Source of the DNA: Deltaproteobacteria bacterium
GTDB taxonomy: Bacteria; Desulfobacterota; Deferrimicrobia; Deferrimicrobiales; Deferrimicrobiaceae
Assembly: GCA_020346465.1 (NCBI GenBank)
Contig: CP070783.1
Span: forward strand, 1,355,319 to 1,416,356
DNA: 61,038 nucleotides
Direction of reading: 5' to 3'
Shown: positions 1 to 61,038 of the stretch, piece after piece
Numbering within the stretch: the stretch's first letter is position 1
Layout: each line of letters starts with the position of its first letter
Notes under the pieces: generated by a model
Told to the model about the DNA's origin: nothing
Seen by the model: only the letters and a program-made list of their open reading frames with translations
Database searches by the model: none
Translations under genes and position numbers: made by a program

Positions 1-346
1 GGGCCGCTGCTCCCGTGCCGTCCGCGGAGTCCGACACCCCGAATGCTCCCGCGAAGGTCGTGACGTTCCCCGATGCGTCGATCTTCCGGATCACGTGGTT
101 TTCCGTGTCGGCGACGAAGCGGTCCCCCGTCGTGGTGACGGCCACGGCCGAGGGGGAGTCGAAGCGGACCGGGTCCGACGGGGAGCCGTCGAAATAGCCG
201 GGCCCGCCGGGGCCGCCCGCGAGGGCGGCGATCGACCCCGCGTCATTCCCGATGCCGTTGTCGCCGCATCCCGAGAAGGCCACGCCGACCATGAACACGA
301 TCGCAAGAACCCCCGCGAAGCGAATACGGGCGTGAACCGGACTCAT
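1..346 (-). CDS. NHL-repeat lipoprotein, 3' end cut by the window edge
   Basis: The reading frame is open from the ATG at 346 to base 1, giving about 115 residues, and continues outside the window. A GGAGGGAG ribosome site lies just upstream. The N-terminus is a signal peptide ending in a lipobox-like FSGC with Cys27, so the mature protein should be a lipid-anchored exported protein. The rest shows one NHL-type beta-propeller repeat (DRFVADTENHVIRKID, then a 'VTTFAGAFGV' turn) and the start of the next. NHL propellers are protein-binding scaffolds, so no reaction can be assigned. It lies 47 bp downstream of the DJ-1 gene on the same strand and may share its transcript. A similar NHL lipoprotein lies at 22258-23694. 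Confidence 0.8.
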   Translation of the reverse strand, partial: MSPVHARIRFAGVLAIVFMVGVAFSGCGDNGIGNDAGSIAALAGGPGGPGYFDGSPSDPVRFDSPSAVAVTTTGDRFVADTENHVIRKIDASGNVTTFAGAFGVSDSADGTGAAA

Positions 347-393
347 CGTCTCCCTCCTGTGCCGCCTGGGGCGCGGCGCGGGCTAGCCCTATC

Positions 394-930
394 TTACCCC
401 TTCGAGATCGCGGAGACGAGCGCCTTTCCGAATTCCCGGGCTGCGGGCGGCCCGTTGGCCGTCACGATCCTCCCCGAGACCACCACCGGCTTCTCGACGA
501 AGATGGCCTGGCCTTTCTCCATCTCCTTCTTCGAGGCGTCCGTCACGTAACAGGTGGACTCCACCCCCTTGAGCACCCCCGCGATCGCCAGGGTCGCCCC
601 CGAGAGGCAGATCCCGCCGACGACCTTCCCGGCCTCCCGGGCCTCGCGAAGAAGCCTGTGGAGGTCGCCGTCGGTCCACAGGTGTTCCGGGGTTCCGCGG
701 CCGCCGACCGCCACCACGGCATCGTAGTCGGATGCCCTGGCTTCCCGGATCGTGAGGTCCGGGTTCTCCACGGCGCCGAGCATCCCCTTTGCGGGGGTCC
801 TCTCCCGGGATGCCACCTTCGCCTGCGCGCCGGCGGCCACCAGCTCCTCCCGGGGATGGGAGAGCTCCTCGTCCCGGAAATCGTTCTGGCAGATGACGAA
901 CAGCACGTTCTTTCCCGACAGCGGTTTCAT
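394..930 (-). CDS. DJ-1/PfpI family protein
   Basis: The protein has 178 residues, usual for the single-domain DJ-1/PfpI superfamily (glutamine-amidotransferase-like fold). An N-terminal strand NVLFVICQNDFRDEE is followed by the conserved DYDAVVAVGGRGT strand-turn. The nucleophile elbow VGGICLSG places Cys108 at the position of the reactive cysteine, but the usual His after it is Leu. Members act as proteases, deglycases or chaperones, and the sequence does not decide which. The ATG at 930 was chosen because homology begins there; the open frame continues upstream without a recognisable domain. It is transcribed away from the thioesterase gene at 1075. Confidence 0.85.
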   Translation of the reverse strand: MKPLSGKNVLFVICQNDFRDEELSHPREELVAAGAQAKVASRERTPAKGMLGAVENPDLTIREARASDYDAVVAVGGRGTPEHLWTDGDLHRLLREAREAGKVVGGICLSGATLAIAGVLKGVESTCYVTDASKKEMEKGQAIFVEKPVVVSGRIVTANGPPAAREFGKALVSAISKG

Positions 931-1074
931 CGCGTCCCCTCCTCTCCGGATGGTCCCATGCCATTTCTCCCATTGTACCCCGGTTGGGAAATCGTCTATC
1001 GTTTCCGGGTGAGGGTCCCGCGCTCGGTTCGGGGGCCAGACTCGCACATTCCATGGAAACCAAGGGGGGGACCG

Positions 1075-1494
1075 ATGAAGGAGACACTGAAGGCCGGCCT
1101 GGATCACGTCCACAAGTACCGCGTTCCCGAGAACAAGACGGTGCCGTACCTGTACCCGGAGGCGCCGGCGTTCCAGGAGATGCCGAAGGTGTTCGCCACC
1201 GGCTTCCTGGTGGGCCTGTGCGAGTGGGCGTGCATCGAGGCGATGGCCCCGCACATGGACCCGGGGGAGGGGAGCGTCGGGACGCTCGTCAACCTGACCC
1301 ACACCGCGGCGACGCCTCCGGGAATGGAGGTCTCCGTCCACGTCCGGTGCATCGGGGTCGACGGCCGCCGGACCGTGTGGGAGATCGAGGCACGGGACGA
1401 GGTGGAGGTGATCACGAAGGGGACCCACGAGAGGTTTGCGGTCGACTTCGCCAAGTTCAACGCCCGGGTCGCCAAGAAGGCCGCCGGGCAATAA
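1075..1494 (+). CDS. FlK-like (fluoroacetyl-CoA thioesterase family) hot-dog thioesterase
   Basis: This 139-residue single hot-dog-fold protein belongs to the family of the Streptomyces cattleya fluoroacetyl-CoA thioesterase FlK. Thr42, Glu50 (in ATGFLVGLCEWA) and His76 (in VNLTHTAAT) fall at exactly the numbers of the FlK catalytic triad. A role hydrolysing small acyl-CoAs in the cytoplasm is likely; fluoroacetate specificity cannot be claimed. The ATG at 1075 follows a purine-rich AAGGGGGG ribosome site. The gene sits 67 bp upstream of a 2-oxoacid:ferredoxin oxidoreductase, which makes acyl-CoA, so a clean-up or overflow role for those products is a reasonable inference. Confidence 0.8.
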   Translation: MKETLKAGLDHVHKYRVPENKTVPYLYPEAPAFQEMPKVFATGFLVGLCEWACIEAMAPHMDPGEGSVGTLVNLTHTAATPPGMEVSVHVRCIGVDGRRTVWEIEARDEVEVITKGTHERFAVDFAKFNARVAKKAAGQ

Positions 1495-1561
1495 CAGAAG
1501 GAAGCCTTCGCATGCAACTCCGGTGGCCTGTCCGTCATCGGTATGAGAGGGGACGAACATC

Positions 1562-3265
1562 ATGGGGATCGACGTCAACATCCGGGTCACGGGAGGCGCA
1601 GGCCAGGGGGTGCATACCGTCAGCAACCTGATCATGCGGATGGTTGCAGGCGCCGGGTATCGTTTTCACGTTACCCAGGATTATGTGAGCCGGATCCGCG
1701 GGGGGAGGAACTCGCAGGGGATCCGGATCGGGTCCGAGCCCGTTCGTGCGGGGAGGGAGGAGGCGGACGTCCTCCTCGCCTTGAACCCGGACCTCCTGCC
1801 GGATTATCTTCCCGCTGTCGGGGAGGGCGGGTTCGCCCTTGCCGACGTTCCTTCCGCCGATCCGCCGCTTTTCCGGGCGCCGCTCAAGGAGATGGCCGTG
1901 CAGGCGGGAAGTCCGATTCTTGCGAACGTCGCCGGGACCGGTGCGATCGCCTGCGCGCTGGGGATTCCCCTGGAGATTGCGGACGCCGTTTTCGCCTCCG
2001 ATTTCAAGGGGGACTTTGTCGAGAAGAACCGGGCGGCCTTAAGGCTCGGAGCGGACTGGGCGAAAGAGAACCTCCCGGAGAAGATCAGGGAGAGGTTCCG
2101 CCTGCCCGCCCGGTCCCACTCGCGACCGATCATCCTGTCGGGGAACGAGGCGCTTGCGCTGGGCGCGATCGCGGGAGGATGCAAGTTCGCGGCCGGGTAT
2201 CCGATGACCCCCGGCACCGGGATCCTGTCCGTCCTGGCGAACGAGGGCCCCTCGGTCGGGCTGGTGTTCGAGCAGGCCGAGGACGAGATCGCGGCGCTTA
2301 CCATGGCGATCGGTGCGTCCTACACAGGTGCGCGCACCATCGTCGCCACCTCGGGAGGCGGGTTCGCGCTGATGGTCGAGGCGTTATCGCTTGCCGGAAT
2401 GATGGAGACGCCCGTGGTCATCGTCGTCGCGATGCGGCCCGGCCCGGCGACCGGAATGCCGACCCGGACCGAACAGGGGGATCTGGAATTCGTTTTGTCC
2501 GCGGGCCACGGCGAGTTTCCCCGTCTCGTGCTCGCCCCGGGATCCCCCGAAGAGGCGTTCGACCTCGCGCAGCGCGCGATGGACCTGGCCGAGGAGTTCC
2601 AGGTGCCCGTTATTCTCCTGACCGACCAGTACCTCGCGGACACGGTCGTGGATATCGACCCGGAGAACCTGGTCGTGCGCCCCCTCCGCCGCCACATCGT
2701 CCGCGGCGATTCGATTCCCCGCACGCGGCAGGGGAAGTATCTCCGCCACGCCTACACGGAAAGCGGCATCTCGCCGATGGCGGTGCCGGGGGAGCCCGGG
2801 ATCACGGTCGTGGTCGACAGCGACGAACACACGGAGGACGGGCATCTCTCGGAAGACCATGCGACGCGCATCCGGATGGTGGAGAAGCGTCTTCGCAAAG
2901 GGGTGACGCTGGCAGGGAAGACGATTCCCCCTCTATTCACGGGGCCGCCGAACGGGGACCTGGTCCTGATCGGCTTCGGATCGACGAAAGAGGTGATCGA
3001 GGAGACCCGGCGGATCCTCGCCCGGGAGGGGCGGAACGTGGCAGCGGTGCACCTGCGGCAGGTGTGGCCGTTCCCTGCGGAGGAGATCGCGGGGATCGTC
3101 CCCCGCTTCGGGGCTGCGCTCACGGTGGAGAACAATGCCCGGGGCCAGCTTGCCCGGGTGATCCGGAGCGAATGCGGCGTGAGGATCGACGGGACGGTCT
3201 CGCGCTACGACGGCCTGCCGTTCACCCCCGCAGCGCTGGCGAGGGACGTGAGGAGGAGGATATGA
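1562..3265 (+). CDS. 2-oxoacid:ferredoxin oxidoreductase, fused gamma-alpha subunit
   Basis: The protein has 567 residues. Residues 1-180 are the gamma domain (RVTGGAGQGVHTVSNLI, then YVSRIRGGRNSQGIRI). About 195-567 are the alpha domain with the pyrimidine-binding region (AAGYPMTPGTG) and EQAEDEIAALTMAIGAS. Together with the beta subunit that follows, it would convert a 2-oxoacid plus CoA to acyl-CoA and CO2 while reducing ferredoxin. The architecture is that of the KorAB-like group; the substrate (2-oxoglutarate or another oxoacid) cannot be read from sequence. No separate ferredoxin-like delta subunit is present. A GAGGGGA ribosome site precedes the ATG, and the stop overlaps the next gene as ATGA. 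Confidence 0.9.
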   Translation: MGIDVNIRVTGGAGQGVHTVSNLIMRMVAGAGYRFHVTQDYVSRIRGGRNSQGIRIGSEPVRAGREEADVLLALNPDLLPDYLPAVGEGGFALADVPSADPPLFRAPLKEMAVQAGSPILANVAGTGAIACALGIPLEIADAVFASDFKGDFVEKNRAALRLGADWAKENLPEKIRERFRLPARSHSRPIILSGNEALALGAIAGGCKFAAGYPMTPGTGILSVLANEGPSVGLVFEQAEDEIAALTMAIGASYTGARTIVATSGGGFALMVEALSLAGMMETPVVIVVAMRPGPATGMPTRTEQGDLEFVLSAGHGEFPRLVLAPGSPEEAFDLAQRAMDLAEEFQVPVILLTDQYLADTVVDIDPENLVVRPLRRHIVRGDSIPRTRQGKYLRHAYTESGISPMAVPGEPGITVVVDSDEHTEDGHLSEDHATRIRMVEKRLRKGVTLAGKTIPPLFTGPPNGDLVLIGFGSTKEVIEETRRILAREGRNVAAVHLRQVWPFPAEEIAGIVPRFGAALTVENNARGQLARVIRSECGVRIDGTVSRYDGLPFTPAALARDVRRRI

Positions 3266-4122
3266 CAGGCAGGTACGAAACGGACTTCGAAAACGCGTGG
3301 TGCCCCGGGTGCGGCAACTTCGGGATCCTGAACGCGGTCACGATGGCGCTGGAGGCGACCGGAAGGGAGAAACACGAGATCGTCCTCGTCTCCGGCATCG
3401 GGCAGGCGGCGAAGCTTCCGCATTCCGTAGACGTCAACGTGTTCAACGGGCTGCACGGCAGGGCCCTTCCCGCGGCGGCGGGGATCAAGATGGCCAACCC
3501 GGGGCTCACGGTCATTGTCACGAGCGGGGACGGCGACATCTACGGGGAGGGCGGAAACCATTTCCTCCACAACATCCGCAGAAACGTCGACATCGCGCTG
3601 TTCGTCCACGACAACCAGGTCTACGGGTTGACGAAGGGGCAGCCGTCCCCCACGGCGAGCGCCGGCTGGACCGGTTCCCTTCAGCGGTCGGGTGTGATAT
3701 CGGGACCTTTTCCTCCGCTGGCGGTCGCCCTGGCGCTCGGGTGCGGTTTCGTGGCGCGGGGGTATGCGGCAGATCCGGCATTTACCTCCGACCTGATGCT
3801 TCAGGCGATCCGCTTCCCGGGCTTCGCGCTCGTCGACATCCTGCAGCCGTGCGTTACGTTCAACAAGAAGAACACGTACCAGTGGTACGGGAAGATGGTG
3901 CAGAAGCTGCCCCCCGACCACGATGTGACGGACCGGGAAAAGGCCATGACCCTTGCGCTCGAATGGGAGGAAAGGATCCCGCTGGGAGTTCTTTACCGCA
4001 GGGAAAAGCCCACGTTCGAGCAGCTGCACCCGCAGGTCCCCGGTCTTCCGCTCGGGGAGCGCGAAACGCCGGAGGAGGCGGTTCGCGCCCTGCTCCTGCG
4101 GAGGAGGGCGGTCCCCGGGTGA
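3262..4122 (+). CDS. 2-oxoacid:ferredoxin oxidoreductase, beta subunit (thiamine diphosphate binding)
   Basis: This 286-residue beta subunit starts within the stop of the alpha gene (ATGA overlap), so the two are translationally coupled. Visible features are WCPGCGN (Cys14, Cys17) near the N-terminus, the ThDP/Mg motif GDGDIYGEGGNHF, and the late LQPCVTFNKKN cysteine. These cysteines normally ligate a 4Fe-4S cluster. The position occupied by Cys in many archaeal homologues (SGIGC) reads SGIGQ, a variation I believe also occurs in bacterial KorB-like proteins. Electrons from oxidative decarboxylation would pass through this cluster to a ferredoxin encoded elsewhere. Confidence 0.9.
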   Translation: MTGRYETDFENAWCPGCGNFGILNAVTMALEATGREKHEIVLVSGIGQAAKLPHSVDVNVFNGLHGRALPAAAGIKMANPGLTVIVTSGDGDIYGEGGNHFLHNIRRNVDIALFVHDNQVYGLTKGQPSPTASAGWTGSLQRSGVISGPFPPLAVALALGCGFVARGYAADPAFTSDLMLQAIRFPGFALVDILQPCVTFNKKNTYQWYGKMVQKLPPDHDVTDREKAMTLALEWEERIPLGVLYRREKPTFEQLHPQVPGLPLGERETPEEAVRALLLRRRAVPG

Positions 4123-4138
4123 TCCTGCCGGCGGGGCG

Positions 4139-4387
4139 TCAGGGTTTTTTCGGGGGGGGGCTGGTTCTCGCCTCTTCCGCGTTGCGTCTGTCCCATTCGC
4201 TGCCGAAGAAGCAGATTCCGACGATGCAACCGATGACGCCCAAGGAGAAGAGAACCCACGTGAGGAGCGTCCCGGGGGAGCTCTTCGCCCCTTCTGAATA
4301 GATCAGCAATCCGTAGACGCACAACCCGAGGAAAACGGATGCGCACAGGTTGAATCCGAAGATGGCCGCTTTCTTTGGGACCCGCAC
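4139..4387 (-). CDS. small hypothetical membrane protein with two transmembrane segments
   Basis: The 82-residue protein has two hydrophobic helices, roughly residues 8-29 and 41-61, joined by a short polar loop and followed by a charged, proline-ending tail (TSPPPKKP). No domain is recognised. It lies between the convergent end of the oxidoreductase operon, 16 bp away, and the divergently transcribed rmuC. Its length, clean hydropathy and fit between neighbours support it as real, but it is unplaced functionally. Confidence 0.55.
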   Translation of the reverse strand: MRVPKKAAIFGFNLCASVFLGLCVYGLLIYSEGAKSSPGTLLTWVLFSLGVIGCIVGICFFGSEWDRRNAEEARTSPPPKKP

Positions 4388-4479
4388 AGCTCCCCCTTGA
4401 CGCGTTCTCTTGTGCTACTCTTCCAGGTAGCCGGCCCGGAACGGGAACCGGTGTCGATCCAGAGGCGTAACATATTACC

Positions 4480-5577
4480 ATGGAATTTCTCCCCGTACTC
4501 ACCCTGATCGTGGCGGTGGCCACTCTCCTCGTCGTTCTCCTTCGCCGGACGACGCCCCTGCAAGAGAAGCTGGACCGGATGGAAAGGGGATTCTCCGACG
4601 CGCTGCGTTCGAGCGCGCTGGATCTCGCGCGAGGGCACGCGGATGCCACGGCACGGCTTCGCCAGGAGGTTTCGGAGAACATCCTCCAGGGGGTGGACGG
4701 GATTTCCCGCCGGATCGAGCAGAAGCTCGCCGAGATTCGCGGGGAGATGGCGCGCGAACTGTCCGAGACGGCGGACCGGAACGTCAGGGGGTTCGACCAG
4801 GTCGCGTCGCACCTGAAGGAGCTGGGGGCTGCGACGGGGCAGATGGTCCTCCTTTCCCGCGACATCGGCCAGCTCAACGTGCTCCTCACCCAGCCGAAGG
4901 CCAGGGGCGCCTTTGGAGAGCTGACCCTCTCGCAGATGCTCTCCGACCTGTTCGGCTCCCACACGGAGATGTTCGATCTGCAGTACCAGATGGAGTGGGG
5001 GGAGAGGGCCGACGCGGCGATCTTCGTGCGTCCCGACCGGAGCCAGTTCGTCTGCGTCGACGCCAAGTTTCCCATGGCGCACGCCCTGCCTCTCCTGGAA
5101 GGGGAAGCGGAAGAGGCGGCGCGCAGGGACCACGAGAAGGCCTTCGCGAGAGACGTTCTGGCCCAGGCCGAGTCGATCCGGGCGAAATACATCCGCCCCC
5201 CGAAGACGCTCGATTTCGCGTTTCTCTTCGTCCCCGCGGAGTCCGTCTACTACCTCCTGCTTCGGAACCGGACGCTTCACGAGCAACTGCTGCGGCTCCA
5301 GGTGATCCCGACGTCGCCGAACAGCTTCTTCGCCTACCTGCAGGCGCTCGCGTTCGCGTTCCGGGGGTTCAAGATCGAGCAGAAGACCCGGGAGATCCAG
5401 GACCTGCTGGAAAGGGTGGGCAAGGACTTCGAGCGGTTCGCGGACAACTTCCGCATTTTCGGGCGGCACCTGGACAACGCACAGGCCAAATACATGGAAT
5501 CGGTGCGGGATGTCGAGAGGTTCCGGGCGCGGATCGGCTCCCTGCGCAGCGGGGAGGAGAAACTGCCGGAAGGGTGA
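4480..5577 (+). CDS. rmuC: DNA recombination protein RmuC homologue
   Basis: The protein has 365 residues. An N-terminal membrane anchor (about 4-21) is followed by a long coiled coil (about 25-110) and the RmuC domain with its restriction-endonuclease-like core (GAFGELTLSQMLSD, then DAAIFVRPDRSQFVCVDAKFP and the FLFVPAESVYY strand). RmuC is thought to limit DNA inversions and rearrangements at short repeats; the biochemical activity is poorly defined in the family. It is shorter than the E. coli protein but contains the complete core. It converges on fliA with an 18 bp gap. Confidence 0.9.
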   Translation: MEFLPVLTLIVAVATLLVVLLRRTTPLQEKLDRMERGFSDALRSSALDLARGHADATARLRQEVSENILQGVDGISRRIEQKLAEIRGEMARELSETADRNVRGFDQVASHLKELGAATGQMVLLSRDIGQLNVLLTQPKARGAFGELTLSQMLSDLFGSHTEMFDLQYQMEWGERADAAIFVRPDRSQFVCVDAKFPMAHALPLLEGEAEEAARRDHEKAFARDVLAQAESIRAKYIRPPKTLDFAFLFVPAESVYYLLLRNRTLHEQLLRLQVIPTSPNSFFAYLQALAFAFRGFKIEQKTREIQDLLERVGKDFERFADNFRIFGRHLDNAQAKYMESVRDVERFRARIGSLRSGEEKLPEG

Positions 5578-5595
5578 CCTCTCTCTTCGGAGCCC

Positions 5596-6363
5596 CTACT
5601 TCTCCCGCTGGGAACGGAGTTTCCCCCGCAGCCGGAGGACGGCCTGCGCGTGAAGCTGGCAGACCCTCGGCTCGCCCAGGCCGAATATGGCGCCGATCTC
5701 CTTCATCGTGAGCTCTTCGTAGTAGTACAGTGCGATCAGCTGCTTCTCCCTCTCCGGCAGCACGTCGATCGCCTTGGCAAGCATCTCCTTGAGGTCCCGG
5801 AGGAGTTCGTCCTTGTGGATCTCCTCCTTGGCCGCCTCGGACAGGGCCTTCTGGACGCCGGCGGCGCTTCCGTTGTATTCGTCCTCGGGGTCGTCCATCG
5901 ACAGGACGGAGAGGCCGGAGTAGAGCGCGAGCTGTTTCTGCAGCTCGGCGACCGGGATCTTCAGGTCGGCCGCGACCTCCTCCTCCCCGGGAGGACGGCC
6001 CAGGGTGGCCTCCAGCCGCGCGTAGGCGTTCCCCAGTCGGTTCGCGTTCTGTCTCGCGGCGCGGGAGAACCAGTCCATCTCGCGAAGGTAGTCGAGCATG
6101 GCGCCGCGGATGCGGAACTCGGCGTATGTCTTGAACTTGATCCCGCGCGAGGAGTCGAACTTTTCCGCCGCGTCCAGCAGCCCGACGACGCCCGAGCTCA
6201 CGAGATCGTCCATTTCGATACTCTGCGGAAGACGGAGCTTCAGGGAGCTGGCGTGGTACCGGATCCCCGGGAGGAACTCGTTCACCAGGGTCTCCCGGTC
6301 GGGAAAAGGCAGAGGTTTTGCGCCTCGCCTTTCCGCGGTTCGGAGAGCGACGTTGCGTCCCAT
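5596..6363 (-). CDS. fliA: RNA polymerase sigma factor FliA (sigma-28)
   Basis: This 255-residue sigma-70-family factor of the flagellar/motility class has region 2 (DLVSSGVVGLLDAAEKFD, then FKTYAEFRIRGAMLDYLRE and the MDWFSRAAR element), region 3 and region 4 (LPEREKQLIALYYYEELTMKEIG, GLGEPRVCQLHAQA). It would direct core polymerase to late flagellar and chemotaxis promoters. A consensus sigma-54 promoter lies 43-70 bases upstream of the start, and the gene follows a sigma-54 activator gene on the same strand. Its anti-sigma partner flgM is encoded divergently at 8045. No flagellar structural genes occur in the window. Confidence 0.93.
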   Translation of the reverse strand: MGRNVALRTAERRGAKPLPFPDRETLVNEFLPGIRYHASSLKLRLPQSIEMDDLVSSGVVGLLDAAEKFDSSRGIKFKTYAEFRIRGAMLDYLREMDWFSRAARQNANRLGNAYARLEATLGRPPGEEEVAADLKIPVAELQKQLALYSGLSVLSMDDPEDEYNGSAAGVQKALSEAAKEEIHKDELLRDLKEMLAKAIDVLPEREKQLIALYYYEELTMKEIGAIFGLGEPRVCQLHAQAVLRLRGKLRSQREK

Positions 6364-6416
6364 CGTATCCCTCCCTTCTGTGAGGTACGTTCCGAAAAAG
6401 GGATGGTCACGTTGGG

Positions 6417-6432
6417 AGCAACATGCGTGCCA
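6417..6432 (-). promoter_or_regulatory. sigma-54 promoter of fliA
   Basis: Read on the minus strand the sequence is TGGCACG-N4-TTGCT, a full match to the sigma-54 -24/-12 consensus with the required 10 bases between the GG and GC pairs. Transcription would start near 6406, giving a leader of about 43 bases before the fliA ATG at 6363. Confidence 0.85.
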
Positions 6433-6508
6433 CGGGGGGCTTTATGCATAACCTGTTGATATGCTTATGGAATATTTAGCGGCGGTGGCGGGGATGAAGA
6501 ATGCGGGG

Positions 6509-6524
6509 CGTCAAAATATTGACG
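6509..6524. promoter_or_regulatory. palindrome, candidate activator site upstream of fliA
   Basis: The perfect inverted repeat CGTCAA-AATA-TTGACG is centred about 110 bases upstream of the predicted fliA start site, the usual distance for an enhancer-binding protein at a sigma-54 promoter. It lies between the stop of the sigma-54 activator gene (6545) and the promoter, so it is a natural candidate binding site for that activator. It has no T-tract, which argues against a terminator. Confidence 0.5.
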
Positions 6525-6544
6525 AGGGGGGTGCTGCCTGACAA

Positions 6545-7933
6545 TTATGGGCCATGCAACTTTTTCCGCTTGAGCATTTCCAGGAGCGTCGTCCGTTTCA
6601 GCCCGAGAAGGGCCGCCGCCCTGTTCCTGTTCCCGCCGCTGAGAGAGAGGGCTTCCCGGATGAGGCCGTTCTCGAAATCCTCCCTGGCTTTCCGGAGATC
6701 GATCCCTCCGACCCGCAGTTTCTCCGCGGCCTTGCCGCCGGCCCTGTCCTCCCGCGGGATCATCGCCGGCGGCAGGTCTTTCCTCTCGAACCACCCGTCC
6801 CGGGACAGGACGACGAGTCGCTCCACCAGGTTCTCCAGTTCCCTCACGTTTCCGGGCCAGGGGTACCGTTCCAGGAGTTCCATCGCGTCCGGCCGGAACC
6901 CGTGAGCTCTCCTCCCGTCGCCCCGGGGGTATTTGCCAAGAAAATGGTCTGCCAGGATGGGGATGTCCTCGGTCCGTTCCCGCAGGGGGGGGAGGTGGAT
7001 GGGGATCACGTTGAGCCGGAAGTAGAGATCCTGCCGGAAGCGGCCCGCGGAGATCTCCTTTTCCAGATCCTTGTTCGTCGCCGCGATGACACGAACGTCC
7101 ACATCGACCGCCTTCGTTCCCCCCACCGGCGTGAAGGACTGCTCCTGGAGCACCCGGAGAATCTTCGCCTGGAGGGGCGGACTCATCTCCCCGATCTCGT
7201 CCAGGAAGATCGTTCCCCTGTGGGCCTCCTCGAACCTGCCGGTCCTCGCGGTGTGGGCCCCGGTGAAGGCGCCTCGCGTGTGGCCGAAGAGCTCGCTTTC
7301 GAGAAGCTCGCCCGGGATGGCGGAGCAGTTCACGGGGACGAGAATCCGGTCCGCGCGGCTGCTGTTGTAATGGATGGCCCGGGCGATGAGCTCCTTGCCC
7401 GTGCCGCTCTCCCCCAGGAGGAGGATGGTCGAGTCGCTGCCGGCCACCTTCGACACCAGGGAGAGCATTTCCCGGAACGACTCGCTGATCCCGATGATGT
7501 TTTCGAACCGGTAGCGTCCGACGGCCTGTCTCTTGAGGTGGATGTTCTCCTTCTTCACCCCCGTCATCTCGAGCGCCCGGTCCACGAGATGGACGACTTC
7601 CAGCACCTTGAACGGTTTCGTGATGTAGTGGAACGCGCCGAGCTTCATGGCCTGGACGGCGTTCTCCACCGTTCCGTACCCCGTCATCAGGATGACCTCG
7701 CAGTGGACGAGGGTCTTCTTCGCGTGGGAGAGGACCGCGATGCCGTCTCCGCCGGGCATCACGAGGTCCGTGAGGACGACGTCGATGTCGTTCTGGTCGA
7801 TCAGGGCGATCGCCTCGGCGCCGGATCGGGCAGGGTGGACGCGGAGGTCCGGCTGGGAAAAGGCGCTCAGAAGAAGCTCGAGGATGTTTTCGTCGTCTTC
7901 CGCAATAAGGAGGGATTTCCTCATCGGGATCAT
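6545..7933 (-). CDS. sigma-54-dependent response regulator (NtrC/FlrC type)
   Basis: The 462-residue protein has three domains: receiver (1-120, acidic pocket EDD and Asp56 in LTDLVMPGGDG), AAA+ (about 140-375, Walker A GESGTGKE, GAFTGA loop contacting sigma-54, DEIGEM), and C-terminal Fis-type helix-turn-helix (GGNRNRAAALLGLKRTTL). Phosphorylation should trigger ATP-driven opening of sigma-54 promoters. The ATG at 7933 is preferred over an upstream ATG because GGAGGG lies six bases before it. The gene is immediately upstream of the sigma-54-controlled fliA, which suggests a flagellar class-III activator; no cognate kinase is adjacent. An NtrC-like role in another pathway remains possible. 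Confidence 0.9.
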   Translation of the reverse strand: MIPMRKSLLIAEDDENILELLLSAFSQPDLRVHPARSGAEAIALIDQNDIDVVLTDLVMPGGDGIAVLSHAKKTLVHCEVILMTGYGTVENAVQAMKLGAFHYITKPFKVLEVVHLVDRALEMTGVKKENIHLKRQAVGRYRFENIIGISESFREMLSLVSKVAGSDSTILLLGESGTGKELIARAIHYNSSRADRILVPVNCSAIPGELLESELFGHTRGAFTGAHTARTGRFEEAHRGTIFLDEIGEMSPPLQAKILRVLQEQSFTPVGGTKAVDVDVRVIAATNKDLEKEISAGRFRQDLYFRLNVIPIHLPPLRERTEDIPILADHFLGKYPRGDGRRAHGFRPDAMELLERYPWPGNVRELENLVERLVVLSRDGWFERKDLPPAMIPREDRAGGKAAEKLRVGGIDLRKAREDFENGLIREALSLSGGNRNRAAALLGLKRTTLLEMLKRKKLHGP

Positions 7934-7981
7934 TGTACCCTCCGGGGAGCGCGGCACGGAAGGTCAATGTTCCGGCGGGGA

Positions 7982-8008
7982 TAAAGTTTTGGGGGAAAGG
8001 GTCGATAA
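7982..8008 (+). promoter_or_regulatory. sigma-28 (FliA) promoter of flgM
   Basis: TAAAGTTT at 7982-7989, an 11-base spacer and GTCGATAA at 8001-8008 match the enterobacterial sigma-28 consensus TAAAGTTT-N11-GCCGATAA at 15 of 16 positions. It directly precedes flgM, which would place the anti-sigma factor under its own target sigma. Confidence 0.85.
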
Positions 8009-8044
8009 GGTTCTTGTACGGATGTTATCCCACGGAGCTATCCA

Positions 8045-8242
8045 GTGAACAGCAAAGGTGCGGGGGGAAAAAAGGGAAACGGGCCGGATTCCGGCGGAAA
8101 ACCGTCGGCCCGCAGGAAACGGATCGAGCGCCTCAAGGCGATGGTGGAGAAAGGGACCTACCGCGTAAACCCGAAGGAAATCGCCGAAAAGATGATCGAA
8201 GACGCCGTCCGCGCGATACGCTCGCGACACGGTTCGGAGTGA
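8045..8242 (+). CDS. flgM: anti-sigma-28 factor FlgM
   Basis: This 65-residue basic protein has the FlgM C-terminal sigma-binding signature: KRIERLKAMVEKGTYRV followed by NPKEIAEKMIEDAV. FlgM binds FliA and blocks late flagellar transcription until it is secreted through the completed hook-basal body. The N-terminal 25 residues are low-complexity and Gly/Lys-rich, as expected for a disordered region. Translation starts at GTG 8045, with GGAG seven bases upstream. The sigma-28 promoter directly in front and the nearby fliA support the assignment. Confidence 0.85.
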   Translation: MNSKGAGGKKGNGPDSGGKPSARRKRIERLKAMVEKGTYRVNPKEIAEKMIEDAVRAIRSRHGSE

Positions 8243-8326
8243 ACGCGCGGCTTTCCCCTGCAAACCTGCTTGCGCTTGGGATACAATCTTTCCAACAGGG
8301 ACCGAGAAAGGGAACGGGGGCGCGGG

Positions 8327-8707
8327 ATGATGCGATGGACATCCGCGACCGCATTCGACCGGGTTCTCCGGCAGGCCATCGACGACCTTCCGGCGATGTT
8401 CCGCGACGCGCTCCGGAACGTGGCGATCGTCGTGGAGGAGTGGCCCCCGGACTGGCTGCTCGAGGAGCTTGCCGTCTCCCCGGGGGAGACCCTCTACGGG
8501 TTCTACCACGGGATCCCGCTGCCCGAGCGGTCCGTCCTGGACTCCGGGAGCCTGCCTGACAGAATCTCCGTCTACCGGGGCCCTCTCGAGGAGGATTTCC
8601 GGGATCCCGGAGAGCTCGCGCGCCAGATCCGGATGACCCTCCTTCATGAAATCGGGCACTATTTCGGAATGGACGAGGAGGACCTCGCGCGGCTCGGGTA
8701 CGGCTGA
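8327..8707 (+). CDS. small zincin-like metallopeptidase (PF06262-type)
   Basis: The 126-residue protein ends in LLHEIGHYFGMDEEDL, the HExxH zinc-protease signature of the short Zincin_1 family, which carries the motif near the C-terminus as here. The N-terminal half (FDRVLRQAIDDLPAMFRDALRNVAI) also fits the family. Substrates are unknown. The ATG at 8327 (an ATGATG pair) follows a G-rich stretch; the longer open frame upstream has no domain. It is 32 bp upstream of a protein of unknown function and may be co-transcribed with it. Confidence 0.8.
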   Translation: MMRWTSATAFDRVLRQAIDDLPAMFRDALRNVAIVVEEWPPDWLLEELAVSPGETLYGFYHGIPLPERSVLDSGSLPDRISVYRGPLEEDFRDPGELARQIRMTLLHEIGHYFGMDEEDLARLGYG

Positions 8708-8739
8708 GCGTGATATACCCAAGGGAGGGGAGGCTGGCA

Positions 8740-9687
8740 ATGTACGTGTTGCGCCGCTTGTTCCACGATGGATTCGACCGTCCCGAACTCGTCCTGATCC
8801 ATTACTCCGCAGCCCCGGAGAGTTCCCCCGACACCCTCCTCGTGCGTTCCACCGCCGTGGTCGTGCCGTCGGGGATTCCCGGAACCCGGCAGGTCCGCCT
8901 CGTTCTTCCCCGGCCGCCGGAAGGAGGCCCTCTGCTGGTGCGCTACCTCTTCTCGACCGTGGGGGGGGGGAGGGAGTGGTTTTCCTCCCCGTACGACGTG
9001 CTGCTCCCGGGGCCGGCCACCGCCGGGGACGTGGACGAGATCGAAGTGGAGGGGGAGGGGAACGCGGTCCCGGCGCCGGGGCGGGGGATGTTCCGGCTCG
9101 CGCTCCCCCTTCGGCCGGACGAGCCGCGGACGGGAACCGTCCGGTTCGGGTTCGGGGCCATGCGCAGGAAGCCCTCGCTCTCCCTGTGCCGCGCCCGCGT
9201 GGCGCATGCGCACGGCGAAGCGCCCGTGGTGGAAGTCCCCGAGGCCCTGTCCGTCCTGAAGAACTACCCGATGCCGTTTTTCCTGTACCACGTTCCCGAG
9301 GGAGGCACCGTTCCGCTCGCCGACAAGATCAACGGCGCCCGGATCACGCTCCGGGACGCCGAGGGGGACATCGTGTGCGCCCGCGCCCTCTGGGGGGACC
9401 GTTCCTGGTCCGCCCACAACCTTACCGTGATGGAAGTCAAGAACTTCGCCTCCGAGGAAGGAAGGGCGTCCGGGTACTTCCACGCCGGCGACCGGGAGTC
9501 GTTCCTGCGGAACAGGGCGGCCGTCCTCGCCGGGCATCCCCCTCCGAGAACGTTCGAAGGGTTCGTGTTCGGCCCTTCGGGGAGCGTCGTGGAGTACTGT
9601 TTCCAGGTCCTTCGGCTCCGTGCCGGCGAAGCCGTCGCGTCGTGGGTCAACGCTCCCTCCGGCGCGAACTGGTCGATCACCCTATAG
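8740..9687 (+). CDS. hypothetical protein, 315 residues
   Basis: I do not recognise this family. There is no signal peptide or membrane helix. The sequence is rich in beta-prone stretches and Gly/Pro (LVRSTAVVVPSGIPGTRQV, then LLVRYLFSTVGGGREWF), suggesting one or two beta-sandwich domains. A second half (about 175-315) contains WSAHNLTVMEVKNFA and ends in WVNAPSGANWSITL. The ATG at 8740 was chosen over 8710 because an AGGGAGGGGAGG ribosome site lies just before it. It overlaps the convergent hisC by six bases. Confidence 0.65.
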   Translation: MYVLRRLFHDGFDRPELVLIHYSAAPESSPDTLLVRSTAVVVPSGIPGTRQVRLVLPRPPEGGPLLVRYLFSTVGGGREWFSSPYDVLLPGPATAGDVDEIEVEGEGNAVPAPGRGMFRLALPLRPDEPRTGTVRFGFGAMRRKPSLSLCRARVAHAHGEAPVVEVPEALSVLKNYPMPFFLYHVPEGGTVPLADKINGARITLRDAEGDIVCARALWGDRSWSAHNLTVMEVKNFASEEGRASGYFHAGDRESFLRNRAAVLAGHPPPRTFEGFVFGPSGSVVEYCFQVLRLRAGEAVASWVNAPSGANWSITL

Positions 9688-10728
9688 CATCTCCCGCAGC
9701 GCCGCAAGGAGCGCCCCCACCTCGTCGTCGGTTCCCACGGTGATCCGCAGGCAGCCGGAAAGCCGGGGCGTGTCGAAATACCGGACGAGGATCTTCCTGC
9801 GCTTGAGCTCCTCGTACACCGGGCGCGCCGATCTTCCCCGGGAGCGTTTCGCGAGCACGAAATTGCTCTGCGAGGGGAACGGGGAAAACCCGAGCGACGG
9901 GAGCGCGGAGAGGAGCGAGGCGCGCGTCTTTTGTATCTTCGCGATGTTTTTCTCCATCCAGCCGATGTCCTTCAGCGCGGCCTCCCCCGCGGCGATGGCG
10001 AGGCGGCCGAGATTGTAGGAATCGCGCACCTTGTTCAGCCCCGCGAGAATCGCCGGGTGGGCGAAGCCGAGGCCGATCCGCATCCCGGCCAGGGAGAACG
10101 ACTTGGACAGCGTGCGGAGCACGATCACGTTCTCCCTTTCCCGCGCGAGGGAGAGGGCGGTCGTGTCGGAAAAGTCGGCGTACGCCTCGTCGACGACGAG
10201 CACGCCCGCTACCCGGTCGGCGAGGTCGGCCAGGGAGGCTGTCGGGACCCCCGTCCCCGAGGGCGAGTTGGGGCTGGCGACGATCGTGACCTTCGCACGG
10301 CTTGCCGCGAGGGCCGCGGGGAGCGAGTAGTCCTCGGGGTACGGAATGCCTTTGATCCTTCCCCCCTGGATCCTGACCAGCGTGTCGTAGAGCGTGTACG
10401 TCGGGGTGGGGCAGCACAACGCGTCCCCTTCCCCGACGAAGGCGCGGGCGACCATCGCGAGCAGGTCGTCGGAGCCGTTTCCCGCGATCACCCGGGAGAG
10501 ATCGAATCCGTACGTCAGCGCGGCCTGGCTCCGAAGTCTCGTTGCGCCCGGATCCGGGTACAGGCGAAGCGACGCGCCCGCCTCGGCCCGGATGGCCCGC
10601 AGGACCGCGGGGGACGGGGGATAGGGGTTCTCGTTCGTGTTGAGCTTGATGAATCCCTCCTCCTGGGGCTGCTCCCCGGGGACATACCCCTCCATCCTCC
10701 CGATGGTTCTGCGGAACGGGACCCTCAT
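9682..10728 (-). CDS. hisC: histidinol-phosphate aminotransferase
   Basis: This 348-residue fold-type I PLP enzyme shows KLNTNENPYPPSP, IAGNGSDDLLAM, the SPNSPSGT loop, VVDEAYADFS and the Schiff-base lysine in LRTLSKSFSLAGMRIG. In histidine synthesis it converts imidazole-acetol phosphate and glutamate to histidinol phosphate; relatives also transaminate aromatic oxoacids. It is second in a two-gene operon: its ATG overlaps the stop of the upstream aminotransferase by four bases. No other his genes are nearby, so a broad-specificity role is possible. Confidence 0.85.
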   Translation of the reverse strand: MRVPFRRTIGRMEGYVPGEQPQEEGFIKLNTNENPYPPSPAVLRAIRAEAGASLRLYPDPGATRLRSQAALTYGFDLSRVIAGNGSDDLLAMVARAFVGEGDALCCPTPTYTLYDTLVRIQGGRIKGIPYPEDYSLPAALAASRAKVTIVASPNSPSGTGVPTASLADLADRVAGVLVVDEAYADFSDTTALSLARERENVIVLRTLSKSFSLAGMRIGLGFAHPAILAGLNKVRDSYNLGRLAIAAGEAALKDIGWMEKNIAKIQKTRASLLSALPSLGFSPFPSQSNFVLAKRSRGRSARPVYEELKRRKILVRYFDTPRLSGCLRITVGTDDEVGALLAALREML

Positions 10729-11933
10729 CGCACCGCCCCTTGCCCGCGGCCCGGGAAGAACCTCCCGCCGAGCCGCCTCCAGGCGGGAAGGGACCGTGTG
10801 ACGGTGTCGGGGGGGACGCAGAAAGCGACCCGGAAATGCCCCTTCCGCCCGAAGCCGCTCCCCGGGACGACCAGGAGATTCTCCTCCCGCGCCGCCGCGA
10901 CGAACTCCATCTCGTCCCCGGAAGGGGACCGCGGAAACAGATAGAAGGCTCCCCCGGGGGGGACGACGGGGAACCCGGCGTCCGCGAGGGTCGCGACGAG
11001 GGCATCCCGGTTCGCCCGATATACGGGGAAATCCGGCTCGAGGTCCTGGACCACGGCCACGGCCCGCTGCATGAGGGAAGGGGCGTTGACGAACCCCAGC
11101 ACACGGTTGCAGAATACGCTCGCCTCCGAGATCTCCCCGGCGTCCGCCGCCCGCGGGCTCACGGCGAGATACCCGATCCTCTCCCCGGGGACGTTGAGGT
11201 CCTTCGAGTGGGAGTAGGCGATCAGGGTGTTGCGCAGCGCTGCCGCCGGGGGAACGAAGGAGAACCCCGGGTAGACGATCTTCCGGTACGGTTCGTCGGA
11301 CAGGACGTAGACGGGGTTTCCCGTCCGCTTCTCCCGCCCGGCGAGACATTCGTCGAGCGCGAGAAGGGCCTCCCGGGGATAGACCGCTCCCGTCGGGTTG
11401 TTCGGCGTGTTGAGGATGACCGCTTTCGTCCTGTCGGAAAGCGCCGCGCGGATCGCACCCACGTCGAGCTGGAAGTCCTCCGCGGACTCCGCCACGACCG
11501 GGACGCCGCCGACGTTCCGGATGTAGAAAAGGTACTCCGCGAAGTACGGCGCGATGACGAGGACCTCGTCTCCCGGGGAGAGGATCGCCCGCAGCGCCAC
11601 GTTCAGGGCGCCCGCCGCACCCGTGGTCATGATCACGTGGTCCCCCCGGAACGGGAGGCCGGTCGACCGTTCCAGGGAGGCCGCGACCGTATTCCGCACC
11701 TCCGGGAATCCGGCGTTCGGCATGTACCTGTGCAGGTCGGCCGGCGGGGCGGCAGCCAGCTTCCGGATCTCCTCCAGGAGTTCGACCGGAGGGGCGCCGT
11801 ACGGGTTCCCGAGGCTGAAATCGAACACGTTGTCCGGTCCCATCGCCGACTTCAGCCGGGCGCCCTCCTCGAACATCTTCCGGATCCAGGATCCCTGGCG
11901 GATCGCCTCGCGGATCTCCGGGGATGTGGGCAT
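10725..11933 (-). CDS. class I/II pyridoxal-phosphate aminotransferase
   Basis: The 402-residue aspartate-aminotransferase-like enzyme contains FSLGNPYGAPP, the MTTGAAGALNVAL cofactor loop, NTPNNPTGAVYP, VLSDEPYRKIVY and the PLP lysine in YSHSKDLNVPGERIGY. Substrate specificity is not evident from sequence. The ATG at 11933 follows a GAGGAGGAATC ribosome site; an upstream ATG in the frame has none. It is translationally coupled to hisC and probably transcribed from the promoter at 11953-11982. Confidence 0.88.
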   Translation of the reverse strand: MPTSPEIREAIRQGSWIRKMFEEGARLKSAMGPDNVFDFSLGNPYGAPPVELLEEIRKLAAAPPADLHRYMPNAGFPEVRNTVAASLERSTGLPFRGDHVIMTTGAAGALNVALRAILSPGDEVLVIAPYFAEYLFYIRNVGGVPVVAESAEDFQLDVGAIRAALSDRTKAVILNTPNNPTGAVYPREALLALDECLAGREKRTGNPVYVLSDEPYRKIVYPGFSFVPPAAALRNTLIAYSHSKDLNVPGERIGYLAVSPRAADAGEISEASVFCNRVLGFVNAPSLMQRAVAVVQDLEPDFPVYRANRDALVATLADAGFPVVPPGGAFYLFPRSPSGDEMEFVAAAREENLLVVPGSGFGRKGHFRVAFCVPPDTVTRSLPAWRRLGGRFFPGRGQGAVR

Positions 11934-11952
11934 GATTCCTCCTCGACACTTC

Positions 11953-11982
11953 ACGATACGGCAACGCTTGCGGTCTTTTCAA
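11953..11982 (-). promoter_or_regulatory. sigma-70-type promoter of the aminotransferase-hisC operon
   Basis: On the minus strand TTGAAA (11982-11977), an 18-base spacer and TATCGT (11958-11953) lie 20 bases before the start codon, with a GAGGAGG ribosome site in between. It matches 5 of 6 and 4 of 6 consensus bases. Confidence 0.45.
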
Positions 11983-12044
11983 GGGCAACGGGGCGGGTAC
12001 TGGTGATACGATGATCGGGAATACTCCGCCAAGGGGGGAATCCG

Positions 12045-12686
12045 GTGAATCCATTCCGCGTCGTTCGGGTGATTGTGGCTCTTGTCGCGTTCGTCGGGCT
12101 TTCCGGGTGCGTGACCGGGAACATTCTGCACATGCCCGGGGAACTCGCGCGCCCCGATAAAAAGGGACCCGACCAGGGAGCGGCAGGTGCCCCCGTGGTC
12201 GCCGTGCTCGACTTTACCTTTGCGGGTGCCGCCCCCCATGAGATCGGGCGCGATTTCGATCATGCCCGCGAAATCGTCTGGAAGGGAGACCCCGGGAAGG
12301 CGATGGCGGACCTCATCGCCGGGGTGCTCGGCGAGAAGGGGGTGCGCGCGGTGCGCGTCTCCCCCGGGGCGCCGGCTCCCGCGGATGCGGGCGCGAGGGT
12401 CTGGGGAAGCGTGGACGCGTTTCGGGTGGATGCGAGGAAGAAGGGGACCCTGAGGACGACGGTCGAGTATTCGTCCACCGTCTCCGTGACGGTGCACGGC
12501 TCGGGGGGGACAGCCCCGGCGGGGTGGAACAGCGCAGTCTCTTCCAGCTACTGGACCCAGGATGCCCTGGTCGTCACGCCCGATGAGGTCCGGGACACGG
12601 TCAACGGGGCGGCCAACGCGGCGGCCGAAGAGACGGTGCGCAGGCTGGTCGCGGCCGGTGTGATCGCGCTGCCGGGCGGGAAGTGA
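12045..12686 (+). CDS. hypothetical lipoprotein
   Basis: This 213-residue protein has a signal peptide and a lipobox GLSGC (Cys22), so it should be lipid-anchored to the envelope. The mature part resembles small outer-membrane lipoproteins that assemble a variable sub-domain (VVAVLDFTFAG at about 50, ARVWGSVDAFRVD, then a serine/threonine-rich strand region YSSTVSVTVHGSG). No family name can be given. GTG is the start, with AAGGGGGG a few bases upstream. It precedes the FemAB-like and glycosyltransferase genes by 23 bp on the same strand, suggesting an envelope operon. Confidence 0.7.
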   Translation: MNPFRVVRVIVALVAFVGLSGCVTGNILHMPGELARPDKKGPDQGAAGAPVVAVLDFTFAGAAPHEIGRDFDHAREIVWKGDPGKAMADLIAGVLGEKGVRAVRVSPGAPAPADAGARVWGSVDAFRVDARKKGTLRTTVEYSSTVSVTVHGSGGTAPAGWNSAVSSSYWTQDALVVTPDEVRDTVNGAANAAAEETVRRLVAAGVIALPGGK

Positions 12687-12709
12687 CCCTCCGCGGGGCT
12701 GCGTGACGG

Positions 12710-13702
12710 ATGGGGCTTTCGTGGACAGCCCGGATGGAGGAGGTTCCCGCGCAGGAGTGGGATTCCGTCCTCTCCCGCTCGTTTCGCCCCTCCCCCTTTC
12801 TCTCCCGTCATTTCCTGGTCCCGTGGGCGAAGACGTTCGCGGAAGGCCACAGCAAGCGCATCTACCGGTGGTCCCGGAACGGGGAGGCCGGCGGGTTCCT
12901 CTTTCTTTGCCTGTGCGACCGCGAGGCGGGGTGGGAACTTCTCGGCGGGGAGCGGGTTTCCGACTCTTTGGACGCCCTGGTCGTCTCCGGGAAGGAGGCG
13001 GAGTTCTGGTCCGAGTTCCTCGTCTCCTCGCGGGACCTGCTCTCCCGCCAGCCCCTCCTGCTGCCGAACCTCGTCGAGGGGTCCCCTTCGATCGCCTGCC
13101 TGCCCCGGCTCTGCTCCGAGCTGGGCTTCTCCTTCTTGGTGGAGCAGATGGACCGGTCCCCCTACGTCCCCCTTCCCCCCTCCTTCGAGGAGTACCTCCT
13201 TCAGCTGGAGAGGAAGGCCCGGCATGAGCTGCGCAGGAAGATCCGGCGGGCGGAGGAGACGGTGCCGGGGATCTCCTTCCGGGTGACCCGGACAAGGGAA
13301 GAGTTCGACCGGGATTTCCCCTCGTTCGTCGCCCTCCACCGGCGAAGCCACACGGACAAGGCGGCCTTCATGGACGACCGGATGGCGGGGTTCTTCCGCG
13401 AGATGGGCGAGGGATTCCTGTCCTCCGGCCGGTTGCGTCTCGCGTTCCTTTCCGGGAAGGGCGGGGACGTGGCGTCCGCGCTCCAGATCGCGTGCGACAA
13501 CTCCCTCCTTCTGTACAACTCCGGGTATGAACCGGACTACCGGGAGGCAAGCCCCGGCCTGGTTCTGCTGGCGCGATGCATCGAGGACGCGATCCGGCAG
13601 GGGTTCCGGGAATACGATTTTCTCCGGGGCGGGGAGCGGTACAAGTACGACCTCGGGGGAAAGGACCGGGTCGTGTACCGGGCGATCGTCCGCCTTTCGT
13701 GA
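12710..13702 (+). CDS. FemAB/BioF2-like GNAT acyltransferase
   Basis: The 330-residue protein is of the GNAT-fold group that includes CelD, BioF2-domain proteins and FemAB-type transferases. The diagnostic part is residues 150-320: LERKARHELRRKIRRAEE, then FVALHRRSHTDKAAFMDD, LLYNSGYEPDYREASPGLVLL and the C-terminal YDFLRGGERYKYDLGGKDR. Such proteins transfer amino-acyl or acyl groups to cell-wall or exopolysaccharide precursors. Its stop overlaps the GTG of the glycosyltransferase gene, so the two are translationally coupled and probably act on the same glycan or glycolipid. Confidence 0.8.
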   Translation: MGLSWTARMEEVPAQEWDSVLSRSFRPSPFLSRHFLVPWAKTFAEGHSKRIYRWSRNGEAGGFLFLCLCDREAGWELLGGERVSDSLDALVVSGKEAEFWSEFLVSSRDLLSRQPLLLPNLVEGSPSIACLPRLCSELGFSFLVEQMDRSPYVPLPPSFEEYLLQLERKARHELRRKIRRAEETVPGISFRVTRTREEFDRDFPSFVALHRRSHTDKAAFMDDRMAGFFREMGEGFLSSGRLRLAFLSGKGGDVASALQIACDNSLLLYNSGYEPDYREASPGLVLLARCIEDAIRQGFREYDFLRGGERYKYDLGGKDRVVYRAIVRLS

Positions 13703-14886
13703 GACACGTTCTCTTTTCCTTTCACACCTGTCCCCTGGAGGAGCCGGGCACCGGATTGGCCGGGGGGATGAACATCTTCCTCCGCGGCCTGCTGTCCGGA
13801 CTCGCCCCGCACGGGATCGAGACGGACGTCCTGACAAGGGGGAAGGGGAACGCGGTGGAGGTCACCCGCCCGTACCGGGGGGTCCGCGTGGTCCACATTC
13901 CGTGCGGGTGGGAGGAGCCTCCCGGCCGGGAGGCGGCCTTCCGTGCGCTCCCCCGGTTCATCGACAAGGCCGGAGAGATCCTTCGGGAACGCGGCGTCCC
14001 CCCCGATGCGGTCTCGGCGCACTACTGGATGTCGGGAGTCGCGGCCCGTGACGCATGGCCGTGGAAGCGTCCGCCGGGGGTGGTCTTCGCGTTCCATACC
14101 GTGGAGGTCCTCAAGCCGAGACCCGCGGGAGCCTCCACCGACGCCCTGTCGGTCGCGAGGAGGACCGCGGAAGAACGGATCGCCCGGGAGGTTCACCGGA
14201 TCGTTTTCCTTTCGGAGCACGACCTCGCCGCGACCGGGGAAAAGCTCCCCGGCGTGGCCGGGAAAGGGGTGGTGATCCCCCCGGGCGTGGACGACGCGTT
14301 TCGCCTCCCGCCGCCGCGGGAAGAGGGGAGGCGGGCGTTCGGGATCCCCGCCGAAGGGTTCCTCTTCCTCCTTGCCGCCCGCCCGGACGCCGGGAAGAAC
14401 ATCCCCGCCGCCGTCGAGGCGTTTCTCGCGGTCCGGGAGACGATGGGCCGGGGGTCGCTTCTGCTCATCGCCGGGCAGGGACCCCCCGGGGGCGGCGTCC
14501 CCGGGGGCGTGATCTTCGCCGGGGCGGTTCCCCACGAAAAGATGCCCGCCCTCCTTTCCGCGGCGGACGCGCTGCTCTGCCCTTCGTCGTACGAGTCGTT
14601 CGGCCTGGCCCCGCTGGAGGCGATGGCCGCCGGGGTCCCCGTGATCGTTCCCCGGGACGGCTACTGGGGGAACACGGTCTCCCGGGAGGGAGGGGGAGCC
14701 GCCTATGCGCCGGAGAGTCCCCGGGAACTCCCCGCCGCGATGGCGGGGATCATGGAAGACGGTGCCGCGAGGACCCGGATGGCGGAGGAAGGGAAGAGAA
14801 TCGCGGCCCGGTTCACGTGGAAGAGGTGCACGGAGTCGTGGGCGAGACTACTGTCGTCCGCATCCACGCACGGTAGTCGGCGATGA
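13699..14886 (+). CDS. GT4-family glycosyltransferase
   Basis: This 395-residue GT-B-fold enzyme has an N-terminal acceptor domain starting VLFSFHTCPLEEPGTGLAGGMN, the LLAARPDAGKNIPAAVEAF nucleotide-sugar strand and the E-x7-E signature CPSSYESFGLAPLEAMAAGVPV. It would transfer a sugar from a nucleotide donor; donor and acceptor are unknown. It starts at GTG 13699 within the stop of the preceding gene. Its last 74 bases overlap the 3' end of the convergent inositol-phosphate synthase gene, an unusually long tail-to-tail overlap. An inositol-containing acceptor is conceivable from position only. Confidence 0.85.
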   Translation: MRHVLFSFHTCPLEEPGTGLAGGMNIFLRGLLSGLAPHGIETDVLTRGKGNAVEVTRPYRGVRVVHIPCGWEEPPGREAAFRALPRFIDKAGEILRERGVPPDAVSAHYWMSGVAARDAWPWKRPPGVVFAFHTVEVLKPRPAGASTDALSVARRTAEERIAREVHRIVFLSEHDLAATGEKLPGVAGKGVVIPPGVDDAFRLPPPREEGRRAFGIPAEGFLFLLAARPDAGKNIPAAVEAFLAVRETMGRGSLLLIAGQGPPGGGVPGGVIFAGAVPHEKMPALLSAADALLCPSSYESFGLAPLEAMAAGVPVIVPRDGYWGNTVSREGGGAAYAPESPRELPAAMAGIMEDGAARTRMAEEGKRIAARFTWKRCTESWARLLSSASTHGSRR

Positions 14887-15964
14887 ACTCCTCGAGCTCC
14901 CGCCGCGCATCGTCGTCCGTCATCTGCACGGCGGGGTGCTTCATGAAGTAGGCGGACGGGGCCATGAGAGGGCCGGCGAGTCCCATATCCCGGCCGAGGC
15001 GGCAGAACCGGATGGCGTCGATTCCCACCCCCGCGCTGTTCGGGGAGTCGGTCACCGAGAGCCTGACCTCCACCTCGATCGGCATGCCCCCGAACCCCTC
15101 CCCCTCGATCCTCAGGAAGCAGAGCTTGTTGTCCTTCTGCCAGGCGACGTAGTCCGAAGGGCCGATGTGGATCTGGTCCTGCCCCACTTCGTGGGTGAGC
15201 ACCGAGGTCACCGCTTCCGTCTTCGAGATCTTCTTGGACTTGAGCCGGTTCCGGCTCAGCATGTTCAGGAAATCGGTGTTCCCTCCCGTGTTGAGCTGGT
15301 ACGTCCTGCGCACCGTGATCCCCCTTTCGGAGAAGAGACGCGCCAGGGAGCGGTGGACGATGGTGGCGCCAAGCTGCGACTTGATGTCGTCCCCGATGAT
15401 CGGGATCCCCCGGCGTTGGAACCTTGCCGCCCACTCCGGGTCGGAGGCGATGAATGCCGGGATGCAGTTCACCATGCTCACGCCGGTGGAAAGGCAGGCC
15501 TGCGCATAGAACCGCGTGGCATCCTCCGAGCCGACGGGAAGGTAGTTGACCAGGATTTCCGCGCCCGAATCCCGGAGTTCCGCCTCCACGTCGCACGGAG
15601 CCTCATCGGAAGGGAGGAACGTCCGGTCCTCGGGGTACTCCCGCATGTGCGGGGCGACGCCGTCCAGCACCGGGGCCATCCGCACGACCGGCCCGCCCGC
15701 GGGGACCGTGTCGATGAATTTCGGCGTGCAGGTGGGCGGGGCGAAGACCGCCTCCCACAGGGGCCTGCCGACCTTCCGGCGGTCGATGTCGAATGCGGCG
15801 ACGATCTCGATATCGCCGGGTCTGTACCCCCCGATGTCGAAGGTCATCAGCCCGGCGGGTTCGCTTCCGGGGGATTCTCCCGCGCCCCGGTAGAACTCGA
15901 TTCCCTGAAGCAGCGCGCTTGCGCAGTTTCCCACCCCGGCCACGGCCACCCGGATCCTACCCAT
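14813..15964 (-). CDS. ino1: myo-inositol-1-phosphate synthase
   Basis: The 383-residue NAD-dependent enzyme is of the short prokaryotic type: Rossmann start RVAVAGVGNCASALLQGI, AAFDIDRRKVGRPL, and the active-site segment GDDIKSQLGATIVHRSLA followed by TYQLNTGGNTDFLNM. It isomerises glucose-6-phosphate to inositol-1-phosphate, used for phosphatidylinositol-type lipids or compatible solutes such as di-inositol phosphate. The ATG at 15964 has GGGGAGAG upstream. It overlaps the preceding zinc-ribbon gene by eight bases and the convergent glycosyltransferase by 74 bases. Confidence 0.9.
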   Translation of the reverse strand: MGRIRVAVAGVGNCASALLQGIEFYRGAGESPGSEPAGLMTFDIGGYRPGDIEIVAAFDIDRRKVGRPLWEAVFAPPTCTPKFIDTVPAGGPVVRMAPVLDGVAPHMREYPEDRTFLPSDEAPCDVEAELRDSGAEILVNYLPVGSEDATRFYAQACLSTGVSMVNCIPAFIASDPEWAARFQRRGIPIIGDDIKSQLGATIVHRSLARLFSERGITVRRTYQLNTGGNTDFLNMLSRNRLKSKKISKTEAVTSVLTHEVGQDQIHIGPSDYVAWQKDNKLCFLRIEGEGFGGMPIEVEVRLSVTDSPNSAGVGIDAIRFCRLGRDMGLAGPLMAPSAYFMKHPAVQMTDDDARRELEEFIADYRAWMRTTVVSPTTPCTSST

Positions 15965-16160
15965 TCCGTTCTCTCCCCGATGCGTTTTTCTTGACGGTGC
16001 CACTCTTCGATTCCCCCGACGCGGATTCGGTTTCAGCGGGAAGAGGAAGGATCTGCCCGCACTTCCAGCAGCGAGGAGGAATTTCCCGGGCGGAACGCCG
16101 CTCTTCCGAGACGAAATTCTGCGACGAGCAGGCGGCGCAGTCCAGGATCATGGGCGACAT
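15957..16160 (-). CDS. small zinc-ribbon protein
   Basis: This 67-residue protein is easily missed because it is the end of a long shadow frame. It has two CxxC knuckles, CAAC (8-11) and CWKC (31-34), spaced as in MJ0042-type zinc ribbons, and a low-complexity Ser/Lys-rich tail. It overlaps the ino1 start by eight bases, which supports real coupled expression. Two in-frame starts exist, ATG at 16160 and ATG at 16151; neither has a ribosome site. A weak promoter (TTGTCA, 16 bases, TGTAAA at 16166-16161) would start transcription close to the second. Its function is unknown; a regulatory or folding partner of inositol-phosphate synthase is only a guess. Confidence 0.65.
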   Translation of the reverse strand: MSPMILDCAACSSQNFVSEERRSAREIPPRCWKCGQILPLPAETESASGESKSGTVKKNASGRERNG

Positions 16161-16181
16161 TTTACATTTTTTTTTAAGCGT

Positions 16182-16211
16182 TTGACAAAAATGAATCCGC
16201 ACGGATAAGAT
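16182..16211 (+). promoter_or_regulatory. sigma-70-type promoter of the malic enzyme gene, probably giving a leaderless mRNA
   Basis: TTGACA (16182-16187), an 18-base spacer and TAAGAT (16206-16211) end six bases before the ATG at 16218. A start site seven bases after the -10 hexamer would coincide with that ATG. No Shine-Dalgarno sequence is present. Confidence 0.6.
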
Positions 16212-16217
16212 GTGCCC

Positions 16218-17576
16218 ATGCAGATCGAACGGGGAATCGACAAGGAAGTCAAGAGAGTACGCGTGATGATCCTGGACAAGCCGGGATACATGGGAAGGGT
16301 GGCCACCGCCATCGGCAAGGCGGGGGGCAGCATGGGCGACATCCGGCTCGTCGGGATCGGTCTCGAGTACAACACCCGCGACATCACCGTCTTCGTGAAC
16401 GACGAGGCCCACCTCCAGGCGGTTCTCGAGGAGGTCGGGAAGGTCGAGGGCGCCATCATCTCGGACATCATCGACCCGGTCCTCGAGCTGCACCGCGGCG
16501 GGAAGATCCGCGTCAAGGCGTCGATGGAGATCGAGGGGATATCGACGATCCGCAAGATCTACACCCCGGGCGTCGCGAAGGTATGCAAGGTCATCCACGA
16601 GAACCCCGAGCGGGCGTACGACTACACCGGGATCGGCAACACGGTCGCGATCGTCACCAACGGGACGGCCATCCTGGGCCTGGGGGACATCGGGGCGGTG
16701 GCCGGGATGCCCGTCATGGAGGGGAAGGCGGCCCTGTTCGACGTCCTCGTGGGGGTGAACGGCGTCCCGGTCCTCATCCAGTCCAGGGACCCGGAGGAGA
16801 TCATCCGGACCGTCGCGTCCATCGCCCCCACGTTCGGCGCCATCAAGCTCGAGGACATCAAGGCGCCCGAGTGTTTCGAGATCGAGGACCGGCTGTCCGC
16901 GATGCTCGATATCCCGGTGATGCACGACGATCAGCACGGCACCTCGGTCGTCGTCCTGGCATCCCTTCTCAACGCAAGCAAGTACGTCGGGATGCTGGTC
17001 AAGAACGACATCGTCGGCCTGGTGGGCCTCGGGGCGGCGGGGATGGGGATCTCGAAGCTTCTGATGGGCTACGGGGTGCGGAAGCTTCTGGGAACCGACA
17101 TCAACCAGAATGCGATGGATCTCTTCGCGAAGGTCGGGGGGAAACCGGTAACCCTCGCGGAGGTCATGAGCCTCTCCGACATCGTCATCTGCACGACGGG
17201 GGTGCCGAACCTCATCAAGAAGGAGATGGTGAAGAAAGGGCAGGTGATCCTGGCCCTGACCAATCCCAACCCGGAGATATCCACCGAGGACGCGCGTGCC
17301 GGGGGCGCCGCGTTCGCGGCCGACGGTCGGGGAGTGAACAACGCGCTCGCCTTCCCCGGCCTGTTCCGGGGAGCCCTCAACGCGAGGGCCCGCAAGATCA
17401 ACAACCGGATGAAGATCGCGGCGGCCAAGGCGATCAGCAAATTTGCCGCGGAGGGGGAACTCGTCCCGTCCATCCTGGACATGGAGATGCACCGGGCCGT
17501 CGCCGAGGCCGTGGAGCGGGCGGCGTTCGAATCCGGAGTGGCCCGAACGCGCGAAGAGGAGTTCGAGCAGAGCTAG
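16218..17576 (+). CDS. NAD(P)-dependent malic enzyme with N-terminal ACT domain
   Basis: The protein has 452 residues. Residues 1-85 form an ACT regulatory domain (VMILDKPGYMGRVATAIGKAGG), a ligand-sensing module seen on malic enzymes of several anaerobes. The catalytic part has SMEIEGISTIRKIYTPGVA, the divalent-metal and malate site KLEDIKAPECFEIE with MHDDQHGTSVV, and the nucleotide site VGLGAAGMGIS. It decarboxylates malate to pyruvate with reduction of NAD(P). GTG 16212 is also in frame, but ATG 16218 fits the promoter spacing. Allosteric control through the ACT domain is expected; the ligand is unknown. Confidence 0.88.
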   Translation: MQIERGIDKEVKRVRVMILDKPGYMGRVATAIGKAGGSMGDIRLVGIGLEYNTRDITVFVNDEAHLQAVLEEVGKVEGAIISDIIDPVLELHRGGKIRVKASMEIEGISTIRKIYTPGVAKVCKVIHENPERAYDYTGIGNTVAIVTNGTAILGLGDIGAVAGMPVMEGKAALFDVLVGVNGVPVLIQSRDPEEIIRTVASIAPTFGAIKLEDIKAPECFEIEDRLSAMLDIPVMHDDQHGTSVVVLASLLNASKYVGMLVKNDIVGLVGLGAAGMGISKLLMGYGVRKLLGTDINQNAMDLFAKVGGKPVTLAEVMSLSDIVICTTGVPNLIKKEMVKKGQVILALTNPNPEISTEDARAGGAAFAADGRGVNNALAFPGLFRGALNARARKINNRMKIAAAKAISKFAAEGELVPSILDMEMHRAVAEAVERAAFESGVARTREEEFEQS

Positions 17577-17608
17577 CCGCGCGAGGTCCGGATGACCGCT
17601 GGGATTCG

Positions 17609-18256
17609 ATGATGGATGCCTCCCTGGTCCGCGGCGCCTCCCTGGTCGCGTTCGCCTATTTCCTCGGATCGATCCCTTTCGGCATCCTGGTCACCCGCCT
17701 GATCGACCGGAGCGTCGATCTCCGGACGGTGGGGTCGGGAAACATCGGGGCGACGAACGTGGCCCGCGCCGTCGGGAAGTCGGGGGGGATCCTGACGCTG
17801 ATCCTGGACGCGGGCAAAGGGATCTTCGCCTTGACCCTCGTTCCCCTGTTCGTCGAGGGTCGCATCGCCATGTGGTTCGTTCTCGTCGGGGCCGCCGTTC
17901 TCCTCGGGCACGTGTTCCCCGTCTTCATGAGTTTCCGCGGAGGGAAAGGGGTGGCCACGGCGCTCGGGATCGTCCTGTTCCTCTCGCCGGTCGCCGCGTT
18001 CCTCCTCCTCGTTCTCTTCTCCCTCGTGGTCTACTTCACCCGGTACGTCTCGCTCGCCTCCCTCTGCGCGGCCCTGGCCCTGCCCCCGATCATGGCGCTC
18101 CTTGCCACGTCCCGCCATTACGTGACCCTCTCGCTCGGGATGACGTTCCTCGTGTTCTACACCCACCGGGAGAACATTCGGCGGCTGCTCGCGGGCCGGG
18201 AGAGAAAAATCGGCGCCCCCGAACGGGAGGCGCCGCCGGGCGACCCACCTCCCTAG
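17609..18256 (+). CDS. plsY: acyl-phosphate:glycerol-3-phosphate acyltransferase PlsY
   Basis: This 215-residue polytopic membrane protein has the three PlsY motifs: GSIPFG with the following helix, GSGNIGATNVARAVGK, and HVFPVFMSFRGGKGVAT. It makes lysophosphatidic acid from acyl-phosphate and glycerol-3-phosphate, the first step of phospholipid synthesis. ATG 17609 is followed directly by a second ATG at 17612. The gene is 32 bp behind the malic enzyme and overlaps the convergent NYN-domain gene by four bases. Confidence 0.93.
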   Translation: MMDASLVRGASLVAFAYFLGSIPFGILVTRLIDRSVDLRTVGSGNIGATNVARAVGKSGGILTLILDAGKGIFALTLVPLFVEGRIAMWFVLVGAAVLLGHVFPVFMSFRGGKGVATALGIVLFLSPVAAFLLLVLFSLVVYFTRYVSLASLCAALALPPIMALLATSRHYVTLSLGMTFLVFYTHRENIRRLLAGRERKIGAPEREAPPGDPPP

Positions 18257-18768
18257 AGATTTCGCAGGACCCTGTCACGCTCGCGGTCCCGCTTCTTCTT
18301 CCTGTGTCCCTCCCCTTTCTTCCCTTTCCTTCCTCCCCCGCGTTCTTCCCCGTCGGCGGTTCCTTCCGCCTCTTCCTGCCGGCAGGCGGACAGGCGGTCG
18401 GCGAACTCCTCGCAGGAGAGGATCGCCACGTCGCGCGTCGGGAGCGTACCGCGCAGACCCCGGTCGGAAGTGACCACGATCGTTCCGGTCGTCGCGCTTC
18501 GGGAGAGGTCCCGGATGACGTCGTCGGCGGTTTCGGAGCGGGACGAGAACACCGCGGTCCCGCCCTTGAAGGGTTGCCGGGTCCGTTGCGGGGCCTCCGC
18601 CCCCCTTGCGTCGAACACGACCGTCAGGCGGAGTCCGTTCTTCCTTGCGTAAGCGGAGAGCAGGGAGCACAGTTCGCCGCGTCCCTCCGGTCCGGCGGGG
18701 TCTCCCGGGAGGAGAACCGTCCCCGACCGGGCAAGGTTGTACCCGTCCACGATGAGATGCCTGCTCAT
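18253..18768 (-). CDS. NYN-domain ribonuclease, YacP/Rae1 family
   Basis: The 171-residue protein has the PIN-like NYN core: HLIVDGYNLAR at the start, TVVFDARG, TADDVIRDL and IVVTSDRGLRG, giving the acidic residues of a metal-dependent RNase site. In Bacillus subtilis the family member Rae1 cleaves mRNA on the ribosome; the same role here is an inference. The last 35 residues are an unusual highly basic tail of Lys/Arg/Gly, likely for RNA binding. The ATG at 18768 follows GGGAGGACTCC. Confidence 0.8.
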   Translation of the reverse strand: MSRHLIVDGYNLARSGTVLLPGDPAGPEGRGELCSLLSAYARKNGLRLTVVFDARGAEAPQRTRQPFKGGTAVFSSRSETADDVIRDLSRSATTGTIVVTSDRGLRGTLPTRDVAILSCEEFADRLSACRQEEAEGTADGEERGGGRKGKKGEGHRKKKRDRERDRVLRNL

Positions 18769-18784
18769 GGAGTCCTCCCGGAAA

Positions 18785-18805
18785 GGTGCCTGCATAGCAG
18801 GCACC
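18785..18805. promoter_or_regulatory. perfect 9-bp inverted repeat upstream of the NYN-domain gene and glnB
   Basis: GGTGCCTGC-ATA-GCAGGCACC lies 17 bases upstream of the NYN gene start and about 180 bases upstream of the predicted glnB transcription start. It could be an RNA hairpin in the NYN-gene leader or a protein operator. The half-sites resemble NtrC half-sites, but their order is reversed relative to the NtrC consensus. Confidence 0.45.
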
Positions 18806-18945
18806 GGGTGATCACGGAATGGGCAATCATTCTACCATCCTCCCCCCGGCCGCGCCATCTTCCCGCGGGGGAAAACTTAATTAACATACCGATATCATAT
18901 GGATTTTCTGTTTACGCGGGCATCTCTTCCGCATCGCCGGAGGCG

Positions 18946-18962
18946 TTGGTACGCCAATTGCT
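18946..18962 (+). promoter_or_regulatory. sigma-54 promoter of glnB-glnA
   Basis: TTGGTACG at 18946-18953 and TTGCT at 18958-18962 give the -24 GG and -12 GC with exactly ten bases between them. Transcription would start near 18973, 16 bases before the glnB ATG. An AT-rich stretch at 18878-18902 upstream could serve as a DNA bend site. Confidence 0.8.
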
Positions 18963-18985
18963 CCTGTCCGCCTGCGGGGAGGTGA

Positions 18986-19327
<342 letters not shown>

Positions 19328-19366
19328 TCCGCCGGGAATACGCGCAACCATACCAAGGAGGAAGAC

Positions 19367-20779
19367 ATGACCCCGAAAGAAGTGCTGGAATTCGCCAAGA
19401 ACAGGAAGATCGAGATGGTGGACCTGAAGTTCATGGATTTCGTCGGGACGTGGCAGCATTTCGCCGTTCCCATATACGAGTTGGGGGAGGACAACTTCGA
19501 GGAAGGATTCGGGTTCGACGGGTCGAGCATCCGGGGGTGGCAGCCGATCCACGCCTCCGACATGCTCGTCATCCCCGACGCCGACACCGCCATCCCCGAC
19601 CCCTTCATCACGCGGCCGACGCTGTCCCTCATCTGCAACATCGTGGACCCGATCACGAAGGAGGCCTACACGCGCGATCCGCGGAACATCGCGCGCAAGT
19701 CCGAGGCGTACCTGAAATCCACCGGCATCGCCGACGCCGCATATTTCGGTCCGGAAGCCGAGTTCTTCATCTTCGACGACATCCGGTACGCCACGGCATC
19801 CAACTACTCGTACTTTTACATCGATTCCGAGGAGGGGACCTGGAACAGCGGACGCGATGAGAGGCCCAATCTCGGCTACAAGCCGCGTCACAAGGAAGGG
19901 TACTTCCCCGTCCCCCCCACCGACTCCCTCCACGACATCCGCGACGAGATGGTGCGGGTGATGGAATCGATCGGCCTGAAGATCGAGGCGCAGCACCACG
20001 AGGTCGCCACGGCCGGGCAGGGGGAAATCGACCTGCGGTACGACACGCTGGTGAAGTGCGCCGACGCGCTGCAGTGGTACAAGTACATCTGCAGGAACGT
20101 CGCGAGGAAATTCGGAAAGACCGTCACGTTCATGCCCAAGCCCCTGTTCGAGGACAACGGGAGCGGGATGCACACGCACCAGTCCCTGTGGAAGGGGGGC
20201 AAGCCCCTCTTCGCCGGGGAGGAGTACGGGGGGCTGTCCAAGATGGCCCTTCACTACATCGGGGGGGTCCTGAAGCACGCGTCCGCCATCTGTGCATTTT
20301 CGAACCCGACGACGAACTCCTACAAGAGGCTCGTCCCCGGCTTCGAGGCGCCGGTGAACCTGGCGTACTCGAGCCGGAACCGGTCCGCCGCCGTCCGGAT
20401 CCCGATGTATTCGCCTTCGCCGAAGGCCAAGCGACTGGAGTTCCGCACGCCCGACCCGTCCTGCAACGGCTATCTCGCCTTCGCCGCGATGCTCATGGCC
20501 GGACTGGACGGGATCCAGAACAAGATCCACCCGGGGGAACCGCTGGACAAGGACATCTACGCACTCTCCCCGGAGGAGCTCGCCGGCGTCCCGACCACGC
20601 CCGGGTCGCTCGAGGAGTCCCTCAAGGCCCTGGAGGCGGACCACGACTTCCTGCTCAAGGGCGACGTGTTCACCGTGGATGTCGTCGAGAAGTGGATCGA
20701 ATACAAGATGGACGCCGAGGTCAACCCGACCAAGATGCGGCCGCACCCGCACGAATTCTTCCTCTATTTCGACTGCTGA
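19367..20779 (+). CDS. glnA: glutamine synthetase, type I
   Basis: The 470-residue GSI enzyme shows [10 protein letters not shown], the metal and glutamate sites [11 protein letters not shown] and [12 protein letters not shown], and the ATP-site segment [21 protein letters not shown]. Tyr398 in [11 protein letters not shown] corresponds to the adenylylated tyrosine of the E. coli enzyme, so control by GlnE is likely. It makes glutamine from glutamate, ammonia and ATP. It lies 39 bp behind glnB with an AAGGAGGAAG ribosome site and shares the sigma-54 promoter. Confidence 0.96.
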
Positions 20780-20790
20780 ACCGCGGTTTC

Positions 20791-20841
20791 CGGCGCGCGG
20801 GCGGGGCCCCCCAGGCTCCGCCCGCGCCGGATCTCTCCGGC
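20791..20841 (+). terminator. G+C-rich hairpins after glnA, possible terminator
   Basis: An imperfect stem pairs GGCGCGCGGGCGG with CCGCCCGCGCC. A second perfect stem, GCCGGA-TCTC-TCCGGC (20826-20841), follows, then a T-rich run starting about 13 bases later. The distance to the T-run makes an intrinsic terminator plausible but not typical. Confidence 0.4.
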
Positions 20842-20890
20842 ACGAGATTCCCCCTTTTTTTCCCGGCGGGTTGGGAATATTCTATTCCGC

Positions 20891-22261
20891 ATGCGTACGA
20901 CCTCCTGCCTCCTTGCCCTCCTCTTCCTGATGCCGGCCGCCATCCAGGGCGGCGCTTCCGGCCCGGGGGAGGATGGTCTTCCGGTTCCCTCCCCCGTATC
21001 CCTCGTCGGAGCGGTACGGTACGCCTTGGCCCACTCCCGGGAAGGCCGCATCGCCGAGCGGGACGTGCAGGCCGCGGAGGAAGGGAAGACGCAGGCGACC
21101 GCCGGGTGGCTTCCCCGCCTCGATGCGGACGCCGACTACACGGCCTATTCCGACCCGCCGGCCGTCCTGATCCAGGGGACGCAGGTCCAGACCATGGAAC
21201 GCTCCGTCCTCAAAGCGCGGGTCACTGCCGAACAGACGATCTACGATTTCGGAAAAACCGGCTCCCGGGTCTCCCAGGCGGATGCGAGGTTCGATGCCGT
21301 GGAAAGGGGCGCCGAGATGACGCGGGAGCGGATCGCCTTCGAGGTGATCAGCGCCTTCCTGTCCGCCCGGCGGGCGGACCAGCTCCGCCAGGTCGCGGAG
21401 GAGTCGCTCGGGGCGGCGAGGGAGCACCGGAAGGTGGCGGGGGATCTCTACGACCTCGGGGTGGTCGCCAGGAACGACGTGCTGGCCGCCGACCTGCAGG
21501 TCGCCAGGGATGAGGGGGTTCTCATCACGGCGGAGAACCGGGTGGAGCTTTCGCGGTCCCGCCTTGCCCTGCGGATGGGGCTTTCCGGGGAGCGGACGGT
21601 GGTTCCCGCGCAGGGCGACATCCCCGTCCCGCCGGGATCCGTGCCCCCCCTTCCGGAAAGCGTGAACGCGGCATGGGAGAAACGGCCCGACATCCGGGCC
21701 CGGGGCGCCCTCATCCACGAGCGGGAGGCGGCCGTGAGCGCGGCGCGGGCGGAGTTCGCCCCCACCTTCTTCGGGCAGGGCGGGTACGTTTACGACAGCA
21801 ACGCCTTCAACCCGAACCCGAACACCTTCTCCCTGCTGTTCGGGGGGAGGATCAACCTCTTCTCCGGGTTCTCCGACGAGGCGGCGAAGCGCGAAGCGCT
21901 GCTCGGGGTGGAGCGCCGGAAGGAGGAGCTCGCCCTCCTGCGGGACGAGGTCGCGCTTTCGGTGAAACGGGCCCATCTTGGCGTCATCGAGGCCGAGAAG
22001 AAGAAGGCGATCGCGGAGGTCGCCGTCGGCCAGGCGGAGGAGAACCTGCGGATCCAGAACAACCGGTACCGGGAGGGGCTCGCCATCTCGACCGAGGTGC
22101 TGGACGCGCAGACCCTGCTCACCCAGGCGAAAGTAGCCCTCTCCAACGCCACGTTCGACCTGTTCGAGTCGCGCTACAGCCTCCTGGTCGAGCGGGGCGA
22201 GCTGCTCGCGTTCCTCGAACCCCTGCTGGCGCCGGCTTCCGGCCCCGGGCAGGTCCGGTGA
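20891..22261 (+). CDS. TolC-family outer-membrane efflux protein
   Basis: The 456-residue protein has an N-terminal signal peptide (cleavage near residue 20) and two OEP repeats, about 35-225 and 250-440. The repeats are long alpha-hairpins with typical motifs (GWLPRLDADADYTAYSD; the second repeat begins RPDIRARGALIHEREAAVSAARAEFAPT). TolC proteins form the outer-membrane channel of efflux pumps and type I secretion. No membrane-fusion or inner-membrane pump gene is adjacent, so its partner is encoded elsewhere. No ribosome site precedes the ATG, and TATTCT lies seven bases upstream, hinting at a leaderless transcript. The stop overlaps the next gene as GTGA. Confidence 0.9.
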   Translation: MRTTSCLLALLFLMPAAIQGGASGPGEDGLPVPSPVSLVGAVRYALAHSREGRIAERDVQAAEEGKTQATAGWLPRLDADADYTAYSDPPAVLIQGTQVQTMERSVLKARVTAEQTIYDFGKTGSRVSQADARFDAVERGAEMTRERIAFEVISAFLSARRADQLRQVAEESLGAAREHRKVAGDLYDLGVVARNDVLAADLQVARDEGVLITAENRVELSRSRLALRMGLSGERTVVPAQGDIPVPPGSVPPLPESVNAAWEKRPDIRARGALIHEREAAVSAARAEFAPTFFGQGGYVYDSNAFNPNPNTFSLLFGGRINLFSGFSDEAAKREALLGVERRKEELALLRDEVALSVKRAHLGVIEAEKKKAIAEVAVGQAEENLRIQNNRYREGLAISTEVLDAQTLLTQAKVALSNATFDLFESRYSLLVERGELLAFLEPLLAPASGPGQVR

Positions 22262-23694
22262 GGGGAGGCGGCCGCCGTTTCCCGAGGCGGGAGCTGGCGA
22301 TCCTCGCGGCTCTCTTCCTCTGGGGGTGCTCCGACGGGAACCAGACTTCGCTCTCGGTGCAGCTCACCTACCCCGGGGAGGTTGCAACGGCAGGCCCGGC
22401 CCGGCCCGCCTACGCGAAAGCGCCGGGAAACCGCATCCTGATCCGGGTGCTTGCCCCTCACATCGCGACCCCCATCGAAGCGTGGTTCGACCGTTCCCGG
22501 GGGCGCGGGGAGATCTCCGGGATCCCCCCCGGCGACCGGATCGCCGTGGAGGTGGACGAGTTCGACAACACCGCCATGGTGCTGGGCACGAACGCCCCGC
22601 TGCTCGGCCGCGGCTGGGCCCACGGGGTGACGCTTGCGGCCGGCGAGAACAGGACCGTGACGGTTCCCATGTTCGACAGGGGGACGATCGTCCGCGTCTG
22701 CGGGGCCCCTCCCGCGGGCGGGGCGGGAACGGCAGGGGATACGGGCGACGGGGGGCTCGCGGTCGATGCCCTGCTGGGGCAGCCGCTCGCGGTGGAGATC
22801 GGTCCGGACGACTCGGTCTTCGTCTCGTCGGCGCAGTTCAACCGGGTCAGGAGAATCGACCGGTACGGCTACATCGACCACTACGCGGGGAACGGCCCTT
22901 CGGGGACGCTGAGCGAGGATGAGCCCGCATCCACGGCACCGATCGGCCCGGTGTACGACCTCGACACGGGCCCGGCCGGGGATCTCTATATGATCACGCT
23001 TGACCAGCAGATCCTGAAAGTCGACGCGTCGACGAACCTTCTTTCCATCCTTTACGACGGCCAGAAAGGGATCTTCAACCCCGCCGCCAAGCCCGATCTC
23101 GCCGTGGTCGACGGCGGCACGGTCTACTACACGAACGGGATGGAGAACCGCGTCTACCTCGTGCAAGGCGGCGTCCGGTCGGACTACGTGGCGGACAACA
23201 CCCCCTTCCAGACGCAGGAGGGGGCGGACAAGGACTTCTACCCGCTCCGGTACCCGGCGAGCGTTACATATCACCCAAGTGGGCCATCGTTGTTATTTTC
23301 TGACCAAGATAATAACAAGATTAAGTTTGTATTATTAGGAGTGGACAAGGTTTATACAAAGATTGGAAGTTCTACGGTAATTCCTTTTTCTGATGGTATG
23401 GATCCACTCATAATGACCCCAATGCTGCCCATTCAATTTGAAAGCGATCTATTATTTGGGAATCTATTTTTGAGGGAACGCGATTTCAACGGGATCCGGG
23501 TATTGAGGCCGGCAAACCGGGTCTATAACTTTGCCGGAACCGGATCGATAGGCTACGCCGGGGACGGGGGGCCGGGGACCTCGGCCCTACTGAACGACCC
23601 CCTGTCGGTCGCCGTCGACTCCCGGGGGAACGTCTACATCGCCGACACGGGGAACCACGCCATCCGGATGGTCGTCGGCGGCGCCCTTCCATAG
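22258..23694 (+). CDS. NHL-repeat (beta-propeller) lipoprotein
   Basis: The 478-residue protein starts at GTG 22258 within the tolC stop. The signal peptide ends in LWGC with Cys24 as the lipid-anchored residue. Residues 25-145 form a beta-rich domain of unknown type. From about 150 on there are NHL-type repeats (GDTGDGGLAVDALLGQPLAVE, the variant VYDLDTGPAGDLYMI, and C-terminal VAVDSRGNVYIADTGNHAIRMV). Coupling to a TolC channel suggests an envelope role, perhaps binding a secreted product; this is inference. Codons for about residues 337-409 are strikingly AT-rich compared with the rest of the gene. Confidence 0.8.
   Translation: MRGGGRRFPRRELAILAALFLWGCSDGNQTSLSVQLTYPGEVATAGPARPAYAKAPGNRILIRVLAPHIATPIEAWFDRSRGRGEISGIPPGDRIAVEVDEFDNTAMVLGTNAPLLGRGWAHGVTLAAGENRTVTVPMFDRGTIVRVCGAPPAGGAGTAGDTGDGGLAVDALLGQPLAVEIGPDDSVFVSSAQFNRVRRIDRYGYIDHYAGNGPSGTLSEDEPASTAPIGPVYDLDTGPAGDLYMITLDQQILKVDASTNLLSILYDGQKGIFNPAAKPDLAVVDGGTVYYTNGMENRVYLVQGGVRSDYVADNTPFQTQEGADKDFYPLRYPASVTYHPSGPSLLFSDQDNNKIKFVLLGVDKVYTKIGSSTVIPFSDGMDPLIMTPMLPIQFESDLLFGNLFLRERDFNGIRVLRPANRVYNFAGTGSIGYAGDGGPGTSALLNDPLSVAVDSRGNVYIADTGNHAIRMVVGGALP
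23264..23485. other. AT-rich patch inside the NHL lipoprotein gene
   Basis: About 220 bases have a G+C content of roughly 35-40 % by eye, with abrupt edges, inside a gene otherwise near 65 %. The reading frame stays open and codons shift to A/T-ending forms. The flanking NHL repeats are of normal composition. Replacement by recombination with a low-GC relative, or a chimeric assembly, would both give this picture. Confidence 0.7.
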
Positions 23695-23698
23695 TTGT

Positions 23699-23758
23699 AG
23701 GGGGGTGTTTTTCGGAAATTGATGGCAATTTGCCATCAATCTTCACAAAAGCCCCCCT
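23699..23758. repeat. 60-base nested inverted repeat
   Basis: Outer arms AGGGGGG (23699-23705) and CCCCCCT (23752-23758) are extended by TTTT/AAAA pairing. They enclose a perfect inner repeat of 11-base arms ATTGATGGCAA/TTGCCATCAAT around one T (23718-23740). It begins five bases after the lipoprotein stop. It could terminate transcription as a long hairpin, although no T-tract follows, or be a mobile-element remnant. Confidence 0.6.
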
Positions 23759-23867
23759 GTATTCTTCCTTGTATGCTTCGTTCGTTCACGGCTGGCCCCG
23801 GGTTTGCAGGATATTCATCCCGCCCGGCAAGGTAATGCACGGGAAAGTGCGGAGGCGATCGATCGAC

Positions 23868-24136
23868 ATGATCGAGCGATTGTTCTCATCCAGAACGCTT
23901 TTCAGGACACTCGCTCTCTTTTTCCGCTACCCGGATGAACCTCTGAACCCGAGGTTGATCTTTCGGCATACGGGGCTGACCTGAAATGCGTTCATCGGGA
24001 GTTGAAAAAGCTGGAGGGGATGGGGATCGTGCGCGGCTGGGCGGCCGGAAAGTATCGGTATTACCTCCTCGACGGGTCCCACCCGGTCCACGACGGGCTT
24101 CGATCGATCTTCGCCGTCGGGATGTGGGAGAAATAG
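23868..24136 (+). pseudogene. winged-helix transcriptional regulator broken by a -1 frameshift
   Basis: The first frame gives MIERLFSSRTLFRTLALFFR, then YPDEPLNPRLIFRHTGL, then stops at 23982-23984. The other frame continues without a gap as DLKCVHRELKKLEGMGIVRG, YRYYLLDGSHPVHDGLRSIF, ending at TAG 24134-24136. Joined, the two halves are a typical 85-90-residue winged-helix protein of the kind often found beside nucleotidyltransferase genes. Adding one G to the GGGG run near 23973 restores it and gives the expected helix start 'HTGAD'. A real inactivating deletion or a homopolymer sequencing error would look the same. No partner gene is adjacent. Confidence 0.65.
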
Positions 24137-24138
24137 GG

Positions 24139-24170
24139 GGGCCGCCCCGGATTCCTGACCGGGGCGGCCC
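24139..24170. terminator. strong hairpin between convergent transcripts
   Basis: GGGCCGCCCCGG (24139-24150) pairs perfectly with CCGGGGCGGCCC (24159-24170) around an 8-base loop. It sits between the stop of the broken regulator and the stop of the redox operon (24194). It lacks a T-tract on either side but is well placed to end both transcripts. Confidence 0.55.
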
Positions 24171-24193
24171 GGGAACCGATCGCACGCGAGGGA

Positions 24194-24919
24194 TCAGGTC
24201 AGGGTGTCGGTCAGGAAATGCTCCCTCACTTTCGGTTCCCAATCAGTACCGTAGAGCGCCCGGGCGATCCCTTGTACGGGAGCGCCTCCGTTCTGGTGCA
24301 CGGGCAGCGTGGTCCCGCCGTCCTGGTAGAGAGGTCCCAGGCCTTCCCCCATCGTGACACGAAGGCCGTGGAGAGTCTCTTCCATCCACCTCCGCGCGAG
24401 GCGTCCCGTGAAGAGATTCGTGCGGTTCGCCGCGAGCCTGTCCGGGCGGACCTTCAGCAGCCACCCCTTTCCGAACGGGTCCTCGTTGACGATTCCCGGA
24501 GACCGCGCAGCCTCTTCGTTCACGGCCACGACCTCGCCGTCAATCGGGGAGAGCATGGGGATGGCATGGGCCCCGACGCGGAGCACCCAGCCCTTCTCGC
24601 CCTGGGCCACCCGTGACCCTACGGGGGGCAGGTCGATGGAATCGACCCTCCCGACGAGTTTCTGGGCGAAGTCGTCCAGTCCGAGGCTTGCTACGCCCTC
24701 AACCCCGGTCTGCACCCATCCGTGTCCCTGGTGGAACTGGACCTCCCGGGGGACCCGGAACCACTCGACGAACTCCGCGGGCCCCCTCTCCGCACCGGTT
24801 TCCTCCGTCCGGAGCGTCAGGTACCGGCAGAAGAAGACGAACGTGGCCAGGAACCCGATGACGATGAGGTACTCGATCCCTTTCGTCGCGTAGATGTCTA
24901 CGAAGCTGAAGCCTTCCAT
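24194..24919 (-). CDS. membrane-anchored GcvH-like (lipoyl-domain-like) protein, third in the redox operon
   Basis: The 241-residue protein has an N-terminal transmembrane helix (about 14-36), then a glycine-cleavage H-protein-like domain (about 60-150: FHQGHGWVQTGVEGVASLGL, DDFAQKLVGRVDSIDLP, SPIDGEVVAVNEE). A tail of about 80 residues follows. Counting back from the conserved SP(I/V)xG turn, the position of the lipoylated lysine is Ala117, so it cannot carry lipoate there. It is the last gene of the operon, and its start lies 22 bases inside the NrfD gene. A scaffold or docking role for the membrane complex is likely; catalysis by the classical glycine-cleavage route is not. Confidence 0.8.
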   Translation of the reverse strand: MEGFSFVDIYATKGIEYLIVIGFLATFVFFCRYLTLRTEETGAERGPAEFVEWFRVPREVQFHQGHGWVQTGVEGVASLGLDDFAQKLVGRVDSIDLPPVGSRVAQGEKGWVLRVGAHAIPMLSPIDGEVVAVNEEAARSPGIVNEDPFGKGWLLKVRPDRLAANRTNLFTGRLARRWMEETLHGLRVTMGEGLGPLYQDGGTTLPVHQNGGAPVQGIARALYGTDWEPKVREHFLTDTLT

Positions 24920-26187
24920 CTCACCACCTCCCCGACGGGGATAATGTCATCCATCGCTTCTTTTTCTTCCGGGTGCTCCTTGAAGACCGGCATCCTGTTG
25001 ATCACCCACCGGAACACCCACAGTTCCATGGAGATGACGGCCAGCGTCACCCAGATCTCGATCCAGGAGGGATAGTACCGGACCGGCGCATACCACTTGA
25101 ACGCGATGACGGATACGTTCAGCCGGTTGAGGACCACGCCGATCGCCGTGAAGAACGACGTGAACTGGACGAGCCGGACGCTTCGTTTCCGGAGCGCGAC
25201 TCCGAACAAAAAGATCGGCAGCACCACGAACCCCAGGATCTCCACGAGGTACCAGTAGCCCATCGGCGTGGCGAGCAGGTCCCAGTGACCGCCGTGGACC
25301 AGCTCGATGACCTTCAGGAACAGGTAGGCGAACAGCGCTCCGATGCACCCCTTGGCGAGGCCGAGCAGGATGTCGTCGTGGGAGGCGCGCAGCCGGTTTC
25401 CGATCTTGTCGTGAAAGACCTTGTGGGTGAAGGTGCTCTCGATGATCACCATCGACAGCCCGGCGAAGATGCTCGACACGAAGAACGCGACCGGGATGTA
25501 GTGCGAATACCAAAGCGGGTGGATCTTGGCGGGCGCCAGAAGAAAGAGCGCGCCCAGTCCGGACTGGTGCAGCGTGGAGAGGGTGATGCCGAAGATCACC
25601 GCCCCGATCGTCATCTTCTCCACGACCCGCCGGGCCTTCTCCCAGTTCAGCCACTCGGCGACGGCCGGGGAGAACTCGAGGAACTCGCAGATCATGTACA
25701 GGAGGAAGTGCCACGCCACCAGGAAGAGGACCGAGCTCAGTCCGAACGAGTTGCCGATGATCGGGTTCACGACGTTCCAGGGGCGCCCCAGGTCGAGGAG
25801 CAGCGCCCCGGCGTAGAACACGTACGCGAGAAAGCCGTTCAGGACCGTCACGCGGACGATGGGCTCGTACTTTTCGAATTTCATGATGTGGACGACGAAG
25901 GTCAGCACGTAGGCGCCTCCCGCGAACGCCACGCCGGTGATCACGTCGAACCCGATCCAGATCCCCCAGGGGTAGTCCTGGGAGAGGTTGGTGACCGCCC
26001 CGAGGCCCTTGTAGAACCGGATCGCGATCAGGGCGATCCCGACAACGATGATCGTGCCGCTGATGATGTTGAAGGGGGTCCAGATCTTTCCCTTCGGCTT
26101 CATCTCGGACGCGAGGAACCGCGCGAATTCGCGGACGTCACGAAGGGCCTTCCGCGGCCTTCCGATGTCGTTATCCTTCCTCTTCAT
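24898..26187 (-). CDS. NrfD/HybB-type integral membrane quinone-interacting subunit
   Basis: This 429-residue polytopic protein has about nine to ten hydrophobic helices and matches the NrfD/PsrC superfamily, closest in appearance to HybB, the membrane subunit of hydrogenase-2-type complexes (WGIWIGFDVITGVAFAGGAYV, then LLLDLGRPWN, STLHQSGLGALFLLAPAK). Such subunits exchange electrons with menaquinone in the membrane and pair with a HybA-like ferredoxin, here the gene directly upstream. It overlaps that gene by 17 bases and the downstream GcvH-like gene by 22. No hydrogenase or molybdopterin catalytic subunit is encoded nearby, so the electron donor or acceptor is unknown. Confidence 0.9.
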   Translation of the reverse strand: MKRKDNDIGRPRKALRDVREFARFLASEMKPKGKIWTPFNIISGTIIVVGIALIAIRFYKGLGAVTNLSQDYPWGIWIGFDVITGVAFAGGAYVLTFVVHIMKFEKYEPIVRVTVLNGFLAYVFYAGALLLDLGRPWNVVNPIIGNSFGLSSVLFLVAWHFLLYMICEFLEFSPAVAEWLNWEKARRVVEKMTIGAVIFGITLSTLHQSGLGALFLLAPAKIHPLWYSHYIPVAFFVSSIFAGLSMVIIESTFTHKVFHDKIGNRLRASHDDILLGLAKGCIGALFAYLFLKVIELVHGGHWDLLATPMGYWYLVEILGFVVLPIFLFGVALRKRSVRLVQFTSFFTAIGVVLNRLNVSVIAFKWYAPVRYYPSWIEIWVTLAVISMELWVFRWVINRMPVFKEHPEEKEAMDDIIPVGEVVRWKASAS

Positions 26188-27058
26188 GGTTGTTCTCCTT
26201 GTTTCTGTGTTCGGCGAGGTAATTCAAGCCGATGAGTATGGACGGCCACAGGACGAACACGAGGGGCACGCCGTACAGGAATCCCGACGTATGTTCCGGG
26301 TAAGGCGTCGTCCCCAGGTCGGTCCGGAAACCCAGCTGTTCGAACGGGACGGCGGAGAGGTACATGGTCCCGCTGCCGCCGACCTCGTGCTCCCCGTAGA
26401 TGTGGTGGACGTACTTGTCGGGGTTCTCGTAGATCCGGGTTCTTGCGATCTCCAGCAGTTCCCGCCTCGTCCCGAAGATCGTGGCGTTCTCGGGACAGGC
26501 ATCCACGCAGGCGGGCCGCTCCCCCGTCTTCAGCCGGTCGTAGCAGAAGACGCACTTCCGGATGTACGGGAGGGCGCTGCCGTACTCGAATTTCGGGATG
26601 TCGTGGGGGCACGCGATCATGCAGTACCGGCATCCCATGCACCGGTCCTTGTTGTAGATGACCGGCCCTTCCTTCGTTTTCTCCATCGCTTTGGTCAGGC
26701 AGGCCGAGGCGCAGGCCGGCTGGCAGCAATGGACGCACTGTTTTCGCACGAAGACGGGGTTGTCCGGGTCCTTCCCGTTCGCGAACCGGTTGAGGACGGT
26801 GTAGGCGCCGGGAGAGGTGTCCCTCTTCGTTTCGAAGACGCTTTCGCTCGAGAAGGGCACCTCGGGCTCCGGCAGCCGGTTCTGCTCGTTGCACGCCTCC
26901 TCGCAGCTCCGGCAGCCGATGCATTTCGTCGTGTCGATCAGCAGCCCGTAGAACTCGACGCTGGCTACGGCCGCCTCCGACCGCCTGGGTGGGCCTGCGA
27001 GCATGGTGCACCCCGTCAGGCCTGCGAGTTTCAGGAAATCCCGTCGATTCACACTCAT
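26171..27058 (-). CDS. Tat-exported four-cluster ferredoxin subunit (HybA-like)
   Basis: The 295-residue protein has a twin-arginine signal (NRRDFLKLAGLTGC; Cys17 may also be a lipidation site). Four 4Fe-4S motifs follow: CIGCRSCEEAC (46-56), CVHCCQPACASAC, CMGCRYCMIAC and CVFCYDR with PACVDAC. A C-terminal hydrophobic helix (GFLYGVPLVFVLWPSILIGL) should anchor it. It would wire electrons on the outer face of the membrane between NrfD/HybB and an unidentified partner. It is followed by the NrfD gene with a 17-base overlap. Neighbouring GcvH-like genes replace the catalytic subunits expected in hydrogenase operons. Confidence 0.9.
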   Translation of the reverse strand: MSVNRRDFLKLAGLTGCTMLAGPPRRSEAAVASVEFYGLLIDTTKCIGCRSCEEACNEQNRLPEPEVPFSSESVFETKRDTSPGAYTVLNRFANGKDPDNPVFVRKQCVHCCQPACASACLTKAMEKTKEGPVIYNKDRCMGCRYCMIACPHDIPKFEYGSALPYIRKCVFCYDRLKTGERPACVDACPENATIFGTRRELLEIARTRIYENPDKYVHHIYGEHEVGGSGTMYLSAVPFEQLGFRTDLGTTPYPEHTSGFLYGVPLVFVLWPSILIGLNYLAEHRNKENNHEEEG

Positions 27059-27104
27059 CGGTTTTCCTCCTGTTTTCTCGGGCGATCCGTTCGCCCCGGA
27101 GTCC

Positions 27105-27791
27105 CTACCGGAAGAACTTCCTGACCAGCAGCTGCAGGAGCTCCCCGTCGATCGTTTCCATGACGCCCTCGATGCAGTGGCCTCCGTCCGGCAGCGTGAC
27201 TCCCACCTCCTGGGGCGTTGCCCTGTGGAGCGTGATGAATTCGAAAAACGTCATCAGCTCCCTTTCGAGCCAGGCCGCGGCGTCCCCGGCGATCCGGAGC
27301 TTCCGGATGTTCTGGGCGATGTTGGTCGGCATCGCGGTGAGCAGCCAGGACGACTGGTACGGGTCTTTCCGGAGCATCCCGGTGTCGGCGTTCACCTCGT
27401 CGTTTGCGGCGCTGACGATCCCGTCGAGCGGGGAGACGAAGTCGATCTTCTTGCTCCCCTGGACCACGGTGAACGCCTTCTCCCCCTGGCGCAGCCGCGT
27501 GCCGGGACGGGGGAGCTCGATCCGGTCGATCCTGCCGATGACCCCCTGCGCGAAGTCGTCGATGCCGATCTGCGCTTCCCCCTTCGGCGTGAGGTGGGCC
27601 CACGTGTGTCCCCCGTGGTAGAAAAGTCCCGCCGGCAGCCGGAACGCGGGCAGCGCAACCGGAACGGGGACGGCCCCGAACGCCGGAACGGCTTCGCCGG
27701 CCCTCTCTTTCGCCCGTTTCCTCCACATCCGGTAGGCCAGTTCGATGAGGAGGAAGGCGGCGACCGTTGCGAGTACGAGAATGAGTACCAT
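27105..27791 (-). CDS. membrane-anchored GcvH-like protein, second in the redox operon
   Basis: The 228-residue protein has an N-terminal transmembrane helix (2-20) and a basic linker. An H-protein-like domain spans about 52-145 (YHGGHTWAHLTPKGEAQIGI, DDFAQGVIGRIDRIELP, SPLDGIVSAANDEV), followed by an extra helical C-terminal region. The lipoyl-lysine position is Ser113, although two lysines follow directly (114, 115). Lipoylation at a shifted lysine cannot be excluded but would break the family register. It lies 13 bp after the soluble GcvH-like gene and 46 bp before the ferredoxin gene. Confidence 0.8.
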   Translation of the reverse strand: MVLILVLATVAAFLLIELAYRMWRKRAKERAGEAVPAFGAVPVPVALPAFRLPAGLFYHGGHTWAHLTPKGEAQIGIDDFAQGVIGRIDRIELPRPGTRLRQGEKAFTVVQGSKKIDFVSPLDGIVSAANDEVNADTGMLRKDPYQSSWLLTAMPTNIAQNIRKLRIAGDAAAWLERELMTFFEFITLHRATPQEVGVTLPDGGHCIEGVMETIDGELLQLLVRKFFR

Positions 27792-27804
27792 GTCCGTTAC
27801 CTCC

Positions 27805-28518
27805 TTATCCCAGGAACAGGGCGACGATCCTGCTCCACTGGGCCTCGTTCAGCCGGCTGCTGATGTCCGTAAGGGCCTCCCCGCCGTCCGTCGCGGTGAT
27901 TCCCAGGTCGCTGCTGAACATCCGGTGCAGCCTTTCCGCCTCCCAGTCGAGCCATTGCCGCGCCACGCCCCCGTGGTACAGCCGCGGGATCCAGTCCCCG
28001 GCAAGGTGCATGGAGAACAGCCACCCCTCTTCGTAGGGGTCGCGGTTGATGAGCCCCGGGTCTTCCACCACTTTCCTGTTGATCTCTCTCACGATGCCGT
28101 CTCCCGGCGACACCATCCTGGCCGTCCTTTTTCCCGAGTGGAGCAAAAAGCAGACGCTGTTCTCCCGCAGGGCGGCGCCTTCCGCGGGGAGGGAGACGCG
28201 GTCGATTCGCCCGACGAGCCGCTGGGTAAAATCGTCGGCTCCCAGCCTTGCCTCGGTCTCGGCTTCATTCCCGGGGGCAATCCACACGTGGCGGGGATGG
28301 AAGTAGTAGTCGGGACGGAGCTGGAACCCCCGCAGGCTTTCCGCTGCGGTTGCGTGTCCCTCGATCTCCCGGAACGCCGAGCAGAGCCGGTAGTTCCCGG
28401 TGTGGCACAATCCTTTGGTCGAGGTCGACCGGTCGAGCGGGATCATCTTCTTGACGGGAAATGCCTTGCAGAACGTCACCGTCGTCATCTCCAGGAACGG
28501 GCATTTTTCATCTGCCAT
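27805..28518 (-). CDS. soluble GcvH-like protein with N-terminal cysteine cluster
   Basis: The 237-residue protein has no membrane helix. The first 50 residues contain Cys6 (CPFLE), Cys17, Cys38 and Cys46, a spacing that could bind a metal or Fe-S cluster. The H-protein-like domain (about 70-160) has HPRHVWIAPGN, DDFTQRLVGRIDRVSLP and SPGDGIVREINRKV. Counting back eight from the conserved Pro gives Lys130, so this is the only one of the four GcvH-like proteins here that keeps a lysine in the lipoyl position, though in the context HSGKR rather than ESVKA. It could be the redox-active lipoyl partner of the complex. Confidence 0.8.
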   Translation of the reverse strand: MADEKCPFLEMTTVTFCKAFPVKKMIPLDRSTSTKGLCHTGNYRLCSAFREIEGHATAAESLRGFQLRPDYYFHPRHVWIAPGNEAETEARLGADDFTQRLVGRIDRVSLPAEGAALRENSVCFLLHSGKRTARMVSPGDGIVREINRKVVEDPGLINRDPYEEGWLFSMHLAGDWIPRLYHGGVARQWLDWEAERLHRMFSSDLGITATDGGEALTDISSRLNEAQWSRIVALFLG

Positions 28519-28550
28519 CAGCGCACCCCTTTTTCACGCGGCGATATGCT

Positions 28551-28619
28551 TCATGCCGCCCTGAAACCCATGTATGCCCATGCGACGAGGAATACGAATG
28601 CGAGAACGATGTATCCCAT
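28551..28619 (-). CDS. 22-residue single-helix membrane peptide, first gene of the redox operon
   Basis: The small open frame begins ATG GGA TAC ATC behind a strong GAGGAGGTGGAG ribosome site. It encodes a peptide of 22 residues (MGYIVLAFVFLVAW at its start, ending MGFRAA) that is almost entirely one transmembrane helix with a C-terminal Arg. It sits 33 bp before the soluble GcvH-like gene and 22 bases after the predicted sigma-54 start site. The size and position resemble accessory peptides of respiratory complexes such as CydX or CcoQ-like subunits; the equivalence is inference. Confidence 0.65.
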   Translation of the reverse strand: MGYIVLAFVFLVAWAYMGFRAA

Positions 28620-28652
28620 TTTCTCCACCTCCTCTCTCTGTCCCCGTTCATC

Positions 28653-28667
28653 GCAACGAACGTGCCG
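28653..28667 (-). promoter_or_regulatory. sigma-54 promoter of the redox operon
   Basis: On the minus strand CGGCACG-TTCG-TTGC gives GG and GC separated by the required ten bases; it matches the -24/-12 consensus except at the outermost base. Transcription would start near 28641, 22 bases before the membrane-peptide gene. A sigma-54-dependent regulator is encoded immediately upstream. Confidence 0.78.
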
Positions 28668-28766
28668 GAATCGGTTCCGTGGGGGGGGAGACGGGTATCT
28701 GTCCGGAAAACATGATGATTCCATGGGCCGGGGAGGCAGCGGCAGGCCGGGGGAAAGGGGAGGAAT

Positions 28767-28846
28767 GTGTAGAGAATATCTACAGTTTGATTGTTGTGAA
28801 ATTTACCGTTTGTTTTTCAAACCTTTGCATTGTTGAATTATTCAAC
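28767..28846. promoter_or_regulatory. three inverted repeats, candidate enhancer sites of the redox operon
   Basis: TGTAGA-N5-TCTACA (28767-28783), GTTTG-N5-CAAAC (28808-28822) and GTTGAA-TTA-TTCAAC (28832-28846) lie in an AT-rich stretch about 130, 175 and 200 bases upstream of the predicted start site. That is the usual range for sigma-54 activator sites. They fill the gap after the regulator gene, which itself ends at 28854. Confidence 0.5.
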
Positions 28847-28853
28847 GGCAAGT

Positions 28854-30218
<1,365 letters not shown>

Positions 30219-30220
30219 GG

Positions 30221-30742
30221 TCACACCCTCCACGGTTCGGTTTTCGCATACAGGGCGGAGTCGCAGCTGTCGCAATAGGTGATCCGTTTCCGGTCGACGT
30301 CCCTCACGGTGTTGGACAGATACATCACGCACTCCCGGTCGGGGCAGTGAATGAGCCCGAAATTGTGCCCCAGCTCGTGCAGGGCCTCCTTGCACAGGCG
30401 CTCGAACAGGATCCCGTCGTCGGGGGAGAGCCCGTGGAATTCCTGCCGGAGCCTCGCGATCGAGACGATCGACGCCACACCCCCCAGCTGGGCCTCCCCG
30501 AAGACGAAGGTCAGGATCGGGATGCACATGTCCTTGTCGATGATCCCGACGATCTTGATCGCGTCGGCCGGGGCTTCCCGAAGGATCTCCCGGAGGATCC
30601 GGGTGGAGTTGTACTGGTTCCTGTTCCTCTCGTAGCTCCCCTCCGGCACCGGCATATTCCGGGAGATCCTCACCGGGAGGGAGAGGTAGTCCCGCAAGCG
30701 GTCCTGGAGCTTCCGGAGCATGGCGTCGGGGATCACTCCCAC
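30221..30742 (-). CDS. archaemetzincin-type zinc metalloprotease inside a two-component operon
   Basis: With the GTG at 30742 the protein is 173 residues. The metal site is complete: HELGHNFGLIH (122-132) followed by CPDREC with Met140, then CDSC (157-160), the archaemetzincin signature with its second zinc-binding cysteine set. Family members are soluble metalloproteases of unknown substrate. Homology appears to start earlier: the frame continues upstream through AIYIRPVG, the expected first strand, back to the kinase stop (30787-30785) in the same frame. A non-standard start such as ATC at 30769 is therefore likely. It lies between kinase and regulator genes, so a role in processing one of them or a redox partner is a reasonable guess. 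Confidence 0.85.
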   Translation of the reverse strand: MGVIPDAMLRKLQDRLRDYLSLPVRISRNMPVPEGSYERNRNQYNSTRILREILREAPADAIKIVGIIDKDMCIPILTFVFGEAQLGGVASIVSIARLRQEFHGLSPDDGILFERLCKEALHELGHNFGLIHCPDRECVMYLSNTVRDVDRKRITYCDSCDSALYAKTEPWRV

Positions 30743-30784
30743 CGGCCGTATGTAAATGGCGTCGTCGATATTCCCCGCCCCTTG

Positions 30785-32392
30785 TCATCCCGCCGGAAGG
30801 GTGATGAGCATCTCCGTCCCCTCCCCGGGGCTGCTCTTGACGTCGATCGTTCCATCATGCCTTGTGATGATCCCGTAGACGACGGCAAGGCCCAGGCCCG
30901 TCCCCTTCTCCTTGGTGGTGTAAAACGGTTCAAACAGGTGGGGCATATCCTCGGGGGGGATCCCGGGGCCGTTGTCGGCGAACGCGAACATCACCCTGTT
31001 CTGGATCCTGTCGTGCCAGGAGCGGATCGTGAGGGTCCCCCCGGATTCGGGGACCATGGCTTCGCACGCGTTGATGATGATATTGATGAACACCTGCTTC
31101 ATCTGCGAGGGGTCCGCCGGGATGTCCGGGAGGGGTTTCATGGTTTTCTTCACCTCGATGTCCGCGAGGGCCAGCTTGTTCCGGACGATGTCGAGCGATT
31201 CGTCCACGAGGGAGTTCAGGTTGACCACCTTTCTGACCAGTTCCTTGGGGCGCGTGAAATCGAGCAGGTTCTGGACGATCGCGCTCGTCCTCTGGACCTC
31301 CCTGCGCATGGTGGAGAGATACTCCCGGAATTTCTCCACGTCGGGGGGGGCGCTATTCCCCTCCTCGATCTTCCGTTCCATGAGCTTGACGTAGGTGAAG
31401 ACCCCCGTCAGCGGGTTGTTGATCTCGTGCGCCACCGTTGCCGCGATCTTCCCCAACGCGGCCAGTTTCTCGGAATGCATCAGCTGGAACTGGGTGTCCT
31501 TGAGCTCCTTCGTCCGGTCCTCGACCTTCTGCTCCAGGGTCCGGATCCATTCCCGGATCTCGTCGTTCGCCTTTCGCAGGCTTTCCGTCATGTTGTTGAA
31601 CGAACGCGCGAGGTAGCCCATCTCGTCGTCCGAATCGATGGGAATGACATGGGTCAAATCCCCATTCCCCACGCGTTTGGTCCCGACGACGAGCTGCCTG
31701 ATCGGGTTCCCTACGACGAACATCAGGGCCAGGACCGCGATGGTCGATATCGAGGCGATCGACAGGATGTTGAAGAGGATGACTTGCCGGCGGAGGGATT
31801 GCATCTCGGCGTCCACAGGGGCCAGCGACATCGTGATGTCGATGACGCCGAGGACTTTCTGGGACTGAGGGTGGGCATGGCACGCCGCAGAAAAGCAGTT
31901 CGGCTCGTTGTACAGCGGGTTGATCATGCCGAGGACCCGGTATCCCTTCCCGGAAGAAAAGATCCGGTTTCTCGAGGAGATCGTGAGGTGCTCGAGGGGG
32001 GCTTTTTCCGCATGGCACGCGTAGCAGGCCTCCGCCTTCTTGTCCACCATGGTTCCCCGCTCTCTCTCCAGGCTCGAGAAAAGGATCGTGCCGTCGCTTC
32101 CGTAGATCCGGACTTTTTCGATCCCTTCCTGCCTTCCGATGGACCTCATGATGTGGTACGCGTTCTCCTTGAGGTTCTTGAGCATGTCGAACTGGATCGA
32201 TGTCTTGATGGTTTCGCTCAGCAGGCTGGCGTTCTTCACGATGGTTGCATCGAGATGCTTTTCCTGAATGTCCAGATGTATATAGGTGAAGAATCCGTTG
32301 ACCGCCATCGTGGTGAGGGCAACGGACAGGATGATCTTGAACTGGATGGTCCTGTGCCACCGTACGCTTTTTTTCAACTGTCTTTCGGGCAT
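30785..32392 (-). CDS. membrane histidine kinase with c-type heme motifs in the sensor domain
   Basis: The 535-residue protein has transmembrane helices at about 18-36 and 205-227. The periplasmic loop between them carries CYACH (123-127) and CFSAACH (166-172), a CxxCH and a Cx4CH heme-attachment motif, so the sensor probably binds two covalent hemes. Then come a HAMP-like segment, a coiled coil, the DHp helix with His322 (AHEINNPLTG) and the HATPase domain (NACEAM, DNGPGIP, GTGLGL). It should report redox state or a heme ligand by phosphorylating the regulator at 28854. It heads the kinase-archaemetzincin-regulator operon. Confidence 0.92.
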   Translation of the reverse strand: MPERQLKKSVRWHRTIQFKIILSVALTTMAVNGFFTYIHLDIQEKHLDATIVKNASLLSETIKTSIQFDMLKNLKENAYHIMRSIGRQEGIEKVRIYGSDGTILFSSLERERGTMVDKKAEACYACHAEKAPLEHLTISSRNRIFSSGKGYRVLGMINPLYNEPNCFSAACHAHPQSQKVLGVIDITMSLAPVDAEMQSLRRQVILFNILSIASISTIAVLALMFVVGNPIRQLVVGTKRVGNGDLTHVIPIDSDDEMGYLARSFNNMTESLRKANDEIREWIRTLEQKVEDRTKELKDTQFQLMHSEKLAALGKIAATVAHEINNPLTGVFTYVKLMERKIEEGNSAPPDVEKFREYLSTMRREVQRTSAIVQNLLDFTRPKELVRKVVNLNSLVDESLDIVRNKLALADIEVKKTMKPLPDIPADPSQMKQVFINIIINACEAMVPESGGTLTIRSWHDRIQNRVMFAFADNGPGIPPEDMPHLFEPFYTTKEKGTGLGLAVVYGIITRHDGTIDVKSSPGEGTEMLITLPAG

Positions 32393-32431
32393 TCCGCGGC
32401 ATCACCCCGGGGAATAAGCGCCTGCAGGCTC

Positions 32432-32446
32432 TGTATGCAGTATACA
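32432..32446. promoter_or_regulatory. inverted repeat upstream of the kinase operon
   Basis: TGTAT-GCAGT-ATACA lies 40-54 bases before the kinase start. On the minus strand it overlaps TATACT (32444-32439), a possible -10 element with a weak TTGTTT upstream. An operator over the promoter is plausible. Confidence 0.35.
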
Positions 32447-32482
32447 CCCGGGGGGGGAGAAAACAACCCGGGCGCCCGGAAA

Positions 32483-32504
32483 CGCCCTCAGGAGGAAGAG
32501 GGCG
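32483..32504 (-). terminator. hairpin spanning the lspA stop codon
   Basis: CGCCCTC and GAGGGCG pair around an 8-base loop that contains part of the lspA stop region. On the minus strand a short TTT follows, then a second GC palindrome. It may weaken readthrough from lspA into the kinase operon. Confidence 0.35.
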
Positions 32505-32991
32505 CGCTCTCCTCCTTCGACCAGTACAGCATATCCAGGAGAAGGAGAAAGACGCCGACGGTGATGCCGATGTCGGCCACGTTGAAGGCCGGCCAGTGGT
32601 GGTGGCGCCAGTGGACGTCGATGAAGTCCACCACGTACCCGAACCGGGCCCGGTCGATGAGGTTCCCCAGCGCCCCCCCCAGCAGCAGACCCAGACCGCA
32701 CGGCGCGGGGCCCCGGCCCGGGAGGAAGTGGAGGTAGGCGAGCACCCCCGCGATGGCGATCGACGTCGCCGCGATGAGCAGGGGGTTGACCCACTTCGGG
32801 TCGAGGTTGGACAGGAGCCCGAACGCGATGCCCTTGTTCCGCACGTGGACGATATGGAGGAAGTCGACGAGGACCGCCTTCCCTTCGTACGGGGCGAAGC
32901 GGCCTGCGACCCAGGCCTTGGTCCACTGGTCGGCGAGCGAGATCCCCGCCGCAGCGAGGGCGGGGACGGTAAATTTCCGGAGCGCGGACAA
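32488..32991 (-). CDS. lspA: lipoprotein signal peptidase (signal peptidase II)
   Basis: The 167-residue protein has four membrane helices and the two catalytic aspartates Asp113 (GNLIDRARFG) and Asp140 (FNVADIGI). It cleaves the signal peptide of diacylglyceryl-modified prolipoproteins, several of which are encoded in this window. It lies six bases after ileS, the conserved ileS-lspA pairing. The C-terminal tail is short and charged. Confidence 0.95.
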   Translation of the reverse strand: MSALRKFTVPALAAAGISLADQWTKAWVAGRFAPYEGKAVLVDFLHIVHVRNKGIAFGLLSNLDPKWVNPLLIAATSIAIAGVLAYLHFLPGRGPAPCGLGLLLGGALGNLIDRARFGYVVDFIDVHWRHHHWPAFNVADIGITVGVFLLLLDMLYWSKEESAPSSS

Positions 32992-32997
32992 GGCGGC

Positions 32998-35784
32998 CTA
33001 GGAAGCCCGGGTCGTGGCGGCGCACCGTTCGCACAACGCGGGGGCGGACGGCACGGTCCCGACATCCGGCGTGTGGTTCCAGCAGCGCTCGCATTTTTCC
33101 CACGGGGCCTTTTCCACGCGGACGGCGAGGCCGGGAAACGCCGGGCTTTCGTAGACGCCGGGGCCGGACACCTCGCCGACCTCGAGGCCGGACACGATCA
33201 GCACCTCCCGGATCTCGCGCCGGCGGTGTTCGAACAGGTCGGAGAAGGGTCCCGGAGCGACGACGACGAGCGCATCCTGGTCGCTCCCGATCCGCTTCTC
33301 CCTCCTCGCCGCCTCGAGCGGCTGGGCGATCTCGGCGCGGACCGCCAGGATCCGCTCCCACCGCGCCGCGATCCCGTCCGCCTCCGGCAGATCCACCGGC
33401 TCCGGCATGTCGGTGAGGAAGACGCTCTCCGGTTTCCCCGGGAACGCGGGAAGATACGCCCACGCCTCCTCCGCCGTGAAGGAGAGAACGGGAGCGATGA
33501 GGGACAGAAGACCGCGCGCGATCTCGAACAGCGCGGACTGCCCGGACCGGCGGGACGGGTCGTCCGCGCGGGAGCAGTAGAGACGGTCCTTGAGTGCGTT
33601 GAGGTAGAAGCTGGACATCTCCACCGAGCAGAAGTTGTTCACCGAGTGGAAGATGGCGTGGAATTCGTAGCTGTCGTACGCCTTCCGGACCTTTCCGGCG
33701 AGCCGGTGAAAGAGGACGAGGGCGTACCGGTCCATCTCCTCCATGCGGTCGAACGGGACCGCGTCGCGCCCCGGGAGGAAGTCGTGCAGGTTCCCCAGCA
33801 GGTAGCGGATCGTGTTCCGGATCTTCCGGTACGCCTCGGTCAGACGGTCGAGGATGTCCCCGGAGATCCGGATGTCGTCCCGGTAATCCTCGGCGGCCAC
33901 CCAGAGACGAAGGACCTCGGCCCCGTGCTTCCGGATGATCTCTTCGGGGGCGACGACGTTCCCCCTCGATTTGTGCATCGCCTCCCCCTTCCCGTCCACG
34001 ACGAACCCGTGGGTGAGGACGGCCCGGTAGGGGGCGAATCCCCGGGTCCCGACGGCCGCCAGCAGCGTGGAGTGGAACCATCCGCGGTGCTGGTCGGACC
34101 CTTCGAGGTAGAGGTCGACCGGCACGCCGAGATGTTCCTTCCCCTCGCACACGCAGGCGTACGATACGCCGGAATCGAACCAGACGTCGAGGATGTCGGT
34201 CTCCTTCCCGAAGATTGAGCCGCCGCAGGAAGGGCAGGACGTTCCGGAAGGGAGAAGCTCCGCCACCTCGCGGGCGTACCAGGCGTCTGCTCCCTCCCGC
34301 TCGAAGAGCGCGGCGACGTGGTCGATCAGCTTCCGGTCGAGAAGATGGTGCCCGCACGACTCGCATCGGAAGACCGCGATCGGGACCCCCCAGGCCCGCT
34401 GGCGGGAGATGCACCAGTCCGGCCGGTTCAGGATCATCCCCTCGATCCGTTCCTGGCCCCAGGCGGGGATCCACCGCACCCTCCGGATCTGGTCGATGGC
34501 CTTCTCGCGAAGGCCGGTCCCGTCCATCGAGATGAACCATTGCTTGGTGGCCCGGAAGATGACGGGCTGCTTGCACCGCCAGCAGTGCGGGTACGAGTGG
34601 GTTACCTGGTCGCGCCGGAGCAGCGCCCCGGCCTCGGCGATCTTCTCGTTCACCTTCGGATTCGCCTCGAAGACCTGCATCCCCCCGAAGAACGGAACGT
34701 CGGGCGCGAAGCGGCCCTCGTCGTCAAGCGGCGCGTAGATCTCCAGCCCGTACTTGAGCCCCGTCTCGTAGTCCTCGCGCCCGTGCCCGGGGGCGGTGTG
34801 GACGCAGCCGGTCCCGGCGTCGAGCGTGACGTAATCCCCCAGCACGAGGAGGGAGTCGCGGTCGAGAAAAGGATGCCGGCACCGGAGCCTCTCCAGGTGA
34901 CCGGCCCCGAAGGTCGCCAGGGGCGAAACCCCCGGAAGGCCGACCTCGCTCGCGAAACGCTCCGCGAGGCCTTCCGCGACGACGTACGCCTCGCCGTCCG
35001 CTTCGAGGGCGACGTAGGGGTATTCCGGGTGAAGCGCGATGCCGAGATTCGACGGGATCGTCCAGGGGGTCGTCGTCCAGATGACGAAGGAGACCTTCCT
35101 GCCGGCGAGTGACGGGTGGATGGTTTCCGGCGGGTCCGCGAAGGGGAACTTCACGTAGATGGAGGGGGAGGCGTGATCGGCGTACTCGACCTCGGCCTCC
35201 GCGAGGGCGGTCCGGCAGGTGAGGCACCAGTACACGGGCTTGGTTCCCTTGTACACCGCCCCGGTCTCGACGAACCGGCCGAACTCCCGCAGGATTCCCG
35301 CCTCGTAGTCGAAGGTCATGGTGAGGTACGGGTTCTCCCAGTCGCCCAGGACCCCGAGCCGGCGGAACTCCTCCCGCTGGATGTCGATGAACTTCGCGGC
35401 GTAGTCGCGGCAGAGGCGGCGCTTCTCCGCCGTGGGGATCGACTCCTTCCTGTTTCCCAGGCTCTTGTCCACCTGGTGCTCGATCGGCAGCCCGTGGCAG
35501 TCCCACCCGGGGACGTACTCGGCCCAGGCGCCGGACATCGCCCGGTACTTGACGATGATGTCCTTCAGAAGCTTGTTCAAGGCGTGCCCGATATGGATAT
35601 GCCCGTTCGCGTAGGGGGGGCCGTCGTGGAGGACGAACTTCGGGTTTCCCCGGCGCTTCTCCACCATCCGGCGGTACAGCTGCCCGGTCTCCCAGCGGGA
35701 GAGGATTTCCGGCTCGCGCTGCGTCAGGTTCGCGCGCATCGGGAACCCGGTCTGCGGGAGGTTCAGCGTCGTTTTGTAGTCCAT
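32998..35784 (-). CDS. ileS: isoleucyl-tRNA synthetase
   Basis: This 928-residue class I synthetase has the HIGH motif in [14 protein letters not shown], the CP1 editing domain ([34 protein letters not shown]), the KMSKS equivalent read as MHKSRGN, an anticodon-binding helical domain and a C-terminal zinc knuckle (CERCWNH, CERC). It charges tRNA-Ile and deacylates mischarged valine. Length and domain order are those of the bacterial (mupirocin-sensitive-type) enzyme. It is followed by lspA; a penicillin-binding protein gene precedes it. Confidence 0.97.
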
Positions 35785-35851
35785 GGGGTCTTTGCCCTGC
35801 CTTCGCGGGAATTCTCCTTTATATCACCAATGGAGCCGGTCGTGTACCCTT

Positions 35852-38167
35852 TCAACGGAACAGGGAATCGAGGAAATCGCGGAGGCCGCGCCACCCTTTG
35901 CGCATCGTGTCCACGAGCGGGTGGGAGGGATGAAGCGGGCACGTCTCCCGCGGAACCAGGTCGTCGGGGAACGCCTCGGGAAACGGCTGCGGACAGGCGG
36001 ATGTTGCCAGGTATCCGGATTCCGGGTCGATTTCCGCCATCGTGATCCCCGGGGGAACACGGAAGGAGGCTCTCCCCCCCGCCGGGTAGACCGATTTCAT
36101 GAACTTGGTCCAGATGCGAAGGGCCCCCGAGGACCCGGTGAGCCCGGTCGGACCTCCGGTGTCGCGCCCCACCCACACCACGCACACCAGGTCGGGGGTG
36201 TACCCCGCGAACCAGGAGTCGCGGTAGGCGTCCGTGGTCCCGGTCTTTCCCGCGGCGGGGAAGTCGACCCCGGCCAGGCGGGCGGCGTGCCCGGTCCCTC
36301 GGTCGAGAACCCCCTCCAGGGCGTAGGTGACGAGAAAGGCCGCCCGGGGATCCACGGTCTGCTCCCGCACCGGATTCTCCTCCCGCAGGAGATTCCCCTC
36401 GCTGTCGGTGACCGCGCGGAGCGTGAAAGGCCGGAAGCGGGTTCCCCCCGACGCGATCGTTGCGTAGGCGTAGGCCAATTCGACCGGGGTGACCTCGAAG
36501 CTCCCCAGGGACAGGGAAGGAACGGGAGTGATCGGGTTTTCGATCCCTGCCTCCCGTGCCGCGGCGATCACGCCCGGAAGGCCGACCTCCTGCGAAAGAC
36601 GCACCGCACCCGTGTTCACCGACTCTTCGATCATTCTCCGGATCGAGATCTCCCCGTATTCCTTCCCCTCGAAATTCGCGGGCGTCCAGATGCCGTCCGG
36701 CGTTTCCAGGGAGAGGGGCTCCCCCGAGATCCGGCTTGCGAGCGTGACCGTCCCCTTCCCGCGCACGGCCTGTTCCATGGCCGCGAGGAGAACGAACGGC
36801 TTGAACGCGCTGCCCGGCTGGCGCCTCGCATCGGCGGCGCGGTTGAACTGGGTCTCCGCGTAGCCGCGCCCCCCCACCATGGCGGTGAGTTCGCCGGTTG
36901 CCGGATCCACGGCGACCAGAGCCGCCTGGAGCGGTTCCCTGTCCCCCCCGGCGGGGATCGTCCTCCTCCCCAACTCGGCCAGCCCCTCGGCCACCGCCTT
37001 TTCCGCCGCGGACTGGTGCCCGGGATCGAGAGACGTGTAGAACCGGTACCCGGTGCGGGAGAGCCTTCCGGCCCCCAGACTTTCTTCGGCCGCCCGTTCG
37101 ATGTAGTCGACGTAGTACTCCGCGATTCCCACGGGGACCCGGCGCGGGTTCGTCCGGAGGGGGGTGAGCCTCGCCCGATCTTCCTCATTCCTCGAAATCA
37201 TCCCGAGAGCGGCCATCCGGGAGAGGACCCAGTTCCGGCGGTTCCGCGCGGCGTCCGCCATGCGGAGGGGGGAGTACCGGTGGGGCGACCGGATGATTCC
37301 CGCCAGGAGTGCGGCCTCCTCGAGGGTGAGCTCCCCCACGCTCCTGGAGAAGTAGAAATTCGCCGCGTCCTCCACCCCGTAGATCCCGCGGGGCCCTTCC
37401 TGGCCGAAGTAGATCTTGTTCAGGTATGCCTGGAAAATCTCCTCCTTGGAGAAGCGGAACTCGATGATGATCGCGAGTTCGGCCTCCCGGATCTTCCGCC
37501 AGATGCTCCTCTTCGGGGAGAGGAAGAAATTCTTCGCGAGTTGCTGGGTGATGGTGGACCCTCCCTGGACGATCCGCATCCGGCGAAGGTTCGTCATCAG
37601 GGCCCGCAGGACGCCGACGAAGTCGATCCCGAAGTGCGTGTAGAAGCGGGAATCCTCCGCCGCGAGCACCGCGTCCTGGAGATGCTTCGGAACGGCGGCG
37701 AGAGGGACGAGCCGCCGCGACTCCATCTTCGGGCCGAGGATCCGGGCGATCTCCTCCGGTTCGAGGATCAGCTCCTCGAGGGGGGCGCCGGACGACGTTT
37801 CCAGGGAGGCGACGCGCCGCTCCGCGATGCCGATCGCAGCCCGGACGCCGGGGCGGGGGGCGTCTCCCCCCGCAACCCCCCGGGTGTGGATCCGGATCCG
37901 GTCCGGCTCCTCGGACCAGGTTCCCGGGGTTTCCGGTACCCCCGGGACCTTCTGGTAGGAAAGGCGCCGAAGCCTCTCCGGAAGCCTCAGGTTGTCCACG
38001 GGGTCGCCCGGCCGGATGACCGCCGGGCGCCCGTAAAGGATCGACGGGACATCCCAGGCGTCGCGCGCAATTCCGGTTCCGACCTGGTAGTAGAGGTATC
38101 CCGCATGCAGGAGAAAGAGCCCCGCGAGCGCGGCGAGGAGGGATCGGGGGCGGAGAAGGGACTTCAT
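35852..38167 (-). CDS. bifunctional class A penicillin-binding protein (PBP1B-like)
   Basis: The 771-residue protein has an N-terminal membrane anchor (8-26) and a region of about 100 residues resembling the UB2H domain of PBP1B. The glycosyltransferase domain follows with catalytic EDSRFYTHFGID (Glu171), GGSTITQQLAKN and RKIREAELAI, then the transpeptidase domain with Ser453 (GSAFKPF), SVN and KTGTT. It polymerises lipid II and cross-links peptidoglycan at the outer face of the inner membrane. It lies 22 bp downstream of the DAHP synthase gene. Confidence 0.93.
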   Translation of the reverse strand: MKSLLRPRSLLAALAGLFLLHAGYLYYQVGTGIARDAWDVPSILYGRPAVIRPGDPVDNLRLPERLRRLSYQKVPGVPETPGTWSEEPDRIRIHTRGVAGGDAPRPGVRAAIGIAERRVASLETSSGAPLEELILEPEEIARILGPKMESRRLVPLAAVPKHLQDAVLAAEDSRFYTHFGIDFVGVLRALMTNLRRMRIVQGGSTITQQLAKNFFLSPKRSIWRKIREAELAIIIEFRFSKEEIFQAYLNKIYFGQEGPRGIYGVEDAANFYFSRSVGELTLEEAALLAGIIRSPHRYSPLRMADAARNRRNWVLSRMAALGMISRNEEDRARLTPLRTNPRRVPVGIAEYYVDYIERAAEESLGAGRLSRTGYRFYTSLDPGHQSAAEKAVAEGLAELGRRTIPAGGDREPLQAALVAVDPATGELTAMVGGRGYAETQFNRAADARRQPGSAFKPFVLLAAMEQAVRGKGTVTLASRISGEPLSLETPDGIWTPANFEGKEYGEISIRRMIEESVNTGAVRLSQEVGLPGVIAAAREAGIENPITPVPSLSLGSFEVTPVELAYAYATIASGGTRFRPFTLRAVTDSEGNLLREENPVREQTVDPRAAFLVTYALEGVLDRGTGHAARLAGVDFPAAGKTGTTDAYRDSWFAGYTPDLVCVVWVGRDTGGPTGLTGSSGALRIWTKFMKSVYPAGGRASFRVPPGITMAEIDPESGYLATSACPQPFPEAFPDDLVPRETCPLHPSHPLVDTMRKGWRGLRDFLDSLFR

Positions 38168-38189
38168 GTCCGCATCGGGGGGATTCCGC

Positions 38190-39209
38190 TCAGATCGTCC
38201 TGCCGGCCGCGGCGATGAAGGGACGCAGGTTCTCCATCAGCTCCCGGAATTTCTCGAAGGTCAGCGACTGGGGGCCGTCGGACAGGGCCTTCTCCGGGGC
38301 GGGGTGGACCTCGATCATCAGGCCGTCCGCCCCCGCCGCCACCGACGCGTACGACATCGACGGGACGTATTTGGAGTGGCCGGTTCCGTGGGACGGGTCG
38401 ACGACGACCGGCAGGTGGGTCCGCTCCTTCAGCACGGGGACCGCCGAGAGGTCCAGCGTATTCCGGGTCGCGTCCTCGAAGGTGCGGATCCCCCGCTCGC
38501 AGAGGATCACCTGGCGGCTCCCCGCCGAGAGGCAATACTCGGCGCTCATCAGGAACTCGGTGATGGTCGTCATCATCCCCCGCTTGAGGAGGATCGGCCG
38601 TTTGGACTTCCCGATCCGCTTCAGCAGGGAGAAGTTCTGGACGTTGCGGGCCCCCACCTGCAGGATGTCGGAGTACCGGGCGACCCTCTCGACGTCCATC
38701 GGGTTCATCACCTCGGTCACGACGGGCATCCCGGCCGCGTCTCCGGCCTTGCGCAGGATCCGGAGCCCTTTCTCCTCGAGCCCCTGGAACGCGTAGGGAG
38801 AGGTGCGGGGCTTGAATGCCCCGCCGCGCAGCACCTGGGCTCCGGCTGCCTTCACCGCCATTGCGGTTGCGACCATCTGCTGGTCGCTCTCCACGGAACA
38901 GGGGCCGGCGATGACGAGGAGGGCTCTCCCCCCGACGCTCACGCCCGGGGCGAGCCGGATCTCGGTGGGCTCGGGCTTCACCTCCCGGCTGGCCAGCTTG
39001 TACGGCTTGAGGATCGGGACGACCCGGTCGACCCCGGGGAGGGACTCGAGCGACTGGAGGACGATTTTCCCCCGCTCGTCCCCGATCGCGCCGATGACGT
39101 TGCGGGTCTTGCCGTAGATCGTGTGGGGGGTGTACCCCAGATCCTTGATCTTCTCTATGACGGCCCGGGTCTCCTTCCTGGGTGCCCCCGGCTTCATGAC
39201 GATGATCAT
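38190..39209 (-). CDS. aroF: 3-deoxy-7-phosphoheptulonate (DAHP) synthase, type I-beta
   Basis: The 339-residue protein has an N-terminal ferredoxin-like regulatory domain (1-75) fused to the KDO8P-synthase-like TIM barrel: AGPCSVESDQQM, RGGAFKPRTSPYAFQG, GRNVQN-type segment VGARNVQN, and VVDPSHGTGHS. It joins phosphoenolpyruvate and erythrose-4-phosphate, opening the shikimate pathway. The N-terminal domain is the usual site for feedback inhibition by aromatic amino acids. It heads the run aroF, PBP, ileS, lspA. Confidence 0.92.
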   Translation of the reverse strand: MIIVMKPGAPRKETRAVIEKIKDLGYTPHTIYGKTRNVIGAIGDERGKIVLQSLESLPGVDRVVPILKPYKLASREVKPEPTEIRLAPGVSVGGRALLVIAGPCSVESDQQMVATAMAVKAAGAQVLRGGAFKPRTSPYAFQGLEEKGLRILRKAGDAAGMPVVTEVMNPMDVERVARYSDILQVGARNVQNFSLLKRIGKSKRPILLKRGMMTTITEFLMSAEYCLSAGSRQVILCERGIRTFEDATRNTLDLSAVPVLKERTHLPVVVDPSHGTGHSKYVPSMSYASVAAGADGLMIEVHPAPEKALSDGPQSLTFEKFRELMENLRPFIAAAGRTI

Positions 39210-39253
39210 GAATATCTCCCTTCCGCCGTGCGTATTGGTTCTTGAGGATTGTA

Positions 39254-39259
39254 ATTATA
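39254..39259 (-). promoter_or_regulatory. -10 element upstream of DAHP synthase
   Basis: A perfect TATAAT on the minus strand lies 45 bases before the aroF start; the -35 region is poor. The overlapping plus-strand sequence TATAGT could serve the outer-membrane protein gene at 39347. Confidence 0.35.
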
Positions 39260-39346
39260 GTCGGATTGCCCTCTTTATTTCCATCATGGCGGGGGGTACT
39301 CTGATTCCGTGTCCCGCGATCCGGCGGGCGAGAAGGAGGGAGAGCG

Positions 39347-39982
39347 ATGAGGAAGTCTGCAGTGCTGTGCCTCGTGGGGGTGCTTTGTGCGGCGCTGGTG
39401 TCCACCGCCCTGGCGGACCGGTACGACCGGTATGAAAAGTACGGCGGCCCCCCGCCCCCGCCGCCGCGGGGTGCGCCCGTCCCCCCTCCGCCGCACGCGG
39501 TGTACGGGCAACTGTATTTCTTCGGGCATCTTGGGCTCTTCGAACCCAACAGCAGCGGCGGCGGGCTCAAGGGGTACGACTCGGGCGGGGCATTCGACAT
39601 CGGCTTCGGCTCCCGCGTCTCCCCCAACCTGGCGATCGACGGGACATTCGGGATGTACTTCTCGGAGGCGGGGCCCAACGAACTCTGGGTGGCGCCCCTG
39701 ACCGGCGGCTTCCGCCTCATCCTCCCCGGCCCCGTCGTCGAACCGTACGTCGGAGGCGGGGTGGGGCTGTATTTCGCGAACCTCGACGAACCCACCTCGG
39801 GGATCAACGACTCGGACACGACGTTCGGCGGGTATCTCTCGATGGGCGTGGACGCATGGCTCAACCCCCGGATGGCGCTGAACTTCGAGGGGAAGTACCA
39901 GTGGGCCGAACCCGAATTCGACGGGTGGGACGTGGAGGTGAGCGGATGGACGGTCGCCCTCGGGGTACGGGTGCGGTTCTGA
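39347..39982 (+). CDS. outer-membrane beta-barrel protein (OmpA/OmpW-like porin fold)
   Basis: The 211-residue protein has a signal peptide cleaved after about residue 23 (STALA) and a proline-rich linker (38-50). An 8-strand-type barrel with alternating hydrophobic residues follows (QLYFFGHLGLFEP, FDIGFGSRVSPNLAIDGTFGMYFS, PYVGGGVGLYFAN, NFEGKYQW). It ends in VALGVRVRF with the terminal Phe recognised by the BAM machinery. Function is unknown. Its 3' end overlaps the following phosphorylase gene by 37 bases. Confidence 0.82.
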   Translation: MRKSAVLCLVGVLCAALVSTALADRYDRYEKYGGPPPPPPRGAPVPPPPHAVYGQLYFFGHLGLFEPNSSGGGLKGYDSGGAFDIGFGSRVSPNLAIDGTFGMYFSEAGPNELWVAPLTGGFRLILPGPVVEPYVGGGVGLYFANLDEPTSGINDSDTTFGGYLSMGVDAWLNPRMALNFEGKYQWAEPEFDGWDVEVSGWTVALGVRVRF

Positions 39983-40893
39983 GAGGGCGCGCAAGGGCCG
40001 GGAACCCCCGGATCCTCCTCCTCGGCGGGTCCGGTGCCTATTCCCTGCCGGAGGGGGCCCTCGGGCTCCGCCTGGGGACCCGACGCGTCCGGACGCCGTT
40101 CGGGATCGCCAACCCCGTCCACCTGGTCGACCGGGACGGGTTTCGCTACTTCTTCCTCTCCCGCCACGGGGAGCAAGGCTACGACAGGACCGCGCCGTAT
40201 GTGAATTACCGCGCCAACATCTATGCGGCCAAAGCCCTCGGGGTCGAACGGATCATCGCCTGGTCCGGACCGGGGATCGTGTCCCGGCGGATGCGACCGG
40301 GCGACATGGCTCTCCCCGATGACCTCCTCGACTTCACCCGGAACCGCCCCTCGACCTTCTTCGAGGGGCAGGGGATCGGTTTCCTCCGGCAGTTCCCCGT
40401 GTTCTGCGGGGCGGTTCGGAAGGCCCTCCTCGACGCCTGGAAGGGCGGGGCGAAATCCCCGCGGCTGCACGACGGGGGAACGTACGCCTGCACCGAGGGG
40501 CCCCGGCTGGAGACGCCGGCCGAGGTGCGGTTCCTTGCGCGGGCGGGGGCGGACATGATCGGGATGACCCTGTGCCCCGAGGGGTTCCTCGCCCGGGAGC
40601 TGGAGATGTGCTACGCGCCGGTCGTCTATCTCACCAATTACGCGGAAGGGGTGCGGGCGATGCCGTACCGCCGCGGCGTCCTCTTCGAGGGGATGCTGGA
40701 CAGGTCCGGGGAGGAACGCGTGGAGAGGGCGAGGAACGCGATCCTCCCGGTTGCGGTGGCCGCGGCCCGCGCGCTGTCGGGCGGGAAACGGGATTGCCCC
40801 TGCGCCGTCTCGATGGAACGGTACCGTCGGAAGGGGGTCATCGGGTCCGATTTCCGGACATGGGTTTCCCCCCGGAGAAGGAGAAGGGGATGA
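39946..40893 (+). CDS. MTAP/PNP-family nucleoside phosphorylase
   Basis: The 315-residue enzyme resembles methylthioadenosine/methylthioinosine phosphorylases: ILLLGGSGAY start, VNYRANIYAAKALGVERIIAW, ETPAEVRFLARAGADMIGMT and VVYLTNYAEG. It phosphorolytically cleaves a purine nucleoside, probably methylthioadenosine, methylthioinosine or a purine riboside; the base preference is not certain. The ATG at 39946 lies within the outer-membrane protein gene but has a strong GGAGGTGA ribosome site. It is coupled to the first DUF507 gene by an ATGA overlap. Confidence 0.82.
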   Translation: MDGRPRGTGAVLRGRARAGNPRILLLGGSGAYSLPEGALGLRLGTRRVRTPFGIANPVHLVDRDGFRYFFLSRHGEQGYDRTAPYVNYRANIYAAKALGVERIIAWSGPGIVSRRMRPGDMALPDDLLDFTRNRPSTFFEGQGIGFLRQFPVFCGAVRKALLDAWKGGAKSPRLHDGGTYACTEGPRLETPAEVRFLARAGADMIGMTLCPEGFLARELEMCYAPVVYLTNYAEGVRAMPYRRGVLFEGMLDRSGEERVERARNAILPVAVAAARALSGGKRDCPCAVSMERYRRKGVIGSDFRTWVSPRRRRRG

Positions 40894-41171
40894 AGATCCG
40901 GGAGGAGCAGGTGGAACGGATCTGCCGGACCATCCTGTCCCGCTGGAAGGAGAAGGGGATGATCCGGCCGAAGGCCGACGATGCCCTGCTCCTGGGGAAG
41001 ATGGTCGGGGAGGTGATGGCGGATTTCCGGCGGGAAGAGGAACTGGACCGGGAAGTCCACGCGATCCTCGAGAAGCACTCCCGAGATCTGGCCGACTCGC
41101 AAGCCAGCTCCCACGTGATGTTCCTGAAGATCAAGGAGCGGCTCGCGCGGGAGAGGAAGATCGTCCTTTGA
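40890..41171 (+). CDS. DUF507 family protein, first copy
   Basis: The 93-residue all-helical protein matches DUF507: MKIREEQVERICRTILSRWKEKGMI, a central DFRREEELDREVHAILEKHS and the C-terminal MFLKIKERLARER. It is cytoplasmic and of unknown role; the family occurs mainly in deltaproteobacteria-like and related lineages. It starts within the stop of the phosphorylase gene and is followed 10 bp later by a paralogue. Confidence 0.8.
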   Translation: MKIREEQVERICRTILSRWKEKGMIRPKADDALLLGKMVGEVMADFRREEELDREVHAILEKHSRDLADSQASSHVMFLKIKERLARERKIVL

Positions 41172-41181
41172 GGAGGCCCCC

Positions 41182-41454
41182 GTGCGTCTGACGGAGGACC
41201 GTATCTCCCATCTGTCGCGTCTCGTGATCGACCGGCTGTACAAGGACGACATCGCCGATTTCCCGGACGAGGGGCAGGCGCTTCGCGAGGCGAAAAGGAT
41301 CTTCGCGCACGATGTGCGGATCGCGGACGAGGTCGATACGTTCGTCCGGCAGAAGATCGCGAAGCTCTCCCGCCACGTTCCCGAGGGCGGCAGGGAATGG
41401 GATATCCTCTACCGGAAGTATTTCGGGGAGGAGATGGCGAAGCGAAATCCGTAA
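41182..41454 (+). CDS. DUF507 family protein, second copy
   Basis: The 90-residue paralogue of the preceding protein has MRLTEDRISHLSRLVIDRLYKD, then AKRIFAHDVRIADEVDTFVRQKI and a longer C-terminal segment (WDILYRKYFGEEM). It starts at GTG 41182 with GAGGAGG upstream. Conserved tandem pairing of two divergent copies suggests a heteromeric complex. Function is unknown. Confidence 0.78.
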   Translation: MRLTEDRISHLSRLVIDRLYKDDIADFPDEGQALREAKRIFAHDVRIADEVDTFVRQKIAKLSRHVPEGGREWDILYRKYFGEEMAKRNP

Positions 41455-41498
41455 CATTCTGTTCTGAAAGAAATTTTCATCCTTTTTCGTTTTTCCTC

Positions 41499-41527
41499 TT
41501 GACACCGGGTCCCCCCGGGACTATATT
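41499..41527 (+). promoter_or_regulatory. sigma-70-type promoter of groES-groEL
   Basis: TTGACA (41499-41504), a 17-base spacer and TATATT (41522-41527) form a near-consensus vegetative promoter immediately before the CIRCE operator. Confidence 0.85.
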
Positions 41528-41532
41528 TTCTG

Positions 41533-41559
41533 CTAGCACTCATCCGTATTGAGTGCTAA
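41533..41559. promoter_or_regulatory. CIRCE operator (HrcA binding site)
   Basis: CTAGCACTC-N9-GAGTGCTAA differs from the CIRCE consensus TTAGCACTC-N9-GAGTGCTAA at one base. It overlaps the expected transcription start of groES-groEL, so HrcA should repress the operon until heat or misfolding titrates it. hrcA itself is not in the window. Confidence 0.95.
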
Positions 41560-41609
41560 CAGCCGCAAGGCAATCATTTTATATTCGATTCCTTAAAGGA
41601 GGAGGCACC

Positions 41610-41903
41610 ATGAAGGTCAGGCCGTTGCAGGACAGGATACTGCTCAAGCGTGTCGAGGAGGAGACCAAGACCAAGGGAGGGATCATCATCCCCGACAGCG
41701 CGAAGGAGAAGCCGCAGGAGGGCCTGGTGGTGGCGGTGGGCCCCGGCAAGGTGACCGACACCGGAAACCGGGTGGCTCCCGAGGTCAAGGCGGGGGACCG
41801 CGTCCTTTTCGGAAAGTATTCGGGGACGGACATCAAGATCGATGGCGAAGAGCATCTGATTCTCCGGGAGGACGACGTCCTCGCGGTGATCCAGAAGAAA
41901 TAA
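41610..41903 (+). CDS. groES: co-chaperonin GroES
   Basis: The 97-residue protein has the full Cpn10 pattern: [17 protein letters not shown], the mobile loop [18 protein letters not shown], the [20 protein letters not shown] strand region and the C-terminal REDDVLAVI. It forms the heptameric lid of GroEL. The ATG at 41610 follows AAAGGAGGAGG. It is regulated by CIRCE/HrcA with groEL. Confidence 0.97.
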
Positions 41904-41946
41904 CCACCCTGCGGAAAAAGGAACAATACAAAGGAGGAAGGGAAAG

Positions 41947-43572
<1,626 letters not shown>

Positions 43573-43605
43573 ACCGTGGTATGATGCACAAGGGATAACG
43601 ACAGA

Positions 43606-43633
43606 GGGGGCCGGGAGACCGGCCCCCTTTTTT
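43606..43633 (+). terminator. intrinsic terminator of groES-groEL
   Basis: GGGGGCCGG-GAGA-CCGGCCCCC is a perfect 9-bp stem followed directly by six T residues, 33 bases after the groEL stop. Confidence 0.93.
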
Positions 43634-43647
43634 GAAGGAGAAGGAAC

Positions 43648-43944
43648 GTGCCGATCTACGAATATCGCTGCCGGAAGTGCCAAGAGGTGACCGAGAAGAT
43701 CCAGGGGATGAAGGATCCCCCTCTCAGGAAGTGCCCCGCGTGCGGGGGAAAGCTCGAGAAGATGATGTCGCCGGGTGCCTTCATCCTCAAAGGCAACGGC
43801 TGGTACGCGACGGACTACGCGAACAAGGGCGTCGGCAACGGAAAGGACGCCGCGCCCGGGAAGGTCGGCGCCAAGGGGGCTGCATGCCCCGCGGCCGCGG
43901 AGTCGCCCTCGCCGGCCTGCGCCGGCTGTCCGAAGGCCGAATAA
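43648..43944 (+). CDS. FmdB-type zinc-ribbon protein
   Basis: The 98-residue protein has an N-terminal FmdB zinc ribbon: [12 protein letters not shown] with the second pair CPACGG. A low-complexity tail carries two or three further cysteines (ACP, CAGCP). FmdB-like proteins are putative regulators of unclear function, first noticed with formamidase genes. It starts at GTG 43648 with GAAGGAGAAGG upstream, behind the groEL terminator, and runs into folD 37 bp later. Confidence 0.8.
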
Positions 43945-43981
43945 CGTCTTTACTCCAATCCGACACGGGGGGCTCGAGACC

Positions 43982-44842
43982 ATGCCCGCGCATCTTATCG
44001 ACGGAAAGGCGATCGGGGCGGTCGTCCGGGCCGAGATCAAGGAAAGGGCAGGGACGTTCGTCGCCCGTACCGGAATCACCCCATGCCTCGTCACGGTCCT
44101 GGTGGGGGAAGATCCGGCCTCCCGGGTCTACGTCCGGAACAAGGGGAAGGCCTGCACCGAGGCCGGCATGCTCTCCCGCCAGATCGACCTGCCTGCGTCC
44201 CACCCCGAGAACGATCTCCTCGCACTCGTCGCCGAACTGAACGCGGACCCCTCCGTCCACGGCATCCTCGTCCAGCTTCCTCTCCCGGACCATATCGATG
44301 AGTCCCGGGTGATCGAAGCGATCGCCCCGGAGAAGGACGTGGACGGGTTCCATCCCGTGAACGCCGGGCGGCTTCTGTCCGGGGGGCCATGCTTCGTCCC
44401 GTGCACTCCCCTGGGGATCATGAAGATGCTCGACCACGAATCCGTGGACCTCAAGGGGAAGCACGCGGTCGTGGTCGGAAGAAGCAACATCGTCGGCAAG
44501 CCGGTCGCGCTGCTCCTGCTCGCAAGGCATGCCACGGTGACGATCTGCCACTCCCGCACGAAGGACCTCCCGGCCGTGGTGCGGTCCGCGGACGTCGTGG
44601 TGGCGGCCGTCGGCAAGCCGGAGATGATCCGGGGGGACTGGATTGCGCCCGGCGCCGTGGTGATCGACGTCGGGATCAACCGGCTTCCGGACGGGAGGCT
44701 GGTCGGTGACGTGGCGTTCGAGGAGGCGAAGGAGACCGCCGGGAAGATCACGCCGGTGCCCGGCGGAGTCGGCCCGATGACGATCACGATGCTCCTCCAC
44801 AACACGCTGGAGGCGGCGACCCGCCTGGCCGCGTCGGTGTAA
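43982..44842 (+). CDS. folD: bifunctional methylene-tetrahydrofolate dehydrogenase/cyclohydrolase FolD
   Basis: The 286-residue enzyme has [18 protein letters not shown] (catalytic Lys in the second motif), [25 protein letters not shown], the Rossmann segment [12 protein letters not shown] and the terminal [16 protein letters not shown]. It interconverts methylene- and formyl-tetrahydrofolate with NADP. A GcvH-like gene follows in the same frame directly after the stop, a suggestive link with one-carbon metabolism, although that protein lacks its lipoyl lysine. Confidence 0.95.
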
Positions 44843-44884
44843 GCCCTGCCCGCCCCCGCCGACCGCCGATATGCGCGCACCCAT

Positions 44885-45235
44885 GTGTGGGCGCGGCCGG
44901 AGAGCGACGGGGCAGTCCACGTCGGGTTCACCCACGTTCCGTGTTCCTACCTCGGGGATGTCGTGTTCGTCGAACTCCCTCCGCCCGGGACCGAGGTGCG
45001 GGCGGGAGAGCCGATCGGGCTGGTCGAGTCGTCGGCCGCGGTCTGCGAGATCGTCGCCCCCGTGTCGGGAATCGTTTCGGAGGTCAACCCCGCTGTGGAA
45101 GGGGCCCCCGAGACGATCACCGTTGACCCGTTCGAAGGGGGGTGGCTGCTGGCCATCCGCCCGTCGGATCCCGCGGAGGTGGAAGCCCTCCTTAGCGTCG
45201 AGGAGTACGACCGGTTTTTCCCTTCCGAGGAGTAG
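44885..45235 (+). CDS. GcvH-like protein lacking the lipoyl lysine
   Basis: From GTG 44885 this is 116 residues of a glycine-cleavage H-protein-like fold: VGFTHVPCSYLGDVVFVELP, GTEVRAGEPIGLVESSAAVC and APVSGIVSEVNPAVEG, ending DRFFPSEE. The canonical ESVKA lipoylation motif reads ESSAA (Ala51 in place of Lys), so it cannot shuttle aminomethyl groups. Homology extends upstream of the GTG (PADRRYARTHVW in frame), back to the folD stop in the same frame. The only plausible upstream start is CTG 44846, so the true N-terminus is uncertain. It may function in lipoate metabolism or as a scaffold; the genes for glycine decarboxylase are not here. Confidence 0.75.
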   Translation: MWARPESDGAVHVGFTHVPCSYLGDVVFVELPPPGTEVRAGEPIGLVESSAAVCEIVAPVSGIVSEVNPAVEGAPETITVDPFEGGWLLAIRPSDPAEVEALLSVEEYDRFFPSEE

Positions 45236-45243
45236 ACGCGGCC

Positions 45244-46203
45244 CTACCGGATCTTGAGCGCGTGCATCTCGTAAACGAAGTGGGCGCGGATCTGCAGGTT
45301 GGGGATCTTGTAATGTTCGGGGATCGGGTTATAGGGGGCCGCCATGCGGATCGATCCGAGCGCCTCGTCGTCCAGGACCTTGGACCCGGACCCCTGCAGA
45401 AGGGTCACGGACTCCAGGTGTCCGTTCCGCCCGATGACGAAATCGACCGTCAATTCCCCCTGGACCCCGGCGATCGCGGCTTCGTGCGGGTACTGCCACA
45501 CGAGCTCGATCTTCCGCTTGATGCTTGCGAAGTAGGAGATGTACTGGATCTCCGGGGCGTTCAGGGCGGTCAGCCGGGTCCCGCCTCCCCCCTCCTCGAC
45601 GATCGGCCCCTTCTCGGCGGCCTCTCCTCCCGTCCCCACCGCGCTTCCCGAGGACTTCTCCTCGCCCCGTCCCGACCTCGGAGTCGCTCTCGCGAACACC
45701 ATCTGTCCCAGGGAGGGGGTCAACTCCCGGAGGGATTTGGGCGGGGCGGGCGCAGGCGGCTCGGACGAGGGCGGAGAGGGCCTCTCCGGGGCCGGCGGCG
45801 TCTCCTCGCCGCGCGCGACCTTCGCGGGTGGTTCGCTGCTCCTGGCGGACGGCGGCTCCTCCTTCGGGCGGGGCGCCGGGAACTCCTTCTCGGGCTCAAG
45901 ATCGGGGTTGACGGGCAGGTCGGGGACGCGGCCCGCCAGATCCCGGCGGGTGGGCACGGGAGGCTTCTCTTTCCGGACCGGCTTCGGGGGAGAAGGCGGT
46001 GGGGGCTTCGGGCGCGCCCCCTCCACGATTCCCGGGCGAGGGGGGAGGAAATCGGTCGAGCGCGGCAGGTCCGCAAGATCCACGACCATCACGTCCTCGG
46101 CACGGTGCGGGGTCCAGGGGAACATCGACGCCAGCACCAGGAATGCCAGGTGGAACAGGACGGAAAGGGCGACACAGTATGTCAGAAGGCGACTGTTCGG
46201 CAT
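45244..46203 (-). CDS. tonB: energy transducer TonB
   Basis: The 319-residue protein has an N-terminal transmembrane helix (about 8-28), a long proline/glutamate/lysine-rich periplasmic spacer (50-165), and the C-terminal TonB fold (IKRKIELVWQYPHEAAIAGVQGELTVDFVIGRNGHLESVTLLQGSG, split here by function). It would carry proton-motive energy from ExbBD to outer-membrane receptors; no exbB/exbD or receptor gene is adjacent. The start has no ribosome site, and a good promoter ends eight bases before it. Confidence 0.87.
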   Translation of the reverse strand: MPNSRLLTYCVALSVLFHLAFLVLASMFPWTPHRAEDVMVVDLADLPRSTDFLPPRPGIVEGARPKPPPPSPPKPVRKEKPPVPTRRDLAGRVPDLPVNPDLEPEKEFPAPRPKEEPPSARSSEPPAKVARGEETPPAPERPSPPSSEPPAPAPPKSLRELTPSLGQMVFARATPRSGRGEEKSSGSAVGTGGEAAEKGPIVEEGGGGTRLTALNAPEIQYISYFASIKRKIELVWQYPHEAAIAGVQGELTVDFVIGRNGHLESVTLLQGSGSKVLDDEALGSIRMAAPYNPIPEHYKIPNLQIRAHFVYEMHALKIR

Positions 46204-46211
46204 AACAATAC

Positions 46212-46240
46212 ATTATCCGACCATCCCCCCCGCTTTTCAA
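46212..46240 (-). promoter_or_regulatory. sigma-70-type promoter of tonB, probably leaderless
   Basis: On the minus strand TTGAAA (46240-46235), a 17-base spacer and GATAAT (46217-46212), each five of six consensus bases. The expected start site is one to two bases from the ATG at 46203. Confidence 0.65.
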
Positions 46241-46262
46241 TTCGTGGGGCTCCCGGTACTAT
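46234..46262 (+). promoter_or_regulatory. sigma-70-type promoter of the rhomboid gene
   Basis: TTTTCA (46234-46239), a 17-base spacer and TACTAT (46257-46262). Its -35 hexamer overlaps that of the divergent tonB promoter, so the two cannot be occupied at once. Confidence 0.4.
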
Positions 46263-46294
46263 GGTGAGATCGTGCACCACCGAGGAGCGCACCC

Positions 46295-46981
46295 ATCATC
46301 CCTCTGAAGGACACGGTTCCGGTCACCCGCACGCCGTACGTGAATTACGGGCTGATCGCCCTGAACGTCGCCGTCTTCCTGTACCAGTTGAGCCTCGGCG
46401 AACAGCTGACGGACTTCGTGTATGCCTACGGCCTCATCCCGTTCCGTTTCCTGCAGATGGTTTCCCGGGATCCGGGCGAGCTTCTGACGCCCCTGTCCGC
46501 CATGTTCCTTCACGGCGGCTGGGCGCACCTGCTCGGGAACATGCTCTACCTCCACATCTTCGGGGACAACATCGAGGACAGGTTGGGACACGGGAGATAC
46601 CTGCTGTTCTATCTGTCGTGCGGCGTCCTCTCCTTCCTTGCCCAGATCGCGTTCCAGCCGCATTCCATGGTCCCCAACGTCGGGGCTTCCGGGGCGATCG
46701 CGGGCCTTCTCGGGGCGTACTTCCTGCTCTTCCCGCGGGCCCGGGTTCTGACGCTTCTGCCGCTTTTCTTCATTTGGCCTCTGGTGGAGATCCCGGCGTT
46801 CTTCTTCCTGGGGATCTGGTTTCTCGTCCAGTTCCTGAGCGGGGCGTCCACGATCGGCAGAACGTCCGCCCTCACGGGCGGGGTGGCGTGGTGGGCGCAC
46901 ATCGGCGGGTTCCTCGTGGGCATGTTCCTGCTGAAACTGCTATTACCGCGCGCCTCCGCGCGCCGACCCTTTCTCCTCTGA
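46295..46981 (+). CDS. rhomboid-family intramembrane serine protease, probable ATC start
   Basis: The protein has about 228 residues, six to seven membrane helices, the serine motif VGASGAIAGLLGAYF and the histidine in GVAWWAHIGGFLVG, forming the Ser-His dyad that cleaves transmembrane substrates. The helix-2 HGGWAHLLGNMLYLHIFGDN is also typical. The first canonical start is GTG 46340, which would remove the family N-terminus (IPLKDTVPVTRTP). That segment is encoded in frame, preceded by ATC at 46295 with GAGGAG seven bases upstream. I therefore place the start at ATC. It is transcribed divergently from tonB. Confidence 0.8.
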   Translation: MIPLKDTVPVTRTPYVNYGLIALNVAVFLYQLSLGEQLTDFVYAYGLIPFRFLQMVSRDPGELLTPLSAMFLHGGWAHLLGNMLYLHIFGDNIEDRLGHGRYLLFYLSCGVLSFLAQIAFQPHSMVPNVGASGAIAGLLGAYFLLFPRARVLTLLPLFFIWPLVEIPAFFFLGIWFLVQFLSGASTIGRTSALTGGVAWWAHIGGFLVGMFLLKLLLPRASARRPFLL

Positions 46982-47039
46982 TTCTCCGGAAGGCTTGAAA
47001 ATAAAGGTCCGGCGGGCAGACGACGGCGACAAAAATGGC

Positions 47040-47069
47040 TTGACACGTCCTCTCCCTTCGGCATTCAAT
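47040..47069 (+). promoter_or_regulatory. possible sigma-70-type promoter of the HU gene
   Basis: A perfect TTGACA (47040-47045) is followed after 18 bases by TTCAAT (47064-47069, 4 of 6). The leader to the ATG at 47159 would be about 80 bases. Confidence 0.4.
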
Positions 47070-47158
47070 GAAATCAATTTCCAGACGGGAACCGATCCCC
47101 CGGGGTCCTTGCATCCGGGGATGAGGGATTGAACACTATACTCACGGGAGGGGAGACG

Positions 47159-47443
47159 ATGACGAAGGCGGAACTGGTAGGGTTCATGGCGAAAAAAGCC
47201 GGCATTGGGAAGGGGAAGGCGGAGGGGGCGCTCAACTCGTTCATCGAAGCCGTTTCGAGCACCCTGAAGAAGGGGAACAAGATCGCGTTGACGGGATTCG
47301 GGACATTCAGCGTGAGCAACCGGAAGGCCAGGATGGGGAGAAACCCGCAGACCGGCGCGGCGATCAAGATCAAGGCGACGAAGGTCCCCAAGTTCACGGC
47401 CGGCAAGTCCCTCAAGGAAGCGGTTGGCGGAAAGAAGAAATAG
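47159..47443 (+). CDS. hup: DNA-binding protein HU
   Basis: The 94-residue HU/IHF-family protein begins MTKAELVGFMAKKAGIGKGK and includes KKGNKIALTGFGTFSVSNRK, the arm motif GRNPQTGAAIKIKA and VPKFTAGKSLKEAV. It compacts DNA as a dimer and aids bending at sigma-54 promoters such as those in this window. The ATG at 47159 follows GGGAGGGGAG. A terminator follows. Confidence 0.93.
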   Translation: MTKAELVGFMAKKAGIGKGKAEGALNSFIEAVSSTLKKGNKIALTGFGTFSVSNRKARMGRNPQTGAAIKIKATKVPKFTAGKSLKEAVGGKKK

Positions 47444-47473
47444 AGAACCCCAGTCTGCTGTGGTTCACCACCC

Positions 47474-47508
47474 CCCGGCCGGCCCCGCGCGCGGCCGGGA
47501 TTTTTTTT
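47474..47508 (+). terminator. intrinsic terminator after hup
   Basis: CCCGGCCG (47474-47481) pairs with CGGCCGGG (47492-47499) around a 10-base loop, followed by A and eight T residues. Confidence 0.88.
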
Positions 47509-47520
47509 GCCGGAGGGAGC

Positions 47521-49289
<1,769 letters not shown>

Positions 49290-49290
49290 C

Positions 49291-50841
49291 ATGAAGCGGC
49301 GGCTGATCGCGCTCATCATCCTGGACGGGTGGGGGTACCGGGAGGAGACCGTGGGAAATGCCGTGGCCCTGGCCAACACGCCGTTCTTCGACGGGCTTTG
49401 GGCCGGGTTTCCCCATACGGTCATCCACGCCTCCGAGGAGCGGGTCGGGCTCCCTTCCGGGCAGATGGGGAATTCCGAAGTCGGGCACCTGAACCTGGGG
49501 GCGGGCCGCGTCGTCTACCAGGACATCGTCCGGATATCGAAGTCGATCCGGGACGGCGATTTCTTCCGGAACCCGGTCTTCTGCAAAACGATGGATGCAG
49601 CCCGGGAAAGCGGGAAGGCGCTCCACCTCGTCGGGCTCTTGTCCGACGGGGGTGTCCATACGCTCCACACGCACCTGTACGCCCTTCTCGAAATGGCGAA
49701 GCAGCGGGGACTTGCGCGCGTGTTCGTCCACCCGCTGTTTGACGGCCGTGACACCCCTCCGAACAGCGGGATCCACCACCTCCGCAGCCTGTTGGCGAAG
49801 ATGGAGGAGATCGGCGTGGGGAAGGTGGCCACGGCAGGGGGGCGGTACTACGGGATGGACCGGGACAACCGCTGGGACCGCACCGAACGGGCTTTCCGGG
49901 CGATGGTGCGGGGCGCGGGAAAGGAGAGCGCCGACCCCGTGGCCGCCGTGACCGGTTCCTACGGGGAGGGAAAGAACGACGAGTTCATCGAACCGACGGT
50001 CATCGTGCGGGACGGGCAGCCCGTGGGGTCCATCTCCGAGGGGGATTCGGTCATCTTCTTCAATTTCCGGGCGGACCGCGCCAGGCAGCTCACCCGGGCC
50101 CTGACGCAGAAGGATTTCGACCGCTTCCCGCGGCCCGAGAATCTCGGCCTCGAGTTCGCCTGCATGACGCCGTACGACGAGACGTTCCACCTGCCGGTCG
50201 CATTCCCGGCGCAGGCCAAGGACCAACTTCTCGCGGATGTCTTCGCCTCCCGGGGGATCCGGAATCTCCGGCTGGCGGAGACCGAGAAATACGCGCACGT
50301 GACCTATTTCTTCAACGGGGGGGGCGAGAAGGTGTTCCCGGGGGAGTCCCGGAGTCTGGTCCCGTCCCCCTCGGTCCCGACCTACGACCTCCAGCCGGAG
50401 ATGAGCGCATACGAAGTCGCGGAGCGGGCGGTGGCCGAAGTGGGATCGGGAAGGCACGACGTGCTCATCCTGAACTTCGCGAACGGGGACATGGTGGGGC
50501 ATACCGGTATCCTGCCCGCCGCGATCCGGGCGATCGAGGCGGTGGACGAGAACCTGCGGCGCGTCGTGGAGAAAGTCTGGGAGGCGGGGGGGGTGGCGAT
50601 CGTGACTGCCGACCACGGGAACGCCGAACAGATGGTGGACCCCGAGACGGGGGGGCCGCACACGGCCCACACGACCAACCCCGTTCCCCTGATTCTCGCC
50701 GACCCGCAGGCGAAAGGCACGGTGCTCAAAAGCGACCGCGCGCTGGAGGACATCGCCCCCACGATCCTCCGCATGATGGAAATACCCGCGCCGCCCGACA
50801 TGACCGGCGAGGACATCCGGCAGGCGGTGAACATAGCCTAG
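49291..50841 (+). CDS. gpmI: cofactor-independent phosphoglycerate mutase
   Basis: The 516-residue alkaline-phosphatase-superfamily enzyme shows LIILDGWGYREE, the phosphoserine motif MGNSEVGHLNLGAGR, HPLFDGRDTPP, NFRADRARQLTRA and the metal ligands in ADHGNAEQM and NGDMVGHTG. It uses two manganese ions to interconvert 3- and 2-phosphoglycerate, the step before enolase. One base separates it from the eno stop; a signalling gene follows eight bases later, which ties c-di-GMP signalling to the glycolytic operon transcriptionally. Confidence 0.97.
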   Translation: MKRRLIALIILDGWGYREETVGNAVALANTPFFDGLWAGFPHTVIHASEERVGLPSGQMGNSEVGHLNLGAGRVVYQDIVRISKSIRDGDFFRNPVFCKTMDAARESGKALHLVGLLSDGGVHTLHTHLYALLEMAKQRGLARVFVHPLFDGRDTPPNSGIHHLRSLLAKMEEIGVGKVATAGGRYYGMDRDNRWDRTERAFRAMVRGAGKESADPVAAVTGSYGEGKNDEFIEPTVIVRDGQPVGSISEGDSVIFFNFRADRARQLTRALTQKDFDRFPRPENLGLEFACMTPYDETFHLPVAFPAQAKDQLLADVFASRGIRNLRLAETEKYAHVTYFFNGGGEKVFPGESRSLVPSPSVPTYDLQPEMSAYEVAERAVAEVGSGRHDVLILNFANGDMVGHTGILPAAIRAIEAVDENLRRVVEKVWEAGGVAIVTADHGNAEQMVDPETGGPHTAHTTNPVPLILADPQAKGTVLKSDRALEDIAPTILRMMEIPAPPDMTGEDIRQAVNIA

Positions 50842-50848
50842 GGGGACC

Positions 50849-52558
50849 ATGCAGAAGTCGATCCTGATCATCAGCAACGAGGCAGGCGTCCGGGACATGC
50901 TGGCGAACCTCTTTACCGAGGCGGGATACCGGGTGTCGCTGGCTGCTTCCGGCGCGGAAGCCGCCAAGATCCTGTCCAACTCCGCCCAGGATTTCGTTCT
51001 GTGCGATCTGTTCCTCCCCGATACCTCCGGGGTGGAGCTCAAGCGGCGCATCCTCCGGCTGTCCCCGAAATCCCGCGTGATCGTCCTCTCCTCCTTCACC
51101 GTCATCCGGAGCTCCGACGACGTCCTGCGGTTCGGGACCTCCGATTTCATCCTGGACCAGCGCGAACTCCTCGACCTCCTCGAGGCGGCCGGAGAGGAAA
51201 GGGCCCCGATCGCGCTGCCGGTGACCGACGAGCACCTGAAGAAGTGCCTGATCGAGACGATCGACGTTCTCGTCGGCCTGCTCGAGATCAACGACCCGTT
51301 TTTCGGCGGGAACTCGCACATCACGATGGAGTATGCCCGCTCCGTCGCCGAGGCGATGAAACTGTCCGAGGAGATGGTGGACGAGATCGTCGTGGCGTCT
51401 CTGCTGCACGACATCGGCAGGGTCGGCATCCGGTCCGAGATCCTCGTCGGGAAAAAGGAGATCTCCGAGGACGAGTACAAGTCGGTGAAATCCCACTGCG
51501 AGAATGGAGCCAGCATCCTCGACTCGATCGACTTCCCGTGGAAGATCAAGCCGATCATCGTGCATCACCACGAGAGGTACGACGGGAAGGGGTACCCGGG
51601 CGGGCTGAAGGGGCGCGAGATTCCGCTGGGGGCCAGGATCCTGTCCGTGGTCGACGCCTACGCGGCGATGACATCCAACCGGCCGTACCGGAAGAGCCTG
51701 CAGAAAGAGGAGGCCATCGAGGAGCTGCACAAACACGTGGGGACCCAGTTCGACCCGGAGGTCGTCGAGATCTTCAGCCGCGTGGTGGAGCAGAAGTTCT
51801 ATTACCACGGGGTCGGGGGAAAGCCGAGGATTCTCCTGGTCGACGACGAGGTCGATTTCCTGACGCTCCTCAAGCTCCGGCTGGTCAACGAGGGGTTCGA
51901 GGTGATCGTCGCGGAAAAGGCGTCCCTTGCGTTGGCCCAGATGGAAAAGGCCAGGCCGGACCTCGTGATCTCCGATGTCGTGATGCCGGAAATGGACGGC
52001 ATCGCGATGTACCGGAAGATGCTCGAACTCCCCGGGGGCGGGGAGACGCCTCTCCTGTTCCTCTCCGCGAAGGACGAGACGCGCATGAAGGTCGAGGCGC
52101 TCCACCTGGGCGCGGAGGATTACCTGATCAAGCCGGTGGACCTGAAGGAGCTTGCCGCGCGGATCCGGAACATCATCCGGCGGGACAAGCGAAGGAAGAA
52201 GGGCACCGAAGGCGAAGGGTCCAGCCAGGGGGTCGTGGGGGATCTCAAGAATCTCGGAATCCCCGATATCGTCCAGACGCTCCACCTGGGGCTCAAGACC
52301 GCCTGCGTCCTGCTCCAAGCGGGGCGACCCGAGGAGGGGCGGATCTACTTCGCAAACGGAAGGATTTCCCATTGCGAAACCGGGAGCTTGACGGGCGAGG
52401 AGGCGTTCTACAGGCTCCTGCGCCTGCAGGAGGGGCCGTTCGTGATCTCGCACGGGCAGACGACCAGGAAGCGGACGATCGACATGGACGAGATGCAGCT
52501 GATCCTGGAGGGATTCCGCCGCCTCGACGAGGAAAAGAAGGGAACCACGCGGGGATGA
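50849..52558 (+). CDS. REC-HD-GYP-REC-PATAN cyclic-di-GMP signalling protein
   Basis: The 569-residue protein has four modules: receiver 1 (1-115, Asp53 present but the usual acidic pair replaced by SNEAG), an HD-GYP phosphodiesterase domain (about 130-315; HDIGR at 187-191 and HHERYDGKGYP at 240-250), receiver 2 (327-440, intact VDDE and Asp376) and a C-terminal DUF4388/PATAN segment (about 465-560). HD-GYP domains hydrolyse cyclic-di-GMP. The double receiver flanking the enzyme is unusual. The stop overlaps the PilZ gene, so phosphodiesterase and effector are co-expressed. Confidence 0.9.
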   Translation: MQKSILIISNEAGVRDMLANLFTEAGYRVSLAASGAEAAKILSNSAQDFVLCDLFLPDTSGVELKRRILRLSPKSRVIVLSSFTVIRSSDDVLRFGTSDFILDQRELLDLLEAAGEERAPIALPVTDEHLKKCLIETIDVLVGLLEINDPFFGGNSHITMEYARSVAEAMKLSEEMVDEIVVASLLHDIGRVGIRSEILVGKKEISEDEYKSVKSHCENGASILDSIDFPWKIKPIIVHHHERYDGKGYPGGLKGREIPLGARILSVVDAYAAMTSNRPYRKSLQKEEAIEELHKHVGTQFDPEVVEIFSRVVEQKFYYHGVGGKPRILLVDDEVDFLTLLKLRLVNEGFEVIVAEKASLALAQMEKARPDLVISDVVMPEMDGIAMYRKMLELPGGGETPLLFLSAKDETRMKVEALHLGAEDYLIKPVDLKELAARIRNIIRRDKRRKKGTEGEGSSQGVVGDLKNLGIPDIVQTLHLGLKTACVLLQAGRPEEGRIYFANGRISHCETGSLTGEEAFYRLLRLQEGPFVISHGQTTRKRTIDMDEMQLILEGFRRLDEEKKGTTRG

Positions 52559-52935
52559 CCCTGTTTTCCAAAGACCGGAGGAAAAAAGAGAGGAAACAGC
52601 GTATGGCTACGGTCGTGTTCACGGTCCAGAGCGGAAAGCATCCGAACCGGGTGTCTTCCCCGGTAACGGCTACCGCGAGGGATTTTTCCTCGGTGGGAAT
52701 GTCCGTCGTGACGCCGAAAATCGCCCCGGACGGGATCCACGTGATGTACGACACGCTGATGACCACGCGGAACCGAGTGGATGCGACGATCCTCCCGGAA
52801 GGGGGAACGCCGATCCGGGTATCGGGGACGGTCGTCTGGTTCCGCGCGGCGGAGGGTTCCGAGGGCTCATACATTTTCGGCATGCAGTTCGACGAACCGT
52901 CGGAAGATCTAAAGGAGTGGCTCACCCTCGAGTAG
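52555..52935 (+). CDS. PilZ-domain protein
   Basis: The 126-residue single-domain protein starts KDRRKKERKQRMATVVFTVQ, which supplies the basic N-terminal RxxxR-type motif, and continues ATARDFSSVGMSVVTP for the (D/N)xSxxG motif. PilZ domains bind cyclic-di-GMP through these two motifs. It is coupled by ATGA overlap to the HD-GYP gene. The output (motility, secretion or polysaccharide) is not evident. Confidence 0.82.
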   Translation: MTLFSKDRRKKERKQRMATVVFTVQSGKHPNRVSSPVTATARDFSSVGMSVVTPKIAPDGIHVMYDTLMTTRNRVDATILPEGGTPIRVSGTVVWFRAAEGSEGSYIFGMQFDEPSEDLKEWLTLE

Positions 52936-52938
52936 ACC

Positions 52939-53784
52939 TTGAGAGCGATCGACGTACACGCCCACCCCAGCACCCGTCCCTGGTACGAATCGATGCGTCC
53001 CTACTTCGAGGCGCTCGAGTCCTACTACAAGACCCCCTTCCGCGTCCGCACGGACGAGGAGATGGCCGGGGAGTTCCTCCGGGCCGATGTGGGAGCGATG
53101 ATCCTTGCCTGGGATGCGGAGACGACAACCCGTCTGCCGGCGACGACCAACGATTACGTCGCCTCGATCCGGGACCGTTTTCCCGGGGCGGTCGTCGGCG
53201 CCTGGGCCTCGGTCGACCCGTGGAAGGGGGAGGAATCCGTGCGGGAGCTCGATCGCGCCGTCCGAACCCTCCGGCTCGCGGGGGTGAAGTTCCAGGGTGT
53301 CGCCCAGGCGTTCTTCCCGAACGACCGGCGGTTCTATCCCCTCTACGAGAAGTGCGTCGAGCTGTCCGTCCCCGTGCAGTTCCACACCGGCACCACCGGC
53401 CTGGGGGCGGGCACGCCCGGAGGGATGGGGCTCAAGCTCAAATACACCCAGCCGATCCATCTCGACGATGTCGCGGCCGATTTCCCCGGCCTCACGATCA
53501 TCGCGTGCCACCCCTCGTGGCCTTGGCAGAGCGAGATGATCGCCGTTCTTCTTCACAAGGCCAACGTGTATATGGAAACGTCGGGCTGGTCTCCGAAATA
53601 TTTCACGCCCGAACTGAAGAAAGAGATCGCCGGGCGCCTGCAGGACAAGGTCATGTTCGGGTCGGACTACCCCGTCCTGACGTACGAAAGGCTCTTCCGG
53701 GACTGGGATGCCGAGCGGTACCCGGCTGCGGTCCTGGACAAGGTCTTCCTCGCCAACGCGCGGCGCATCCTCGGGCTTCCTTGA
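52939..53784 (+). CDS. amidohydrolase-family metal-dependent hydrolase
   Basis: The 281-residue protein is of the amidohydrolase 2 (PF04909) type: VHAHPSTRP with the two metal histidines, GVKFQGVAQAFFPND, FHTGTTG, IACHPSWPW and the final metal Asp in MFGSDYPVL. The family includes decarboxylases such as ACMSD and related aryl-acid enzymes as well as hydrolases; the substrate is unknown. It begins at TTG 52939, three bases after the PilZ stop, and probably ends this transcript. Confidence 0.82.
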   Translation: MRAIDVHAHPSTRPWYESMRPYFEALESYYKTPFRVRTDEEMAGEFLRADVGAMILAWDAETTTRLPATTNDYVASIRDRFPGAVVGAWASVDPWKGEESVRELDRAVRTLRLAGVKFQGVAQAFFPNDRRFYPLYEKCVELSVPVQFHTGTTGLGAGTPGGMGLKLKYTQPIHLDDVAADFPGLTIIACHPSWPWQSEMIAVLLHKANVYMETSGWSPKYFTPELKKEIAGRLQDKVMFGSDYPVLTYERLFRDWDAERYPAAVLDKVFLANARRILGLP

Positions 53785-54010
53785 GATTCCCCTCCCGCGC
53801 CCACTCCCCGGCTCCGTCCAGCGACCGGGGCCTCCGGCTCGCGGGGGGCTTCCCCTCCGCTACGCTCGCGACCTTCACCCGCTCGCTGCCGGTTCCGCTC
53901 GCCGCGGCCCGAACCTCGCTCCACAGGCCGCTGCGGGGAACCCCCCGCATCGCCGGGGTCCCAAGCTCGATGTTGTGGAACATGTCGGGAGGTGTGCCGG
54001 GAAATAGGAC
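53785..54010. other. non-coding stretch with GC hairpins
   Basis: There is no gene between the amidohydrolase and the tRNA promoter. The stretch is C-rich with several short stems, for example CCCCGG pairing with CCGGGG near 53803-53828 and a GCGG...CCGC stem around 53835-53861. Repeated CGCTCG words run through it. It may hold a terminator for the upstream operon or a dispersed repeat; I cannot decide without other copies. Confidence 0.4.
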
Positions 54011-54038
54011 TTGCCACGCGGAAATACAGGTATATACT
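54011..54038 (+). promoter_or_regulatory. sigma-70-type promoter of tRNA-Leu
   Basis: TTGCCA (54011-54016), a 16-base spacer and TATACT (54033-54038) lie 33 bases before the tRNA. The surrounding sequence is AT-rich in an otherwise GC-rich region. Confidence 0.65.
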
Positions 54039-54071
54039 ATAGTTTTTCGTATAAACGGCTGCCGTTGGAGT

Positions 54072-54153
54072 GCGAGAGTGGCGGAATGGCAGACGCGCCG
54101 GATTTAGGATCCGGTGGGCAACCGTGAGGGTTCAAATCCCTCCTCTCGCACCA
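54072..54153 (+). tRNA. tRNA-Leu (anticodon UAG)
   Basis: The acceptor stem is GCGAGAG/CTCTCGC with encoded CCA at 54151-54153. The anticodon stem CCGGA/TCCGG encloses the loop TTTAGGA, anticodon TAG, reading CUN leucine codons. A class II variable arm (GGGCAACCGT region) and the T-loop GTTCAAATC are present. It lies 50 bp upstream of tig. Confidence 0.95.
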
Positions 54154-54202
54154 ACTGCCCGAGCATTTTACTCTAAGAATATATAGGGGAGCACGAACCG
54201 TC

Positions 54203-55489
54203 ATGAAGACGAGCGTCGAAACGGTCAGCGGCGTGGAGAAGAGGATCCGGGTGGAAATCCCGGCAGACGAGGTATCCCGGCGCGTCGAGCAGGGGTACGC
54301 CGAAGTCCGGAAGATGGCGCCGCTCCGCGGGTTTCGGAAGGGGAAAGCCCCCATGTCGATGGTCCGGCGGGTCTTCAAGGAGTCCGTCGAGGCGGATGTC
54401 GCCGAGCGTCTGGTCAGGGATTCCCTCGCCGGAGCCGTCAAGGAGAACGACCTGAAGGTCCTTTCGCTTCCGAAAATCGACGGGGGCACCTTCACGGAGG
54501 GGCAGGAGTTCGTCTTCACCGCCACGGTGGAGGTTGTCCCCGAGGTGACCCCGGAGGGGTACAAGGGGATCCCGGTCGTGAGGCAGAAGGGGGAGGTTAC
54601 CGGCGAGGAAGTGGACGCCGCGCTCGGTCGTCTCCGGGAGTCCTTCGCCCAGTACCACGCGGTCGAGGGGCGGGGGGCCGCCGGATCCGACCTGGTGGAG
54701 TTCGGGTTCGCCGCGACTTCGGAGGGGCAGACGGTCGAAAAAAGCGACGCCGCGAGCGTCGTTCTCGAGGGGGGGGTCCCCTTCGGAAAGGAGTTCGAGT
54801 CGCACCTGGCGGGGGTCCGTGGGGGGGACGAAAAGAGGTTCGAAGTGCAGTTCGAGACGGATTTCCCCAATCGGAAGTACGCGGGGAAGAGGGTGAGTTT
54901 CGAAGTGAACGTGAACGCCGTCCGGGAGAGGAAACTTCCCGAGCTGGATGATGAGTTCGCCAAGGGTTTCGGGGATGTGACAGGGGTTTCCGACCTCCGG
55001 GAAAAGATGCGCGCGCGCCTGCTCCAGGAGGCGGAGGAGGCGGCGAGGCGCAACGCGGAGGAGCAGATCCGCCAGGGGCTGCTGGAGAGGAACCCCTTCG
55101 AGGTCCCCAAGACACTCGTCGACCGGCAGATCGTCTCCATGATCGAGGACACCGCAAACCGGCTCGTTTCCCAGGGGGTCGACTTAAAGAAAGTGAGCAT
55201 GGATTTCGAAAAGATGAAGGAGAGGTTCGCACCGAACGCCGATCGGTCGGTTCGCCTGTCCCTGCTCCTCTCGGCGATCGGGGAGAAGGAGGGGATCGAC
55301 GTGCCCTTCTCCGAGATCGAGGCGGAGATGAAAACCATGGCGGCGGGAGCCGGGATCGAGTATGAGAAGATACGGGAGCTGTACGGGGACGAGAACCGGA
55401 TGGACAACCTGCGCAACATGTTGCTCGACAGGAAGGTGATGGCGTTCCTGCTGGAGAACGCCGAGGCCAAGGAGGAGGTGGCGGAATGA
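54203..55489 (+). CDS. tig: trigger factor
   Basis: The 428-residue ribosome-bound chaperone has the N-terminal ribosome-binding signature ([12 protein letters not shown]), a PPIase (FKBP-like) middle domain (about 150-235) and the long helical C-terminal domain (about 250-420). It receives nascent chains and has peptidyl-prolyl isomerase activity. It heads the conserved cluster tig-clpP-clpX-lon; its stop overlaps the clpP start. Confidence 0.95.
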
Positions 55490-56094
55490 CCCTCGTTCCC
55501 ATCGTTGTTGAGCAGACGAGCCGCGGGGAGCGGTCCTACGACATCTATTCCCGGCTGCTCAAGGACCGCATCGTGTTCATCGGCAACCCGATCGACGACG
55601 ACATCGCCAACCTGGTGATCGCCCAGCTGCTGTTCCTCGAGGCGGAGGATCCGGACAAGGATGTCAACATCTACATCAACTCCCCCGGGGGGTACGTGAC
55701 GGCGGGGATGGCCATCTACGACACCATGCAGTTCATCAAGCCGCCGGTGGCCACCGTGTGCATCGGTCAGGCCTCCTCGATGGCCGCGGTGCTGCTGGCC
55801 GGGGGCGCGGCGGGGAAGCGGACGGCGCTGCCCAACGCGCGGATCCTCATCCACCAGCCGCTGGGGGGAACGAAGGGGCAGGCCACCGAGATCGAGATCC
55901 ACGCCCGGGAGATCCTCCGGATGCGCGAGGAGCTCAACAAGATCCTCGCCAGGCACACGGGGCAGGCGCTTTCCCGGATCGCGGCGGACTCCGAACGCGA
56001 CTTTTTCATGACGGCGGAGCAGGCGAAGGCCTATGGTATAATTGACACCGTGGTGGAGAAAAGGCCGGTGTCCGCAAGACCGCTTGTAGACTGA
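55486..56094 (+). CDS. clpP: ATP-dependent Clp protease proteolytic subunit
   Basis: This 202-residue serine protease has nucleophile Ser98 in GQASSMA, catalytic His123 in ARILIHQP, the YINSPGG oxyanion region ([20 protein letters not shown]) and the DRDFFM-type aspartate segment ([12 protein letters not shown]). It forms the tetradecameric chamber fed by ClpX or ClpA. The ATG overlaps the tig stop (ATGA). Confidence 0.97.
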
Positions 56095-56112
56095 CGGAGG
56101 ACGGAGGCCCCA

Positions 56113-57366
56113 GTGACCCGGAAATTCAACGACAAGGCGAACATGCTGGTATGCTCGTTCTGCGGGAAGGCCCAGAACGAGGTCCGCAAACTCATCGCCG
56201 GCCCCACCGTGTACATCTGCGACGAGTGCGTGGAACTCTGCAACGACATCATCACCGAAGAGTACGAAGTCGAGGATTCGTTAGAGGAGAAGCGCCAACG
56301 GCTCCCGAAGCCAACGGAAATCAAGAAGATTCTCGACGAGTACGTGATCGGGCAGGAGCGCGCCAAGAAGATCCTGTCGGTCGCGGTCTACAACCATTAC
56401 AAGCGGGTCGAGACGCGCACCGTCGACGGTGTCGAACTCCAGAAGTCGAACATCATCCTGCTCGGTCCCACGGGAAGCGGGAAGACCCTTCTGGCCCAGA
56501 CCCTGGCCCGCATCCTGAACGTCCCGTTCACGATTGCCGACGCGACCACGCTCACCGAGGCCGGGTACGTGGGCGAGGACGTCGAGAACATCATCTTGAG
56601 CCTCCTGCAGGCCGCCGATTACGACGTGGAAAAGGCCCAGAAAGGCATCGTCTACATCGACGAGATCGACAAGATCGCCCGCAAGTCGGAGAACCCGTCG
56701 ATCACGAGGGACGTTTCCGGCGAGGGAGTCCAGCAGGCGCTGCTCAAGATCCTGGAAGGGACCATCGCGAACGTTCCCCCCAAGGGCGGCCGCAAGCATC
56801 CGCAGCAGGATTTCATCAAGGTCGACACGGGCAACATCCTCTTCATCTGCGGGGGGGCCTTCATCGGGCTCGACGGCATCGTGGAACGGCGGACGGTGAA
56901 GAAGATGATGGGGTTCTCGGCCGACATCCTCTCCCGCACGGAGAAGAACATCGGCAAGCTCCTCGAGGAGGTGCAGCCGGAGGACCTCATCCGGTTCGGA
57001 CTCATCCCCGAGTTCGTGGGGCGCCTGCCGGTGGTGGCCACGCTGCACGAACTCGACGAGGATGCCCTGGTCCAGATTCTCGTGAAGCCGAAGAACGCCC
57101 TCGTGCGGCAGTACCAGCGTCTCTTCGAGTTCGAGAACGTGAAGCTCGAGTTCTCCGAGGACGCCTTGCGGTGCGTCGCCCGGCACGCCATCGAGAGGAA
57201 GGCGGGGGCACGCGGGCTTCGTTCCATCCTCGAGCACATCATGCTGGACGTCATGTACGAGATTCCTTCCCAGAGCAATATCAAGAAGTGCATCATCTCC
57301 GAGGACGTGGTCAGCGGTAAGGTGCCTCCGGAAATCGTGCAGGGCAAAAAGGCCGAACTGGCATAG
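56113..57366 (+). CDS. clpX: ATP-dependent Clp protease ATPase subunit ClpX
   Basis: The 417-residue protein starts with the zinc-binding domain (CSFCGK ... CDECVELC), then the AAA+ module with Walker A GPTGSGKT, Walker [11 protein letters not shown], the pore-loop region [16 protein letters not shown] and the sensor helix [10 protein letters not shown]. It unfolds substrates for ClpP. It lies 18 bp after clpP. The start is the GTG at 56113 behind GGAGGACGGAGG. Confidence 0.97.
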
Positions 57367-57389
57367 GGGGTACGACCCCTCCGTGGTTC

Positions 57390-57407
57390 CTTCCCCGCCC
57401 GGGGAAG
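57390..57407 (+). terminator. hairpin between clpX and lon
   Basis: CTTCCCC (57390-57396) and GGGGAAG (57401-57407) pair perfectly around GCCC. No T-run follows, so it may attenuate rather than end transcription into lon, or protect the clpX message end. Confidence 0.4.
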
Positions 57408-57435
57408 CGTGCTGCCGGTCGCCGTGGAGGACCGA

Positions 57436-59841
57436 ATGGAAGACAGGAAGAAGATCCTGCCGCTTCTGCCGTTGCGGGACATCGTCGTGTTCCCGCACAT
57501 GGTGGTTCCCCTGTTCATCGGGCGGGACAAGTCGATCGCCGCCCTCGATGCCGCGCTTTCCCAGGACAGGCTCATCTTTCTCGCCGCCCAGAAGGATGCG
57601 TCGACGAACGAGCCGGAAGAGGATGACATCTTCCGCATCGGGACCGTCGCGCACATCGTCCAGATCCTGAAGCTTCCCGACGGCACCGTCAAGGTGCTGG
57701 TCGACGGGCGGTTCCGTGCGAGGCTCCTTCATTTTCTGCCGAACGACCGGTTCTTCCAGGTGAGCGTCGAGGAGTTCCCGATCGAGCGGTTCGGGGGGGC
57801 CATCACCGAGGCGCTGATCCGCAACGTCGTCTCCTCCTTCGAGAACTACGCGAAGCTCAGCAAGAAGATCCCCTCCGAAGTGCTGGTGCAGCTCGGATCC
57901 CCGAGCGATCCGGCGAAGCTTGCGGACACCGTGGCCGCCCACCTGCCGGTCAAGCAGTCGGACAAGCAGGCGGTCCTCGAACTCCCGACGGCGAGGGAGC
58001 AGATGGAGCGGCTCCTGACCCTCATGGAAGGCGAGATCGAGATCCTGGAGATCGAGAGGAAGATCCGGGGGCGCGTCAAGAAGCAGATGGAAAAGACGCA
58101 GCGGGAGTTCTACCTCAACGAGCAGATGCGCGCCATCCAGAAGGAGCTGGGCCAGGGGGACGAGGGGCGCTCGGAGATCGACGAGCTCGAGGAGAAGATC
58201 CGGAAGAAGAAGATGAGCAAGGAGGCGCAGCAGAAGGCCGAGAAGGAGATCAAGAAGCTGCGCCTCATGTCGCCGATGTCGGCGGAGGCCACCGTCAGCC
58301 GGAACTACATCGACTGGTTCCTCTCGATCCCCTGGCAGGAGCGCACCGAGGACAAGCTGGACATCGAGATGGCCGAGAAGGTGCTGAACGAGGACCACTA
58401 CGGCCTGGAGAAGGTCAAGGAGCGGATCCTCGAGTACCTCGCGGTCCGCAAGCTGGTGACGAAGCTGAAAGGGCCGATCCTCTGCTTCGTGGGCCCCCCC
58501 GGGGTGGGGAAGACCTCCCTTGCCAAGTCGATCGCACGGGCGATGGAGCGGAAGTTCGTCCGGATGTCGCTGGGCGGCGTTCGCGACGAGGCGGAGATCC
58601 GGGGACACCGGAGAACCTATATCGGGGCGCTCCCGGGAAAGATCATGCAGCAGATGAAGAAGGCGGGGACGGTCAACCCCGTGTTTCTGCTCGACGAGGT
58701 CGACAAGATGTCGATGGACTTCCGGGGGGACCCCTCGGCGGCCCTCCTCGAGGTGCTGGACCCCGAGCAGAACAACACGTTCAACGACCATTACCTGGAC
58801 GTCGATTACGATCTGTCCGACGTGATGTTCATCACGACGGCGAACATGCTTCACGGGATACCCCCGCCCCTCCAGGACCGGATGGAGACCATCCGGATCC
58901 CCGGCTACACGGAGGTGGAGAAGCTGCACATCGCGATCGACCACCTCATCCCGAAAAAGACGGAGGAGCACGGGCTGCCCGCGGACAGGATCTCCTTTTC
59001 CTCCAATGCGATCCTGCACGTCATCCGCTACTACACCCGGGAGGCGGGAGTCCGGAATCTGGAACGGGAGCTGGCTTCCATCCTCCGGAAGATCGCACGG
59101 GAGTTCGTCAAGGAGAAGGGCCCCGGGAGGATCCGGGTGACCCCGCAGCTGGTTCGCCGGTATCTCGGGGTGGCGAAGTACCGGTACGGCGAGGCGGAGG
59201 AGAAGAGGCAGACCGGGCTGGCGACGGGTCTTGCCTGGACGGAGTTCGGCGGCGAGCTTCTCCTCATCGAGGCCGCGGTCATGCCCGGAAAGGGGAACCT
59301 GAAGGTCACCGGCAAGCTCGGGGAGGTGATGCAGGAGTCCGCGCATGCTGCGCTCTCCTACATCCGCACCCGGGCGGAGATCATGGGCCTGGAGAAGGAC
59401 TTCTACCAGAAGATCGACATCCACATCCACGTGCCGGAGGGGGCGATTCCCAAGGATGGCCCTTCGGCGGGGATCACGATGGCGACGGCGCTGGCCTCGG
59501 CGCTCTTGCGCGTCCCTGCGCGCAACGATCTGGCGATGACGGGGGAGATCACCCTGCGGGGCCGGGTCCTGCCCATCGGCGGGGTCAAGGAGAAGCTGCT
59601 GGCGGCCCATCGAGGCGGGATCAAGACGGTGATCCTGCCCGCCGAGAACGAGAAGGATCTCGCCGAGATCCCGGGGAAGATCAAGAAGAACCTCAGCATC
59701 ATCTTCGTCCGGCACATGGACGAGGTGATCTCCGCGGGCATCGAGATGCCCGAGGGTGCCAAGGTGGAGGAAGCGGTACCCCTCCCGGAGCCGCCCCCGG
59801 CTTCATCGGAGGGGTCGGACGGGGACGTGGTGCGCCATTAG
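57436..59841 (+). CDS. lon: ATP-dependent protease Lon
   Basis: The 801-residue protein has an N-terminal substrate-binding domain ([22 protein letters not shown]), AAA+ (Walker [10 protein letters not shown], Walker [11 protein letters not shown]) and a C-terminal protease with the Ser-Lys dyad ([23 protein letters not shown]). It degrades damaged and regulatory proteins in the cytoplasm. The ATG at 57436 was chosen over GTG 57409 because GGAGG lies five bases upstream and homology begins there. It overlaps the convergent dehydrogenase-like gene by four bases. Confidence 0.96.
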
Positions 59842-60839
59842 GGGCGGTCCGTCAGGCCTCCCTTGACGGTGGCGTTGCAGGACGAGGCGATTCGTTCGGC
59901 CTCCTTCCTCCCGACGATCTCGGGGAGCGGCAGGAGGCCTTTTCCTTTCCCCTCTCCCCGCCCCAGCTGCAGGACCGTTTCGGCGAGCAGCGTCCCGGCG
60001 ACCTTCCCCTGCGGGTCGGAGATGGATGCAAAGGGCCCCCGTTCCTCGCCCGCCGGGAACACTCCCGCCGCCGCGGCAGGCGTGCCCGACGCCGGGCGCA
60101 GGGATCGGCGGAGCCAGAACAGGAAAGCGGCGGACATCTCCCTGCCCACCGTCCCGAATATCCTGAAGCCGCCGGCGATCCCTGCGCAAAGCCCCGCGGG
60201 TCTTCCCTCCGGGAGGCCGAGTGCGGTTCCTTCCCCTGCCTCGAAGTATCCGCCGGCCGGGGCCCAGGACGGGGCGGACGCGGGGCGTCCGATCTCCCGG
60301 GCGAGCCGGCGGAAGAAGGCGTAGCCGCCGAACCGGTCCGGGGAGCAGAAGAGGAACCGCCTTCCCCGGCGGGGGACCGGATCGCCTTTCCCCGTCCCCA
60401 CCCCCGGCAGGAAATGGGCCTCCAGAAGGTCCGTCCAGCCCGGCAGCATCCCGCAGCCGGAGACGGCCCCCGCTCCCGCGCGGCGGAATGCGTCGTGGAT
60501 TTCCCTGCGGTCGGATCCGGCAGGGGCACCGTCCCCGATGCTGGCGACGGGACGCCGCGAGGCGGCGCACGTGAGGAGAACCGTCTTCTCGTATTCCGAG
60601 CACGGCCCGACGGCGTTCGCCACCGCGTCGACGTCGTCCAGGAGCCGCTCGAGGTCGGGAACCCGACCGACGTCGGCCATCGCCCACCGGCATTTCGGGG
60701 AGAGGGCCCTGGCGAACTTCTTCGCCTCGCGGATGTTGTAGTCCACGAGAAGGAGCTCCGCAACCTCCGGCCGTCCGGCAAGGTCACGGGCCGCGATCTG
60801 TCCCACGAATCCCATCGCGCCGAGCAGGGCGATCTTCAT
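59838..60839 (-). CDS. saccharopine-dehydrogenase-like NAD(P)-binding protein
   Basis: The 333-residue protein has an N-terminal Rossmann domain ([46 protein letters not shown]) and the family segment [21 protein letters not shown]. Relatives act as saccharopine dehydrogenase, trans-acting enoyl reductases or unknown oxidoreductases; the substrate here is unknown. The ATG at 60839 is preferred over the longer frame because the dinucleotide fold starts there. It is convergent with lon and transcribed from the AT-rich region at the window end. Confidence 0.78.
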
Positions 60840-61038
60840 GCCCCCCATAGTAGCAGACGGCAAGGAAAGGTTTTTTCCGATTTGTGTTGACGACCGCGAA
60901 AACAAATTGATAAATTAACCCATATCGATTTAGCGGGATCGGCCGACCGGCTTGTTCTTTTTTTGATTCCTTTTTTTTTCCACTTTAAACACTTTCATCC
61001 TACGAAAAATAAATTCAACCAGTACGAAAACAGGGAAG
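60840..61038. other. AT-rich intergenic region at the window end
   Basis: No gene is seen in the last 199 bases, which are far more AT-rich than the rest of the window (T-runs at about 60960 and 60970, and a final AAAATAAATTC). A small GCCG-ACC-CGGC-like stem near 60930-60950 precedes the T-runs. It contains a possible plus-strand promoter and may be the upstream region of a gene beyond the window. Confidence 0.5.
60887..60916 (+). promoter_or_regulatory. possible sigma-70-type promoter pointing out of the window
   Basis: TTGACG (60887-60892), an 18-base spacer and TAAATT (60911-60916) match 5 of 6 and 4 of 6 consensus bases. The target gene would lie beyond base 61038. Confidence 0.4.

Follow-up and report, generated by a model that had tools for sequence, protein, structure and literature searches.

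GcvH-fold proteins without a conserved lipoyl lysine are encoded in a multi-phylum gene module with HmcBC-type membrane subunits

A deltaproteobacterial gene cluster encodes three proteins of the GcvH fold, termed here G1, G2 and G3, together with HmcB-like and HmcC-like membrane-complex subunits. As families the three proteins have no conserved lipoyl lysine. The cluster lies in a window of 61,038 nucleotides (contig CP070783.1), to which all coordinates refer. The reading favored here, with a probability of roughly 0.55, is that G1, G2 and G3 descend from the GcvH fold, are not lipoylated and act as non-covalent, cytoplasmic-side subunits of an HmcBC-type membrane electron-transfer complex. 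GCV_H domains are routinely labeled as glycine cleavage H proteins and are taken as a sign of glycine cleavage or lipoate use. The module is a large, stable, multi-phylum set without the lipoyl lysine, in which the fold goes together with an NrfD-type electron-transfer unit and a putative haem-sensing sigma-54 circuit. Both the annotation and the metabolic inference are thus corrected, and the module offers a testable example of a carrier domain that has taken on a structural or signaling role. No paper describing the module was found among the open-access papers searched.

The GcvH fold and the lipoyl-lysine position

All three genes are on the minus strand. G3 is a soluble protein of 237 amino acids (27805..28518; Pfam GCV_H E = 1.6e-19), G2 is membrane-anchored and has 228 amino acids (27105..27791; E = 1.5e-16), and G1, with 241 amino acids (24194..24919; E = 4.1e-25), joins an HmcD-like transmembrane helix to a GcvH-fold domain, which is followed by a C-terminal helical segment. 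The proteins clearly exceed the Pfam GCV_H cut-off, yet fall under the GcvH equivalog cut-offs, with curated equivalog scores of 81.3, 60.4 and 59.6 bits against a cut-off of 115.85. GcvH is the nearest solved fold to the AlphaFold2 models (TMt up to 0.91 for G3 and 0.93 for G1), and model confidence is high within the GcvH domain. G2 was placed in the fold from its sequence profile alone. The module proteins have in common with GcvH (PF01597; TIGR00527) the fold, the SPxDG turn, a hairpin of equal length and significant profile matches, but they add a transmembrane or cysteine-rich N-terminus and a C-terminal helical segment. Matches to the curated side families NF045810 (GcvH-related protein) and TIGR03077 (not_gcvH) are weak and far under cut-off.

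Counted from the SPxDG turn, the residue at the lipoyl-lysine position is Lys130 in G3 (codon at 28129..28131, minus strand), Ser113 in G2 (27453..27455, minus strand) and Ala117 in G1 (24569..24571, minus strand), as a preliminary description of this DNA had stated. In a phmmer comparison of G3 with solved H-proteins, Lys130 falls on the lysine of the ESVK motif, ungapped at the hairpin; with a G1-type profile and E. coli GcvH, the serine or alanine at the tip likewise falls on the lysine of ESVK, ungapped at the hairpin. In the AlphaFold2 models, too, the tip of the hairpin is occupied by Lys130 in G3 and by Ala117 in G1. In G3 the turn is formed by residues 129-130 between strands 122-128 and 131-136, and in G1 by residues 116-117 between strands 109-115 and 118-124. 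The assignment of Ser113 is a prediction from sequence alignment. A shift or gap of one residue that would restore a lysine to the tip was considered and rejected, as the spacing from QGE to SP is that of canonical GcvH, the alignment is ungapped, and lysine and arginine are interchangeable at the next position (tip+1).

Conservation and phylogeny

The GcvH-like proteins compared came from three sources: 40 loci in related genomes, a control group of 20 short GcvH-type proteins, and 80 named loci. Of the 21 short canonical GcvH-type proteins that serve as the control from the same genomes, 20 have a lysine at the tip, as against only 6/94 module proteins from the related genomes and 8/180 from the 80 named loci. 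The tree was computed without the lipoyl-lysine column; its rows with a tip lysine number 6/93 for the module and 20/22 for canonical GcvH-type proteins, and the two groups are split with an SH-aLRT value of 99. G3, G2 and G1 form stable clades (SH-aLRT 100, 98 and 98, respectively), a point that the preliminary description had proposed to check, and its second and third proteins, G2 and G1, do sit in whole clades without the lipoyl lysine. Each of the six lysines among the 93 module rows requires a change of its own on the tree, and thus none represents an inherited attachment site. As the lysine is rare in the module and the clades stand apart from true GcvH, all three families are probably non-lipoylated.

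Two ways of retaining a covalently attached cofactor have to be weighed against this. It had been proposed that G3 is the one active lipoyl carrier, by way of Lys130, with G1 and G2 as structural or inhibitory paralogues. Lys130 is indeed exactly at the tip in the window species, and the cell makes lipoate. However, the residue is common only to this species and its nearest sister species (94% identical). At 74-82% identity the G3 orthologues show D in three cases and N in one at this position, the rest of the clade shows Q, R, N, D, A, G, P or E, and an isolated lysine occurs once, in a protein from another family within the class. The tree places the window residue among siblings that bear D, and its context is HSGKR, not ESxK. 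The orthologue alignment and the tree rule out Lys130 as a conserved attachment site, so that the carrier model is strongly disfavored; no indication of an inhibitory role was found for the paralogues. It is also very unlikely that a shifted lysine (tip+1; Lys114/115 in G2) bears lipoate or another acyl group added by an unusual ligase. Lysine does occur at tip+1 in 80/180 and 30/94 module proteins, the residue is basic in most, and a GK motif is present at the tip in many Bacteroidota members. Against this, arginine often takes its place (44/180 and 33/94), about half of the proteins have no lysine from tip-1 to tip+2 (85/180 and 49/94), the window proteins G1 and G3 have H and R, respectively, at tip+1, and no ligase was recognized among the module genes. 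When the lysine of an E2 lipoyl domain was displaced by one residue, lipoylation was reportedly abolished. The shifted lysine is therefore not conserved as such; with K, R or H at most tip+1 positions, the tip is conserved in charge and not as an attachment site.

Lipoate in the host genome

The host genome consists of a single contig of 2.32 Mb. Genes for LipA, LipB and E2 are found side by side elsewhere in it, so lipoylation is available to the cell, and loss of lipoate by the organism is ruled out. A PF03099 search of the genome returned BirA alone and missed LipB. A separate canonical GcvH, with the ESQK motif, adjoins a homocysteine methyltransferase/MTHFR gene. GcvP was not detectable in the host with the GDC-P profile, which was positive in 10/14 controls. 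With no GDC-P match and a separate canonical GcvH present, the module proteins were rejected as the glycine-cleavage H proteins of the organism. As lipoate is made and the canonical GcvH is kept, the loss of the lysine is specific to the module proteins.

LbpA of the sHdr sulphur-oxidation system is likewise a GcvH-like protein tied to a redox system by gene linkage (PMC6067878). The lipoyl lysine of LbpA is strictly conserved (PMC6067878), and LbpA has specific ligases, whereas in the module no ligase was seen and this lysine is missing.

Organization of the gene cluster

The gene order, all on the minus strand, is histidine kinase, archaemetzincin, NtrC-type regulator, sigma-54-like promoter, small open reading frame, G3, G2, HmcB, HmcC and G1. 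The sensor histidine kinase (30785..32392, minus strand; HAMP, HisKA and HATPase_c by Pfam) displays two c-haem-type motifs, CYACH and CFSAACH, in its predicted periplasmic part. At least two CX2-4CH motifs are present in 55/60 kinase homologues at the named loci and in 21/28 at the phylum loci. The archaemetzincin (M54; 30221..30742, minus strand; Pfam) has an intact HEXXHXXGXXHCX4C...CXXC site, and this motif together with a score of 169.5 bits, against a cut-off of 145, places it in NCBIfam NF033823. The motif is intact in 51/51 homologues from the named loci and 28/30 from the phylum loci. The regulator (28854..30224, minus strand) is an NtrC/AtoC-type sigma-54 response regulator by Pfam and NCBIfam.

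The HmcB/HybA-like protein (26171..27058, minus strand) is a 4Fe-4S protein with a Tat signal and a hydrophobic C-terminal tail; its best NCBIfam match, NF045715, scores 361.8 bits, under the cut-off of 420. The HmcC/HybB-like protein (24898..26187, minus strand) is an integral membrane, quinone-type subunit of the NrfD family (Pfam NrfD), and its best NCBIfam match, NF045714, scores 429.7 bits, under the cut-off of 550. Among curated families HmcB and HmcC come nearest, and the most similar known systems are the HmcABCDEF complex and HybAB of hydrogenase-2. The module differs from both systems in that the HmcA multihaem cytochrome, HmcE, the HmcF CCG protein and hydrogenase subunits were not found among the cluster open reading frames, and in that an HmcD-like anchor is fused to a GcvH domain. 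This anchor, the transmembrane part of G1, is weakly similar to the HmcD model (E = 0.015) and matches the HmcD-like open reading frame of a second, cytochrome-bearing HmcBC operon of the same genome with E = 1e-4. The usual position of G1 is directly adjoining HmcC.

G2 has a single N-terminal transmembrane helix followed by RMWRKRAKER, and a C-in orientation is predicted. By the positive-inside rule alone, the GcvH domains of both G1 and G2 are predicted to be cytoplasmic. G3 has an N-terminal segment with four cysteines (C6, C17, C38 and C46), which are invariant in 19 sequences, and a helical C-terminal segment. The four-cysteine segment may bind a metal or an Fe-S cluster.

Promoter-like site and small open reading frame

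The regulator and G3 are separated by a gap of 335 bases. Within it is a sigma-54 -24/-12 promoter-like site, CGGCACGTTCGTTGCG (28652..28667, minus strand). The same type of site is found 139-233 nt upstream of G3 in 18/18 orthologous operons, and in 16 of the 18 its score is reached by at most 5/200 shuffles. An NtrC-type regulator with a -24/-12 site upstream of its putative targets fits a sigma-54 two-component regulon, as judged from the sequences. A GGAGG-like site is followed by a small open reading frame, MGYIVLAFVFLVAWAYMGFRAA (28551..28619, minus strand), whose 22-amino-acid product is predicted to form a single helix. A similar small hydrophobic open reading frame, mostly of 22-35 codons, is present between the promoter-like site and G3 in 18/18 orthologous leaders, as judged by eye. 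Among the five closest copies, at genus and family level, differences at the three codon positions number 60/39/75, the second positions varying least.

Distribution and linkage

Among the 80 named loci, HmcB plus HmcC are found at 73, the kinase at 58, the regulator at 60 and M54 at 50, with all five at 46; as the query was G1, these counts measure linkage to G1, and many contigs are short and end within the cluster. Most of these loci have two or three GcvH-like proteins. The record titles name Deltaproteobacteria, Syntrophales-type groups, Gemmatimonadota, Bacteroidota, Chlorobiota, Calditrichota, Krumholzibacteria, Acidobacteria, Neomarinimicrobiota and Hydrogenedentota; the loci come mostly from metagenome-assembled genomes (MAGs), and individual assignments may therefore be wrong.

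HmcBC is not an obligatory partner, since GcvH-like proteins are found beside the kinase, regulator and M54 genes without HmcBC at four loci (L063, L072, L074 and L075). HdrA/FlpD-like proteins are encoded at some loci of the kind without HmcBC (L063, L071 and L074). Receiver domains are fused to GcvH domains in two Bacteroidetes MAGs (L107 and L153), and these fusions point to signaling. Both the fusions and the loci without HmcBC count against a subunit role in HmcBC.

Possible roles of the GcvH-fold proteins

The presence of lysine-less carrier proteins in this cluster suggests that the fold has been reused as a building or signaling part. The predicted cytoplasmic location of the GcvH domains, together with the Tat signal of HmcB, favors a model in which GcvH-fold subunits with no covalent cofactor cover the cytoplasmic side of HmcBC. 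In such a complex, HmcB would hold iron-sulphur clusters on the outside, and HmcC would be the quinone-linked membrane subunit. G1, through its HmcD-like anchor, and G2, through its own, would hold GcvH domains at the inner membrane face, and G3 would be a soluble component that contributes the four-cysteine segment. The hairpin tip, where a basic residue comes after a small or polar one, is probably a docking surface. The kinase, with its c-haem-type sensor, would read the periplasmic redox state and signal via the NtrC-type regulator, which would turn on the sigma-54 promoter of a transcript extending from the small open reading frame through G3, G2, HmcB and HmcC to G1.

The main rival to the subunit reading is that the GcvH-like proteins are signaling adaptors, HmcBC being a quinone or redox sensor whose GcvH domains relay to the kinase/NtrC pair or to the archaemetzincin. 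This is a possibility to be taken seriously, but it is not a probable one. It would account for the stable linkage with the kinase, regulator and M54 genes, which persists where HmcBC is missing, for the receiver-GcvH fusions, and for a window cluster whose genes include no catalytic subunit or multihaem cytochrome. On the other hand, the kinase already owns a c-haem-type sensor, and since the sigma-54-like site is directly upstream of the operon, the regulator most simply controls that operon. A more elaborate form, a redox sensor common to several phyla, is somewhat more doubtful still: HmcBC would read the quinone or periplasmic redox state, the tethered GcvH domains, devoid of any covalent cofactor, would relay it to the c-haem kinase, the NtrC-type regulator and the archaemetzincin, and the one-helix protein would be an extra subunit.

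A plasmid search with HmcC gave distant HybB-type matches only. Fusions of the GcvH fold extend beyond those with receiver domains, and other GcvH-like proteins are fused to FlpD and further domains.

A further GcvH group without the lipoyl lysine

The window encodes a fourth, stand-alone GcvH (44885-45235, + strand), located immediately 3′ of folD. The lipoyl lysine is missing here too, as the protein displays ESSA where the canonical ESxK motif is expected. Because the readable family members among its folD-linked relatives have S, A or Y at the lysine position (e.g., ESSSA and ESSYV), the folD-linked proteins are, judged by sequence, a second lysine-less GcvH group, separate from G1-G3, the three GcvH-fold proteins of the module.

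Fusions of the GcvH domain

Fusions of GcvH with other domains are found in several of the compared loci. In two Bacteroidetes MAGs, receiver domain-GcvH fusions adjoin HmcBC (L107:3-788 and 828-2033; L153:5724-6545 and 6587-7786), and their GcvH domains are without the lysine. A PBP_like_2-type domain is fused to a GcvH domain adjoining HmcB in two Bacteroidota loci (L160:5062-6753 and L168:6159-7823). A 988-amino-acid fusion combines Fe-S, FlpD, molybdopterin-binding-type and GcvH domains (L071:4136-7102).

Other loci of the source genome and the region around the G3 start

The source genome, G000, carries a second HmcBC operon (L182, G000:C1:1199500-1213500) with multihaem cytochromes, a cytochrome b and a two-component pair unlike that of the window cluster; no GcvH-like gene is present in this operon. 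Canonical GcvH is also encoded in G000, and as GDC-P has no match in this genome, it may have a role other than glycine cleavage.

Residues 1-50 of G3 (28369-28518, - strand) contain four invariant cysteines, C6, C17, C38 and C46. A Pfam search with this segment gave no match; the cysteines may bind a metal or an Fe-S cluster. A small open reading frame (28551-28619, - strand) lies between G3 and the sigma-54-like site and encodes a 22-amino-acid peptide, predicted to form a single helix; all orthologous operons examined (18/18) have a similar reading frame.
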